Below, one piece after another: positions 1 to 64,000 of a stretch of 64,000 nucleotides of DNA. The stretch is from Sphingomonadales bacterium (GTDB lineage: Bacteria; Bacteroidota; Bacteroidia; Chitinophagales; Chitinophagaceae): assembly GCA_016872195.1 (NCBI GenBank), contig VHAT01000008.1:1-64000 (forward strand). Direction: 5' to 3'. Below the pieces are notes generated by a model, which ran no database searches, had not been told where the DNA came from, and saw only the letters and a list, made by a program, of their open reading frames with translations. The first letter of the stretch is position 1; each line of letters opens with the position of its first letter. The position numbers were made by a program, and so were the translations under genes.

Positions 1-404
1 AGGAATTTCAGCAAAAAAGAACGCATTTTGCGGTGGTGGTAGATGAGTTCGGGGGTACCAGTGGTATAGTAACCATGGAAGATATTTTAGAAGAAGTAAT
101 CGGTGATATCCGAGATGAATTTGACGAAGAGGAGAACAGTGGTCAGCAGATCGATGAGCATACCTTTATCTTCGACGCCAAGATCAGGCTACACGATCTT
201 TGCCGAAGACTGCAAGTACCGCTCGACACATTCGATCTGGTCAAAGGCGATAGTGATTCGCTCGCCGGAATGGTACTGGAGTTGGCGGGAGAAATGCCGG
301 TCGTTCAACAAGTGATCAGGGCTGGTGATTTTGAATTTACCGTCTTGCAAACGGCTCAGAACAGGATCGAAAAAGTGCAGGTCATCATCCGTCCGCATTC
401 TTAA
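1..404 (+). CDS. gldE: GldE-like CBS/CorC_HlyC domain protein, C-terminal part (truncated by window start)
   Basis: Frame open from window start (..[44 protein letters not shown]), typical CBS/CorC-HlyC sequence, directly followed by gldD. Confidence 0.8.
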
Positions 405-413
405 ATCTGGTAT

Positions 414-1022
414 ATGAAACAGTTTTGGAAAATAGTCTTTATAGCAGCGTTGTTTTTTTCTTTGCTGGCCTGTAACAGCGATTATACAGCGGGGAAAAAG
501 CGTGGCTATTACCGGATCTCTTTTCCAGAAAAGAAATACCAGGTATTTGATCAGCCCGGCTATCCGTACACGTTTGAATATCCCGCCTATGCTACGGTCA
601 GTAAGGACACTACCTTTTTTCAAGACCCTGTCGATGATTGGTGGGTCAACATCGATTTTCCCCAATTTGCCGGTCGTATCTATGTAAGCTATAAGCCGAT
701 CACTAGCCGGCCCGTTTTTGATTCGTTGGTCCAAGATGGATTTAAATTAGCGTACCGACAACACGTTAACATGGCCACTCAAATAGAGGATAGTGTTATG
801 CAAACCAATAACGGCGTAGAGGGTATCTATTTTTCGCTGGGGGGGAATACGGCCACCGCCAATCAGTTTTTTGTGACCGACTCTGTCCGCCATTTTTTGC
901 GAGGGGCCTTGTACTTTGATGCCACGCCCAATGCAGATTCCCTGGGTATTGTCAATGATTTTTTAAAAAAGGACCTGCTTCACCTTATCAACACGCTGCA
1001 GTGGCGTACCTCTACTCGATGA
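414..1022 (+). CDS. gldD: Gliding motility lipoprotein GldD
   Basis: Lipoprotein signal (LLAC), GYYRISFPEKKYQVFD motif, adjacency to gldE. Confidence 0.85.
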   Translation: MKQFWKIVFIAALFFSLLACNSDYTAGKKRGYYRISFPEKKYQVFDQPGYPYTFEYPAYATVSKDTTFFQDPVDDWWVNIDFPQFAGRIYVSYKPITSRPVFDSLVQDGFKLAYRQHVNMATQIEDSVMQTNNGVEGIYFSLGGNTATANQFFVTDSVRHFLRGALYFDATPNADSLGIVNDFLKKDLLHLINTLQWRTSTR

Positions 1023-1621
1023 TCGTACTCGATAACATACTCATTAGCGAAGACCTGGTCGATAAAAAATTTGTCTGCGACCTGACGCGTTGTAAAGGGG
1101 GCTGCTGTGAAGACGGCGCAGCGGGGGCTCCGTTGCAGGAAGATGAAAAGGCCATCATAGACAAATGGGCAGATACTGTTAAGCCCTATCTGTCCGCTAC
1201 GGCGTTGGAGACCTTGCAGCAAAAAGGGCATTATAGCTGGAACGATGAGTTCGGCTGGGGTACTCCTACCGTCGACTCCGATAATGAGATCTGCGCTTAT
1301 GGTATCAGACTGTCTGATGGGACCATCCAATGTGCTTTTGAAAAAGCGCATGCTGAAAATAAGATTCCCTGGAAAAAGCCCATCAGTTGCCATCTGTATC
1401 CGATAATCGCCAAGCCCGGAAAAAATGGTGATTACGAAAGAGTCAATTACGAACCTCGTCAAGTGCTTTGCGCAGGAGGTTGTGCGCTGGGAGAAAAGTT
1501 ACAGGTTCCGGTCTATCAGTTCTTAAAGGAGCCGATTGTTCGAAAATGGGGACTTGATTTTTGGGAAGCGCTCGACACGATCGCAAAAGGGGATTGGGAA
1601 GAGACCGACTTTGCCGAATAG
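1019..1621 (+). CDS. DUF3109 family Cys-rich protein
   Basis: CDLTRCKGGCCEDGAAGAPL motif; ATG at 1019 overlaps the gldD stop. Confidence 0.8.
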   Translation: MIVLDNILISEDLVDKKFVCDLTRCKGGCCEDGAAGAPLQEDEKAIIDKWADTVKPYLSATALETLQQKGHYSWNDEFGWGTPTVDSDNEICAYGIRLSDGTIQCAFEKAHAENKIPWKKPISCHLYPIIAKPGKNGDYERVNYEPRQVLCAGGCALGEKLQVPVYQFLKEPIVRKWGLDFWEALDTIAKGDWEETDFAE

Positions 1622-1637
1622 TGTATAATTTTAGCAA

Positions 1638-3017
1638 GTGAATCCGAGTCAGGAACAATTTTTAGCCAAGAGCGCCGTCAAGGCCAGCGATCGGGAGCAC
1701 CGGCGCAAGATCAATTTCAATATTGGCAAGTACAATGCCGTTGTGCCTAAGGGCAAGCAACAATTCATGGATTTAGAATTGGCTCGTGAGCGTGCCAAGA
1801 ATGCAAAGTGGAAAGCGATCGCTACGCTCGACAAACAATTGGAACTCTTTGAGGCTACCATTACGCGCCGCGGGGCCAAGGTAATCTGGGCCGAAGATGC
1901 ACAGCAGGCATTGGATGCGATCGGGCGTATCTGTCGCGAGAAGAAATGTAAGACGCTGGTCAAGAGCAAGAGCATGGTAACCGAAGAGATCCATCTTAAT
2001 GATTATATGCAAAGCATTGGAGTAAATAGTGTAGAGACCGATCTGGGCGAATACATTCAGCAGTTAGATGGGGAGGCTCCCTACCATATCGTTACTCCTG
2101 CTATGCACAAGAGTAAGGAAGACGTGGCTAAGCTCTTTGCAGAAAAACTGGGTACCGATCCCAAGGCTACACCCGAGCAGCTGACGCTCAAGGCACGCGA
2201 GATCTTGCGCGAAAAATATGTGCAGGCCGAGATCGGCGTTACCGGTGCCAATTTTATTGTGAGTGATGTAGGTGGTATTGCGGTAACCGAAAACGAAGGC
2301 AATGCAAGATTAAGCTGCGCTTGGCCCGCTACACATATTGTTATTGCCGGGATCGAAAAAGTGATCCCCTCTATCAACGACCTGGGTTTATTTTGGCCCT
2401 TGCTGGCCACTTTTGGAACCGGACAACAGGTTACCGTGTACAATTCGCTGCTTACGGGTCCTCGTCAACCTGGCGAAACGGATGGACCCACCGATATGTA
2501 CGTGATCTTGCTGGATAATGGACGCACTACCATTCTGGCCGACGAACGGCAACGAGAGAGTTTGTATTGTATTCGGTGTGGCGCCTGTTTGAACGCTTGT
2601 CCTATCTATAAAAATATTGGCGGTCATGCTTATGGGGTTACCTATAGTGGGCCTATCGGCTCGGTCATTACCCCGCATCTGCAGGGTATGGACGAGTATA
2701 AGCATTTGAGCTTTGCCTCTTCATTGTGTGGCAACTGTACCGAAGTCTGTGCGGTCAAGATCAATTTACATGAGCTCCTGCTCGAGAATCGATACGAATC
2801 GGTGCGCGCCGGCAAGGCAGAATTACTCGAGAAGATCGCTTGGCGCGCCTGGAAGCAAGCCATGCTGTTTCGTCCCGCGTTGAACTTGGCAACGAGTAAA
2901 ATGAAAAATTGGTTTGTCAATAAAGTGGTAACGGGATGGACCGCACAGCGTGGCGACTTACAATTTCCAGCGAAAACGTTCAATCAGCGTTGGAAAGAAA
3001 AATTCGGTGATCGTTAG
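1638..3017 (+). CDS. lutB: LutB-like lactate utilization iron-sulfur protein (GTG start)
   Basis: CIRCGACLNACPIYKNIGGHAYG and CGNCTEVCAVKINLHELL ferredoxin motifs. Confidence 0.85.
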   Translation: MNPSQEQFLAKSAVKASDREHRRKINFNIGKYNAVVPKGKQQFMDLELARERAKNAKWKAIATLDKQLELFEATITRRGAKVIWAEDAQQALDAIGRICREKKCKTLVKSKSMVTEEIHLNDYMQSIGVNSVETDLGEYIQQLDGEAPYHIVTPAMHKSKEDVAKLFAEKLGTDPKATPEQLTLKAREILREKYVQAEIGVTGANFIVSDVGGIAVTENEGNARLSCAWPATHIVIAGIEKVIPSINDLGLFWPLLATFGTGQQVTVYNSLLTGPRQPGETDGPTDMYVILLDNGRTTILADERQRESLYCIRCGACLNACPIYKNIGGHAYGVTYSGPIGSVITPHLQGMDEYKHLSFASSLCGNCTEVCAVKINLHELLLENRYESVRAGKAELLEKIAWRAWKQAMLFRPALNLATSKMKNWFVNKVVTGWTAQRGDLQFPAKTFNQRWKEKFGDR

Positions 3018-3042
3018 TTCACTTACTTCGTTGTCCTGATCC

Positions 3043-3978
3043 TCATATTCCCTCTGTCTCAGGTTGCTCCACCGATGCACCGGATGTAAAGGCTTTATTG
3101 ACCAACCACACTCCTAACAGTGTAACGAGGCCACCGCCCAAAATATAGGGGGTGATCTTATCATCAAAAAGAAGGGATCCACATAGCAGGGCCACTACCG
3201 GATTTACATAGGCGTAGATAGAAGCTTGTTCGGTCGGAAGGTGTTGTAAGGCGTACAAGTAAGCGATAAAGGAAAGTACCGATCCAAAAAAGACAAGATA
3301 TCCGATCACCATCCAAGCGCGAAGCGGAATCGATGACAGGGGTACGGCCCATCCGGTAGCTTGTGTAAAGCTCGTCAGCACAATTCCTGATATAAGCATT
3401 TGAATCCCTAAACTAAAGTAAGGATTGAAATGCGTGGCTTGTTTTTTGGTGTATAAGGTAGCAAAGGCCCAGGTCCAGGTGGCGATCAGCGAAAGGGTAA
3501 TACCGAATCGAAAATCGGGATCTAAAAAATCGCCAAGATGATCATAAAATATAATGCAGACGCCTCCGAAGCCCAGCAAGAGCCCGGTAATAGCTTTACC
3601 GGGCATTTTTTCTTTTTGGGTAAAGAATCCGATAATAACTAACCAGAGTGGAAAGATGGCCCCCATAATGGAGCCCAACCCAGCCGAAATATATTTTACG
3701 CCCCAGGTGCTGAGCCCGTTACTCAAGACAAAATTCAAAACGCAAAGTAATAGGATCGGTCTCCATTCCTTGCCCCTTGGTAATGCAGCTCGCTGGTAGA
3801 GGAAAAAAAATACATAGAGGATACCCGCCGCCAGTTGACGCATTCCAGCCAATTGAAGGGCCGGAATATGACGAGTACCTTCTTTGGAGGCTACCCAGGT
3901 GGTACCCCACAAGAAGCAAACGGCCGCCAAGGCCAAGAACGCTTTGGGCCGGGTGTTTTGTTGGGTAGAGATAGACAA
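3043..3978 (-). CDS. EamA/DMT family transporter
   Basis: About ten hydrophobic segments; FLWGTTWVASKEG and the EamA repeat pattern. Confidence 0.85.
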   Translation of the reverse strand: MSISTQQNTRPKAFLALAAVCFLWGTTWVASKEGTRHIPALQLAGMRQLAAGILYVFFFLYQRAALPRGKEWRPILLLCVLNFVLSNGLSTWGVKYISAGLGSIMGAIFPLWLVIIGFFTQKEKMPGKAITGLLLGFGGVCIIFYDHLGDFLDPDFRFGITLSLIATWTWAFATLYTKKQATHFNPYFSLGIQMLISGIVLTSFTQATGWAVPLSSIPLRAWMVIGYLVFFGSVLSFIAYLYALQHLPTEQASIYAYVNPVVALLCGSLLFDDKITPYILGGGLVTLLGVWLVNKAFTSGASVEQPETEGI

Positions 3979-3989
3979 GAAGCGAAAGA

Positions 3990-5501
3990 TTAATGCTTGA
4001 AGTGTCGTTGCCCTGTCATCACGAGTATCAGTTGGTGCTCTTTACAGTAATCGATGGAGTCTTGATCGCGAATGGATCCACCAGGCTGAATAAAGGCCGT
4101 AATACCGGCCTGGTGTCCCAATTGCACACAATCACCGAAGGGAAAGAAGGCATCACTGGCCATTACCGCGCCCTGTAGGTCTGCGGTAAATTGTCTGGCT
4201 TTATCAAGCGCTTGCCGAAGGGAATCGATACGGCTGGTTTGTCCACAACCCTTTCCGATGAGTTGTTTATTTTTCACCAAGGCAATCGCATTCGATTTTA
4301 GATGCTTGGCGATCAGGTTGGCAAATAACAGGTCGTCCTTTATCGATTCGTTACAGAGGGGGCCAGCCACCTGCTTCCATTCGTTTATATTTCCGTTGTC
4401 GCTGTCTTGCGCTAATACTCCATTGAGTACAGAGCGAAACTGTCGGGTCACGGCCGGTTGCGGGTGCAGTTGTAGTAGTATTCGATTCTTTTTTGTTTGC
4501 AATAGGGTAAGCGCTTCTTTCTCGAAGGCGGGGGCCATCAGTACTTCAAAGAATATATCTTGAATAGAGGCCGCTGTTTCTTTATCGATAGGACGATTAC
4601 AAATGAGTACCCCTCCAAAGGCGCTTTCCGGATCGCCGGCCAGTGCCGCTTGCCAGGAATCAAAAACAGTTGACCGCTTCGCTACACCACAAACGTTATT
4701 ATGTTTGATGATAGCAAAGCTAGTGGCATCGAATTCTCTGATAAGTTGCAGCGCCGCTTCCACATCCAGTAAATTATTATAAGAGAGCTCCTTGCCATGC
4801 AATTGGGTAAAGAGTTCTTCGGTACGGCCGTAAAATAAAGCGGACTGGTGGGGGTTCTCTCCATAGCGAAGTGAACGCGAGGTGCCTATAGCGGCTACAA
4901 AACCGGTAGCACCCAATGGGTCGAAATACTGAGCGATATCGGCATCGTATTGGGCTACGATGGCAAAGGCCTGGGCCGCTAATTGTTTACGTTGGGCAAG
5001 ACTAATTATCCCTTTTTGTTCTTGTAATAGTTGTACCAGGTAGGTATATTCTTTTTTTGCAGCTACTACCGCAACGTCATTGAAGTTTTTAGCAGCGGCT
5101 CTGATCATGGAAGGACCGCCAATATCAATTTTTTCTATGATGGCCTTTTCTTCATTGGTGGATTTGACTGTCTCTTCGAATGGATACAGGTCTACGATCA
5201 CCAGATCGATAGCTGGAATATGATGATCCTGCATTTCTTGCAGATGTGTTGCCTCATCTCGTTTACCAAGAATACCTCCAAAGACAGAAGGGTGCAAGGT
5301 TTTGACCCGCCCACCTAAGATGGAGGGATAGCCCGTTAGTTTTTCAACCGGAATAACGGGAACGCCTAGTTCCGAGATAAAGGCTTGTGTGCCCCCGGTA
5401 GAGTAGATCGTGATCCCTAAGGCATGTAGTTGATGAATGATGGGTTCCAGACCATCTTTATAAAAGACGGAAATGAGGGCGGAGCGAATTTGTTTATCCA
5501 T
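3990..5501 (-). CDS. purH: Bifunctional AICAR formyltransferase/IMP cyclohydrolase
   Basis: STGGTQAFISELGVPV, TLHPSVFGGIL, RYGENPHQSALFY motifs. Confidence 0.97.
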   Translation of the reverse strand: MDKQIRSALISVFYKDGLEPIIHQLHALGITIYSTGGTQAFISELGVPVIPVEKLTGYPSILGGRVKTLHPSVFGGILGKRDEATHLQEMQDHHIPAIDLVIVDLYPFEETVKSTNEEKAIIEKIDIGGPSMIRAAAKNFNDVAVVAAKKEYTYLVQLLQEQKGIISLAQRKQLAAQAFAIVAQYDADIAQYFDPLGATGFVAAIGTSRSLRYGENPHQSALFYGRTEELFTQLHGKELSYNNLLDVEAALQLIREFDATSFAIIKHNNVCGVAKRSTVFDSWQAALAGDPESAFGGVLICNRPIDKETAASIQDIFFEVLMAPAFEKEALTLLQTKKNRILLQLHPQPAVTRQFRSVLNGVLAQDSDNGNINEWKQVAGPLCNESIKDDLLFANLIAKHLKSNAIALVKNKQLIGKGCGQTSRIDSLRQALDKARQFTADLQGAVMASDAFFPFGDCVQLGHQAGITAFIQPGGSIRDQDSIDYCKEHQLILVMTGQRHFKH

Positions 5502-5539
5502 TGCAAAAAGCAGGGCTGTTAAGGAGAGGCGAAGGTACT

Positions 5540-7630
5540 CTATCGAAGGGAGCTTACAAAGGCGCCGGCCCGTCTTGTATCATGTATGCTGATCTGCAAA
5601 CTGTCGAGTAAAGAAAGCCAGCGCTGGCGAGTTCTTTCGCCGGCCGAACCGTCTAGTACAGCTTTTCGGATCTTTCTATTCAGTACCCAACTTTCACCTT
5701 GGTAGGGGGCCCGGTGGCCGATGATCAATAGATCGATCGGTATCGAGTCGGGTGCAGGGGGTATCCTCTCTTTATCGGCTACCCAAATTTTTTGGTCATC
5801 ATATACGATTTGTGGGCTATACGATAAGGAGTTTGTTTTTTGAATCCCGGCTGCTTGTCTGGACGACCGAATGATATAGGCAGCACTCATGGGATCTTTA
5901 TTTTGTTTGCAATCTACAAGACCGGTGCAACGGGTCCCCTCAATCAGATCGATGGCCGTGAAGCCGGGTATCTGGTATACGATCAACCATTTTTGTCTGG
6001 ACTGTTCGTATCGATGTGCAATTTGTGATCCCAGCAGCAAAAGGACTGTCAGCAGGGTAAGAAATCTTCCGGTAGAACTCTTATTGACGAGCCAATGTGT
6101 TCCTGCAAGGAAAAATCCAAACAGAAGGATCGTCTCGGGCAAGCTCCACTGTAAGTCGGTAAATAAAAGTCCCGGAATGCTCTCTACCCAACTCACATAC
6201 TCATTGAGTAACATGATCAAAAAGGCAATGCCTTTTCCGATCCATCCTGCCAGGAGCGGAAAGGGGCTACAGACCAGTAGTAAGAGTAGTGATGCTAAAA
6301 TGATGCTGGACAAGGGAACGGCGATCAGATTACTCAATAAAAAGGCACCTGGAAATTGATGAAAATAATAAAGTGAGATCGGGGTAGTAAAAACTTGTGC
6401 GGCAATACTAACGGCGATCAGTTGTCCGGGAGCATGCCACCAGATCTTGGTAAAACTAAGTTGGCGAGACAGATTTTTTCCAATTAATAGGATCCCTGCT
6501 ATTGCGGCAAAGGAGAGTTGAAAACCCAGGTCCCAGAGCCAAAAAGGGTCGTAGCATAATAATAAGAATGCCGATACCATTAGCGTATTGAGTGAATTAC
6601 CCTTTCGTTGTATAAGCTCTCCCAATACGACCGAACTAAAAAGTAGGGTTGCTCTAAGTAGAGAAGGCGTACCGCCGGCTAATAAGCTGAATAGCCAAAG
6701 ACTCCCCAGCACCAGTAGTTGTATCAACGGTTGGATCCATCTCTTTTTAGTAAAGGGGCGTAAGCACCAGCTAAGTATTCCGCCGATCAGTGCCAGGTGC
6801 ATGCCGGATATGGCAATAATATGAACGACACCCGTATTACTATACGAACGATTGAGCGCCGGATCGAGGTCTTGCCGGTAGCCGATCAGCAAGGCCTCGG
6901 CCAGGCCGGCGGCTTCCGGGTCGGGGATGGTGCTTTGTAGTAGGGCGCATATTTTTTTTCGAAGTTCAATTAGTTTTTTTTTCCAATAGTACGGTTGCTG
7001 CAGAGCCGCTAGCTGGTACTCCTCTGTTCTAAGAAAAAGCTGGTGAGTGATTCCCTTTCTCATTTGATATTCTTTCCAGTTTCGCTCTCCCGGGTTCTTT
7101 GGAGGCTCTATAAGGGCAGGTAGTCGAGTGGCCCAAATTGTATCGCCCCATGTCGGCATGCTGCCTTGGCTATCTTTTAGCAGGTATAATTTGACTTTTC
7201 CTTTTACATGCTGCTCGCTATTCTTTTCATATCGTTTTCGCACCTCGGCCACCACTCCATAGGTTTTTGGTTTTTCAGTGGGCTCCTCACAGACAATGTA
7301 TTCCCAGACTGCGCTGCTATCAGCGGTTGCCACTGCTCCCAGCCAATGCGGGTCTTTTCGAATGTCTTGTTTTATGCAGAGCCCACTGCCTGCTGAAAAA
7401 AAGAGTAGACCGCTACCCAATAAGGTGAATGGCGTAGATCGTATCCGAAGTGTATCGGGCCAAAAAGAGATGCTGACCAATAGCAGCGCTCCGACTATAG
7501 AAGTACTGAGCAGAACCCATTGGGGTTGGGGCCTATACCACTGGCAGCAGATTCCGGCGGCAAGAGCCAATACAGGAGAAAGCATGGGCACGCGGTACCA
7601 ATAGTAAAGAAGGGTAGTATGCACAGACAA
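5540..7630 (-). CDS. comEC: ComEC/Rec2 family DNA internalization protein
   Basis: NTGVVHIIAISGMHLALIGG competence motif, multiple TM segments. Confidence 0.9.
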   Translation of the reverse strand: MSVHTTLLYYWYRVPMLSPVLALAAGICCQWYRPQPQWVLLSTSIVGALLLVSISFWPDTLRIRSTPFTLLGSGLLFFSAGSGLCIKQDIRKDPHWLGAVATADSSAVWEYIVCEEPTEKPKTYGVVAEVRKRYEKNSEQHVKGKVKLYLLKDSQGSMPTWGDTIWATRLPALIEPPKNPGERNWKEYQMRKGITHQLFLRTEEYQLAALQQPYYWKKKLIELRKKICALLQSTIPDPEAAGLAEALLIGYRQDLDPALNRSYSNTGVVHIIAISGMHLALIGGILSWCLRPFTKKRWIQPLIQLLVLGSLWLFSLLAGGTPSLLRATLLFSSVVLGELIQRKGNSLNTLMVSAFLLLCYDPFWLWDLGFQLSFAAIAGILLIGKNLSRQLSFTKIWWHAPGQLIAVSIAAQVFTTPISLYYFHQFPGAFLLSNLIAVPLSSIILASLLLLLVCSPFPLLAGWIGKGIAFLIMLLNEYVSWVESIPGLLFTDLQWSLPETILLFGFFLAGTHWLVNKSSTGRFLTLLTVLLLLGSQIAHRYEQSRQKWLIVYQIPGFTAIDLIEGTRCTGLVDCKQNKDPMSAAYIIRSSRQAAGIQKTNSLSYSPQIVYDDQKIWVADKERIPPAPDSIPIDLLIIGHRAPYQGESWVLNRKIRKAVLDGSAGERTRQRWLSLLDSLQISIHDTRRAGAFVSSLR

Positions 7631-7676
7631 AAAAATAATGTCGGTGCCATCAGGATGCCAGTGATAAAACTCGGGC

Positions 7677-10502
7677 CTACTTGCTTAAATACATACTTCG
7701 GTCTTTGTAAAGCTGACGGAAGTAAGGGTCGCGCAGATCGTCGATAAACCGAATGGCTTCTCCGGTCGATTTCATTTCGGGTCCTAACTCTTTATTGACG
7801 CCTGGAAATTTATTGAAGCTAAAGACGGGTTCTTTGATGGCAAAGCCCTTTAGATTTTTTTTCATGGTAAAGTCACGCAGTGTATGAGTGCCCAGCATCA
7901 CCTTGGTGGCGATATTCAAATAAGGGATCTGGTACGCCTTTGCGATAAAGGGTGTCGTACGCGATGCGCGAGGATTGGCTTCTATCACAAAGACCTTACC
8001 GTCTTTGATCGCGAATTGGATATTGATAAGTCCGCGGATCTCAAGGGCACGGGCGATCTTTTCGGCATACTCCTCCATTTTTTGTACGATCAGTGGCGAC
8101 AAATTAAAGGCGGGCAATACCGCATTGCTGTCTCCTGAGTGGATGCCGGCCGGTTCAATATGTTCCATCACACCCATTACATGAAACGATTCTCCATCAA
8201 AGATGGCGTCGATCTCGGCCTCTTGGCAGCGATCTAAAAAGTGATCGATCAAAATTTTATTACCGGGAATATGCTTTAGCAAACTCACCACGGCTCTTTC
8301 TACTTCTTCGTCATTGATAACGATACGCATGCGTTGTCCCCCCAACACATAAGAAGGTCGCACCAGTACCGGATAGCCTACTTTATTAGCCACTTCAACT
8401 GCATCGTCTACCGACCAAGCGGTTCCATACTCCGGGTAGGGTATAGCCAATTCTTTCAGCATATCACTGAAACGGCCTCTGTCTTCGGCAATGTCCAAAC
8501 TGTCGAAAGAAGTGCCTATGATCTTAATTCCTTTTTTATGAAGCCGCTCCGCTAGCTTAAGGGCGGTTTGCCCACCTAATTGTACAATGACCCCCTCGGG
8601 TTTTTCGTGTTCTACGATCTCCCAGAGGTGTTCCCAATACACAGGCTCAAAGTAAAGTTTATCGGCCATATCGAAATCAGTAGAGACCGTTTCGGGATTG
8701 CAATTGACCATGATCGCTTCGAAGCCGGCTTCCTTAATGGCCAGCAGTCCGTGCACACAGCAATAGTCGAATTCGATGCCTTGCCCGATGCGATTGGGGC
8801 CTGAACCGAGTACTATTATCTTTTTCTTATTGCTGACGATACTCTCGTTATGATGCCCTCTTTCGAAGGTCGAATAGAAATAAGGCGTTTTAGCTTCGAA
8901 CTCGGCGGCACAGGTATCTACCATTTTATAGACCCGGGTTAGACCCAGCTTTTTTCTTTTTTCATAGATCGCATCCTCATCGCCATTACGAAGGATACGA
9001 GCGATCTGCTCATCGCTAAAGCCATGAATTTTTGCTTTTTCCAGTAAGGCCTCGGGTACGTCCTCCAGACTGTAAGCGGCTAACTCTTTTTCGATGTTTA
9101 CGATCTTTTGGATCTCATAGAGAAACCAGCGATCTATCCCATTGGTGGCTTTCGATATGGACCCTACCGAGATACCGGCTTGCAAGGCATCTTTGATACG
9201 AAACAGCCGATCCCATTTTGGCGTCTTGATATATTCAAGCAACTCTTCGGCCCGCATTAGACTCTTTCCATAATAGCCAAGTCCTACCGCATTATTTTCT
9301 AAACTCTGGCAGGCTTTTTGGATCGCTTCGGTAAAACTTCTTCCGATGCCCATTACCTCGCCCACACTTTTCATTTGTAGCCCCAAGGTATCGTTGGCCC
9401 CCTTGAACTTATCGAAGTTCCAACGTGGGATCTTGACGATCACATAGTCGAGAGCCGGCTCAAAATAGGCCGAGGTGGTTTTGGTAATTTGATTTTGTAA
9501 TTCGTCGAGATGATATCCGATAGCGAGCTTAGCAGCGATCTTGGCGATCGGATAGCCGGTAGCTTTACTTGCCAGGGCAGAAGAGCGACTCACTCTGGGG
9601 TTGATCTCAATAGCAATGATCTCTTCGGTCTCGGGGTCAAGGGCAAATTGCACATTACATCCTCCGGAAAAATTACCCAGGTCGCGCATCATACGTATCG
9701 CTGTATTGCGCATCAATTGCATGGCCGTATCACTGAGTGTCATTGCCGGGGCTACTGTTATGGAATCACCCGTATGCACGCCCATGGGATCAAAGTTCTC
9801 GACGGTACAAATGATACAGACATTATTGGCCGCATCTCGCAGTAGTTCCAATTCAAATTCCTTCCAGCCTAATACGGCCTTTTCGACCAGTACCTCATGA
9901 ATGGGGGAGGCTTGTAATCCTCTGTTGAGAGCCTCATCGAGATCTTCTTTATCGTGCACAAATCCGCCACCGGTTCCGCCCAATGTAAAAGAGGGTCGGA
10001 TCACCAGCGGAAAACCGATCTCTTGTGCAAATTCTTTTCCTTCCAAAAAGGAGTTGGCGGTTTTGGCCGTGGCAACTTTTACGCCTAGTTCTATCATCCA
10101 TTGTCTGAACTTTTCCCGGTCCTCGGCTTTATCGATGGCTTTGATATCGACCCCGATCAATCGAACATTATATTGTTTCCACAGGCCCAGTTCTTCTGCC
10201 TCTTTGGCCAGGTTCAGGGCCGTTTGTCCTCCCATGGTAGGCAACACGGCATCGATCTGGTTTTCTTTTAAGATCTTTTCTATGCTCTCAACGGTCAAGG
10301 GTAACAAATACACTTTGTCGGCCATCATGGGGTCGGTCATGATCGTGGCAGGGTTGCTATTGATCAATACCACTTTTATTCCCTCTTCGCGTAAACTACG
10401 GGCCGCTTGGGTACCGGAATAATCGAACTCGCAAGCCTGTCCAATAATGATGGGGCCCGATCCAATGATCAGTACCGAGCGGATAGAGGTGTCTTTAGGC
10501 AT
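7677..10502 (-). CDS. carB: Carbamoyl-phosphate synthase large subunit
   Basis: [20 protein letters not shown], duplicated ATP-grasp architecture, [20 protein letters not shown]. Confidence 0.97.
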
Positions 10503-10545
10503 TTTCTATTTTTTCGAGCGGGGCATTAAAAAAAAACAAATTGTG

Positions 10546-10553
10546 CAAAGCTA
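10546..10553 (-). promoter_or_regulatory. Putative Bacteroidota -7 element (TAGCTTTG) for carB
   Basis: Reverse complement of caaagcta matches TAnnTTTG upstream of the carB ATG. Confidence 0.45.
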
Positions 10554-10610
10554 AGGGAATGTAGCTGTTTTTCATACCCAAATACAGGTATTTTCTTTCA
10601 AGAACCCTGC

Positions 10611-10618
10611 TATTTTTG
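10611..10618 (+). promoter_or_regulatory. Putative -7 element (TATTTTTG) ending 3 nt before an ATG
   Basis: Exact TAnnTTTG match directly before ATG at 10622. Confidence 0.5.
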
Positions 10619-10621
10619 CGC

Positions 10622-12400
10622 ATGCACAGGATCTTATTACTGGCAGGGTGCTTCCTGCTTTTTTTGGGGGCCACGGCACAGTATCCCCCCTATCCGAAGG
10701 ACTACTTTATAAACCCCCTTTCCATTCCTATGGAATTGACGGCCAATTTTGGCGAGTTGCGCAGCGATCACTGGCATATGGGACTCGATATTCGTACCGA
10801 TACCCGCGAAGATCTTCCGGTGCGGGCAGCGGCAAACGGGTATATAGCGGCTATCGGCATTCGGCCGCTGGGCTTTGGACGATACATTGAGATCAGGCAC
10901 CCTAACGGGCTTTCTACTCTCTATGCACACCTGAACGATTTTATGCCGGCACTCGAAGAATTTGTTACCCGAAAGCAGTACGAACAAGAATCCTGGGCAA
11001 TCGATCTTCGGTTTACGCCCGATCAGTTCCCCATTCGCCAGGGACAACTGATTGCCTATAGCGGAAACACCGGGGGGTCTGCCGGCCCGCACCTGCATTT
11101 TGAGATCTTCGACACCAAGAGTTCTAAACGACTCAATCCGTTGCTGTTCGGATTTTCTTTATCGGACCAGGTGCCACCTGTAATAAAAAATTTGGCGCTC
11201 TATGATCGTGGTCGCAGTATGAGCGACCAGTCTCCTCAAACCTTTTCACTACGAAAAACAACACTCGGTTATGAGCTCGTGGGTGGCAAAGCGATCAAGA
11301 CTACCCACCCCAGGCTCAGTTTTGCCATCGAAGCTATCGATCAGGTCAGTGGCTCGCCCAACCCCAATGGCATTTATAGTGCTGAATTATTTTTTGATGA
11401 TAAAAAGATATCGGGCTTTAGACTCGATAGTATCGATTACGAAGAAACAGGCTATATCAATGCCCATATCGACTATGCCCATAAAAAAAGGGTCGGGCGG
11501 TATTTTCAACATCTTAGTCCCTTACGCGAAGAGGCCAGTGGGGTCTACCAGCTTTTTTCGGGAGATGGTCTTATTTCTTTAGCAGACACCGCGGCACATA
11601 CGGTGGTTATTAAGGTCGCTGATACCAATGGAAATGAATCGGTCGTTTGCTTTTCAGTACAATTCGATCCATTGTTTACACCGTCCCCGCTCCCATCTAA
11701 AAAAGAGGACTTACCATTTGCATTCATTAACCCCAATGAAGCTTTTTCGTTCAAACGATCTACACTGGAATTATCCCTTCCGGCCGGGGCTGTTTATGAT
11801 AGCCTGCCTTTTTTTTACCAAACCGAGGTGGGCGTATTGTCCCCCGGAGCGCTGACGCCGCGATATAGAGTCAATCAAACAGCCTGGCCATTGCATAAAG
11901 ATGGGCAGCTCAAACTCAAATTAGCTAAACCGCTCCCGGATTCGCTTCAGCAAAAACTGGTCTTGCAATATAGTGGAGAGTCGACCACAAAGAGTAAAGT
12001 TGCTACCTATCAACAAGGGTGGGTAATGGTCTCCTTTGGGTCTTTTGGATCTTTTCAGGTGTATCTCGATACAATAGCACCGGTGGTGCAACTCAAAGGA
12101 AAAGGCGATACGATCGACTTGAGCGCCCAGCGTGCCCTTGTTTTTACTCCCACCGATAATTTTGGATCGATCAGGTCTTTTCGCGCCGAACTAAATGGGC
12201 AATGGTTACGTTTTACAAATGACAAGGCTAAAACCTGGGTGTATCGTTTTGACGAGCGATGCCCCTATGGGACCCATCAGTTGACAGTGACAGTAGAAGA
12301 TGGTGTGGGTAATCAAACTACCCGTAGCTGGTATATCAAGCGAGGGCCCTATCAACCGCCTGTCAAAAAGAAAAAATACACATCAAAACGAAAAAGATGA
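10622..12400 (+). CDS. M23 family metallopeptidase (LytM-like)
   Basis: HWHMGLDIRTDTREDLPVRAAANGYIAAIG...SGNTGGSAGPHLHFEIFD; ATG at 10622 preferred over the TTG in the ORF track. Confidence 0.9.
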   Translation: MHRILLLAGCFLLFLGATAQYPPYPKDYFINPLSIPMELTANFGELRSDHWHMGLDIRTDTREDLPVRAAANGYIAAIGIRPLGFGRYIEIRHPNGLSTLYAHLNDFMPALEEFVTRKQYEQESWAIDLRFTPDQFPIRQGQLIAYSGNTGGSAGPHLHFEIFDTKSSKRLNPLLFGFSLSDQVPPVIKNLALYDRGRSMSDQSPQTFSLRKTTLGYELVGGKAIKTTHPRLSFAIEAIDQVSGSPNPNGIYSAELFFDDKKISGFRLDSIDYEETGYINAHIDYAHKKRVGRYFQHLSPLREEASGVYQLFSGDGLISLADTAAHTVVIKVADTNGNESVVCFSVQFDPLFTPSPLPSKKEDLPFAFINPNEAFSFKRSTLELSLPAGAVYDSLPFFYQTEVGVLSPGALTPRYRVNQTAWPLHKDGQLKLKLAKPLPDSLQQKLVLQYSGESTTKSKVATYQQGWVMVSFGSFGSFQVYLDTIAPVVQLKGKGDTIDLSAQRALVFTPTDNFGSIRSFRAELNGQWLRFTNDKAKTWVYRFDERCPYGTHQLTVTVEDGVGNQTTRSWYIKRGPYQPPVKKKKYTSKRKR

Positions 12401-12858
12401 CTCCTTTACAACCCGGTGATAAAGCCCCTTTGTTCAGTGGTATCGATCAGGATGGGAATAAAGTTTCCCTCTCTTCTTTTAAAGGGAAAAAATTGGTTTT
12501 GTACTGCTACCCCAAAGACCTGACCGCTACTTGTACGGTACAGGCTTGTAACCTTCGTGATCATTATAAGATGCTTACTAAAAAGGGGTATGTCTTAGTG
12601 GGCGTTAGCCCCGATGACCAGGCCTTGCATCGTAAGTTTCGCGAAAAAAATGCCTTACCCTTTACACTGCTGGCCGATACGGAACAAAAAATACTAAAGG
12701 CCTATGGGGTCTGGGGAGAAAAATCGATGTACGGGAGAAAGTACATGGGAGTGCTTCGGACCACCTTTATCATCAATGAAAAAGGCATCATTGATCGGGT
12801 CATTACCAAGCCCCGCAGCAGCGAACATGCCCAAGAGATCGTGGACCCGGCCTATTGA
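12397..12858 (+). CDS. bcp: Thioredoxin-dependent thiol peroxidase (BCP-type peroxiredoxin)
   Basis: GDKAPLFSGIDQDG...YPKDLTATCTVQACNLRD; ATGA overlap with upstream gene. Confidence 0.92.
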   Translation: MTPLQPGDKAPLFSGIDQDGNKVSLSSFKGKKLVLYCYPKDLTATCTVQACNLRDHYKMLTKKGYVLVGVSPDDQALHRKFREKNALPFTLLADTEQKILKAYGVWGEKSMYGRKYMGVLRTTFIINEKGIIDRVITKPRSSEHAQEIVDPAY

Positions 12859-12905
12859 ACAGACGCCTGCGTCAGAGAAAGAATCAGTGAGTTAGTAAGT
12901 CTTTA

Positions 12906-12941
12906 CCTGTATCAGTGCCTGCATCAGCGTCTGTGTCTGGG
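12906..12941. repeat. Degenerate 12-nt tandem repeat, about 3 units
   Basis: cctgtatcagtg / cctgcatcagcg / tctgtgtctggg in the spacer between convergent bcp and birA. Confidence 0.5.
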
Positions 12942-12959
12942 CCCAGGTCCAAGCGAACC

Positions 12960-13715
12960 TTATTGGATCCATTCGATCGAACCGGTCGTATACTGATGGG
13001 GTTCGTTCTCTAAACATAATAGTCCTTGTTGGGATACTTCTTTTACTAAGGCGCTAAATAGTCTGTCCCCGCTTTTGAAACGCACGATCTGCTCTTTTTT
13101 ATAGAGAAGGCGATTGTAGGCTGCTAGTAATGCAGTGCCCTTTTGTTCTTGCAACTGCTCTAAATAGGTACCGATCGTTACGCAGAGTCGTTTGGCTACG
13201 GCAGCAGGATCTTGTTCTTGTCCGGAAATTTGAAAAAGCGATATCGGATTGGGTAGTGCGGGGTCAAATATTTTTTGATTGATATTGATACCGATACCTA
13301 CGATCGCCCAAGGCCATTGACCGGCCGTATTGAGTACCGACTCGATCAGTATGCCCCCTAGCTTTTGATCTTTCCAATACAGATCGTTGGGCCATTTGAT
13401 CCGTAACGACTCCGATCCGGTGCTAACGGCTACTCCTTCCCACACGCCCAGGGCCACAGCCATTGATAGTTCAAACTGTTGTAAAACAGTTAAAAAATCG
13501 GTCTTGATCAGCACCGATAGGGCCAGCGAAGCGCCGGGTTCTCCCTGCCAGCTGCGACCCCGCTGCCCCCGCCCGGCTACCTGGTTAGTGCTAAAAAAGG
13601 CCATGCCATGGGTAGCTAACCCATTTTGAATGGCTTTTCGGGCCTCATCATTGGTGCTACCTACTTGCGAAAAATGGATAAAGGGTTCGCCTATGTTAGC
13701 AAAGGGGTGTGGCAA
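12960..13715 (-). CDS. birA: Biotin--[acetyl-CoA-carboxylase] ligase
   Basis: QVAGRGQRGRSWQGEPGASLALSVL, RIKWPNDLYWKDQKLGGILIE. Confidence 0.95.
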   Translation of the reverse strand: MPHPFANIGEPFIHFSQVGSTNDEARKAIQNGLATHGMAFFSTNQVAGRGQRGRSWQGEPGASLALSVLIKTDFLTVLQQFELSMAVALGVWEGVAVSTGSESLRIKWPNDLYWKDQKLGGILIESVLNTAGQWPWAIVGIGININQKIFDPALPNPISLFQISGQEQDPAAVAKRLCVTIGTYLEQLQEQKGTALLAAYNRLLYKKEQIVRFKSGDRLFSALVKEVSQQGLLCLENEPHQYTTGSIEWIQ

Positions 13716-13770
13716 TTAATTGCTATTTTTACAAGGTCAACGGATACACGAAACTAAAGCAATCGAATAG

Positions 13771-14199
13771 TTGGAACAACTGGCATTACTGGCCGGGGGC
13801 AAGAACAAAGCTTCGACCACCGGAAAAAAGACGATAAAGCGTCTTACAAAAAGCTCCAAGATCATCAAGACCATTATCGCAGCCATTGGTGAGAAAAAAG
13901 GACAGAGGGTTATTTCGCTCGATCTCAGAAAGGTCAATGAGGCCGTAGCCGATTTCTTTATAATTTGTCAAGCCGGTAATGCCCCGCAAATACGCGCCAT
14001 TACAGATAATGTTGTAGACAAGGTAAAATTAGGTTGTGCAGAAAGCCCTTTTCGGCAAGAGGGGCAGCAGCAGTTACAATGGGTCCTGCTCGATTATGTC
14101 AATGTAGTCGTGCATATCATGCATCCCGACAGCCGTTCTTTTTACCGACTAGAAGAAATGTGGAGTGATGCCGCTCTTACAGAGCATGGAGAGGATTGA
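13771..14199 (+). CDS. rsfS: Ribosome silencing factor RsfS (probable TTG start)
   Basis: VISLDLRKVNEAVADFFIICQAGNAPQIRAITDNV; WVLLDYVNVVVHIMHPDSRSFYRLEEMW. Confidence 0.92.
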   Translation: MEQLALLAGGKNKASTTGKKTIKRLTKSSKIIKTIIAAIGEKKGQRVISLDLRKVNEAVADFFIICQAGNAPQIRAITDNVVDKVKLGCAESPFRQEGQQQLQWVLLDYVNVVVHIMHPDSRSFYRLEEMWSDAALTEHGED

Positions 14200-14253
14200 C
14201 AACTAAATGGATTGCTCAACTATTTTGCCAGAATTGCATTATTATTAAAAGCT

Positions 14254-16380
14254 ATGAACCGTAACGATAATATGTCTTCAAACAACGAAAATCGAACGCC
14301 CGGCGGACCTCCCTCCGGAAATTCCCCTCGCAAGTCCCCTTCTTTCAATATTTATTGGGTCTATGCCATCATATTCATTTTTTTGATCGGCTCGTATTTT
14401 GCCAGATCCTTTGGTTCTAACACGGCCAAGACCAATGAACTCGATTTCAGGGGCATGGTGCTTCGGGGAGAGGTCGATCGCTATACTATAATCGATAACA
14501 ATAAAACGGTCAAGGTCACGCTGACCAAAAAGGGACTTCTTACCCAATATGCCCTTTTGAAAGAAGCCAAGGTCGATACGGCCAATGCAAAAGGACCTCA
14601 CATGGTCTTTAAGATCACCGGGGCCGATGCCTTTAAACGGTCAATGGATGATTTTTATAAAGAGAACAAAGAGTTCAAAAATGAGAATGGCGAGGTCACC
14701 ACTATTCGCGAGATTCCTTACGATGTAGAGAGCGATCGCGATTGGTTTGGGGGTATATTGAATTTCATCTTACCCATCTTGGCCTTTGCTGCTGTTTGGA
14801 TCTTGATCATGCGTAAGATGGGAGGGGGAGCTGGCGGCGGACCCGGAGGCGGAGGAATTTTCAGTATCGGAAAATCTAAAGCCACTTTGTTTGATAAAGG
14901 CACCCGAGTCAGTATCAATTTTGCCGATGTGGCAGGACTCGATGAGGCGAAGGTAGAAGTGATGGAGATCGTTGACTTTCTGAAGAATCCCAAGAAGTAT
15001 ACGAACCTCGGTGGTAAGATCCCCAAAGGAGCTTTATTGATCGGTCCTCCGGGCACGGGTAAGACCTTATTGGCAAAAGCGGTTGCAGGCGAAGCGCAGG
15101 TACCCTTTTTTAGTCTCAGCGGATCTGATTTTGTGGAAATGTTCGTTGGAGTGGGCGCCAGCCGTGTGCGTGATCTCTTTAAGCAGGCTCGCGAAAAAGC
15201 ACCTTGTATCATCTTTATCGACGAGATCGATGCGATCGGTAGAGCGCGCGGTAAAAATGCCATGATGACCAATGATGAGCGCGAGAGCACGTTAAACCAA
15301 ATGCTGGTAGAGATGGATGGATTTGGTACCGATGTTGGTATCATTGTTCTGGCGGCTACCAATCGACCCGATGTGTTGGATAGTGCCTTGTTGCGTCCAG
15401 GTCGCTTCGATCGTCAGATTACTATTGACAAACCCGATCTGAAAGGAAGAGAGGATATTTTCAAAGTACATCTAAAGCCTATCAAGATCTCAAAATCACT
15501 CGATATTCATAAGTTGGCTGAGCAAACACCCGGTTTTGCCGGAGCTGATATTGCCAATGTTTGCAACGAAGCGGCCCTGATCGCAGCTCGCAAGAATAAA
15601 GAAGCGGTTGAGATGCAAGATTTTCAAGATGCCGTAGATCGCGTGATCGGCGGACTCGAAAAAAAGAACAAGATCATTTCACCCGAAGAAAAAAAGATCA
15701 TTGCCTACCACGAGGCCGGACATGCGATCTGTGGTTGGTTTTTGGAACATGCCTATCCGTTGCTTAAAGTAACGATCGTTCCGCGGGGTACGGCCGCACT
15801 CGGCTATGCACAATACACTCCCAAAGAACAATACCTCTACAATACCGATCAGCTCAACGATCAGATCTGTATGACCTTGGGTGGAAGGGCCAGTGAAGAT
15901 ATCTTCTTTGGTAAGATCTCGACCGGGGCACAGAATGACTTACAGCAAATTACCCGTACGGCCTATGCAATGGTTACCGTATATGGTATGAACGATAAGG
16001 TGGGTAATGTAAGCTTCTACGATCCGCAGCAAGAGAATGCCTTTACTAAACCTTACTCGGACGATACAGCTAAAATGATCGATTACGAAGTACGTCATCT
16101 GATCGACGAGGCCTATATCAAAACAAAAGATCTATTGACCGCAAAGCGTCATGAGGTAGAGGTCTTGGCCAATGCCTTGCTCGAAAAAGAAGTACTTTTT
16201 CAAAGTGATGTGGAGGCCTTGATCGGGAAACGTCCTTTCGAAGAAAAAAAGCCACTTACCGATTCAGCTCCCGCCACTTCCGCTGCAGAGCCATCTGCGG
16301 CGGCTACGGGTGGTCCGGCCATTATGCCCCCTACTTTTTCGGACGAAGCCGATGCTTCTAATGAGGCGCCTCCTTACTAA
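14254..16380 (+). CDS. ftsH: ATP-dependent zinc metalloprotease FtsH
   Basis: [56 protein letters not shown] zinc site; ATG at 14254. Confidence 0.97.
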
Positions 16381-16389
16381 TAGTGCTTT

Positions 16390-17025
16390 ATGAACGTTTC
16401 TCCTGCCAAAGAAAATATTTTAAAGCGTATACGCGAGGCGCTGGCACATACCACGCCCATGCCCTTTCCGCAGAGTGAGAAAAACCAGGCAGTCTATCCG
16501 GCCCCTGGCCAAGAAAAGGAGATCGAGTTCGCCGAACAGTTTACCAGGCTACAAGGAAAATTCATCTATTGTATCAATCGACAAGAGCTGGCATTTCAAT
16601 TTGCCAGCTTGGTCCGCAAGCAAGATTGGGCTCCTGTTTATTGTGCCGAACATAAATTGGTCGATCTATTGGGGGAGCCCCTGACCGACCGACTTACGGC
16701 CACTGACCTGGCCGGTTGTCAGGTAGCCGTAACAAGTTGCGAATACCTGGTGGCTCGTACTGGGTCTATCCTCTTAAGCAGCGCACAGCAACAAGGACGA
16801 ACCGCCAGCGTGTATGCTCCTATTCATATTTGTATTGCTTTTGTGGATCAGCTGGTCGATGATATTAAAGATGCCCTCGCCGCCGCCCGGGAGAAACACG
16901 GCACCCAATTTCCTTCGTTGCTTACATTAGCTACCGGACCCAGCCGCACGGCCGACATAGAAAAAACATTGGTGGTGGGCGTACATGGGCCAAAAGAGGT
17001 TTATTTGTTTTTGGTCGAGGCTTGA
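16390..17025 (+). CDS. lutC: LutC/YkgG (DUF162) family lactate utilization protein
   Basis: ILKRIREAL N-terminus, LATGPSRTADIEKTLVVGVHGPKEVYLFLVE C-terminus. Confidence 0.85.
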   Translation: MNVSPAKENILKRIREALAHTTPMPFPQSEKNQAVYPAPGQEKEIEFAEQFTRLQGKFIYCINRQELAFQFASLVRKQDWAPVYCAEHKLVDLLGEPLTDRLTATDLAGCQVAVTSCEYLVARTGSILLSSAQQQGRTASVYAPIHICIAFVDQLVDDIKDALAAAREKHGTQFPSLLTLATGPSRTADIEKTLVVGVHGPKEVYLFLVEA

Positions 17026-17053
17026 TATCATCCTGCTTTCTTACATTTATACC

Positions 17054-17869
17054 ATGCGCAGTACAGATCGTTTGGCTCCCCGCGGGAATAAGATCTATTT
17101 TCTTTCCGATTTTCATTTGGGGGCTCCTACGGCCGCAGAAAGTTTACAACGAGAACAACGGATCTGTCAGTTTTTGGATCAGGCAGCGCTGGATGCGGCT
17201 GAGATCTTTTTAATGGGCGACCTCTTTGATTTTTGGTACGAATACAAAAAGGTAGTTCCTAAAGGGTACGTACGCTTATTGGGAAAATTGGCTACGCTGC
17301 AAGATGCCGAGATCAAGTTGCATTTATTCGTGGGTAATCACGATATGTGGGTCAAGGATTATTTTCAGCAAGAGTTGGGCCTGCACGTTTATTACGATCC
17401 GGTCACGATCGTCCGCAACGGGCAGCGACTTCATATTGGTCATGGAGACGGACTGGGTCCTGGTGATACAGGGTATAAATGGTTAAAACGGATCTTTCGA
17501 AATCCTATCTGCCAGCGCTTGTTCGGTTGGCTGCCCCCCGTTATCGGTATTAGCATAGCGGCCTTTTTTAGCAGGCAGAGTCGAGCCAAGACCGGGGCGG
17601 CCGAAGAGGTATTTCAAGGACCGGAACGAGAATGGCTGATCAGCTATTGTAAAGAACGAATGGCATTGGACCCTGTCGATTATTTTCTTTTTGGACATCG
17701 TCACTTACCGATCGATTGGGAGCTTTCGTCCGATCCATCAATCGTTCGGTATATCAACTTGGGAGATTGGATCCGTTATTATAGTTATGCTGTGTTGGAT
17801 GGCACCAGTTTATCTTTGAAGTTCTTTACAGATCAGCAACATAAATTGATCACCAACCGAAAACCGTAA
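17054..17869 (+). CDS. UDP-2,3-diacylglucosamine diphosphatase family metallophosphoesterase (LpxH-like)
   Basis: FLSDFHLGAP, LMGDLFDFWYEY, GNHDMW, HIGHGDGLG, FGHRHLP metallophosphoesterase motifs. Confidence 0.88.
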   Translation: MRSTDRLAPRGNKIYFLSDFHLGAPTAAESLQREQRICQFLDQAALDAAEIFLMGDLFDFWYEYKKVVPKGYVRLLGKLATLQDAEIKLHLFVGNHDMWVKDYFQQELGLHVYYDPVTIVRNGQRLHIGHGDGLGPGDTGYKWLKRIFRNPICQRLFGWLPPVIGISIAAFFSRQSRAKTGAAEEVFQGPEREWLISYCKERMALDPVDYFLFGHRHLPIDWELSSDPSIVRYINLGDWIRYYSYAVLDGTSLSLKFFTDQQHKLITNRKP

Positions 17870-17873
17870 GTAT

Positions 17874-18935
17874 ATGAATAGCTTTTGGCAACAGCAATGG
17901 GGTAATAATTCACTAATGGCCTATGCTATTGTTGTCGGGATCATTGTGCTGGTGTGGTTATGTCGCCGCTTTCTTTCTTCTGCCTTGGCTGGACTGCTTT
18001 TTCGCTGGTTGGGCCAGGTCTTGACCAAACTCGAGCGGTCTCAATTCGATTCGCTGATCATCAAACCGCTGGAGCGATTCGTTCTGGTGCTGGTCCTGAC
18101 GATCGTCTTATACCGATTACAGTTTCCCGACATTTTGAATTTTCCTGTTTATCAATTCAATGCACAGCAGATCTTACATGCCATTGGTAAATTGTTATTG
18201 ATCGCTACGCTTACCTCGCTGCTATTACGGGCCATCGATTTTGTAGCTATTTTGCTCGAGCAGCGAGCCAATCACACGCCCGATCTTTCCGATAACCAAC
18301 TGATCGTTTTTTTCAAGGATTTTTTTAAGGTGATCCTGGTCATCAACTCGATCCTGCTTGTTCTAAGTTTTGTATTTGGCTTTAACATCGGTAGTCTCGT
18401 TACCGGATTAAGTATCGTAGGAGCTGCCATTGCATTGGCCCTTCGTGAAAGTCTCGAAAACCTGATCGCCTCTTTTATTATTTTTTTCGATAAGCCTTTT
18501 ATAACGGGCGACCAGGTTAAGGTCAATGCCATCACGGGCGTGGTAGAGAAGATCGGTTTGCGCAGTACGCGCATTAGGACAGAGCAAAAAACATTCGTGA
18601 CCGTTCCCAACAAGCAAATGGTAGACAGCGTACTCGATAATCTCTCGCTGCGCTCTGAGCGAAGGGCCGATATTAAATTAGAGTTGTCGGCTGCCGCCAC
18701 ACCGGCACAGCTCGAGCTATTACTTACTCGTATCCGAGCGCTGTTACAGCAGCCGCCCATTATACATGCTACGGTCTTATTGTCCGAAATTCGTTCCGGA
18801 GCCGTTTGGGTAGAGGCCGATTATTATACGGCCCCCCTGCCGTTAGAGCAGTTCAATTTGTTAAGAGAAAAAGTCAATATGCAGGTGCTAACGGTCGTGC
18901 ACGAATCAGGACTCAAATGGCCTGAGCCAAAATAA
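17874..18935 (+). CDS. MscS family mechanosensitive ion channel
   Basis: TM helices then GSLVTGLSIVGAAIALALRESLENLIASFIIFFDKPFITGDQVKV. Confidence 0.92.
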   Translation: MNSFWQQQWGNNSLMAYAIVVGIIVLVWLCRRFLSSALAGLLFRWLGQVLTKLERSQFDSLIIKPLERFVLVLVLTIVLYRLQFPDILNFPVYQFNAQQILHAIGKLLLIATLTSLLLRAIDFVAILLEQRANHTPDLSDNQLIVFFKDFFKVILVINSILLVLSFVFGFNIGSLVTGLSIVGAAIALALRESLENLIASFIIFFDKPFITGDQVKVNAITGVVEKIGLRSTRIRTEQKTFVTVPNKQMVDSVLDNLSLRSERRADIKLELSAAATPAQLELLLTRIRALLQQPPIIHATVLLSEIRSGAVWVEADYYTAPLPLEQFNLLREKVNMQVLTVVHESGLKWPEPK

Positions 18936-18941
18936 AAGACG

Positions 18942-18970
18942 TTTGCATGCCATCAATGGCGTGCAAAGGC
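18942..18970. terminator. Hairpin consistent with a bidirectional terminator between convergent genes
   Basis: TTTGCATGCCAT-CA-ATGGCGTGCAAA inverted repeat followed by ggcTTTTT on + and cgTCTTTTATTTT on -. Confidence 0.6.
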
Positions 18971-19480
18971 TTTTTGAACGATCTCACCGATCTCTCGATC
19001 GAATTGGCCGTATCGACCGTATTCGACAACTCGTCCTAATTCTTTCCCTTGATGGTAAATAATGATAGTAGGAACGAGATCGACATGCAGCGTAGAACTG
19101 AGTTGCCCCCAAGTGGTTTTGTTTCGATCTACTCCTACCAGCGAAATATGATCGGCTTTGATCCCTGCCGTATCGGCCAGTGCAAAAAAGCGAGGGATAA
19201 TAAAATGAGAGTCTTCGCACCAGGTACCCATAAACACTAAAAAGCGAATGGAGTCTCTGTATTGCTGCAGGGTTTGCAAGCCAGCCACATGGGGTTGATA
19301 GGCTTTGTAATTCTCCGCGAACCAAGTAAAACTTTTTTCTTGTTCCAAGTTCGATCGGGTAAGCCATCCCTTGAATGTCTTTTCATGTGGTCTTTCCTCG
19401 ATCGTCTCAAACTGCGTTTGGGCAGTGGCGACCGTAACCGTCAGGATCAATAGGATTCCCAGCAATAGCTTTTGATGCAT
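18953..19480 (-). CDS. Thioredoxin family protein, secreted
   Basis: Signal peptide; LVFMGTWCEDSHFIIPRFFALAD thioredoxin-like active-site context. Confidence 0.8.
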   Translation of the reverse strand: MHQKLLLGILLILTVTVATAQTQFETIEERPHEKTFKGWLTRSNLEQEKSFTWFAENYKAYQPHVAGLQTLQQYRDSIRFLVFMGTWCEDSHFIIPRFFALADTAGIKADHISLVGVDRNKTTWGQLSSTLHVDLVPTIIIYHQGKELGRVVEYGRYGQFDREIGEIVQKAFARH

Positions 19481-19484
19481 GTGA

Positions 19485-20141
19485 TTAGGATAGGTTAGAA
19501 CGTAACTCTATTAAAAAGGTACGGATCTGCTGAAGCGATTGGATCAGCGCAAAGCGATCTTCTGCTTTTTTGTTTTTCTTAAGATAATCGCGAGCGCCAT
19601 CGATGGTAAATTTTCTTCGGCGCAAAAGATCGTAGATCAAGACCAGGTTCTTGATGTCTACAGGTCTAAAGTAGCGATCTCCTTTTCTGTTCTTACGAGG
19701 TTGTAAAATATCAAACTCGGTTTCCCAATAACGGATCAGGGACTGCTTTTCTCGAAACATGGTTGCCACTTCTCCGATCGAATAGTATTGCTTCTTGAAC
19801 AGTTCTTCGTCGGCGGGTATTTGTATCTGGTCTAAACGACTGGCAATGTCCTTTAAGGAGCGCCTTCCTCGTTTTCCGGGTAGGGTAGCCGGATTCTCTT
19901 TTAGTTTTACTCTTCTTACCCCTACCAGTGGCTCTTCTGTAGTGGAAACGGCCAAGGGTGCTGGCGGGGGTTCGACCGGAATTGGATCCGGTGCTGTTTG
20001 TACCGGCTCGGGGCTAACGGTTATTGTAGGCGGGGTAGTACGAAATGGTTCGGCAGGCTCCACACTAATGGAGTTACTAACCGTTACCGGTGGAGGAGTA
20101 TCAAAGTCCAGCTGTATCTGGGTGAGCGGTTTTTTCGCCAT
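19485..20141 (-). CDS. MerR family transcriptional regulator with Pro-rich N-terminal extension
   Basis: YYSIGEVATMFREKQSLIRYWETEFDILQPRKNRKGDRYFRPVDIKNLVLIYDLLR helix-turn-helix. Confidence 0.88.
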   Translation of the reverse strand: MAKKPLTQIQLDFDTPPPVTVSNSISVEPAEPFRTTPPTITVSPEPVQTAPDPIPVEPPPAPLAVSTTEEPLVGVRRVKLKENPATLPGKRGRRSLKDIASRLDQIQIPADEELFKKQYYSIGEVATMFREKQSLIRYWETEFDILQPRKNRKGDRYFRPVDIKNLVLIYDLLRRRKFTIDGARDYLKKNKKAEDRFALIQSLQQIRTFLIELRSNLS

Positions 20142-20213
20142 ACGCTATTGTAAAGATAGTAAACCCGCTATCGATTGCGTCTTTATCGTTTTGCTGTGGA
20201 AAACTAGCGTTTC

Positions 20214-21185
20214 TTAATCCAGACTCTGATTCGACGCCGCGGCCTGTTTTAAGATACGATCGAATTGAGCTGGTGTCAGGTCGTTGTAGAAGAAATAGAT
20301 CGGGTCGATCGGTTTTCCATTTTTGATAACCTCATAGTGGCAATGCGGCCCCGTAGACTTGCCCGTACTGCCTACCCACCCGATCACTTCTCCGCGCTTA
20401 ACGGGTTGCCCCGCTCGGGCCTTGACCCGTACCATATGGGCATAGAGTGTCTTATATCCGTATCCATGATTGATGATCACATGGCGTCCGTATCCATCAC
20501 CCGTGTTACCGGCCGTTTCTATGGTGCCATTAGCCGTGGCATAGATGGGGGTACCCTGCGGTGCCGTAAAATCAAGACCGGCATGTAACTTGGTGGTCTT
20601 ATAAATGGGGTCAATGCGGTATCCGAATCCAGAGGCGATACGATTCAGATTCTTATTGCTCACCGGCTGAATGGCAGGGGTATGCGCCAGCAGCTTCTCT
20701 TTGTCTTTGACCAATTGGGCCACTTCTTGATACGATGATTGTTGGGCCTGTATCCGTGTCAGTAGGTTATCAATGGTGCGGGTAATGGAACTTACCAGTT
20801 CGCGACTATCGAGTTTCTCTACCTTGGCTATTTCAAGTTGAGTGGCCAATTCTTGGGCACGGGCACTATCCGGAATGGGGGTGGCCTCAAAGATGGCTCG
20901 ATAGACCTCATTGTCTCTTTTTTCCAGCTCTTTCATTTGTTGCTCCATTCGTTGTAGCTGTTCGGCCAGGGCAACATACTCTTCGCGGATCTCCTTGTTT
21001 TGCAGCTCCAATATTTTCTCTTTGGGCGAACCTATAAATTGAAAGGCCAGATAAGCGATCAGGCCGGCGGTAACCAGGGCCGAGGCCACAAAACCAAACA
21101 CGCGCAAAAATTTAACCCGCAGCGGGGTCTCTATCTTCTCGTAGCGAAGCGTGTTGGTATTATAGTAGTATTTAGCCTTCCTCAT
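20214..21185 (-). CDS. M23 family peptidase, membrane-anchored with coiled coil
   Basis: SGFGYRIDPIYKTTKLHAGLDFTAPQGTPIYATANGTI...GRHVIINHGYGYKTLYAHM. Confidence 0.93.
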   Translation of the reverse strand: MRKAKYYYNTNTLRYEKIETPLRVKFLRVFGFVASALVTAGLIAYLAFQFIGSPKEKILELQNKEIREEYVALAEQLQRMEQQMKELEKRDNEVYRAIFEATPIPDSARAQELATQLEIAKVEKLDSRELVSSITRTIDNLLTRIQAQQSSYQEVAQLVKDKEKLLAHTPAIQPVSNKNLNRIASGFGYRIDPIYKTTKLHAGLDFTAPQGTPIYATANGTIETAGNTGDGYGRHVIINHGYGYKTLYAHMVRVKARAGQPVKRGEVIGWVGSTGKSTGPHCHYEVIKNGKPIDPIYFFYNDLTPAQFDRILKQAAASNQSLD

Positions 21186-21215
21186 CTCAAAGCGCAGAGG
21201 CGTTTATTATTGCCT

Positions 21216-21223
21216 TACCTTTG
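21216..21223 (+). promoter_or_regulatory. Putative -7 element (TACCTTTG) for alaS
   Basis: Exact TAnnTTTG about 40 nt upstream of the alaS start. Confidence 0.45.
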
Positions 21224-21262
21224 TCAGCATTGCCTTATAGACAAATATAGCATTTACCCCCC

Positions 21263-23878
21263 ATGATGACCTCGTTCGAAATACGCAAGGCTTTTCTGGA
21301 TTTTTTCGCTTCAAAAGGCCATACGATCGTCCCTTCTGCTCCTTTGGTGGTCAAGAACGATCCCACGCTCATGTTTACCAATGCGGGCATGAACCAATTC
21401 AAGGATTATTTTTTGGGCAATAAAAAAGCTCCTTATCCCCGCGCGGTCGATACGCAGAAATGTTTGCGCGTAAGTGGTAAGCATAATGATCTCGAAGAAG
21501 TAGGGGTGGATACCTATCATCATACTATGTTCGAGATGTTGGGGAACTGGAGCTTCGGCGACTATTTTAAGGATGAGGCGATAGCATGGAGCTGGCAATT
21601 ACTAACCGAGATATATAAGATTCCAACGGATCGATTGTATGCTACGGTCTTTGAGGGAGATGCTAAGGAAAAGATCCCGGCCTCTACAATTGCCCTGGCA
21701 AAATGGAAAACGTTGCTGCCCGACGATCATATTGTCTTTGGAAACAAAAAAGATAATTTTTGGGAGATGGGCGATACAGGTCCCTGTGGCCCTTGCAGCG
21801 AGATCCATATCGATTGTCGGCCTGATGAGGAAAGAAAGAAGGTGCCGGGTCATACCTTGGTCAATAAAGATCATCCGCAGGTAATTGAGATCTGGAATAA
21901 TGTATTCATTCAATTCAATCGTAAAAAAGACGGTAGTCTCGAACCCCTCCCTGCCACGCATGTCGATACGGGTATGGGATTAGAGCGACTGGTACGCGTG
22001 CTGCAGAGAAAAACATCTAATTACGATACGGATATTTTTAGCGGCACCATTACAAAAACAGAAACAATCTGTGGCATTCGTTATGATGGGTCCGATACAA
22101 AGACCGCAGTGGCCTTTCGAGTGATCGCAGATCATATTCGTGCTATTGGATTTACCATCGCCGATGGGCAGTTACCTTCCAATACGGGCGCCGGATATGT
22201 GATCCGTCGTATTCTTCGTCGTGCCGTCCGCTATTATTATTCTTATTTGCAATATCGTCAGCCTCTGCTGACCCAACTGGTCCCTGTCTTGGCCCTTCAG
22301 TTCAAGGAGGTGTTCCCCGAGTTGCAGCAGCAAAGTGATTTTGTAAGTCGTGTCGTTCGCGAAGAAGAAGAGGCCTTTCTGCGCACACTCGAAAAAGGAC
22401 TTCGTCGTATCGACGATATTGTACAGACCGCTCAGGGAGCGACCATTGCCGGATCGGCCGCATTTGAATTGTATGATACGTATGGATTTCCAATCGATTT
22501 GACTCGACTGATCGCTTCGGAGCAAGGGTTAAAAGTAGATGAGGCCGGCTTCGAGACCGAGATGAAGCAGCAAAAAGAACGTAGTCGTGCGGCAACCACA
22601 GTAGATGCCGGTGATTGGGTCATCTTGAAAGAGGGTGCCAATCAGTTTGTGGGATATGAACAACTAGAGACTACAGCGCAACTACTTAAGTACAGAAAAG
22701 TAACGGCCAAGGGAAAGGAAGGATACCAATGGGTGCTCAGTAAAACACCTTTTTATGCAGAGAGTGGCGGACAAGTGGGCGATACGGGATGGTTTCGTTT
22801 CGGCGAGCAAGCAATAGAGGTAGTGGATACTAAAAAGGACAATGATCTTATCGTTCATTATACTCATCAGGCACCGCAAGTGATTACCGAATCGGTAGTG
22901 GCTTCTGTTAATGGTGCTTTACGACGTGATACGGCTGCCCATCATACCGCTACTCACCTCTTGCATGCTGCCCTTCGAAAAGTATTGGGTACGCATGTGG
23001 CGCAGAAAGGATCGCTAGTCGAGGCGGGTCATCTTCGATTTGACTTTTCTCATTTTGCCAAGGTAAGTGCCGAAGAATTAGTAGAGATCGAGACCATTGT
23101 CAATAATAAGATCAGAGAGAATGTTCCGGTTGTTATCAAGACCTTACCCAAGGAAGAGGCTTTACAGTTGGGAGCCATGGCCTTATTCGGAGAAAAGTAT
23201 GGCGACCAGGTAAGGGTCGTTATCACCGACCCCCATTATTCCGTGGAATTGTGTGGAGGAACGCATGTGGGAGCCACCGGCGAACTTGGCCTTTTTTGTT
23301 TGCTGAGTGAATCGGCCGTGGCAGCGGGTGTCCGTCGTGTAGAGGCAGTCTGCGGTCAACAGGCCTTGGATCATGTTCGCTCTACGGCACAGCTTGTACA
23401 ATCGTTGCGCGAGTTACTGAAAAATCCCAAAGATCTTTCTAAGGCCATCGAGCAGTTACAACAAGAACAACTTGCCTTGCGCCAGCGGGTAGAGCGGTTC
23501 GAGCAAAAGGAGATCCTCTTGCTTCGCGATCAGCTCTTATCGAAGACACAACCAGTAGGATCCGTTCAGTTCATTGGTGAGATCGTAGAGGTTGCCCAAC
23601 CCGAGGCCTTAAAAAAATGTTGTCTGGAGCTGCGCGAAAAAAATAAAGATCAGGTAGTCGTGCTTGGGGCACTCATTGAAGGAAAACCATTTGTGGCTAT
23701 CAGCATTGCCGATGAATTGACGAAGTCAAGCACGCTTGATGCCAATGCGATCATAAAGACCGTCGTAGCGCCGCTTATCAAAGGAGGCGGAGGGGGTCAA
23801 AAAACCGTAGCTACCGCTGGTGGGCAAGACGGGACCCGCTTGGCCGACGTGATCAATGCCGTCAAGTCACTTCTTTAA
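21263..23878 (+). CDS. alaS: Alanine--tRNA ligase
   Basis: RKAFLDFFASKGHTIVPSAPLVVKNDPTLMFTNAGMNQFKDYFLG; HTATHLLHAALRKVLGTHVAQKGS; CGGTHV. Confidence 0.98.
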   Translation: MMTSFEIRKAFLDFFASKGHTIVPSAPLVVKNDPTLMFTNAGMNQFKDYFLGNKKAPYPRAVDTQKCLRVSGKHNDLEEVGVDTYHHTMFEMLGNWSFGDYFKDEAIAWSWQLLTEIYKIPTDRLYATVFEGDAKEKIPASTIALAKWKTLLPDDHIVFGNKKDNFWEMGDTGPCGPCSEIHIDCRPDEERKKVPGHTLVNKDHPQVIEIWNNVFIQFNRKKDGSLEPLPATHVDTGMGLERLVRVLQRKTSNYDTDIFSGTITKTETICGIRYDGSDTKTAVAFRVIADHIRAIGFTIADGQLPSNTGAGYVIRRILRRAVRYYYSYLQYRQPLLTQLVPVLALQFKEVFPELQQQSDFVSRVVREEEEAFLRTLEKGLRRIDDIVQTAQGATIAGSAAFELYDTYGFPIDLTRLIASEQGLKVDEAGFETEMKQQKERSRAATTVDAGDWVILKEGANQFVGYEQLETTAQLLKYRKVTAKGKEGYQWVLSKTPFYAESGGQVGDTGWFRFGEQAIEVVDTKKDNDLIVHYTHQAPQVITESVVASVNGALRRDTAAHHTATHLLHAALRKVLGTHVAQKGSLVEAGHLRFDFSHFAKVSAEELVEIETIVNNKIRENVPVVIKTLPKEEALQLGAMALFGEKYGDQVRVVITDPHYSVELCGGTHVGATGELGLFCLLSESAVAAGVRRVEAVCGQQALDHVRSTAQLVQSLRELLKNPKDLSKAIEQLQQEQLALRQRVERFEQKEILLLRDQLLSKTQPVGSVQFIGEIVEVAQPEALKKCCLELREKNKDQVVVLGALIEGKPFVAISIADELTKSSTLDANAIIKTVVAPLIKGGGGGQKTVATAGGQDGTRLADVINAVKSLL

Positions 23879-23888
23879 ATTTGGCTAC

Positions 23889-25082
23889 ATGAAACGATAT
23901 GTTGCAGTATTCTTAGGGCTTCTGTTTTTATACTCTTGCGGCTCCAACACCAACCCAACGACCTTTTCTGTAAAAGGATCTGTCAAGGGGATCAAGGCTA
24001 AGCAAGTATATCTCGAAGAAGTCCCGATGGCCACCATGCAACGCAGGGTAGTCGATTCTGCTCTGCTTGACGAAGAAGGATCTTACGAGTTAAAGACAAC
24101 GGCCGCTGAAGAGATGGTCTATAATATCCGGATCGATCAGCAAGCGTATCCTGCTGCCTCGGTTATCAATGATGCTTCTTCAATAGCCCTTTCTATTTTT
24201 TTTGATCCGGCCAACGATCGCTTTCCTGACCGCTACGAAGTAACCGGATCGGCGGCTAGTAAGGCCTTACAGCAATATATGCTTCAGTTCAATACGCAGT
24301 TGGAGAATAGTTTTGTATTGCGCCGCGTAGCCGATAGTATTTCGACTCTTACAGGGGTGCGTACGCCGGCCCAAGACAGTCTTTTGCAAAGCAGTACAGC
24401 GGCTTGGCAGCAAAAAGCGGATTCACTCTATTATTTTACCAAATCGAAAATGGGTAGTGGTGGCAGTCCCGCCCTTACTATGATGATCTTGGGCTATTAT
24501 CAGAATATGGCCGGTAATCCGGCCTTTGGACTCCGTGGTTTTGATGACACCGAGGTAAGCGCAATGGTAACATCATTAGCGAACCAGTTTCCGGCCCACC
24601 AGGGATTAGCCTCGGTCAAGACGATGATGACGCAGCAGCAACAAACGGCACAAGGGTTTATCGGTCAGACCGCACCTGCGTTCAGTCTTCCTGACCCTAA
24701 AGGAAAAATGATAAGTCTTAGTTCCTTCCGCGGAAAATATGTCCTTGTTGATTTTTGGGCTAGTTGGTGTAAGCCCTGCCGTATGGAGAATCCGGTGGTC
24801 GTAGCCGCTTATCAGCAGTACAAGAATCGCAACTTTACCGTATTGGGGGTCTCGCTCGATCAACCCGGCGACAAGGACCAATGGATGACCGCGGTCATGA
24901 AAGATCAATTGACCTGGACGCAAGTGAGCGATTTATCCGGCTGGGAAAGCCCGGTAGTATCGCTTTATCGGATCAATGGCATTCCGTATAATGTTTTGAT
25001 CGATCCGCAGGGAAAGATCATAGCAGAATCATTACGGGGCGAAGATTTGGGTGCAACTCTCGATAAGGTTTTGCCTCGCTAA
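23889..25082 (+). CDS. TlpA-like/AhpC-TSA thioredoxin fold lipoprotein with DUF4369-like N-terminus
   Basis: Lipoprotein signal LLFLYSCGS; FRGKYVLVDFWASWCKPCRMENPVVV; ATG at 23889. Confidence 0.88.
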   Translation: MKRYVAVFLGLLFLYSCGSNTNPTTFSVKGSVKGIKAKQVYLEEVPMATMQRRVVDSALLDEEGSYELKTTAAEEMVYNIRIDQQAYPAASVINDASSIALSIFFDPANDRFPDRYEVTGSAASKALQQYMLQFNTQLENSFVLRRVADSISTLTGVRTPAQDSLLQSSTAAWQQKADSLYYFTKSKMGSGGSPALTMMILGYYQNMAGNPAFGLRGFDDTEVSAMVTSLANQFPAHQGLASVKTMMTQQQQTAQGFIGQTAPAFSLPDPKGKMISLSSFRGKYVLVDFWASWCKPCRMENPVVVAAYQQYKNRNFTVLGVSLDQPGDKDQWMTAVMKDQLTWTQVSDLSGWESPVVSLYRINGIPYNVLIDPQGKIIAESLRGEDLGATLDKVLPR

Positions 25083-25089
25083 GCACTCA

Positions 25090-25701
25090 TTACTTTTTTT
25101 TGGAAGCCGGCTGGCTTTGTTTTTTCCAAGATGGATACTGCGGTCTTCGTAAGGGCGTTTGTTTTGTAGGCTTGCGCAAGGGGGTACATTCTTTACACTC
25201 CTCTTTCCATTGTTTTGGCAATGATTGATAAAGGGCTGTTCCCTCGGTCTTCCAACGGAGCATGGTATCATCTACTTGGCGAATGACCTTTCCGGGGTTC
25301 CCCACCACAAGACTACGCGGCGCGATCTGTTCTCCCTCTTTGATCAGGGTCAAGGCCCCCACGATCGATTCATCTCCCAGCTGTACATGATCCATGATGA
25401 CACTGTTGATGCCCACCAGACAATTACGTCCAATGGTAGCCCCATGTATTACGGCTCCATGTCCTATATGCGCGCCCGCTTGTAGCGTAACGGTAAGACC
25501 GGGAAACATATGGATCACGCAGTTCTCCTGCACATTACATCCATCTTCGATCACAATCGAACCCCAATCGCCGCGCAGTACCGCCCCGGGTCCAATATAG
25601 CAATGCTGACCGATCAACACTTGTCCGATTACGATAGCTTGCGGATGAACATAGCTACTGCTGTCGACGACTGGTTTTATTCCGTTTGCCTGATAATACA
25701 T
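25090..25701 (-). CDS. paaY: Gamma carbonic anhydrase-like hexapeptide-repeat protein, PaaY type
   Basis: Left-handed beta-helix repeats (GPGAVLRGDWGSIVIEDGCNVQENCVIHMFPG, HIGHGAVIHGATIGRNCLVGINSVIMD); location at the end of the paa cluster. Confidence 0.78.
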   Translation of the reverse strand: MYYQANGIKPVVDSSSYVHPQAIVIGQVLIGQHCYIGPGAVLRGDWGSIVIEDGCNVQENCVIHMFPGLTVTLQAGAHIGHGAVIHGATIGRNCLVGINSVIMDHVQLGDESIVGALTLIKEGEQIAPRSLVVGNPGKVIRQVDDTMLRWKTEGTALYQSLPKQWKEECKECTPLRKPTKQTPLRRPQYPSWKKQSQPASKKK

Positions 25702-25715
25702 AATAAGGAGAGGGA

Positions 25716-26147
25716 TTAAGGATCGATCAACGTCTTATCGGTGCGATAACAAAGCCCCTTGAACTGGGCTACTAATTTTTGCACTTGATTATGAATACTG
25801 ATCTGATAGAGTCCTGTGCTTTTTCCATGGTGCAGCTCAAGGGCCTCTGCGGTCAATCGATCGCCCACCCGAACAGGATGGGTAAAATTGATGGAGGTGT
25901 CGAGGGCCATTGAGAGTTGATTGCGATTATTACAAGCAAAGGCAAAGGCGCTGTCAGCAAGCGAAAAACTGACGCCCCCATGTACAATACCAAAGCCATT
26001 GACCATTTCAGGTCTTATCGACATGGCAATACGACTATATCCTTCTCGCACTTCGAGCACTTCAATCCCAAGCCATTGCGAAAAAAGATCCTGTTGCATC
26101 ATGTGCGCTACGACGTGCTGGGCTAATTGATCGGCAGTTGAATGCAT
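25716..26147 (-). CDS. paaI: PaaI-type hotdog-fold thioesterase
   Basis: NGFGIVHGGVSFSLADSAFAFACNNR; ATG at 26147 preferred. Confidence 0.85.
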   Translation of the reverse strand: MHSTADQLAQHVVAHMMQQDLFSQWLGIEVLEVREGYSRIAMSIRPEMVNGFGIVHGGVSFSLADSAFAFACNNRNQLSMALDTSINFTHPVRVGDRLTAEALELHHGKSTGLYQISIHNQVQKLVAQFKGLCYRTDKTLIDP

Positions 26148-26160
26148 AAATAGTAAATGA

Positions 26161-26934
26161 TTATTGTCCGGTAAAATGAGGTGTTCTTTTTTCGAGAAAA
26201 GCTTGCACGCCTTCTCGAAAATCGGCGGTGGCGGCCGCCCGTTGTTGCAGTTGGTCTTCGAGTTGAAGCTGCGTCTCGACGGTATGGCCAAAGCTAGCGT
26301 TCAGTTGTTGTTTGATCAATCCCAGGGCCGTGGTGGGCATCGTTGCCAGTTGGGTCGCCAGACCTTGGGCTTGCTGCATTAGCTCTGTATCGGGGATCAC
26401 TTTCCATATCATACCCATACTCGCTGCTTCGGTAGCGGTAACTTTTTCGCCTGTCATCATCAAGGCGGCCGCTCGTTGCATTCCAATTAACCTAGGTAAA
26501 AAATAGGAGCCGCCGGTATCGGGGACCAATCCGATCTTCGAAAAGGCTTGTATAAAAATAGCTGAACTGCCCGCCAGCGTAATGTCTGCGCAAAGCGCCA
26601 GATTAGCACCAGCGCCTGCGGCTACACCGTTTACAGCAGCAATGACCGGTTTGTTCAGTTTACGGATTCGGGTTACGATCGGATTGTAGTGCTCTGCCAA
26701 TATTCTTGCCATGCCCGGCCCCTGCGGATCAACGACCTCTCCCAGATCTTGTCCGGCGCAAAACGCTTTTCCATTGCCGGTAATAACAAGGGCCCGAATG
26801 GCCGATGTTTCGCAGGCATCCAGTTCGGTTTGTAATCGAAGGGCCATTTCCCGGTTAAAGGCATTGAACTTTTCGGGACGGTTCAGTGTCAGCAGGGCAA
26901 CCTGCTCTTTGATCTCAACGAGAATAGAGGACAT
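26161..26934 (-). CDS. Enoyl-CoA hydratase/isomerase family protein (PaaG/PaaF-like)
   Basis: ALVITGNGKAFCAGQDLGEV, NGVAAGAGANLALCADITLA crotonase motifs in paa context. Confidence 0.85.
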   Translation of the reverse strand: MSSILVEIKEQVALLTLNRPEKFNAFNREMALRLQTELDACETSAIRALVITGNGKAFCAGQDLGEVVDPQGPGMARILAEHYNPIVTRIRKLNKPVIAAVNGVAAGAGANLALCADITLAGSSAIFIQAFSKIGLVPDTGGSYFLPRLIGMQRAAALMMTGEKVTATEAASMGMIWKVIPDTELMQQAQGLATQLATMPTTALGLIKQQLNASFGHTVETQLQLEDQLQQRAAATADFREGVQAFLEKRTPHFTGQ

Positions 26935-26972
26935 GCTCTTGCATTTAGAATAAAGGTAATTATTGCCATTGG

Positions 26973-27476
26973 CTAATGGCATTTAAAATAGTCGAAAGGC
27001 TCGGCGCAATCATTGCATTGCAAGAGCGCTTTGCAGGCCGTACTGCCAAACTCACTCAGCAAACGGGTATTATGGCTCCCACATTGCGGACAACTAATTC
27101 CATCGTCTGGTCGTTGGAATCGTCCATCGGGCGGTGCAATACCGTAGGTCTTTAATTTTTCTTTTCCTGCTTGGCTCATCCAGTCGGTTGTCCAGGCGGG
27201 GCTGATGGCCCTAACTACCTCCACCTTTTTATATCCCTTGCCGAGCAATTCCATAGTAATGAGCGTGGCGATCGTATCCATGGCAGGACAACCCGTATAA
27301 GTGGCCGTGATCGTTACGCTGACGATTCCTTGATCTGCTCTTGGACTCAGCAGTTCTACCTTTCTGACAATGCCCAGATCGATGATAGATAGTACGGGTA
27401 TCTCAGGATCATGTATGGTAGACAGCCAGTGGTAGCATTCGTTACGCTCTTGCTGGTCAGTGTGAGGGATGTTCAT
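26973..27476 (-). CDS. paaD: 1,2-phenylacetyl-CoA epoxidase subunit PaaD
   Basis: LSTIHDPEIPVLSIIDLGIVRKV; C-terminal CPQCGSHNTRLLSEFGSTACKALLQCNDC. Confidence 0.92.
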   Translation of the reverse strand: MNIPHTDQQERNECYHWLSTIHDPEIPVLSIIDLGIVRKVELLSPRADQGIVSVTITATYTGCPAMDTIATLITMELLGKGYKKVEVVRAISPAWTTDWMSQAGKEKLKTYGIAPPDGRFQRPDDGISCPQCGSHNTRLLSEFGSTACKALLQCNDCAEPFDYFKCH

Positions 27477-27516
27477 GAACTTTTTTCTTTCTGCGTGGTG
27501 GCCCTTACTTCGATCT

Positions 27517-28263
27517 TTACCATTCGCATCCTGGGTAAGACCGTTGTACGTATTGCATCTCGGCCAAAAGATACCCAAGTGATTCGGTGTGCTGTCCTGT
27601 TTTACCGCCGGTATGCATAAAGGTAGAGGTCAACGAGGGAGGGGGCAGGGTGGCCTCGGCAAATAGATCGCTAAGGGCCGTCATCCAGCTTATAGACATA
27701 CCTGCTGTATCGATCTTCAGGTCTTTTTCGTATTGGGCTGCTATAAATAACTCTCCTGTATAGGGCCACAAATTATCGAGTGCGTTCAGTAAACGTTGGT
27801 GGCTTTCGTCGGTGCCATCGCCCAGCCGACAGATCCATTCACTGCTCCAGCGGCAATGATAGCGAACTTCTTTTAGCGATTTTTCGGCAATGGCGGCCAG
27901 CGTGCTATCCGATCCATTCAGTAGTTGCGTAAAGAGTTCGCGTTGATAGAAGCTGAAAAAAGTTTGCCGAGCGATCGTCTGTGCCCAATCTCCGTTCGGT
28001 CTTTCGCAGAGCAGACCGTTCTTGAATTCTCTTTCGTTTCGCCAGTATGCCAGGCGATCTTCGGTGCAATCGTTGCCGATCAGTTTTGCAGCGTATTGGT
28101 AAAAACTCCGCGCTTGTCCGATCAGGTCAAGAGTAATGTTGGTAATGGCTATGTCTTGCTCTAGCACCGGTCCATGACCGCACCACTCGCCATTGCGTTG
28201 TCCTAACACCAGCGTACTGTCTGCCAGGTATAAGGTAAAATCAACAAGCGATGAATTCGTCAT
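27517..28263 (-). CDS. paaC: 1,2-phenylacetyl-CoA epoxidase subunit PaaC
   Basis: YLADSTLVLGQRNGEWCGHGPVLEQDIAITNITLDLIGQARSFYQYAA. Confidence 0.93.
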   Translation of the reverse strand: MTNSSLVDFTLYLADSTLVLGQRNGEWCGHGPVLEQDIAITNITLDLIGQARSFYQYAAKLIGNDCTEDRLAYWRNEREFKNGLLCERPNGDWAQTIARQTFFSFYQRELFTQLLNGSDSTLAAIAEKSLKEVRYHCRWSSEWICRLGDGTDESHQRLLNALDNLWPYTGELFIAAQYEKDLKIDTAGMSISWMTALSDLFAEATLPPPSLTSTFMHTGGKTGQHTESLGYLLAEMQYVQRSYPGCEW

Positions 28264-28268
28264 AACAA

Positions 28269-28631
28269 TTACATGTGTTTGATCTCGTCGGGCAGATCAT
28301 AAAAAGTGGGATGACGATATATCTTGTCTTGCGCCGGCTCGTATAATTCAGCGGAGGCCTCCGGGTTCGAGGTCTTGATATGTTTACTCTCCACGACCCA
28401 AATACTAATGCCTTCGCTACGACGCGTATAGACATCGCGGGCATTTTCTATGGCCATGTTGGCATCGGCAGCATGCAGACTGCCTACATGCTTATGTTCC
28501 AGCCCTTGTTTACTTCTGATAAACACTTCCCATAGGGGCCAGTCGGAAGAGGACGAAGTCGATGCGGGCTTGGCCGCGCCACCGGTCTCTTCTGGAATAT
28601 CACCGTAATAGAATTTTCGGATCAGTTGCAT
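28269..28631 (-). CDS. paaB: 1,2-phenylacetyl-CoA epoxidase subunit PaaB
   Basis: WPLWEVFIRSKQGLEHKHVGSLHAADANMAIENARDVYTRRSEGISIWVV. Confidence 0.94.
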   Translation of the reverse strand: MQLIRKFYYGDIPEETGGAAKPASTSSSSDWPLWEVFIRSKQGLEHKHVGSLHAADANMAIENARDVYTRRSEGISIWVVESKHIKTSNPEASAELYEPAQDKIYRHPTFYDLPDEIKHM

Positions 28632-28643
28632 GATGAAAAATTA

Positions 28644-29594
28644 TCAGGCTGCTTTTTGTTTTTGTTTTTGCTTGGCGGCATATGCGGTGGCCGCCTCACG
28701 TACCCAACGACCTTCGTCCCATGCTTTTTTACGTGCGGCCAATCTCTCTTTATTGCAGGGACCGTTCCCTTTTACTACCTGCCAGAATTCCTCCCAATTG
28801 ATCTGTCCAAAATCATAGTGACCTCTTTGTTCGTTCCAGCGTAGTTCGGTATCGGGCAAGGTCATACCCAATAGTGTAACCTGTTGGGCGATCATATCTA
28901 CGAATTGTTGTCGCAGTTCGTCGTTGCTTTTTCGTTTGATCTTCCATTTCATGCTCATATCACTGTTGGTACTCTCGGTGTCACGAGGCCCGAACATCAT
29001 CAGGGCCGGCCACCACCAACGATTGATGGCATCTTGGCACATGGCTTTTTGTGCCTCACTTCCTTTGGACAGTACCAGTAAGATCTCGAAACCCTGACGC
29101 TGATGAAAACTTTCTTCTTTACAGATCCGCACCATGGCCCTGGCATAAGGTCCATACGAAGTGCGAGTCAGCATTACCTGGTTCATGATGGCAGCACCAT
29201 CTACAAGCCAACCAATGGCACCCATGTCGGCCCAGGTGAGCGTAGGGTAATTGAATATCGATGAATATTTGGCCCGACCACTGTGCAGGTCTTCGATCAT
29301 TTGCTCGCGAGACAGCCCCAGTGTTTCCGCCGCGGCATAGAGATAGAGTCCATGCCCCGCCTCGTCTTGCACTTTGGCCAGTAAAATGGCTTTCCGCTTC
29401 AGCGAGGGAGCGCGCGAGATCCAGTTCCCTTCGGGTAACATTCCCACGATCTCACTATGCGCATGCTGGCTGATCTGCCGGATATTGGTTTTCCGGTAGG
29501 CTTCGGGCATCCAGTCGCGCGGTTCGATCTTGATCTCCTGATCGATCTTGTCTTGAAAATGGGTTTCGAACGTAAGATTTTCCATAGTCACCAT
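28644..29594 (-). CDS. paaA: 1,2-phenylacetyl-CoA epoxidase subunit PaaA
   Basis: [41 protein letters not shown] diiron monooxygenase motifs. Confidence 0.95.
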
Positions 29595-29648
29595 GCTTGG
29601 GTACAAATGTATAGAAAACTAACAACTGTTAGGGTCAAAGGTTCTGCC

Positions 29649-30728
29649 TTATTTACTGTCGAAATCCACGATCAGCTTTTCGGTCTTGGGAAAGCTTTGG
29701 CACGTCAGGATGTAGCCTTGTTCAACTTCTTCTTCTTCAAGCCCCCAATGAATGTCCATGATTACCTCTCCGCTCACAAGTTTAGCCTTACAGGTACAAC
29801 ACATACCCCCCTTGCAAGCGTACGGAAGATCTGCGCCTTGTGCAAGGGCCGCATCTAAAATGGTCAGGTCTTCTTGCAAAGGGATCTCAATGGGTATCTC
29901 TCTGCCATCCAGTTTGAGGGTCACCAGGCTGCAGACTTTTTTCTGTGTTGGATCGGCCTCGGTCTTTTTGGGGCGCGTGGCCATAGCCGAACTGGTAAAG
30001 AGTTCGAAATGGATTTTCTTGGGAGAGAGTCCGACCTTCTCCAAGAAAGCCTTGCTCTGTAAGATCATTTCTTCCGGACCGCATAGAAAACAAGCGTCCA
30101 TCTTTTCAAATTCATTGAGTCGATGCAGTGTTAGTAGCTTTTCCTCGTCGATGCGACCCATTTGCAACGGGCTATCGGTTTTTTCTCTGCTAAGTACATG
30201 CAGCAAATTAAAACGCTCCATGTACTTGTTTTTTAGTTGTTCCAATTCCTCAAAGAAAATGATCCCCGCCCGATTACGATTGCCATAGAGCAGCGTGACG
30301 TGGCTGGACGGCTCCGTATATAAAATAGATTTTATCAGCGACAGGATCGGGGTGATACCACTCCCGGCTGCGATCATCAAATAGTTGTTGGTCTGCTTTT
30401 CGCTATGTGGCGTATTGAATTTTCCGGTGGGAGGCATTACCTCGAGGGTGTCACCGGCCTTAAGGTTCTCGTTTGCATATCCAGAGAAAAGACCTCCCTC
30501 TACTTTTTTGATAGCTACCCTTAGTTCATTCTCGTGCGGAGCGCTGCAAATAGAATAGCTGCGTCTAAGCTCTTGCCCGTTGATCGTTGTTTTTAAAGTG
30601 AGGTTTTGACCGGCAACGAATTGAAAAAGATGCTGTATCGATAAAGGCAATTCAAAAAGTAAAGAGACACAATCGGCCGTTTCTCGTCGAACTTCCTTGA
30701 TGCGCAGGGAATGAAAATGAAGTGACAT
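29649..30728 (-). CDS. paaE: Phenylacetyl-CoA epoxygenase reductase subunit PaaE
   Basis: FAD/NAD reductase domain (AAGSGITPILSLIKSIL) plus 2Fe-2S ferredoxin (LPYACKGGMCCTCKAKLVSGEV). Confidence 0.93.
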   Translation of the reverse strand: MSLHFHSLRIKEVRRETADCVSLLFELPLSIQHLFQFVAGQNLTLKTTINGQELRRSYSICSAPHENELRVAIKKVEGGLFSGYANENLKAGDTLEVMPPTGKFNTPHSEKQTNNYLMIAAGSGITPILSLIKSILYTEPSSHVTLLYGNRNRAGIIFFEELEQLKNKYMERFNLLHVLSREKTDSPLQMGRIDEEKLLTLHRLNEFEKMDACFLCGPEEMILQSKAFLEKVGLSPKKIHFELFTSSAMATRPKKTEADPTQKKVCSLVTLKLDGREIPIEIPLQEDLTILDAALAQGADLPYACKGGMCCTCKAKLVSGEVIMDIHWGLEEEEVEQGYILTCQSFPKTEKLIVDFDSK

Positions 30729-30731
30729 GGC

Positions 30732-31325
30732 CTAGTGATTTTTCCGAAGTCCGCCTACCAGGATGGTCAGCATATTATCCTCTAATTCGCGGGCACTGAT
30801 CCTTTTTTTACTACGATGCCAACTCTCAATACCGCCGATCGCATGCAGCATGATCAGTACGGCGGTGGCACTGTCAATGGGAAGGATCTCTTTTTTCTGA
30901 ATACCGGTCTCGATCAACTGTCCAATGCGTTTACGATAATTACGTCGCTGAATTTGAAAGTTAGACAGATAAGGCTCTTGCAAGTGCTTCCATTCGCGGT
31001 CACTTACATAAACTTGTTCGTAATTGTCGATCATCTGTCTGATATGGAATCGAAGGACCGCCTCTAAGGCCGAAAGGGTCGACTGGCGCGATGCTTCGAT
31101 CTGGTCCATGTGCGTATTGAAAAGATTGGCCATTTCAAAGCAAATTGCTTCGAGTATCTCGTTTTTGGAACTAATGTGATTGTAAAGACTGGCCGCTTCA
31201 ACACCCACCACTTCTGCCAGATCGCGCATAGAGGTGGCCGCAAATCCCCGCTGGCGGAACATGGCCGCTGCTTTTTGCAGGATCAACCCTTTTTTAGATG
31301 CCTTTTTTCGCATTGCCTTTGCCAT
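30732..31325 (-). CDS. TetR/AcrR family transcriptional regulator, first gene of the paa cluster
   Basis: FRQRGFAATSMRDLAEVVGVEAASLYNHISSKNEIL. Confidence 0.88.
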   Translation of the reverse strand: MAKAMRKKASKKGLILQKAAAMFRQRGFAATSMRDLAEVVGVEAASLYNHISSKNEILEAICFEMANLFNTHMDQIEASRQSTLSALEAVLRFHIRQMIDNYEQVYVSDREWKHLQEPYLSNFQIQRRNYRKRIGQLIETGIQKKEILPIDSATAVLIMLHAIGGIESWHRSKKRISARELEDNMLTILVGGLRKNH

Positions 31326-31389
31326 AGCTATTGTCAGTAGAGGCGGAAAGATACATAAATAATGCTTTTTTTAGATTGGGGATTTGCTA

Positions 31390-31397
31390 TAGGTTTG
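31390..31397 (+). promoter_or_regulatory. Putative -7 element (TAGGTTTG) 6 nt before the ATG of the PfkB kinase
   Basis: Exact TAnnTTTG, with a T-run at 31366-31372 in the -33 position. Confidence 0.5.
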
Positions 31398-31403
31398 CAC
31401 CCT

Positions 31404-32327
31404 ATGTCATTGATTACCGTTGGAACCATGGCCTTTGATGCCATTGAAACCCCGTTTGGAAAAACAGACCGTATTGTAGGAGGATCGGCCACCTATGTGG
31501 CTTATGCGGCCAGCAACTTTGTGCAGCCCGTACAGCAGATCTCCATTGTGGGATATGATTTTCCACAAGAAGAAATGGAAGAGCTCCGTCGTCGGGGTGT
31601 TCAGACAACGGGGGTCGAGATCATATCCGATAAAAAATCATTCTTCTGGAGTGGGCGCTACCATGCCGACATGAACAGTCGCGATACCCTGGTGACCGAC
31701 CTGAACGTACTGGCCGATTTCGATCCCAAGGTGCCCGCTTCCTATCAGGGTGCTGAATTTTTGATGCTGGGCAACCTGCAGCCCCGCATGCAGCTTAATG
31801 TGATCCAGGAATTAAAGCATCGCCCTCGTTTGATCGTTATGGACACCATGAATTTCTGGATGGAGACGGCCATGAGTGAGCTTAAGATCGTACTACGCTA
31901 TGTAGATATGTTAATGGTCAATGATGCCGAGGCCCGTCAGCTATCCGGTGAATATTCTCTGGTCAAGGCCGCTCGTGCCATCTTAGCCATGGGTCCTCGC
32001 TATCTGATCATCAAAAAAGGAGAGCATGGCGCCTTGCTCTTTCAACAAGACGAAGTGTTTTATGCACCGGCGCTACCGCTCGAGGACGTATTTGATCCGA
32101 CCGGTGCCGGGGATACTTTTGCAGGAGGATTCATCGGTCATATCGCAAAGACCGGAGATGTTTCATTCGAAAACATGAAAAGAGGGATCATCGTGGGCTC
32201 TGCCATGGCCAGTTTCTGTGTAGAGAAATTTGGTCCCACCCGATTGAAAGAGGTCGGTAAAAAAGAGATTCATGATCGGATCCGCCAGTTCAAAGAGTTA
32301 GTAAGCTTCGATATCGAGCTTACCTAA
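31404..32327 (+). CDS. PfkB family carbohydrate kinase
   Basis: FDPTGAGDTFAGGFIG signature; ATG at 31404. Confidence 0.9.
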   Translation: MSLITVGTMAFDAIETPFGKTDRIVGGSATYVAYAASNFVQPVQQISIVGYDFPQEEMEELRRRGVQTTGVEIISDKKSFFWSGRYHADMNSRDTLVTDLNVLADFDPKVPASYQGAEFLMLGNLQPRMQLNVIQELKHRPRLIVMDTMNFWMETAMSELKIVLRYVDMLMVNDAEARQLSGEYSLVKAARAILAMGPRYLIIKKGEHGALLFQQDEVFYAPALPLEDVFDPTGAGDTFAGGFIGHIAKTGDVSFENMKRGIIVGSAMASFCVEKFGPTRLKEVGKKEIHDRIRQFKELVSFDIELT

Positions 32328-32340
32328 CTATTCTTATCTA

Positions 32341-32916
32341 CTATTTTCTGGCAAAGGAGTATCCGAATTTGAAACCAAACCACACTGGCCAAAACCCCCG
32401 TTGGTTGAAATGAGGTGTCAGGGCTACGCCCCAGGTAATCCCCGTGTTCTTGGGTTGTCTTCTATACCCCAGTGTAAGATGTCCGTACACTGAATTCTTT
32501 TGCTCGATAGTGAGTCCGGCCACATCTACAGGGAAAAGATCATAGGTGCCTCCGGGCCAAAAGGGGCTATAGGTATAGTTGTAATGAAAAAAGGTAAGCC
32601 CGGCTCCTGCTTCAAAAAAATGTTTATTGTCTTTGGTGAGCAGCCAGTTAATTCCAACGGGAACTGTGAATACCTTCTCATAAGATCCACTAAATCCACC
32701 CAGACCGGCCTTGATTCCGATTCCGTCCGCCGACTTCTTTAGACGAGTTTCATACATCACGTTAAAGGCGATCCCATTTCCGCCTAACTCAACGTATACG
32801 TTTTTTCGAGGGGCTTGCTCTGGAAATTTTATTTGTTGTTGTTGCGCAAAGGCCATGGTTGTTACCGTAAGAAAGGACAGCAAAAAAAGAGATCGGAAAG
32901 TGGGTTGGTTTCTCAT
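32341..32916 (-). CDS. Putative outer-membrane beta-barrel protein
   Basis: Signal peptide (FLLSFLTVTTMAFAQ), alternating beta-strand C-terminus ending WFGFKFGYSFARK. Confidence 0.65.
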   Translation of the reverse strand: MRNQPTFRSLFLLSFLTVTTMAFAQQQQIKFPEQAPRKNVYVELGGNGIAFNVMYETRLKKSADGIGIKAGLGGFSGSYEKVFTVPVGINWLLTKDNKHFFEAGAGLTFFHYNYTYSPFWPGGTYDLFPVDVAGLTIEQKNSVYGHLTLGYRRQPKNTGITWGVALTPHFNQRGFWPVWFGFKFGYSFARK

Positions 32917-32995
32917 GTGGTTTTTTTTATAGACAAGTGCAAGATAATTCTCGTTGCTTTTAAAAAAAGCAGAACCTGTTAAAACTTTTAGAAAA

Positions 32996-34693
32996 TCATC
33001 TCCATAGCGCAATTCCCTGTCGGTAATGGCGAATGACACCTTGAAGTGTATAGGTCGTCAAGACCAACAGGTAATTGCCAGAAGTTAGTAGATTTCCTAG
33101 TCCATCTCTTCCATCCCAATACCAATACCCTTGGGTGCCCAGCAGAGAGCGAGCAGCGAGTACACGCAGTAAACGTCCTGCCGGGTCCAGGATTTGAACA
33201 GAGGCCAAGGTGCCGGGATGTGCAGTCTGGTAATAGATGGTACAAACATCATCCAGCCCATCGAGATTAGGAGTAAACAGAGGGGGGTCTACCCGAAAAC
33301 TAAGGTCAGCTACTTCATTGAATCGTTGCTGAGAATTCTTTCGGGCAGGAGTAGCAAATCCTTCAGTTTTTGCAGCGGAGTGCCAGTTATTGGCCCATTG
33401 TGTGCGCTCTTTCGGATTGATCCGCTCAAGAGAGATACCTTCTTTGTTTTGCAAAAGGGCAAAATGCCAATCTTCGCTGTATTGCAGTTCATCCAGTATT
33501 TCTCCCTGATGGTTTAGTAAAACTACGTGCCCTGTCTCGTCGGGTAAGGAAGGAAAACCATTTGTTTGTAAAAGGTGCGTGGGCGAACTTACCAAGTACT
33601 GTTGCATGATCAACGCAGGGTCGCTGCTAAAAGCATAGTATTCGCCCGGGAAGAGTAGGCGAGTTGCCTGAGAAAGTCTGATAAAAGTACCTAAACCGCC
33701 ACCGGGTTGTCTGTTGGTCAGGTATAAGTTTGATAGATCCAAAATGTGGCTACTATTATTAAAGCATTCTATAAAATCAGCGCCACCACTACGTGGATTA
33801 AAAAGCAACTCATTAAGGATCACATCCATTGACTTGCCCGGAGAGGCTCTCCCGGTTTTTAATTGCCCGGCCGCTCCTCTGCTATCGGAGTAACACGTTT
33901 TTATTCCTGTCCAGGAGAGCCCGTATACCGAATCGGTTTGCAATGGTTGGTCGACACTTAATTCTAAGAGACTATGGCTAAGATCAATTGTTTTTGCGCT
34001 TACTATCTTGACCCCACGACTCAGCTGGTAGCCATCCGTTTGAACGGACCATCCACTATCGATCGATCCTGAGAATTGAATACAAATTTTATTGACTGCC
34101 GAAGCATACGAGTATAGGGCCGTTGGTATCATCAATGTTGTTCGCAGATCTTGTACGGAGTTGATCTCACCGGGCGTGCCCCCTTTATCTTGCACACTGG
34201 CTTTCCAATTATTTTTGCCAGCGCAGGGCCAACGCCAATCGATCATTTCGATCGACCAGCCTCCCTCTGCTTTCCATTGATTTTTATACCAGGACTTTTC
34301 ATAAGCGACCGCATGAATCACCCGCCCGGTTGGATGACGAAGCCATACAGTGGTACCCTCATTATCTAGTGCCGGAAAACTGCTAACGGCAAGCGCTTTC
34401 CCATGAAGGGCTAAGAATGGCAGCGCCGTGGCCGAGCATAAGATGAGCATACTGTCAGGGGCCAGCGAGTAGAAAGGAAGGGGGCCCGATAGGGACGTGC
34501 TGGTACCTACTCTCCATTGTTGCAATTGCAAGGGTTGCCCTGAACCGTTACGTATCTCTATCCACTCATAGCCGGGCAATCCGATAGAGGGGCTGGGGTC
34601 TGGCATTAACTCTGTGATGAATACGCTGTGATGGGATTGAGCGACAGCGCCCCAAAGAGTCAATAAGCATCCTGCTAAAAAATAAAACCGCAT
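32996..34693 (-). CDS. Lamin-tail-domain exported protein with gliding/T9SS-type C-terminus
   Basis: Signal peptide, VFITELMPDPSPSIGLPGYEWIEIRNGS LTD motif; C-terminal FTPNLDGLDDVCTIYY...WDGRDGLGNLLTSGNYLLVL. Confidence 0.75.
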   Translation of the reverse strand: MRFYFLAGCLLTLWGAVAQSHHSVFITELMPDPSPSIGLPGYEWIEIRNGSGQPLQLQQWRVGTSTSLSGPLPFYSLAPDSMLILCSATALPFLALHGKALAVSSFPALDNEGTTVWLRHPTGRVIHAVAYEKSWYKNQWKAEGGWSIEMIDWRWPCAGKNNWKASVQDKGGTPGEINSVQDLRTTLMIPTALYSYASAVNKICIQFSGSIDSGWSVQTDGYQLSRGVKIVSAKTIDLSHSLLELSVDQPLQTDSVYGLSWTGIKTCYSDSRGAAGQLKTGRASPGKSMDVILNELLFNPRSGGADFIECFNNSSHILDLSNLYLTNRQPGGGLGTFIRLSQATRLLFPGEYYAFSSDPALIMQQYLVSSPTHLLQTNGFPSLPDETGHVVLLNHQGEILDELQYSEDWHFALLQNKEGISLERINPKERTQWANNWHSAAKTEGFATPARKNSQQRFNEVADLSFRVDPPLFTPNLDGLDDVCTIYYQTAHPGTLASVQILDPAGRLLRVLAARSLLGTQGYWYWDGRDGLGNLLTSGNYLLVLTTYTLQGVIRHYRQGIALWR

Positions 34694-34798
34694 TGGATCA
34701 AAATATGATCAAGCTAACTTTTTAGTAGCTGGTATATCAAGAGGATCCAATCAAAATCAAATGAGAAAATTCCAGGTAATGATGAGAAAAATCTCGGG

Positions 34799-36961
<2,163 letters not shown>

Positions 36962-37035
36962 TTAAAAAAATCAACGCTGGTTTAATGTGTTTCAGGTACA
37001 TATTTGTATTTTTAAATAGCTATTAACGCTGTCAT

Positions 37036-39960
37036 ATGAAAAAGAACCTGCTGCTGTTGTGCCTGCTGGCCTCTTGGCTACTGCCTGCTTATTCTCAGTT
37101 GCTGACCTCTACTCTGCTATTTCCACGCGATAACGATAATGTTTCCATCATCGTGGATGCCACCAAGGGCAATGGGGGTCTCAATAATTACGCTAATCCC
37201 ACCGACGTATACGTACACACCGGCGTTATTACAAACCTCAGCTCCAGTCCCTCCGATTGGCGCTATGTAAAATTCGGAGCACAAAATCCATGGGGGCAAT
37301 TAGTACCAGGTTTACAGGCCACTTCGCTAGGGAATAACAAATGGCGTTACGACATTACCAATATCAGGACTTTTTATGGCGTGCCCGCTGGGGAGACCAT
37401 TCGCCAGATCGCGATCCTGTTTCGCAGCGGCAATGGCAATATAAAGCAAACTAACACGGATGGATCCGACATGTACCTGTCGATCTATCCTAACGAACTC
37501 TCCGTTCGCTTTACCGACCCGCCCTTTCAACCAACGGCTACCCCTGTTCCCGAGCCCATCACTCGGCAAGTAGGCCAAACCCTTTCAGTTACGGCCCAGA
37601 CCAGTAGCACGGCCTCAACCCTTCGCCTCTCTTATAACGGAACCATAGTGCAAACGGTGACCAATACCAGCACCATCACGAGTAGCCCGGTAATCAGCAC
37701 CCCAGGTTCGCAGGTAATAGTGGCAGAAGCGATCAGTGGCACCCTTACCAAAAGAGATACGCTTCGATTTTTTGTGGGAGGCTCCGTGACAGTAGCCCCC
37801 CTTCCGGCCGGTGTTAGAGATGGTATCAATTACGAAGCTGGCAATACATCGGCAATCTTAGTATTATATGCACCCGGTAAGCAACGGGTATCGGTCATCG
37901 GCGATTTGCCCGGCAGCAATTGGCAAGAGCAAACCAATTATGCCATGAGTAAAACGCCAGATGGAAATTATTGGTGGCTTCGTATTGCAGGTCTCACGCC
38001 GGGAACGGAATATGCATTTCAATATTTGATCGATGGGACCCTGCGCGTTGGGGATCCCTATGCAGAGAAGGTGTTGGATCCCTGGAACGATCCTTCGATC
38101 TCATCGGCTACCTTTCCCAACCTGAAACCCTATCCAACCGGACAAACCAGTGGTATCGTCAGCATTCTGCAGACCAATTCACCGACTTATAACTGGACAG
38201 TACCCAATTTTACACGACCCGATAAAAGAGGGCTGATCATTTACGAGTTATTGCTTCGCGATTTTATAGCAGCCCACGATTGGAAGACGCTACGCGATAC
38301 ACTCGGCTACTTACAGCGATTGGGTGTCAATGCCATTAAATTAATGCCCGTCGGCGAGTTCGATGGTAACGAAAGTTGGGGCTATAATCCGTCCTATTAT
38401 TTTGCCCCCGACAAGTACTATGGCCCAAAGAATTCACTCAAGGAATTTATTGATACTTGTCATCGTCGCGGCATAGCCGTGATCCTCGATATGGTGCTGA
38501 ACCATACAACCGGGAGTAATCCTCTTGCGGCGTTGTACTGGAATAGTACGGCCAATCGTCCGGCTGCAGATAATCCCTGGCTTAACGAAACGGCACGCCA
38601 TCCGTTTAATGTATTCAATGATTTTAATCACGAGAGTTTGTTGACCCGGAATTTTAGCAGTCGTGTAATGGAGCATTGGCTCAAAGAATATAAGGTAGAT
38701 GGATACCGCTTCGATCTTTCCAAAGGGTTTACACAAAATAATACGGGCTCGGATGTGGCGGCCTGGGGGCGATACGATCCCACGCGGATCGCCATTTGGA
38801 AAAGGTATTACGATACGATGCAGCTAAAATCACCCGGCAGCTATGTCATATTGGAGCATTTCGCTGACAATGCCGAAGAGATCGAACTGGCCAATTACGG
38901 AATGATGTTGTGGGGCAATAACACCTATAACTACCAAGAGGCGGCCATGGGTTTTGTCAGTAATTCCAATTTCAGCGGCAGCATCTTTACGGCCCGTGGG
39001 TGGTCTCAACCGCACCTGATCTCTTATATGGAAAGCCACGACGAAGAGCGCTTGATGTACAAGGCCCTGCAGTTCGGTAGTTCATTTGGCAGCTATTCTA
39101 TTCGTAATCTGGCTACAGCGCTTAAGCGTATGGAATTGACCGCGGCCTTTGGTCAATTGATCCCCGGCCCTAAAATGATTTGGCAATTCGGTGAATTAGG
39201 GTATGATTTTTCCATCAATCATTGTCCGGACGGAACCGTCAATAACAATTGCCGCACGTCGAATAAACCGATTCGCTGGGATTATAACAATGTAACAGAG
39301 CGAAAGAGTCTCTTCAATGTATACAGTAAGCTCAACCAACTGCGCATGCACCCGCTGTATAAAAATAATTTTACCTCTAATCGGATCGTGCATTCCCTAT
39401 CGGGAGCCTTTAAATGGATGCAGCTTACCACCGATACATCGAATATTGTGGTGGTAGGTAATTTTGATGTGACGGCTTCGCAGGCTACCGTTAGTTTTCC
39501 CGGCGGCGGTACCTGGTATGATTATTTTTCTGGGTCCACTTACAATCCCACGGCTGCAGGGCAGTCTATTTTACTGCAGCCTGGAGAATACAAGGTCTAT
39601 GTTAATCGCAATATTGTAGGTGCTGGTGGATCCGGTGGCGGCACTGGTGGTGGCGGTACCGGTGGAGGTGGTACTAACCCCGTTACTGAATTATCCGTGA
39701 AATTGCTGCCCAATCTCTTGACGCGCAGTAGTCTGACATCGGCGCAGTTAGAATTGCAACTTCCCTTGGCGGGTGCGGTGCAGGCCCAACTCTATAATCT
39801 CGCCGGTCAGCGTGTGCTTTCACTTCATAATGGTCAACTGACCGAAGGCATCCACCGAATCGATATTTCCGCTAAGCTGGCTACCTTGTCCGCCGGCCTT
39901 TATGTTGCACAAGTGGTCACACCCAGTGGTACGCAAACCATCAAATTGGTCATTCAGTAA
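37036..39960 (+). CDS. Secreted GH13 alpha-amylase family protein with Gly-rich linker and type A T9SS sorting domain
   Basis: GYRFDLSKGF, YVILEHFADN, YMESHDEERL GH13 motifs; GGSGGGTGGGGTGGGGT linker; C-terminal LYNLAGQRVLSLHNGQLTEGIHRIDISAKLATLSAGLYVAQVVTPSGTQTIKLVIQ. Confidence 0.9.
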   Translation: MKKNLLLLCLLASWLLPAYSQLLTSTLLFPRDNDNVSIIVDATKGNGGLNNYANPTDVYVHTGVITNLSSSPSDWRYVKFGAQNPWGQLVPGLQATSLGNNKWRYDITNIRTFYGVPAGETIRQIAILFRSGNGNIKQTNTDGSDMYLSIYPNELSVRFTDPPFQPTATPVPEPITRQVGQTLSVTAQTSSTASTLRLSYNGTIVQTVTNTSTITSSPVISTPGSQVIVAEAISGTLTKRDTLRFFVGGSVTVAPLPAGVRDGINYEAGNTSAILVLYAPGKQRVSVIGDLPGSNWQEQTNYAMSKTPDGNYWWLRIAGLTPGTEYAFQYLIDGTLRVGDPYAEKVLDPWNDPSISSATFPNLKPYPTGQTSGIVSILQTNSPTYNWTVPNFTRPDKRGLIIYELLLRDFIAAHDWKTLRDTLGYLQRLGVNAIKLMPVGEFDGNESWGYNPSYYFAPDKYYGPKNSLKEFIDTCHRRGIAVILDMVLNHTTGSNPLAALYWNSTANRPAADNPWLNETARHPFNVFNDFNHESLLTRNFSSRVMEHWLKEYKVDGYRFDLSKGFTQNNTGSDVAAWGRYDPTRIAIWKRYYDTMQLKSPGSYVILEHFADNAEEIELANYGMMLWGNNTYNYQEAAMGFVSNSNFSGSIFTARGWSQPHLISYMESHDEERLMYKALQFGSSFGSYSIRNLATALKRMELTAAFGQLIPGPKMIWQFGELGYDFSINHCPDGTVNNNCRTSNKPIRWDYNNVTERKSLFNVYSKLNQLRMHPLYKNNFTSNRIVHSLSGAFKWMQLTTDTSNIVVVGNFDVTASQATVSFPGGGTWYDYFSGSTYNPTAAGQSILLQPGEYKVYVNRNIVGAGGSGGGTGGGGTGGGGTNPVTELSVKLLPNLLTRSSLTSAQLELQLPLAGAVQAQLYNLAGQRVLSLHNGQLTEGIHRIDISAKLATLSAGLYVAQVVTPSGTQTIKLVIQ

Positions 39961-39975
39961 TCGAAACAATACGCT

Positions 39976-40698
39976 ATGTCCGACAAGATCATAAAAACGT
40001 TCAAGAACGCTGAGACCGAAAAGATCAGTCACCTTGATTATTTCAATATTGCCGTATCGGTAGATTGTGTCATATTGGGGTACGAGGACAAGCAACTAAA
40101 AGTCTTGCTGATCAAATCGGACCTAGAGGAGTTCAGTGGGCTTAATTCTTTGCTGGGCGATCTGGTGCGTCCCGACGAAGACCTCGATGAGGCCTCCTAT
40201 CGCATCTTGCGGGAGCGTACCGGACTCAACGATGTATATCTGGAACAAGTACAAACTTTCGGGCGCATTGGACGACATCCTTCCGGCAGGGTTATTACCA
40301 CCGCCTATTTTTCATTGTTAGATCTGCATCATCATCAGTTACGGATCAATCAAAACGACTTGCACTGGCATCCCATCCACAAGATCGGTAAGCTGGCCTT
40401 TGACCATAAGGACATTTTAGAGAGTTGTTTGCACCGTCTTCGACAACAAGTATTGGAAAGGCCTCTCATTTTTAGCCTGCTGCCCGAAAAGTTTTCGCTG
40501 CGTCAGCTACAAGAGGTATACGAGGCTATCTTAGGCACCGAGCTGGACCGCAGGAACTTTCGCAAGAAGGTCAGCTTAAAAGACTGGTTGGTAGACCTGA
40601 ACGAAATGGAAGAAGACGTCCCCCACCGGCCGGGTAAGTTGTACAAGCTGAATCCTGCCCTAAAAAAGCGTCTGCGGGCCATATTTAAAGTAGTATAA
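39976..40698 (+). CDS. NrtR/AraR-like Nudix-related transcriptional regulator
   Basis: Nudix-like domain with degenerate box (GDLVRPDEDLDEASYRILRERTGL) plus C-terminal winged-helix-like region. Confidence 0.82.
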   Translation: MSDKIIKTFKNAETEKISHLDYFNIAVSVDCVILGYEDKQLKVLLIKSDLEEFSGLNSLLGDLVRPDEDLDEASYRILRERTGLNDVYLEQVQTFGRIGRHPSGRVITTAYFSLLDLHHHQLRINQNDLHWHPIHKIGKLAFDHKDILESCLHRLRQQVLERPLIFSLLPEKFSLRQLQEVYEAILGTELDRRNFRKKVSLKDWLVDLNEMEEDVPHRPGKLYKLNPALKKRLRAIFKVV

Positions 40699-40824
40699 TG
40701 TGTAAAATGTTGATTATCAATTTTATAATTCATTTTTATTCTGAGCAGCCCAAATCAAGAAATACTTGTCTTTAGTTTAACAAATTTTTTGTTTGATATA
40801 AAATATTGGTAATATTGTGTGTTA

Positions 40825-40873
40825 ACTACACATTCATTTGTGTTTGTAGAAAACATTTTATTGCCTGTGTAGT
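40825..40873. promoter_or_regulatory. Inverted repeat ACTACACA...TGTGTAGT upstream of susC
   Basis: 8-nt arms at 40825-40832 and 40866-40873 within the regulator-susC intergenic region. Confidence 0.4.
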
Positions 40874-40906
40874 CGATCCGAATTGCTTAACCATTAATGA
40901 TTGCTT

Positions 40907-43903
40907 ATGTCATTATCAAAACTCTCAAGGGCTTTTAGCCTTATTGTGCTTGCCCTTGTAGTACAGGTCTCCTTTGCACAAGACAGAGTCATTACCGGAA
41001 AAGTTTCAGATGCCAGTGGTGCCCCGCTTAGCGGCGTCAGTGTAGTTGCCAAAGGCAGCACACAGGGTACACAAACTGATGCAGCCGGACAGTTCCGTCT
41101 CTCTGTTTCTGCCTCCGTAAATGCCTTAATGATCTCTTCTGTCGGGTTTGAAGCTCGCGAAGTGGCCATTCAGGGTACAACGCTCAATGTAACCTTGGCT
41201 GCTGCGGCCGCTTCTATGGAAGATGTAGTGGTGGTGGCCTATGGTACTCGTCGTAAGACCGATCTTACCGGATCGGTGGTATCGGTCGGGGCCAAAGATT
41301 TTCAAAAAGGTAACATCAACTCATCCGAGCAATTGCTGGTGGGTAAGGTAGCGGGTCTTTCTGTAACTACGGGCGGGGGTTCTGCCGGTGGCGGAAGCCG
41401 TCTTCGTATTCGCGGTGGAGCCTCACTTAATGCAAGTAACGACCCCTTACTGGTAATCGACGGAGTTCCTGTAGATGGTAATGGTATTTCGGGTTCCGCC
41501 AATTTACTCAACACGATTAACCCTAACGACATTGAGTCGATGACCGTCCTTAAAGATGCATCCGCTACCGCGCTTTACGGTTCTCGTGCTTCTAATGGAG
41601 TGATCATCATCACCACTAAAAAAGGGGGCAAAGGGGCTCTTCGCTTCAATTTTAATAATGTCACTTCGGTGGGTATGATCGCTGATTATGTCGATGTGCT
41701 TTCTGCCAACGAGATCCGTGGTATCATCAATCGTGATGCAACGGCCACTGGCAATAATACGTATAAGGCGATGCTCGGAACTGCCAACACCGATTGGCAA
41801 AAAGAAATTTACCAAGCCGCCATTGGAGTAGATAATACGATCAGTGCCAGCGGTTCGCTGGGTAACATTCCCTTCCGCGCTTCGGTGGGATACCTCAATC
41901 AAAATGGTATTCTCAAGACCAATAATTTCAGTCGTATCTCTACCGCTATCAATCTTTCTCCCAAATTGCTCAATGATAATCTGTCGGTGAACATCTCCGT
42001 TAAAGCTTCGCAGACACAAAATCGTTTTGCTAACGAAGGTGCCATTGGTAATGCCGTTACCTTCGACCCCACTCAACCTGTTCTTTCCGGTAATAGAAAC
42101 TGGGGAGGTTATTACGAGTGGATCGCCGGCGGACTTCCCAACGACCTTTCTAATCGTAACCCTGTTGGATTACTGATGTTGCGTGATAATCGCTCTACCG
42201 TTAACCGGGTGATCGGTAATGCACAATTGGAGTATACACTTCCCTTTTTCCGCGATCTGAAACTGCAGGCAAATCTGGGTATGGATTTTGCGGACGGAAG
42301 CGGTAATGATAATACCGATTCGGTTTCGGCAACCGCTTTCAGAGATGGAGGCCGTAGAAGATATTATGAGCAGCAAAAGGTCAATCAGCTCGCTGATGTG
42401 GGGCTATTCTATGCTAAGGATATCAAGAAGATCAAATCTAAAGTAGATGTCTTGGTGGCCCATAGCTATCAAAGCTTCCTGACCAAAGTGTCTAATTTCC
42501 CTTCACTCAGTTATCGTCGCATTTACGATCCTGCCAATCCTGCCAAGAAAGATACTATCATCGGTTCTGAACCTGTGTTCTTGACCGATCGTCCAGAGTA
42601 TCGTCTCGAGTCGTATATCGGTCGTATCAACTACACGTTGATGAACAAATACCTGATTACCGCCACGATCAGAAGCGATGCCAGCTCGAAGCTGAATCCG
42701 AATGATCGTATCGGTTACTTCCCCTCTGTGGCCGTTGCCTGGAAGGCCAACGAGGACTTCTTTAAGAATTCCAAGAACGTAAATGAGTTGAAACTCCGCG
42801 CCAGCTGGGGTGTAACGGGTCAGCAAGACGGTATCGGTTACTACTCTTATTTGCCCCGCTATTCATTGAGTAGCAATACGGCCATGCAACAGTTCGGCAA
42901 TGCGTTCGTGAGCTACCTGCGTCCAGAGGGATACGATCCTTCCATTCGCTGGGAAACGACCACGACCACTAACGTAGGACTTGATTATGGATTCCTCAAT
43001 AACCGTATCTCCGGTACGGTAGATTATTATTCTCGTGAGACCAAAGACCTGTTGGCCAACGTAGCCGTTGCCTCGGGCGCCAACTTTGTCAACGAGATCG
43101 TAACCAACGTAGGAAATATCAACAGCGAAGGGGTCGAAGTGGTACTGAACCTGGTGCCCATCCGTAAAAAAGATATTACCTGGGACCTCACCCTGAACTA
43201 TGCCTATAATAAGGCCACTATTACCAACCTGTTGCGCAACCCTGATCCTAAGTTCAAAGGACAAGAAGTAACGGGTATCGGAGGGGGTACGGGTAATACC
43301 ATCGGTATTCATGCCGTGGGTGCGTTCCCCAATAGTTTTTACATGCTTAAGCAGATCTATGACGCAAATGGTAATCCTATCGAAGGGCTGTTCGAGGATA
43401 CCAATCGTGATGGACTTATCAATAACGATGATCGCCAGATCAGTCAAAAACCTGCCGCCGATGTGTTGTTGGGTTTCAGCACAAGTCTGACCATCAAGAA
43501 TTTTAGCCTCGGCTTTACCGGACACGGTATGCTGGGCAACTATCTCTATAATAACGTCAATTCCAATAACGCGGTCATGCGCGCTGTCAAGAATCCTGTC
43601 AACTTCGTTGGTAATGCTACTCGTAATTTCCTGGCTACGAATTTTGTCAATAACTGGTATCTCTCCGATTACTATTTGGAGAATGCTTCTTTCTTCCGTT
43701 TAGACAATATCAATCTGGGATACAATGCCGGAAGAGTACTTAACGACAAAGCATCGCTGCGCATCAATGCCAGCGTGCAGAATGTGTTAATTCTTACCAA
43801 GTATAGTGGGCTGGATCCGGAGAATGCCGGAGATGGTGGCGTAGATAACAATATCTACCCCAGACCTCGTGTCTTCTCAGTAGGATTCAATCTTGATTTT
43901 TAA
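40907..43903 (+). CDS. susC: SusC/RagA family TonB-linked outer membrane protein
   Basis: Carboxypeptidase-like N-domain (ITGKVSDASGAPLSGVSVVAKGSTQGTQTDAAGQF), TonB box VVVVAYGT, plug LRIRGGASLNASNDPLLVIDGVP. Confidence 0.95.
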   Translation: MSLSKLSRAFSLIVLALVVQVSFAQDRVITGKVSDASGAPLSGVSVVAKGSTQGTQTDAAGQFRLSVSASVNALMISSVGFEAREVAIQGTTLNVTLAAAAASMEDVVVVAYGTRRKTDLTGSVVSVGAKDFQKGNINSSEQLLVGKVAGLSVTTGGGSAGGGSRLRIRGGASLNASNDPLLVIDGVPVDGNGISGSANLLNTINPNDIESMTVLKDASATALYGSRASNGVIIITTKKGGKGALRFNFNNVTSVGMIADYVDVLSANEIRGIINRDATATGNNTYKAMLGTANTDWQKEIYQAAIGVDNTISASGSLGNIPFRASVGYLNQNGILKTNNFSRISTAINLSPKLLNDNLSVNISVKASQTQNRFANEGAIGNAVTFDPTQPVLSGNRNWGGYYEWIAGGLPNDLSNRNPVGLLMLRDNRSTVNRVIGNAQLEYTLPFFRDLKLQANLGMDFADGSGNDNTDSVSATAFRDGGRRRYYEQQKVNQLADVGLFYAKDIKKIKSKVDVLVAHSYQSFLTKVSNFPSLSYRRIYDPANPAKKDTIIGSEPVFLTDRPEYRLESYIGRINYTLMNKYLITATIRSDASSKLNPNDRIGYFPSVAVAWKANEDFFKNSKNVNELKLRASWGVTGQQDGIGYYSYLPRYSLSSNTAMQQFGNAFVSYLRPEGYDPSIRWETTTTTNVGLDYGFLNNRISGTVDYYSRETKDLLANVAVASGANFVNEIVTNVGNINSEGVEVVLNLVPIRKKDITWDLTLNYAYNKATITNLLRNPDPKFKGQEVTGIGGGTGNTIGIHAVGAFPNSFYMLKQIYDANGNPIEGLFEDTNRDGLINNDDRQISQKPAADVLLGFSTSLTIKNFSLGFTGHGMLGNYLYNNVNSNNAVMRAVKNPVNFVGNATRNFLATNFVNNWYLSDYYLENASFFRLDNINLGYNAGRVLNDKASLRINASVQNVLILTKYSGLDPENAGDGGVDNNIYPRPRVFSVGFNLDF

Positions 43904-43922
43904 TTAAAAAAAGGTTTGCGTT

Positions 43923-45533
43923 ATGAAAAATATGTCAATCAAAAACATCCTGCTCGCTTTCGTGGCGATGGTAATGATCAGCTCTTGCTCCAAGCAGCTC
44001 GATCTGTTTCCGCAGAATGACCTGACCTCAGAAGACGTATACGCTACTCCTGCCGGTTATCGCCAGGTGTTGGCTAAGATCTACGGAGGATTGGCCACTA
44101 CGGGTAATGTGGGTCCTGCGGGCGCTTCGGATATTCAAGGTCTCGATGAGGGATCACAATCTCCCTTCTTGCGTGGGTTCTTCAACTGTCAAGAGCTTAC
44201 TACAGACGAGGCGGTTGTTTCCTGGAACGACCAGACCATCAAGGATTTTCACAATCTTAGTTATTCGAGTGCCGATCCTTTCTTAAAAGGAATGTATGCT
44301 CGCCCCATCTATAATATCATGGTGGCAAACGAGTACCTGCGTGAATCCAGCGACGCCAAGTTGGCGGCTCGTAAGATCTCCGGTGCCGATGCGACGGCCA
44401 TCAAGGCTACCCGTGCCGAGGTACGTTTCTTGCGTGCCTTCAACTATTGGGTGATGATGGACCTGTTCGGCCGCTCCACTTTTATTACAGAGGCTAACGA
44501 AGTAGGTACGACGCTTCCCAAAGAGCGTACTCGTGCCGAGCTGTTCACTTATATCGAAACCGAACTCAAGGCGATCGAGACCGAACTCAAGACTGTTCGC
44601 ACTGTCGAATATGGTCGTGTAGACCAGGGAGCTGCCTGGGCCTTACTCGCTCGCCTGTATCTAAACGCACAAGTGTATACCGGTACGGCTCGCTGGACCG
44701 ATGCCATTACGTACGCACAAAAAGTGATCACGGGCGGCTATAGTTTGCACTCCAATTATAGGGAGCTGTTCATGGCCGATAACGACAAGCGCACCAGCGA
44801 GATCATTTATGCTATTACCTGTGATGGTCTGCGTGCCCGCTCTTATGGAAATACTACTTTCTTTATTCATGCCGCTGCCGGTGGCGACTTCGCCGACTTT
44901 GGTACTAACCAAGGTTGGTTTGGATATCGCGCCACGAAAGGGTTGGCGGATAAATTCCCCGATCTGACTGGCGCTACCGATAGAAGAGCCATGTTCACTA
45001 CTTCTTTATATGGAACCAGCGCTTCGCAGATCCAGATCAATGATGTTTCTGATTTTAGCAACGGCTTGCACGTGGCTAAATGGCGCAACATTCGTTCCGA
45101 TGGGCAGGCTGTTTCTGATCCTACCACCTATTGGTCTGATATCGATTTTCCTGTTTTCCGTTTAGCGGAGATGTATCTGATCTATGCCGAAGCCACCCTG
45201 AGAGGGGGCACCGGTGGAGATGCTGCCACGGCGTTGAGCTATATTAACTTGCTTCGCCGCCGCGCCCACAGTGGAAATGCTTCTGCTGATATCGTTTCTA
45301 GCCAACTCACGCTTGCCTTCGTTCTCGACGAAAGAGCCCGCGAGTTGTATTGGGAAGGACATCGTCGCACCGACCTGGTTCGCTATGGTTTACTGACTAC
45401 CGGCACCTATGTATGGCCATGGAAAGGCGGGGTCGCTTCCGGAACGGCAGTTGACAGCAAGTACAACTTGTTCCCTGTACCAGCCTCTAACCGTACGTCT
45501 AATCCTAATCTGACACAAAACCCCGGATTTTAA
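43923..45533 (+). CDS. susD: SusD/RagB family nutrient-binding lipoprotein
   Basis: Lipoprotein signal MISSCSKQ; EVRFLRAFNYWVMMDLFG; FVLDERARELYWEGHRRTDLVRYG. Confidence 0.95.
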   Translation: MKNMSIKNILLAFVAMVMISSCSKQLDLFPQNDLTSEDVYATPAGYRQVLAKIYGGLATTGNVGPAGASDIQGLDEGSQSPFLRGFFNCQELTTDEAVVSWNDQTIKDFHNLSYSSADPFLKGMYARPIYNIMVANEYLRESSDAKLAARKISGADATAIKATRAEVRFLRAFNYWVMMDLFGRSTFITEANEVGTTLPKERTRAELFTYIETELKAIETELKTVRTVEYGRVDQGAAWALLARLYLNAQVYTGTARWTDAITYAQKVITGGYSLHSNYRELFMADNDKRTSEIIYAITCDGLRARSYGNTTFFIHAAAGGDFADFGTNQGWFGYRATKGLADKFPDLTGATDRRAMFTTSLYGTSASQIQINDVSDFSNGLHVAKWRNIRSDGQAVSDPTTYWSDIDFPVFRLAEMYLIYAEATLRGGTGGDAATALSYINLLRRRAHSGNASADIVSSQLTLAFVLDERARELYWEGHRRTDLVRYGLLTTGTYVWPWKGGVASGTAVDSKYNLFPVPASNRTSNPNLTQNPGF

Positions 45534-45554
45534 TCATCGTAAAAATTGCCTGCT

Positions 45555-46415
45555 ATGAAAAATATATTCAAACTCATACTGGGATCCTTTTTACTAACAG
45601 GACTCTGGTCTTGCGAAAAGGAAGAAAACAGAATCACCTACTTGGGTGGGTCTGCTCCGGTGCTCTCTACGACAGCAACCACCCCGATCGTGCTGCGTAA
45701 GGAAGATCGCGACAATATTGGGCTGGTACTGAATTGGACCAATCCTAATTATCGGTTTACCACCGGCGTTAGTTCGCAAGATGTAACGTACCTGCTGCAA
45801 GTAGATACGGTAGGTGGCAATTTTGCCAGCCCTAACAAGCAAGAGATCGCTATCTCCAAAGAGTTAGGGGTGCGGATGACCGTCAAGGAAATCAATACCG
45901 TATTAAGTAAAATGGAGCTTCGCGCGGGGGTGGCTTACAACATGCAAATGCGTGTGATCTCTCGACTCATCAATGCTACTGTGCCCTTAACCTCCAATAC
46001 GATCACGGTTCGTATTACCCCCTACCTGGACTTTGCGGTAGAACCTCCCGGAACCGAGGCAGGTAGTTACAACGATGCCGGCTTATGGGCCTTGGGTGAT
46101 GCCTTTGCCTCTGGATGGAACAATCCTATGCTGGCTCCTTACAACACCTCGCAGCGTTTCAGAAGAGCCGATGTGTTGCTCTATGTGTTGGATGACGTTA
46201 CGTTCAATGCCAGTGGATTTTACAAGCTGATCCAAACACAAGGAGTATGGGGTACTCAGTACCGCCCTTCTCCTACTGATGTTTCCAATGTTGGTCCCAT
46301 GGGTGGCGAGTTCGAGAAGCGTGACGCTGATCCCGGATTCAGATCTCCCGGAGCCGGTCGTTACCGCATCGAGGTGAATTTTCAAACCGGTAAGTATAAA
46401 TTAACCCGACTCTAA
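45555..46415 (+). CDS. susE: SusE-like outer membrane lipoprotein
   Basis: Lipoprotein signal GLWSCEK; SusE-type FnIII-like N-domain; position after susD. Confidence 0.85.
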   Translation: MKNIFKLILGSFLLTGLWSCEKEENRITYLGGSAPVLSTTATTPIVLRKEDRDNIGLVLNWTNPNYRFTTGVSSQDVTYLLQVDTVGGNFASPNKQEIAISKELGVRMTVKEINTVLSKMELRAGVAYNMQMRVISRLINATVPLTSNTITVRITPYLDFAVEPPGTEAGSYNDAGLWALGDAFASGWNNPMLAPYNTSQRFRRADVLLYVLDDVTFNASGFYKLIQTQGVWGTQYRPSPTDVSNVGPMGGEFEKRDADPGFRSPGAGRYRIEVNFQTGKYKLTRL

Positions 46416-46434
46416 ACCCTTAAATCATTACAAC

Positions 46435-48201
46435 ATGAAAAATAGTCTTAAACTGCTTTCGCTGGGTTGGGTACTGGTGTTAACCGTACTGGCCTGTACC
46501 AAAGTAGCCGATCTTCCTTTTTATGACAGGGGCAAGGCCGTTACCTTGAGTACTTCTTTTACCACCGTTGTCTCTACGCAGGCGGATTCTAATCGCAATG
46601 TGGTGAGCTTCTCGTGGACGAATCCCCGGCACGGAACCGATTCTGCTAATTACAAGTTTGTGCTTTCTATCGATAGTGCAGGCCGCAGTTTTGCGCGCGA
46701 AGTGACCAAGACCGTTATGGGTGCCAGAAGCACCACGCTCACTGGACGCGAGCTGAATAATATTTTATTGAATTACGGATTCGCGGTGGGCAGACCCCAT
46801 ACGCTCGAAGTAAAAGTTACTTCCTCTTACGGAAATAACAACGAGAAACTCGAGTCCAATGTGGTTCGGGTAACCGTTACGCCTTTCGATGATCCCGCTG
46901 TGTTGACAACGCAAAATGCTACGCTGAGTCCCACGCTCGCTGTTTCTAACAATCCGGGCAATACCTTTAGCTGGACTCGCTCTTTTCCCGGCTACACCGG
47001 TAATATCACGTACACATTGCAATACGACTCTGCCGGAAAGAACTTTGCTACCCCCCGCGATTTTCCCGTGGGTGCGAATCTGCTGAATGTAACGCTGACC
47101 AATTTTGAGATGAACGAGACCGCCCTTAACGATGGTGTGGTGGGTGGAACGACCGGTCGTATCGAATACCGTGTAAGAGCGGTTACAGCGCAGGGAGCTG
47201 TTTCTTTCTCTAATGCAGTAAGTGTAACGATCAATACCTATGTGCCCATCTTGCGCTTCTACATGCCTGGTGGCTATCAGTCCGCTACGGGTAATGGAAA
47301 CAACTGGGATCCTGGAACGGCTCCTGAATTGATCCGTGACATTCGTCCCGAGGCCATGAATAAGTTGTATTACATCTATCTCTACTTACCTGCCAACGCG
47401 GAGTTCAAGGTAACACAGGGCCGTTCTTGGGATATCAACTACGGCGGTACCAATAGTAATCTGGCTCAGAATGGGGCTAACTTTACTGTTTCAACTGCCG
47501 GTGTTTACAGAGTATCTATCGATCGTGCCAACATGAAGTACGATATCCGCGAAGGTCGTATGGGCTTTGTAGGAGGCGCTACGGGTGCCAACTGGAATCC
47601 CGGTGCTTCTTTCCCTGATTATGCGATGGGGCATCCTGAAAAAAATCTCTTCGTTGGATTAACCAACCTTAACAGTGCCGGAGGATGGAAGCTGATCGAC
47701 AACAATGGCTGGAATAGCGGAGATATTACCGCCTCCAATGCCCGCAGTTATGGCGCCAATGGTGGTAGTGGTTCTACCATGCAGGTAAATGGTCCGAACA
47801 TGCCCGATGTAAGTGCCACCGGCCGTTATCGTGTTATTTGGGATGGTCGTGATGTCAATAATATCAAATATGAGATCTCACCTGCTACCGAAATGCGCGT
47901 AGTAGGAGATGGTATCACTGGTGTTTCTGCCTGGAACCCCGGGGCCAGCCCACAGATGACCTATGTAGGTTCCGGTGTATGGACTATCTCTATTGCCCTT
48001 GAGGCCAACAAGGATATCAAATTCCTGGCCGGTAATGGCTGGGGTGCCTTCGATTACGAAGATGCTAGTGGAGGCAGCCAGTCCGTAGGAACGCCTCGTC
48101 GTATCAGATGGGAGGGAGGTAATAACTTTAAGACGCCCACTACGGCTCGTACCTACACCATTACCCTCAACGAAAATCTCCAGACCGTTACGATCAACTA
48201 A
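46435..48201 (+). CDS. susF: SusE/SusF-like starch-binding outer membrane protein
   Basis: Lipoprotein signal VLACTK; repeated SusF-like modules (VGGATGANWNPG..., VVGDGITGVSAWNPGASPQMTYVGSGVWTISI). Confidence 0.85.
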   Translation: MKNSLKLLSLGWVLVLTVLACTKVADLPFYDRGKAVTLSTSFTTVVSTQADSNRNVVSFSWTNPRHGTDSANYKFVLSIDSAGRSFAREVTKTVMGARSTTLTGRELNNILLNYGFAVGRPHTLEVKVTSSYGNNNEKLESNVVRVTVTPFDDPAVLTTQNATLSPTLAVSNNPGNTFSWTRSFPGYTGNITYTLQYDSAGKNFATPRDFPVGANLLNVTLTNFEMNETALNDGVVGGTTGRIEYRVRAVTAQGAVSFSNAVSVTINTYVPILRFYMPGGYQSATGNGNNWDPGTAPELIRDIRPEAMNKLYYIYLYLPANAEFKVTQGRSWDINYGGTNSNLAQNGANFTVSTAGVYRVSIDRANMKYDIREGRMGFVGGATGANWNPGASFPDYAMGHPEKNLFVGLTNLNSAGGWKLIDNNGWNSGDITASNARSYGANGGSGSTMQVNGPNMPDVSATGRYRVIWDGRDVNNIKYEISPATEMRVVGDGITGVSAWNPGASPQMTYVGSGVWTISIALEANKDIKFLAGNGWGAFDYEDASGGSQSVGTPRRIRWEGGNNFKTPTTARTYTITLNENLQTVTIN

Positions 48202-48220
48202 TCGTATCTGATCTTTTAGT

Positions 48221-48254
48221 AAAAGAGTAGTCCTATCCGGGCTACTCTTTTTTT
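48221..48254 (+). terminator. Rho-independent terminator after susF
   Basis: AAAGAGTAG-TCCTATCCGGG-CTACTCTTTTTTT. Confidence 0.85.
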
Positions 48255-48427
48255 GTGCCTTTCCTCGTTGCCAGGCGCCCGTTTTGCGACTAGCCTTAAG
48301 CTAGTCTATATAGCCTTTTTCCTGTGGGTGCTTGCAGCCGATCAAAATTTTTATTGAAAATCAATGTTTTGTAGAGGTTCGATTAAAAATTAGTCGTTTT
48401 TCCCGCTGCTTTATGCCCATGGGCACC

Positions 48428-48435
48428 TACCTTTG
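48428..48435 (+). promoter_or_regulatory. Putative -7 element (TACCTTTG) for rplM-rpsI
   Basis: Exact TAnnTTTG about 55 nt upstream of the rplM ATG. Confidence 0.55.
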
Positions 48436-48489
48436 CCATCCCAATTTTTAATCGGGTGCCGGGATAGCGGCGCTCCCAAAAAACAAGTC

Positions 48490-48933
48490 ATGAGCAAATT
48501 ACATTTCACTACCAAACATGCGAACGAGGCTACCGTAAAACGCAACTGGTATGTTGTGGACGGTACTAATCAAACCGTTGGTCGTATGTGTGCCAAGATC
48601 GCTGCGGTACTCCGTGGTAAGAACAAAGCATGCTATACTCCCCACGTTGACACCGGCGATTATGTGATCGTCATCAATTGCGAAAAAGTGGTCTTTACCG
48701 GCAACAAGCTCGAGCAAAAGATCTATGATCATTTTACCGGATATCCCGGAGGACGTAAAGAAGAGACGGCTGCCAATCTGCAAAAGCGTCGTCCCGAAGT
48801 GGTCATTGAGCGCGCCGTAAAAGGAATGCTCCCCAAGAATCGTTTGGGTCGCAAAATGTATAAGAAATTATTCGTGTACGTTGGCACTGCGCATCCCCAT
48901 GGTGCCCAGCAGCCCCAGGCCCTCAAATTCTAA
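48490..48933 (+). CDS. rplM: 50S ribosomal protein L13 (uL13)
   Basis: [44 protein letters not shown]. Confidence 0.97.
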
Positions 48934-48958
48934 TTTAAAACTTTCAAATAATCTATAA

Positions 48959-49351
48959 ATGGCAACAAACCAAACCAACAGAGTCGGTCGTCGTAAAGAA
49001 GCCGTAACCCGTGTTTTCATTTCGAAAGGAGATGGAAAGATCACTGTCAACGACAAGGATTATAAAAATTATTTTTCACTGGTCTATTTACAAAACCAGG
49101 TAGAGCGTCCCCTCAAGACTGTGGAAGCGACCGGTAAGTACGATATCAAGATCAATGCCGATGGTGGTGGTGTAAAAGGACAGGCCGAAGCGGCCATGCT
49201 CGGTATCGCCCGCGTATTGGTAGAGTTGAATCCCGAGTTTCGTCCGGCCCTCAAAGCTGCTGGCTTGCTCAAGCGTGATCCTCGTTCTGTTGAGCGTAAG
49301 AAATTTGGTCACAAGAAAGCGCGTCGCAGCTACCAGTTCTCTAAACGTTAA
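48959..49351 (+). CDS. rpsI: 30S ribosomal protein S9 (uS9)
   Basis: GRRKEAVTRVFISKGDGKITVNDKDY...RDPRSVERKKFGHKKARRSYQFSKR. Confidence 0.98.
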   Translation: MATNQTNRVGRRKEAVTRVFISKGDGKITVNDKDYKNYFSLVYLQNQVERPLKTVEATGKYDIKINADGGGVKGQAEAAMLGIARVLVELNPEFRPALKAAGLLKRDPRSVERKKFGHKKARRSYQFSKR

Positions 49352-49387
49352 TCGAGCCTATTCATCAATAAAGTTTTTATACCTACC

Positions 49388-50266
49388 ATGGAAAATAATA
49401 CATCCTTACAACAGCAACTTCTGGAAGCCGGCGTTCATTTCGGTCACCTGAAAAAGAAGTGGAATCCCAAGATGCTGCCTTACATCTTTGCCGAGAAGAA
49501 AGGCATTCATATCATCGATCTTAACAAGACCGTTGAGTGTATGCAAGAATCCGCCGCTGCCTTAAAGCAGATCGCCCGCAGCGGAAAGAAGATCCTTTTT
49601 GTCGGTACCAAAAAGCAAGCTAAAGACATCGTAACCGAATGTGCCAAGCGTGTCAACATGCCCTTTGTGACCGAGCGTTGGTTAGGAGGAATGCTCACCA
49701 ATTTCAATACCGTTCGTAAGAGCGTTAAGAAGATGCAGAGTATCGAAAAGATGCTCGGCGATGGTTCTTTCGACAGCATCACTAAAAAAGAGCGCCTGAC
49801 CCTGAGCCGCGATAAGGATAAAATGGAGAAAGTGTTAGGGGGTATCGCACAATTAGGGCGTGTGCCTGCTGCTTTGTTCCTGGTTGATATCGGGCATGAG
49901 CATATCGCACTAGCCGAGGCAAAGCGTTTGGGCATTGCCACTTTTGGATTGGTCGATACCAACTGCGATCCCAACAAAGTTGATTTTGCCATTCCTGCCA
50001 ATGATGATGCGACCAAGTCCATTACTGTTTTGGTCAACTATATCACCGCTGCCATTGCCGAAGGCTTGGCGGAGAGACAAGCGGCTAAAGAAGACGAAAC
50101 AGAGGAAATGACCGACGATGAAAAGGAAAGAAGGGCTGCCAAATTGTTGGCCGAGGCTGAAGCCGAGGGCGGACGTGGAGCCGGTCGCCGGGGTGGTCCC
50201 GGGGGTGCTCGTCGCCGTACCAGCACCGGAAGTTCCAGCCGTGGACCCGGCGGAGCTCGTCGTTAA
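49388..50266 (+). CDS. rpsB: 30S ribosomal protein S2 (uS2) with Gly/Arg-rich C-terminal tail
   Basis: LLEAGVHFGHLKKKWNPKMLPYIFAEKKGIHIIDLNKT; FVTERWLGGMLTNFNTVRKS. Confidence 0.97.
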   Translation: MENNTSLQQQLLEAGVHFGHLKKKWNPKMLPYIFAEKKGIHIIDLNKTVECMQESAAALKQIARSGKKILFVGTKKQAKDIVTECAKRVNMPFVTERWLGGMLTNFNTVRKSVKKMQSIEKMLGDGSFDSITKKERLTLSRDKDKMEKVLGGIAQLGRVPAALFLVDIGHEHIALAEAKRLGIATFGLVDTNCDPNKVDFAIPANDDATKSITVLVNYITAAIAEGLAERQAAKEDETEEMTDDEKERRAAKLLAEAEAEGGRGAGRRGGPGGARRRTSTGSSSRGPGGARR

Positions 50267-50292
50267 TCTATTTATATCTAATAAATCTAGTT

Positions 50293-51129
50293 ATGAGTAC
50301 CGTAATGATCAGTGCACAAGACATTAATAAACTTCGCCAGGCCACCGGTGCCGGCATGATGGATTGCCGTAAGGCACTTACTGAAACAAATGGTGATTTT
50401 GAGGCGGCTATTGACTGGCTTCGCAAACAAGGCCAAAAGGTAGCGGCCAAGCGCAGTGACCGTGAGGCAAAAGAAGGCGTTGTTATCGCTCAGACTACTT
50501 CTGATAACAAGACGGGTATCGTTGTCTGTGTGAGTTGCGAGACCGATTTCGTATCAAAGAATGCCGACTTTATCGCTTTTGCCAAGAGCATTGCTGATGC
50601 GGCCATTGCCAATAATGTTACTTCTCTCGATCAACTGATGGGCGTTTCTATTGGTCAGCTGACCGTAGCTGCCCTGGTCGACGAAAAGTTGGCTACTATC
50701 GGCGAGAAGATCGGAGTCACCAAATTCGAACGCATCGATGCTCCCTATGTAGCTTCTTACATCCATGGAGCGTACCGTATCGGGGTATTGGTCGGTCTCG
50801 ACAAAGTCGCCGCCGAAGCAGGCAAGGATGTGGCCATGCAAATTGCGGCCCTTAATCCTGTAGCAGTAGATGCTGATGCAGTACCGGCCGATGTGATCGC
50901 TCGCGAAAAAGATATTATCCTGGAGTTGATGAAGCAAGATCCCAAAATGGCTGGTAAGCCCGCCGAGATGCTCAATAAGATCGTTGACGGTAAAATGGGA
51001 GCTTTCTTTAAGGAGCAGACGCTCACCGCCCAAGCCTTTGTTAAGGACAGCAGCAAGTCAGTAGGTGATTACCTGCGTGAGTCGGGCAATGTGACCATTA
51101 GTTCTTTTAAGCGTGTGGCCCTGGGGTAA
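50293..51129 (+). CDS. tsf: Translation elongation factor Ts
   Basis: INKLRQATGAGMMDCRKALTETNGDFEAAIDWLRKQGQKVAAKRSDREAKEG. Confidence 0.98.
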   Translation: MSTVMISAQDINKLRQATGAGMMDCRKALTETNGDFEAAIDWLRKQGQKVAAKRSDREAKEGVVIAQTTSDNKTGIVVCVSCETDFVSKNADFIAFAKSIADAAIANNVTSLDQLMGVSIGQLTVAALVDEKLATIGEKIGVTKFERIDAPYVASYIHGAYRIGVLVGLDKVAAEAGKDVAMQIAALNPVAVDADAVPADVIAREKDIILELMKQDPKMAGKPAEMLNKIVDGKMGAFFKEQTLTAQAFVKDSSKSVGDYLRESGNVTISSFKRVALG

Positions 51130-51154
51130 GATCCCGCCATTCTGTACGATTTTT

Positions 51155-51186
51155 AAAGCGCCAGCTCTTTTCTGGCGCTTTTTTTA
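51155..51186 (+). terminator. Rho-independent terminator after tsf
   Basis: GCGCCAG-CTCTTTT-CTGGCGC followed by TTTTTTT. Confidence 0.92.
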
Positions 51187-51231
51187 TGGGCTGTCAAAAG
51201 ATGTATCTTCGTTTTTTACAAGCTGCTGCTT

Positions 51232-51942
51232 ATGTTACCTAAGTACAAACGTATTTTATTGAAACTCTCAGGCGAAGCGCTGATGGGAGATAAAAGTTTT
51301 GGATTCGATACCGATGTCATTGCGCAATATGCCCGTGATATCAAGTCCATTACCGATTTAGGTGCGCAAGTAGCCGTAGTGATCGGCGGGGGAAATATAT
51401 ATCGGGGCATGAACGAACAAGAAACCGGTATCGAGAGGGCGCATGGAGATTATATGGGGATGCTGGCCACGGTCATCAATGGGATGGCCTTGCAGGCCGG
51501 ATTGGAGAAGATAGGAGTGTATACCCGCCTGCAAAGCGCAATAAAAATGGAGCAGATCGCTGAGCCCTATATTCGTCGCAGAGCCATTCGGCATTTACAA
51601 AAAGGCAGGGTAGTGATCTTTGGTGCCGGAACCGGCAATCCTTATTTTACCACCGATACCGCCGGCTCTTTACGCGCCATTGAGATTGGGGCCGATGTGA
51701 TCTTAAAAGGAACGCGCGTTGATGGTATATACACGGCCGATCCTGAAAAAGATCCCAAGGCCACTAAATATCAAACCATCAGTTTTCAGGATTGTCTGGC
51801 CCAACAGCTTAAGGTAATGGACATGACGGCCTTTACTCTTTGCATGGAAAATAAGCTCCCCATTATTGTATTCAATATGAATGAGGCCGATAATCTTCGT
51901 CGCGTGGTAACCGGCGAAAAGGTGGGTACGCTTGTTCAGTAA
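51232..51942 (+). CDS. pyrH: UMP kinase
   Basis: [50 protein letters not shown]. Confidence 0.97.
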
Positions 51943-51955
51943 GTAAATACCGCCT

Positions 51956-51988
51956 AAAAAAAAGACGAAGTGATCAAACACCTCGTCA
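51956..51988 (-). terminator. Rho-independent terminator for the minus-strand bTHX gene
   Basis: On the minus strand GACGAGGTG-TTTGATCA-CTTCGTC followed by a T-run (A-run 51956-51963 on +). Confidence 0.75.
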
Positions 51989-52017
51989 TTTACTTCTTTT
52001 AAAGGAACTCTCTTTTA

Positions 52018-52134
52018 CTACGCTTTCTTTTTAGCCGCTTTTTTGGTCACGGTAGTCTTTTTAGCCGGACGACTTTTACCAAACGATCCTTTGAAGCGTT
52101 TTCCTTTTGCGGTTTTTTTATCTCCTCTTCCCAT
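52018..52134 (-). CDS. 30S ribosomal protein bTHX (38 aa), absent from the supplied ORF track
   Basis: Hand translation: MGRGDKKTAKGKRFKGSFGKSRPAKKTTVTKKAAKKKA, matching the MGKGDKKT-x-GK-x-GSxGKxRP THX pattern; terminator directly downstream. Confidence 0.88.
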   Translation of the reverse strand: MGRGDKKTAKGKRFKGSFGKSRPAKKTTVTKKAAKKKA

Positions 52135-52158
52135 GGTATTTATTTTTGAAGGTTAAAA

Positions 52159-52428
52159 TTAAATTCTTTCTGCTAATTCTTTGCCGGCCTTAAAACGCGC
52201 TACTTTCTTGGCCTTTATCCGAATGGGATCTCCCGTCTTGGGATTACGACCATTACGGGCCGATCGTTTGGACACCGAGAAAGTACCGAAGCCCACCAGG
52301 GTTACCTTACCGCCTCCTTTAAGGGTCTTGGTGACCGATTCGGTCAATACATCAATAGCAGCATTGGCTTGGGCCTTGGTGATGCCGGTTTCGTCGGCAA
52401 TTTTGGAAATGAGATCGGCTTTGTTCAT
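52159..52428 (-). CDS. HU family DNA-binding protein
   Basis: MNKADLISKIADETGITKAQANAAIDVLTESVTKTLKGGGKVTLVGFGTFSVSKRSARNGRNPKTGDPIRI. Confidence 0.96.
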   Translation of the reverse strand: MNKADLISKIADETGITKAQANAAIDVLTESVTKTLKGGGKVTLVGFGTFSVSKRSARNGRNPKTGDPIRIKAKKVARFKAGKELAERI

Positions 52429-52458
52429 GTAGTGGTTTTGGCAACGTGTAAAGAGCGA

Positions 52459-52466
52459 CAAATTTA
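52459..52466 (-). promoter_or_regulatory. Putative -7 element (TAAATTTG) for the HU gene
   Basis: Reverse complement of caaattta; T-rich -33 about 18 nt upstream. Confidence 0.5.
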
Positions 52467-52510
52467 GCCGCTTTTTCATAGCAGAAAAATTAAAACTTGC
52501 TTTTGCACTA

Positions 52511-52816
52511 CTAATCCACAATTTTCATGAGCGTTCTAAAGGCGATAAAGTTTTCAGCCCATTTTTCGAGTCCTTTTTGCCGCATAGCCGGCGCAAACTC
52601 AGTCATATATCGATCGTAGTCCGCACGAGAGGCAGCCCGGTACTGCACGGCATAGGTAAGGCCTTCTTCGTCGGTATTTTCCAGCAGTTGCAGGGTGGTA
52701 GCCTGATCAAAACAACCCGTTGCAATCATGTCGGGAATATGCTCTTGTTGTAGCCATTGCAGCCAATCGTGGGCAATAGCATGCGCTACTTTGATGGTAA
52801 CATTGTAAATGAGCAT
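52511..52816 (-). CDS. DUF4286 family protein
   Basis: MLIYNVTIKVAHAIAHDWLQWLQQEHIPDMIATGCF; small dimeric ferredoxin-like pattern. Confidence 0.8.
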   Translation of the reverse strand: MLIYNVTIKVAHAIAHDWLQWLQQEHIPDMIATGCFDQATTLQLLENTDEEGLTYAVQYRAASRADYDRYMTEFAPAMRQKGLEKWAENFIAFRTLMKIVD

Positions 52817-52821
52817 GATCG

Positions 52822-53589
52822 TTATTTTTTTAATTGCAAATACACAGGACAATGGTCCGAATGTTTTACGGATGATAAAATATCGGCATCGGCCAATTTC
52901 TTCTCCAATGGTTGACTAATGTTTATGTAGTCGATACGCCATCCTTTATTTTGCAATCGCACCGAGGGAAAACGCTGGCTCCACCAACTGTATCGATGGG
53001 GTTCGGGGTGAAAGACACGAAAGGTATCTATCCATCCGCTTTTGAAAAAGTTCGTCATCCACTCTCTTTCCGCCGGTTGAAAACCCGATGAATTCTTATT
53101 ACCCTTGGGGTCATGAATATCGAGTTCCGTATGCGCAATATTATAGTCTCCGCAGAGGATCAGCTGGGGGTACTTTTTTTGTAGTTTTTTTAGCCAGCCG
53201 GAGCATTCTTCGAGCCATACGTATTTAAACGCTTGTCGTTCGTCGCCAGCGCTTCCGCTTGGAAAGTAGGCATTGATAAGGCGAATGGTTCCAAAGTCGA
53301 GCTGAATGACTCGACCTTCGTCATCGCTTGGTCCGTGGCCATTTCCATATTCTACCCGATCGGGTTTGATCTTGGTAAAAACGGCTACTCCGCTATACCC
53401 CTTTTTTTCGGCACTGAACCAGTAGTCGCTAAAGCCCATTTGATGAAGCGGGGTCAGATCTACATCCTCGGGTCTTGCCTTGGTCTCTTGCAGGCAAATA
53501 ATATCGGCCGGATCGGTAGCAAGCCATTCCCAGAAGCCTTTTTTAATAGCGGCTCGAATACCATTAACATTATAAGAGATAATACGCAT
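52822..53589 (-). CDS. xth: Exodeoxyribonuclease III
   Basis: ISYNVNGIRAAIKKGFWEWL, ICLQETKA, LCGDYNIAHTELD, KHSDHCPV. Confidence 0.96.
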   Translation of the reverse strand: MRIISYNVNGIRAAIKKGFWEWLATDPADIICLQETKARPEDVDLTPLHQMGFSDYWFSAEKKGYSGVAVFTKIKPDRVEYGNGHGPSDDEGRVIQLDFGTIRLINAYFPSGSAGDERQAFKYVWLEECSGWLKKLQKKYPQLILCGDYNIAHTELDIHDPKGNKNSSGFQPAEREWMTNFFKSGWIDTFRVFHPEPHRYSWWSQRFPSVRLQNKGWRIDYINISQPLEKKLADADILSSVKHSDHCPVYLQLKK

Positions 53590-53677
53590 GGGGAACTTGC
53601 CGAAAAAGCTCGAATTTTGAATATGGCTTTCCGACAGGCCGGCAATTTACAGTATTAACCGCTTAAATCTTGTTCGT

Positions 53678-54427
53678 ATGAGTACCGCTTCTTCTCGCCC
53701 GGCTCAAGAAAGGCTGATCCCGGCTGCCCAATCGGTCTATCTCGAAGGACCCAAAAGCAGAGGGTATGAATTATTGTTCGCTTGGCGCGTATTTAAACAA
53801 TTCATCAAAGGTTTTAGAACGCTTCACTTCGCAGGACCTTGCATTACCGTTTTCGGATCGGCTCGTTTTTCGGAGGAGCATCCCTACTACCAGCAGGCTC
53901 GTACGTTCGGTAAGCGAATCGCCGCCTTAGGGATGACCACCCTTACCGGAGGCGGACCTGGTATTATGGAGGCGGCCAATCGCGGAGCCTACGAGAATAA
54001 TGGCCAGTCGGTAGGGTGTAATATTATCTTACCCTTTGAGCAAAAAGAGAATCCCTACCTGCACTACTCGGTCACCTTTGAACATTTTTTTGTTCGAAAA
54101 GTATTGCTGGTAAAATATTCCTATGCCTTTATAATCATGCCGGGCGGATTTGGCACCATGGATGAGTTATTTGAGACACTCACTTTGGTGCAGACGCAAA
54201 CCATCACACCATTCCCGATCGTTCTGTTTGGTAAAGCGTATTATCAACCCTTAATGGAGGCTATTCATGATATGGAAAAGCAGGGTACGATCTCTCCGGA
54301 AGACCTGTCGCTGGTAAAATTTACCGATGACATCGACGAGGCCATGGATTTCATCTCTTCGTATATCAGTAAAAATTATGCGATCAAACCTCGTAAGCGA
54401 TATTGGTGGTTATTCGAAAAGCGATGA
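53678..54427 (+). CDS. TIGR00730/LOG family Rossmann-fold protein
   Basis: TLTGGGPGIMEAANRGAYENNGQSVGCNI...PGGFGTMDELFETLTLVQT (PGGxGTxxE motif). Confidence 0.93.
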   Translation: MSTASSRPAQERLIPAAQSVYLEGPKSRGYELLFAWRVFKQFIKGFRTLHFAGPCITVFGSARFSEEHPYYQQARTFGKRIAALGMTTLTGGGPGIMEAANRGAYENNGQSVGCNIILPFEQKENPYLHYSVTFEHFFVRKVLLVKYSYAFIIMPGGFGTMDELFETLTLVQTQTITPFPIVLFGKAYYQPLMEAIHDMEKQGTISPEDLSLVKFTDDIDEAMDFISSYISKNYAIKPRKRYWWLFEKR

Positions 54428-54465
54428 AATTAATTTCAATTAAGTTTGTTTTACAAAAATAATAT

Positions 54466-54732
54466 ATGCAACTATCCGGAGTAGATATTTTGGGCTATGT
54501 AGCCGGGCTAATCACTGCTTTTACATTTCTGCCGCAGGTCATCAAAACCTGGAAGACCCAGTCGGCCAAGGATGTATCGTTAGCGATGTTCCTGATCGCC
54601 CTGACCAATCAGATCTTGTGGTTGGCCTTTGGCATCTTGCGGGTCGATTCTGTTATTATCATTACCAATGCCGTCATGCTTTTTATGACAGCCTTGATGA
54701 TCGCTCTTAAGCTAAAGTATAATCATCGATAA
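54466..54732 (+). CDS. SemiSWEET/PQ-loop sugar transporter
   Basis: 88 aa, three TM; GYVAGLITAFTFLPQVIKTWKTQSAKDVSLAMFLIALTNQILWLAFG. Confidence 0.88.
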   Translation: MQLSGVDILGYVAGLITAFTFLPQVIKTWKTQSAKDVSLAMFLIALTNQILWLAFGILRVDSVIIITNAVMLFMTALMIALKLKYNHR

Positions 54733-55349
54733 TGCAAATCGATACTCTTATCTGGGATCTAGGCGGTGTACTGGTCGACTGGAGTCCGTTGTACGTGTAC
54801 GACGATCGTTACTTTTCCGATCCTAGCGAGCGCGATTATTTTTTTCAGCATATCTGCACCGCCGACTGGAACGAGCGACAAGACGCGGGCTACTCGCTAC
54901 AACAGGCTACCGAAGAGAAGCTAAAGGAATTTCCGGATCTGCGGTGGCGACAACCCATTCTCGATTTTTATGGTCGCTGGGAGGAAATGCTTCGCGGGCC
55001 AATAGTGGAGACCGTTAGTATTTTTGAAAAACTCAGGGCGCAAAAGAAATATCGGTTTTATGCCCTTACCAACTGGAGTGCCGAAACATTTCCGATCGCT
55101 TTGCAACGGTTTGATTTTCTCCAGGGGTTCGACGGTAGACTTGTGAGCGGCGAAGAAGGGACTCGGAAGCCCTTTGCTGCATTTTATCAATTACTTTTCG
55201 ATCGCTATCTTATCGATCCGTCACGCGCCTTATTCATAGATGATAATTTGCGTAATGTCAAAGCGGCCGAGGAATTGGGGCTTTCCGGTATTCACTTTTT
55301 ATCAGCTGCCACCTTGCAGACCGAATTGGTCGCGAAGGGTGTATTATAA
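54732..55349 (+). CDS. HAD family hydrolase (HAD-IA)
   Basis: LIWDLGGVLVDWSP; ALTNWSAETF; ALFIDDNLRNVKAAEELGLSGIHF. Confidence 0.92.
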   Translation: MQIDTLIWDLGGVLVDWSPLYVYDDRYFSDPSERDYFFQHICTADWNERQDAGYSLQQATEEKLKEFPDLRWRQPILDFYGRWEEMLRGPIVETVSIFEKLRAQKKYRFYALTNWSAETFPIALQRFDFLQGFDGRLVSGEEGTRKPFAAFYQLLFDRYLIDPSRALFIDDNLRNVKAAEELGLSGIHFLSAATLQTELVAKGVL

Positions 55350-55375
55350 TCGGTAGGCTTCTTGTACGCCTTGGG

Positions 55376-55447
55376 GTCCTGTATTCCCTTTTCGTCCTAT
55401 GTTCCCTTTTTGTCCTGTATTCCCTTAGGGTCCTGTATTGCCTGGAT
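55376..55447. repeat. 18-nt tandem repeat, 4 units (degenerate extra copy possible upstream)
   Basis: gtcctgtattcccttttc / gtcctatgttcccttttt / gtcctgtattcccttagg / gtcctgtattgcctggat. Confidence 0.85.
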
Positions 55448-55460
55448 ATTGGCTTGCCAC

Positions 55461-58154
55461 TTATTCCAGTACCGGGCGAAGCCATTTCTCCGCCTCCTCC
55501 AAACTCATTCCTTTACGGCGGGCATAGTCTTGTAATTGATCGCGGTCTATCTTTCCCAATCCAAAATAATGACTGCCGGGATGGGCAATATACCAACCAC
55601 ATACCGAGGCGGGTGGATTCATGGCCAGACTCTCGGTAAGGGTAATGCCAATATGCTCCGTGGCTTGTAGCAGCGAAAAAAGTTTACGTTTTTCCGTGTG
55701 GTCAGGACAAGCCGGATAACCGGGAGCCGGACGTATCCCCTGGTATTTTTCAGCGATCAGCTCATCATTGCCGAGCACTTCGTTCTTGGCGTATCCCCAA
55801 TATTCTTTTCGTACTTTTTCGTGTAAGCACTCAGCAAAGGCTTCAACAAAGCGATCTGCCAAAATTTGTACCAAGATCTTATTGTATTCGTCTTGCTCGC
55901 CAGCGTAGTGATCGATATATTTTTTAGCACCGTGTATTGTAACGGCGAATGAGCCCATGTAATCGGTCCCTAACTCAGCCGGACAAATAAAATCAGCCAG
56001 CGAAAAATTAGGTTGCCCTACCGCCTTTTTAAGTTGCTGTCGCAACGATTCGATCTTGACCTCACCTTGTTCGGTTTGTAAGGTGATCGTATCGGCATTA
56101 TTGCTGGTCGCCGGCCAAAATCCGATCACGCCCTCGGCACGAAACCAATTTTCTGCCACAATCTTTTTTAAAAGCCCTTGAGCATCATGAAAAAGTCGAG
56201 TGGCTTCAGTTCCAAAGATAGGATCGGAGAGTACAGCCGGATAGCGTCCGGGCATTTCCCAGGCAATAAAGAAGGGCCCCCAGTCAATATACCGAGCAAT
56301 GGTCGCCAGGTCATAATTTTTTAATACCTGTATGCCCGTGAACGAAGGAGTAACCGGGCGATATTTCTTCCAGTCAAAATATTCTTTGGTCACAACGGCC
56401 TCTTGATAGGGGATCAGGTTTTTCTTTCCTTTGTTCAAGAATTGCTGTTGTAGTCCTTCGTATTCCGTCTGGGTTTGTTGTAGGAGTTCTTTTTTCTGCT
56501 CTTTGTTCAGCAGCGAGCTGACCACGGTTACACTGCGCGATGCATCCAGCACATGTAATACACCGTGCCCATATTGAGGAGCGATCTTTACAGCGGTATG
56601 CATTCTCGATGTAGTGGCCCCGCCGATCAACAGGGGTTGTTGCATACCTCTTCGTTTCATCTCATGCGCTACATGAACCATTTCATCGAGAGAAGGGGTT
56701 ATCAATCCACTTAGTCCTATGATGTCAACTTGTTCCTGCTCGGCCTTGTCCAATATTTTATCGGCCGGCACCATCACACCCATATCGATGATCTCGTAGC
56801 CATTGCACCCCAGCACCACACCAACAATATTCTTTCCAATATCGTGCACGTCTCCTTTTACAGTAGCCAGTAATACTTTCGGCACCTTTCCCTGACTTGC
56901 CAGCGGGTTGTTTCGTTTTTCTTCTTCTATAAAAGGGGTCAGCCAGGCCACACTTTTTTTCATAACCCTTGCACTTTTGACGACTTGCGGCAAGAACATT
57001 TTACCGGCGCCAAAAAGATCGCCCACTACATTCATTCCGGCCATTAGCGGTCCTTCTATCACATCTAGTGGGCGAGGATATTTTTTTCTGGCCTCTTCGG
57101 TATCGGTATCAATATAGTCCGTTATACCGTTGATCAGCGCATGTTTTAGGCGATCCTCTACTGAGGTCGAGCGCCATGCTTCATTTTTTTCTTCGGTCTT
57201 GTCCTTAGCCTTAACGGTCTCGGCAAAGGCGATCAGTTTTTCGGTGGCTTCGTTTTGGTCATTGTTCTTGTTCAGGATCACCTCTTCGCACAGGTTTCGT
57301 AAGGTGGGTTCGATCTCGTCATAAACGGCCAATTGCCCGGCATTGACGATCCCCATATCCATTCCCGCTTTTATGGCATGATACAGGAATACCGCGTGCA
57401 TGGCCTCGCGCACGGGTTCATTACCCCGAAACGAGAAAGAAAGATTACTCACCCCACCACTCACCTTGGTGAGCGGCATTTTTTGTTTGATGAGTCGGGT
57501 CGCTTCAATAAAGTCTACTCCATAGTTGTTATGTTCTTCCAGGCCGGTCGCGACAGCAAAAATGTTAGGATCAAAAATGATGTCTTGCGGATCGTAGCCA
57601 AGACGCGTGGTCAGCAGCGTATAGGCGCGCTCCGAGATCTCTACTTTGCGCTGCATGGTATCGGCCTGTCCTTTTTCGTCGAAGGCCATTACGATCACGG
57701 CGGCTCCAAAGCGTTGGCAGATCTCAGCTTGTTGTAAAAATTTTTCTTCTCCTTCTTTCAGGGAGATCGAGTTGACGATGCATTTTCCTTGTACGCATTT
57801 TAATCCGGCTTCAATGATCTCGAACTTAGAACTATCGATCATCACAGGAATACGGGCAATATCAGGCTCACTTTGCAAGAGATTTAAAAAAGTGGTCATG
57901 GCCACTACCCCATCCAAAAGTGCATCATCCATATTTACATCCAATATCTGGGCCCCACTTTCGACCTGCTGGCGCGCCACGCTCAAGGCTTCCTCATATT
58001 TGTTTTCACGAATCAGGCGGGCAAACTTCTTCGATCCGGTCACATTGGTGCGTTCGCCTACATTCACAAAATTGGTCTCGGGCCGGATCACCAGGGGCTC
58101 CAGTCCGGATAGTCTCATAAAGGGAAAAATAGTAACAGGCTCTTGCATCATCAC
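55461..58154 (-). CDS. metH: Methionine synthase, pterin-/cobalamin-binding and activation domains (MetH lacking the Hcy domain)
   Basis: [21 protein letters not shown]; cobalamin motif [18 protein letters not shown]-terminal activation domain ending [19 protein letters not shown]. Confidence 0.96.
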
Positions 58155-58161
58155 AATTTAT

Positions 58162-59172
58162 TTACACAGTGGAGGGTATCGTTTTTTCTACGACAGGCAA
58201 TGGACGAGGGGTTAGTCCTTTTACTTTTTCTGCAATATGACGAATATGATCGGGCGTGGTGCCACAACAACCACCGACGATATTTACAAATCCTTCGCGT
58301 GCCCATTGTTCTAAATAATGCCCGGTATCCTCTGGTCGTTCATCGTACTCACCCATAGCATTAGGTAGCCCTGCATTGGGATAGGCCGAGACATAGCAAC
58401 TCGCTAGTTGTGATAGTTCCTCAATGTGCGGACGCATTTCTTTTGCTCCTAAGGCGCAGTTCAACCCCACGCTCAAGGGTCTGGCATGCATCACGGAAGT
58501 ATAAAAGGCCTCCAGGGTCTGTCCGCTCAAGGTCCGTCCCGATGCATCGGTGATGGTTCCGCTGATCATGATCGGCAGGGGCTCTTTTTTGGTTTCGTGA
58601 AAATATTTTTTGATGGCATAGATCGCTCCTTTTGCATTGAGCGTATCAAATATGGTTTCGATCAGCAAAAGATCTACGCCACCCTCCACGAGTCCCTCTA
58701 CCTGCTCGTAATAGGCCGCGACTACCTCATCGAATGTTACGGCTCTATAGCCGGGATTATTCACATCGGGCGATAAGGATAGTGTCTTATTGAGCGGACC
58801 AAAGGCACCGGCCACCCAAGCGGTTTTTCCTGAGCGTGAAATGGCTTCGCGCGCACATTTCGCGGCGGCCATATTTAGTTCCTTGGCCAACGATTGCATT
58901 TCGTAGTCTGCCATAGCAATCGTCGTACTGCTAAAGGTGTTCGTCTCTATGATATCGGCACCTGCTTCTAGGTATTGCTGGTGAATACCAATGATGATCT
59001 CCGGTTGCGTAATATTCAGCAGATCGTTATTCCCTTTTACGTCGCAGGGCCAATTTTTGAATCGCTCTCCGCGATAATCCGCTTCGGCCAGTTTGTGTCG
59101 TTGGATCATGGTGCCCATGGCACCGTCTATCACCAAAATTCGTTGCTGTAAGCTCTCTTCGATACGCTGCAT
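58162..59172 (-). CDS. Homocysteine S-methyltransferase family protein (separate Hcy domain of MetH)
   Basis: [51 protein letters not shown]. Confidence 0.95.
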
Positions 59173-59318
59173 GTCATTTAGGGTTTGTTCCTGACACGAC
59201 CGGTATGTATTGGTTCGGAAAAACTGAGTAAACGATAGGAGTCTGTTGGAACTCCCAGCCGTTTATTAGTTCTGTTGAGGAAAGGCCGAACAATAAACAA
59301 ATCCGCCCGTAAGGGACA
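59173..59318 (-). ncRNA. Candidate structured 5' leader RNA of the split metH operon
   Basis: Nested stems read on the minus strand: UAUUGUUCGG/CCGAA(C)CAAUA, AGAACU/AGUUUU, UAAACG/CGUUUA, GGAGU/ACUCC, then GUGUCA/UGACAU covering the AU of the start codon. Confidence 0.55.
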
Positions 59319-59349
59319 CAAAGTTACAGCAGGTTGGTCAATTGACCAA
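59319..59349 (-). promoter_or_regulatory. Predicted metH promoter with TAACTTTG -7 element and 16-bp palindrome TTGGTCAATTGACCAA
   Basis: -7 element at 59319-59326 (minus strand), perfect palindrome at 59334-59349 in the spacer/-33 region. Confidence 0.6.
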
Positions 59350-59379
59350 TAATTGAAGGGAGAAGTCTATAGACCAAGT

Positions 59380-60000
59380 CTATAAGCCACTGATATAGCG
59401 ATCCAACGGAAGCCTGTTCTGTAAGCTTCTGGCCAGGGTCATCTCATCGGTATATTCCAGTTCGCCGCCAAAGGCCACACCTCTGGCAATGGTGCTGATC
59501 TTAACGGGGCTGTCTTTGAGTTTTTTCTGGATATAATACACTGTCGTATCACCTTGTATGGTAGGATTCAGGGCAAAGATCAGTTCTTCTATCCCCTCTT
59601 GCTGTACACGCTCTATCAGGGTATGAATGTTCAGTTGGTCGGGACCTATCCCATCTAGGGGTGATATACTTCCGCCCAACACATGATAGAGCCCATTGTA
59701 TTGCTGCGTATTTTCAAAAGCGATCAATTCCCGGATACTTTCTACCACACAGAGCAGCCCTTGCTTACGGCCAGGCTGTAGACAGATCGAGCAACGCTCA
59801 CTGTCAGCGATGTTGCCGCATCGTTTGCAGGTTTTTATCTCACGACGTAAGGTCTTGATCACCTCACTGAAATGATACACTTCTTCGGGTTCTTGTTTTA
59901 TCAGGTGCAGTACCAATCGCAGCGCTGTTTTTTTTCCGATCCCCGGTAGGGCGGCAAAGGCATTAACGGCATTCTCCAGTAAAACAGAGGGCAACTGCAT
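59380..60000 (-). CDS. recR: Recombination mediator RecR
   Basis: LPGIGKKTALRLVLHL; CKRCGNIADSERCSIC zinc finger; Toprim VVESIRELIAFE. Confidence 0.97.
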   Translation of the reverse strand: MQLPSVLLENAVNAFAALPGIGKKTALRLVLHLIKQEPEEVYHFSEVIKTLRREIKTCKRCGNIADSERCSICLQPGRKQGLLCVVESIRELIAFENTQQYNGLYHVLGGSISPLDGIGPDQLNIHTLIERVQQEGIEELIFALNPTIQGDTTVYYIQKKLKDSPVKISTIARGVAFGGELEYTDEMTLARSLQNRLPLDRYISGL

Positions 60001-60021
60001 ACAACAAAGATAGGGCTTGAC

Positions 60022-61446
60022 TCAACGGTCCGTTATGTCGATCTCGTACTCGTTGGTCCAACCGGGCTTGATACTAATTTTTTTATCGAGGGGTTGTACT
60101 TTTTCAGGCTGACGGCGGGTTCCAAAAAATTGTCCGGTATCCCAGCGACCATTCCCATTGGCATCATACAAAATACGAAGTTGGTAGTCGCCTGGAACGA
60201 AAAGATCATTGGTAAACTCAGTGGCTGACAGGGTAAAAGATCGAATTAGTTTTTCGTTCTGTATCCATTGCAAAACGGGGGTGGCGGACAGGTTCAGTCC
60301 TCTTAATCTCAGTTTGACCTTTCCATAGTCGATCTTTCGCTTGGAGGTAAACTGTACGGTATCGGTCTTGCTCTGAGTTCTTTCGGTCGAATCGCTAAAG
60401 GCCCCTTTAGTGAGTACCAGGTGGTAGGCCGTTCCTTCGAGCCAGCCCGTGTTCAGGATCAATTTTTTTCGGGTACTATCTAATGTAATACGCAGACTGT
60501 CCACTTTCATATACGTGGAGTCTTTGTACAGACTAATCAGAGCAGTATCGAATTGCTGAATGGGGTGCTCAAAGCGAAATTCCAGGGGTTCAAGCAAGTC
60601 TTGTTGGTTATTGCTGAGACTACTTTGCCAACGGATACGCTTGTCAGTATCGCCTTTGCCATTCGGTCTTTCGCCAGGCGTTGCGGTATTGGTCACGATC
60701 TCTTGTTCGGCGGCAAAGGCTCTAAGCAATAGGCTATCTTTTTGAAGTAAAGGATACACCGGTGCGTCCGCAAAAGCTAGTAACTGACTGTTCTTTGCTA
60801 AACGGCGCATGCCGCCTTCGTCTTTTAGTGCATAAATGAAAAACCGATCAGGAGGCAAATTGCGAAAGTGGAATCGTCCGTTCTTGTCCAGTTTGCTTAG
60901 ATAAATCGGTTTCGTTTTTATGAGCGCCGAGTCGGTAGAGTCTTTATGTAAGATCACGATAAGGGTGCTATCAATGCGTCCGGTCTCGGCTACTTGTACC
61001 GAACCGACCAATTCGAGTGAGTCCAGATAGCTCCCTGTCGAAAACACATAGCGAAGCCCTTTGGTGATATTGCCTTCGGTAAAATCTTTTACGGTATTTC
61101 CAAAGTCGATACTGTAGGTGGTATTCGGTAATAGTGAGTCTTTCAATTTCAGGGTCAGATCGCGCAATTTCGATTCAACAACCGGAGCGATGGTCGGCAA
61201 TGGCGAAATGATCAGATTATCTTGCCCCTGTTGTACTTCTATGTACTCATCAAAAAAAAGCTGAATTGTTCGGGTCGTAATACCGGTGCTGGAATCGGCA
61301 GGCAGCACATTGATCAGTCGGGGCGGCAGCGTATCGCGAGGGCCTCCTTGTGGGGGAACAATATTGGCGCAACCTGTCGTCAACAGGCCGATACAAAGCG
61401 AGGATATGGTCAGCAAGAGCCCAAGAAAAGCGGAGACCTTTTTCAT
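60022..61446 (-). CDS. Exported Ig-like (Big_5/SbsA-like) domain lipoprotein
   Basis: Lipoprotein signal LLTTGCANIVPPQGGPRDTLPPRLINVLPADSSTGITTRTIQLFFDEYIEV; ATG at 61446. Confidence 0.82.
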   Translation of the reverse strand: MKKVSAFLGLLLTISSLCIGLLTTGCANIVPPQGGPRDTLPPRLINVLPADSSTGITTRTIQLFFDEYIEVQQGQDNLIISPLPTIAPVVESKLRDLTLKLKDSLLPNTTYSIDFGNTVKDFTEGNITKGLRYVFSTGSYLDSLELVGSVQVAETGRIDSTLIVILHKDSTDSALIKTKPIYLSKLDKNGRFHFRNLPPDRFFIYALKDEGGMRRLAKNSQLLAFADAPVYPLLQKDSLLLRAFAAEQEIVTNTATPGERPNGKGDTDKRIRWQSSLSNNQQDLLEPLEFRFEHPIQQFDTALISLYKDSTYMKVDSLRITLDSTRKKLILNTGWLEGTAYHLVLTKGAFSDSTERTQSKTDTVQFTSKRKIDYGKVKLRLRGLNLSATPVLQWIQNEKLIRSFTLSATEFTNDLFVPGDYQLRILYDANGNGRWDTGQFFGTRRQPEKVQPLDKKISIKPGWTNEYEIDITDR

Positions 61447-61452
61447 GCGTTG

Positions 61453-61460
61453 CAAACTTA
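61453..61460 (-). promoter_or_regulatory. Putative -7 element (TAAGTTTG) 6 nt before the ATG of the Ig-like lipoprotein
   Basis: Reverse complement of caaactta, exact TAnnTTTG. Confidence 0.45.
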
Positions 61461-61564
61461 CAGGGTTTGCCAGTAATAGGGCGTTAAGTACCTCACAATG
61501 TGGGGCCAGTAGCGAACTTTTCGGGCGCTAATAGGTTATTAGTGCAAGTCAATACATATTTTGA

Positions 61565-62035
61565 ATGAGCGTTTATTCTTTTAAGACCACCCAACGTATG
61601 CCTATCTCCTTGGCGGAATCGTGGGATTTTTTTTCCAGCCCGGCCAATTTGCAACGTATTACCCCTGCTCATATGGGGTTTCGCATCATCAGTCGTTATC
61701 ATGGCGAGAAGATGTACCCTGGACAGCTTATCGAATATACCGTACGTCCTCTGTTGGGTATCCCGCTATATTGGATGACAGAGATCACGCATGTACAAGA
61801 AGGAGTATACTTCGTCGATGAACAGCGGTTTGGCCCTTATGCACTTTGGCATCACCAGCATCATTTTACCGCGATCGAAGGAGGTGTCGAAATGAGCGAT
61901 ATTGTTCATTACAAAATTCCGTTGGGCCCACTTGGTCAATTGGCCAATACTCTTTTTGTGGCGGCGCAGCTACGCCAGATCTTCGATTATAGATATCAGA
62001 AAGTAGAGGAGTTGTTTGGTCCTTGGCGTTCCTGA
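61565..62035 (+). CDS. SRPBCC family protein
   Basis: PISLAESWDFFSSPANLQRITPAHMGFRII; DIVHYKIPLGPLGQLANTLFV. Confidence 0.85.
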   Translation: MSVYSFKTTQRMPISLAESWDFFSSPANLQRITPAHMGFRIISRYHGEKMYPGQLIEYTVRPLLGIPLYWMTEITHVQEGVYFVDEQRFGPYALWHHQHHFTAIEGGVEMSDIVHYKIPLGPLGQLANTLFVAAQLRQIFDYRYQKVEELFGPWRS

Positions 62036-62041
62036 CCTCTG

Positions 62042-62686
62042 TTATGAATAGATGTTCTTGTTCGTAACCTTGATCAGCGAGGTAATATTGTTCACATCTA
62101 ATTTTCGGAAGATATTATAGCGATGGACCTCGACCGTTCGTTTCGAAATGAACAGTTTCTCCGCGATCTCCTTAGAGGAATGGCCTTCTTTGATCATATT
62201 GACGATCTCTAATTCTCGTTTGGTCAATTGGTTGATCTTAAAGGCGGGGTCGCCATCTTCTTCACTGATCACCTGGTTGGTGATATAGTCCTTTACATCT
62301 TTGCAGATAAAGCGTTGTCCATTTTGAACGGCCAATATAGCCTGACTCATTTCTTCGAACGAAGAGGTCTTTGATACATATCCACTGGCCCCGTTTATCA
62401 GCATTTGTTTGATCAGTAAAATATTGGTGTGCATCGATACGCCCAGGACCTTGATCGTCGGAAATTTCTCTTTGACTAGTTTAGTAAGTTCAATACCCGA
62501 CATGCCGGGTAGGGTAATATCCATGATGACTACCTGTGGTAACACCTCTTTGATCAGTTCAAAGGCTGATTCAGCGTCCATTGCAGAGCCCACTATTTCA
62601 AAATTAGCATCGGCATTAAGTAAGGCCGACCACATATCGATCATCATCTTGTGGTCATCTACCAGAAATAACTTGGTCTTTTTCAT
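62042..62686 (-). CDS. NarL/LuxR-type response regulator
   Basis: Receiver LFLVDDHKMMIDMW...VVIMDITLPGMSG; HTH LTKRELEIVNMIKEGHSSKEIAEKLFISKRTVEVHRYNIFRKL. Confidence 0.95.
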   Translation of the reverse strand: MKKTKLFLVDDHKMMIDMWSALLNADANFEIVGSAMDAESAFELIKEVLPQVVIMDITLPGMSGIELTKLVKEKFPTIKVLGVSMHTNILLIKQMLINGASGYVSKTSSFEEMSQAILAVQNGQRFICKDVKDYITNQVISEEDGDPAFKINQLTKRELEIVNMIKEGHSSKEIAEKLFISKRTVEVHRYNIFRKLDVNNITSLIKVTNKNIYS

Positions 62687-62859
62687 TAAATAAGAAATAA
62701 GGGTTTAATAGGTATAAACGACTATAAGGGACTAATAGATAAATATAACTATATTTAGTAGCAAAATACACGCAACCTGGTCCTTTTTGAAGGATGAACT
62801 GGAAACTTATTACTAATATTTTATTTAAAGTACTGTAAATCAATTTATTTTGAATAGTA

Positions 62860-63684
62860 ATGTCTGATAATACCCGATCTGAGTATCCCCTTTTGAGCGG
62901 CAAAAAATTGCTGGTCGCCGAGGATATGCAGCTAAATCAGTTCCTCATGGCCCAATTGCTGGCGGGTCATAACTTGTCATTGACCTTTGTATCAAACGGG
63001 TTGGAGGCAGTAAAGGCCTGTCAGGAGCATGCTTTCGATCTGATCGTACTCGATATACGGATGCCTTTGCTAGACGGTGTAGGAGCTTGTCGAGCCATTC
63101 GAAAGTTAACGAACCCGAATGCCCTGGTTCCTATTGTAGCCATTACGGCGCACATGTTCGAAGAAGAGCAGTTGCGTTTCTTTACCATGGGTATGAATGC
63201 AGCGGTCATTAAGCCGGTAGAGAAAGACACCTTTCTTCCATTATTATCGCGGTTGCTCTCCTCTCCGCTTGCCGAAGAAAAGTATTTACTCTCTGTCGAC
63301 CTGCATTCGTCGCTTCAGATCGATCTCAGCTATCTTCAGCGCATCGGCAATAATGATCCTGCTTTTATTAAAATGATGCTCGATTCTTTTTTAGAGAACG
63401 CAGAGTCGTTACAGCAACGACTTGACTTGGCCATAAGTAATACCGATACGCAACAGATCGGAGACATTGCGCATCAATTAAAGTTTTCGCTTGGGGTACT
63501 AGGAATAAGGGCATTAGATGAGAAACTGTCTTGGCTGCAAGAAAGCGCCTCGCGGACCGAGACCGCCGATATAGAATGGTTCTTGGAGATAGGTAAGCGA
63601 TTACAAATAAAAATAAGGATGATCGCTGAACATGCCCGCGCCAGTCAGCAGCACTATCAGCAGTTATTAACCGGGAATACGTGA
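62860..63684 (+). CDS. Response regulator receiver plus C-terminal HPt domain protein
   Basis: LLVAEDMQLNQFLM...LIVLDIRMPLLDGVGA...VAITAHMFEEE; HPt-like DIAHQLKFSLGVLGI. Confidence 0.85.
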   Translation: MSDNTRSEYPLLSGKKLLVAEDMQLNQFLMAQLLAGHNLSLTFVSNGLEAVKACQEHAFDLIVLDIRMPLLDGVGACRAIRKLTNPNALVPIVAITAHMFEEEQLRFFTMGMNAAVIKPVEKDTFLPLLSRLLSSPLAEEKYLLSVDLHSSLQIDLSYLQRIGNNDPAFIKMMLDSFLENAESLQQRLDLAISNTDTQQIGDIAHQLKFSLGVLGIRALDEKLSWLQESASRTETADIEWFLEIGKRLQIKIRMIAEHARASQQHYQQLLTGNT

Positions 63685-64000
63685 AATGTACTTCTCGATC
63701 TGTTTGATCTGATCGACTATTTGAGAGGTGGTCGGTTTGAGCGCTTTGGCTTTACGAAAGAAGTCTTTAGCGGCCCTGAACTCGCGCTTATTCATCATTA
63801 AGCTACACATTTGTAAGTAGGCAGCGGCCTGGTTCTCTTTATCGGGTAGTCCTTTGCGAAGGGCTTGACGAATATATCCTTCTGCTTGCTTCAGATCGTT
63901 CTTTTGCATGGCCAGCATACCCATTTGCAACAGGCTGGCCCCCTCGGCTTCTTTCATAGGCATACCCAGGTCAAGCCCTTTTTTCATCATCTTTTCGGCC
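63667..64000 (-). CDS. TPR-repeat protein, C-terminal part (gene runs off the window)
   Basis: LLQMGMLAMQKNDLKQAEGYIRQALRKGLPDKENQAAAYLQMCSLMMNKREFRAAKDFFRKAKAL TPR-like; frame open to the window edge. Confidence 0.75.
   Translation of the reverse strand, partial: AEKMMKKGLDLGMPMKEAEGASLLQMGMLAMQKNDLKQAEGYIRQALRKGLPDKENQAAAYLQMCSLMMNKREFRAAKDFFRKAKALKPTTSQIVDQIKQIEKYISRIPG

Follow-up and report, generated by a model that had tools for sequence, protein, structure and literature searches.

A pseudoknot of the SAM-II/SAM-V type in a widespread, uncatalogued leader RNA of metH in the family Chitinophagaceae

Described SAM riboswitches and the metH leader

The long-loop form of the SAM-II riboswitch (RF01726) is listed for Bacteroidetes and marine sequences (PMC2864571). 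Among the 245 genomes of the class Bacteroidia sampled here, RF01726 was over the cut-off in 30, none of them in the Chitinophagaceae, and wherever the downstream gene was read it looks like metK by sequence, with metK confirmed at L190. These elements follow the form GUGG-nnn-GAUUUG-n-(A/C)UUGCAA-CCAC-A-rich-UGCUAAAA. In the structure of the SAM-V riboswitch, the bulged U pairs with the adenine of the ligand and A50 holds the amino-acid end of SAM (PMC6061858); the published SAM-V model is one of translational control, in which the ribosome binding site is occluded. SAM-I riboswitches (RF00162) also control methionine genes, and do so in the same family, but their architecture is unrelated to that of the element described here.

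Our work concerns the leader of metH, the methionine synthase gene, on the minus strand (59318-59173) of the window, which is the whole stretch of 64,000 nucleotides analyzed from a Chitinophagaceae genome. The gene upstream is recR, and metH follows in two parts (Table 1). A sequence-only reading had proposed a structured leader, possibly a riboswitch of a novel class. The leader and every pairing it named are present in the window sequence, and the main proposal has held up: the element occurs throughout the family, lies almost only 5′ of metH and just 3′ of a −7 box, and contains covarying helices. It is a real, widespread, and uncatalogued cis-regulatory RNA of methionine synthase, and probably a riboswitch. 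The idea of a novel class survives only in part, in that no Rfam family matches the element; its core is of the SAM-II/SAM-V type, which makes it a variant of a known fold and not an unrelated class. The most conserved feature, the loop GAUUUGUUUAUUGUUC and its downstream complement, was missing from that description.

The Rfam scan suggested in the sequence-only reading assigned the element to no known class. There was no relevant match in 12 kb around the leader at an E-value of ≤5, no family matched the 126-nt element at an E-value of ≤10, including RF01726, RF00521 (SAM-II), and RF01826 (SAM-V), and nothing matched at the relevant positions in 14 divergent relatives. RF01726 was over the cut-off in 0 of 100 genomes of the family, and none of its matches fell at the element. 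SAM-I (RF00162) matched neither the element nor any other place in the window's own genome (a 1.9-Mb assembly), and the cobalamin riboswitch (RF00174) gave no match, with neither its B12 box nor its core found, confirming the earlier remark that both the SAM-I core and the B12 box are absent. Our literature search returned no paper joining SAM-II, riboswitch, and Chitinophag, and the genome-wide RNA surveys searched do not mention metH, although other surveys may exist.

The conserved core and its distribution

On the comparative evidence, the conserved heart of the leader is an H-type pseudoknot and not a plain rod. The near-invariant loop GAUUUGUUUAUUGUUC is closed by the covarying hairpin P1 and pairs with GAACUAAUAAAC downstream to form P2. 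Across 117 distinct leaders, the loop shows one substitution in total and its complement only three A-to-G changes. Two P2 pairs have two-sided changes (U-A has become C-G in family f13, and C-G has become U-A in both f13 and f17), two others vary on one side by wobble, 6 of the 11 are invariant, and one is broken only in a single cell. Pairing holds in 99.1% of the alignment cells. None of 500 shuffles reached the observed P1/P2 covariation on any of five measures, and sliding the P1 and P2 partners abolished the signal. Because such shuffles ignore relatedness, the compensatory changes that arose in different families carry more weight. Comparison of relatives' leaders, which had been proposed as a check, hence brought out covarying pairs in P1, P2, and the inner rod. 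The linker between P1 and P2 can be as short as a few nucleotides or as long as about 90 nt and in many cases contains an extra hairpin, and insertions of 1 to 2 nt directly 3′ of GAUUU occur in three members (L147, L148, and L156).

Table 1. Features of the metH leader and its genes in the window, in the order of transcription
Feature	Positions	Strand	Basis
TAACTTTG, −7 promoter box (TAnnTTTG)	59319..59326	-	TAnnTT(T/C)G ≤60 nt upstream in 149/157 copies
P1 5′ strand, CGGGC	59305..59309	-	Changes on both sides at each of the 7 pairs tested, 50 sequences
GAUUU, proposed major-groove third strand	59299..59303	-	Invariant in 117 leaders
P2 5′ strand GUUUAUUGUUC (segment A)	59288..59298	-	Pairs with segment B; compensatory changes in other families
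P1 3′ strand, GCCUU	59282..59286	-	Same P1 covariation
Segment B GAACUAAUAAAC, P2 3′ strand	59261..59272	-	Near-invariant
Variable hairpin GGAGU...ACUCC inside rod	59238..59255	-	Two-sided changes at all 6 pairs, 91 leaders
Segment C core CGUUUA, partner of UAAACG (59265-59260); excludes P2	59229..59234	-	Conserved CGUUU
CCGAACCAAUA, partner of UAUUGUUCGG of segment A/P1; outer rod helix	59208..59218	-	No clear counterpart outside L010-L013
metH N-terminal part (homocysteine-binding domain), regulated gene	58162..59172	-	NCBIfam methionine synthase, profile positions 11-343
metH C-terminal part, directly 3′ of N-terminal part	55461..58154	-	NCBIfam TIGR02082 metH, above cut-off

A covariance model built from 30 leaders of the window's genus (R1) located the element in 221 of 297 genomes and 80 of 104 genera of the family, almost always once per genome. 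Within the genus itself, BLASTN similarity to the leader was present in nearly every genome sampled, directly 5′ of metH where the locus was read. Two further families of the same order, f13 and f17, have the element as well, while a search of the class outside this order with the core model R3 gave nothing convincing (3 weak matches at E-values of 0.01 to 0.03). The association with metH is close: an automated search found the N-terminal gene downstream of 150 of the 157 distinct copies and the C-terminal gene downstream of 2, and by reading we found a metH start downstream at L066 and L157 and the C-terminal half at L155; L017 ends before any callable gene. In one genome (G380), both metH halves are preceded by a copy of their own (L206 and L207). 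At one locus of family f13 (L209), the element stands before an apparently disrupted start of the C-terminal half. A genome-wide repeat or mobile hairpin was ruled out, the element being single-copy in its own genome.

The TAnnTTTG box, which we take to be the −7 promoter element of the Bacteroidetes type, ends 11 to 19 nt 5′ of GAUUU in most of the 157 copies. The aptamer therefore probably starts very close to the 5′ end of the mRNA, and in the window transcription would start near 59313, 5′ of P1 and not downstream of the stem region, where a start would have spoken against the sequence-only reading.

Relation to SAM-II and SAM-V

The core comprises P1, GAUUU, and a UUG paired with a C-bulged U-AA, as in SAM-II and SAM-V riboswitches, and the window element keeps the order of RF01726 (P1, GAUUUG, AUUG, P1′, linker, CUAAU). 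A descriptor of this core (P1, GAUUU, UUG, P2, and CUAA with the bulged U), written after the likeness had been noticed, recovers 141 of the 157 elements and 22 of the 30 from RF01726, and its unrelated matches number only about five in 1.3 Mb of strand sequence. The contact residues of SAM-V (PMC6061858) kept in the element are U8-U10, A18, U19, U20, G21, U47, A48, and A49, and U59268 is the counterpart of the bulged U. The one listed contact that has changed is A50, which is U in all members (U59265 in the window). By analogy with SAM-V (PMC6061858), we infer that GAUUU acts as a third strand.

With RF01726, the element shares an H-type pseudoknot in which the P1 hairpin is followed by GAUUUG and a UUG pairs with C-U-AA around a bulged U, an A-rich linker that tolerates inserts, occurrence in the class Bacteroidia, and a methionine-cycle gene downstream. 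However, the RF01726 elements examined are apparent metK leaders, whereas the window element lies 5′ of metH. P1 is GUGG/CCAC in RF01726 and CAGGY/GCCUG in the element, P2 is UUGCA/UGC in the former and UUGUUC/GAAC in the latter, position 50 is A in 28 of 30 RF01726 elements, and the distal GUUUA/UAAAC extension is found only in the element. Among the genomes sampled, the two have separate ranges, and their covariance models do not recognize each other's members; R3 missed the RF01726 elements as RF01726 missed ours. We state with fair confidence that the element works like SAM-II/SAM-V but, as the models fail in both directions, do not file it in these Rfam families. With SAM-V it has in common a pseudoknot with covarying P1, a P3-type hairpin in the linker, a conserved third-strand sequence, and the bulged U, and occlusion of the ribosome binding site is proposed likewise for the short forms of the element. 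The differences from SAM-V are the change of A50 to U and the nature of the site to be occluded, UAAUAAAC-AUG, which is not a Shine-Dalgarno sequence.

Proposed control of methionine synthase and competing readings

We consider it likely that the metH mRNA starts with a SAM-sensing aptamer, a lineage-specific variant of the SAM-II/SAM-V fold, that works as an OFF switch for methionine synthase. The P1 hairpin and the P2 pseudoknot would form with GAUUU in the major groove of P2 as a third strand, the adenine of the ligand would pair with the bulged U (59268) while its sulfonium faces the U-A.U triple, and the bound ligand would lock segment B into P2. Because the core matches known S-adenosylmethionine sensors, the cell probably shuts down methionine synthesis when SAM is plentiful. 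If this is true, the element is a common SAM-II/SAM-V variant that about three-quarters of the sampled genomes of the family carry and that current Rfam models miss, and it offers a natural test of how far the pocket tolerates a changed contact residue.

The short forms suggest how the switch could act. In 18 divergent members, P3 and segment C are absent and segment B ends 1 to 15 nt 5′ of the start codon (ACUAAUAAAC-AUG in the extreme case), which points to translational control; a gap of 16 to 49 nt occurs in no member. Bacteroidetes rarely use Shine-Dalgarno sequences, and segment B is therefore plausibly the ribosome landing site. This anatomy suggests an OFF switch by occlusion, in which ligand binding would block translation of methionine synthase. 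The short forms, with an aptamer strand as the likely landing site, would thus be a clean case for control of translation by a riboswitch in the absence of a Shine-Dalgarno sequence.

In long leaders, including that of the window, P3 consists of segments B and C paired around the variable hairpin. Of 134 long leaders, 124 contain CGUUU, where about 27 would be expected, and 0 of 500 shuffles matched the covariation score of the inner hairpin. Segment B cannot pair with A and C together, so the pseudoknot and the rod are mutually exclusive, and the inner rod helices are probably the alternative state of the long leaders. Segment B would pair with segment C when no ligand is present, and the ligand would trade the rod for the pseudoknot. 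When the pseudoknot was forced in leaders with a start codon more than 75 nt away, the modelled accessibility of the start site fell by more than 0.05 in 35 of 108 and rose in 8 of 108, a weak and inconsistent effect, and there was no trend in the 25 leaders with a nearer start codon. An intrinsic terminator as the read-out is unsupported, as inspection revealed no consistent U run 3′ of the rod.

The sequence-only reading had instead made the rod the working structure, with its terminal loop contacting and switching a hairpin at the start codon. The rod is indeed the minimum-energy fold of 59330-59160 (−47.8 kcal/mol, z = −2.9; 2 of 200 shuffles were as stable), and its inner helices UAAACG/CGUUUA and GGAGU/ACUCC are conserved and covary. 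The remainder of that model is not kept in relatives, and the short forms are entirely without the rod. The outer helix is, on comparison, clade-specific (Table 1); in place of the start-codon hairpin GUGUCA/UGACAU, L010-L013 have GUCG/CGAC in another register and L014 has neither; and for the proposed GGAAC/GUUCC contact, L010 and L011 keep GGAAC/GGAAU but not GUUCC. We regard this model as highly improbable.

Does the element sense SAM or another ligand? SAM-I riboswitches were found in 81 of 100 genomes of the family, one taken per genus, and where examined they lie 5′ of an O-acetylhomoserine sulfhydrylase gene (L218) and of a gene that is homoserine dehydrogenase-like by sequence (L219). 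Among the family genomes covered by both searches, 62 of the 74 that bear the element also have SAM-I. This coexistence and the change of A50 argue against assuming SAM automatically, and the same fold and cis-regulation could serve SAH, methylthioadenosine, a folate, a corrinoid, or another methionine-cycle metabolite, with the lineage-wide change from A to U (paired with A18) retuning the pocket and the element working beside SAM-I to tune methionine synthase. U50 would no longer hold SAM by its amino-acid end, and there is a precedent in the spermidine-sensing variant that arose from SAM-I via altered contact residues (PMC10853860). However, the A18-U50 combination is also present in 2 of the 30 RF01726 elements, one of them confirmed to lie 5′ of metK, and the element retains both the bulged U and the triple that faces the sulfonium. 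In addition, in genus g56, where the element is missing, a canonical SAM-I riboswitch lies immediately 5′ of metH (L227, 1249-1352; 77.6 bits, cut-off 44.4), apparently as its replacement; seven other element-free genomes examined had no Rfam element at metH. The agreement of the pocket and the SAM-I riboswitch before metH in g56 lead us to favor SAM, and a changed ligand appears unlikely.

It is less probable still that the leader is the target of a protein, whether an RNA-binding repressor or a transcription factor that reads the repeated GTTTATnAGTTC on the DNA, and that the likeness to SAM-II is convergence. Both strands of one helix are near-invariant, which suggests sequence-specific recognition, and segment A resembles segment C, with the complement of B resembling both. 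On the other hand, P1, P2, and P3 covary as RNA, the linker takes inserted hairpins that a DNA operator would not need, and the match to the SAM-II core is well above background.

Some minor observations concern sequences near the aptamer. Between segment C and metH, 24 of the 134 long leaders (L040, L073, L086, L097, and 20 more) contain GTTGYGTCRCWCACTT, which is rare elsewhere (33 occurrences in 671 kb of fetched loci) and absent from the window. In the window, GGAUUUGUU (59304-59296) of the aptamer loop is complementary at 8 of 9 positions to AACAAACCC (59189-59181), just 5′ of the metH start codon; the complement was not evident in the relatives inspected. In the RF01726 elements (L164-L193), the core AAAAUGCUAAAA often holds an AUG that opens a short frame starting with MLK (e.g., L167 and L178). 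Translation of a leader peptide may start inside the RF01726 aptamer, or the frame may be a mere consequence of the conserved core sequence.
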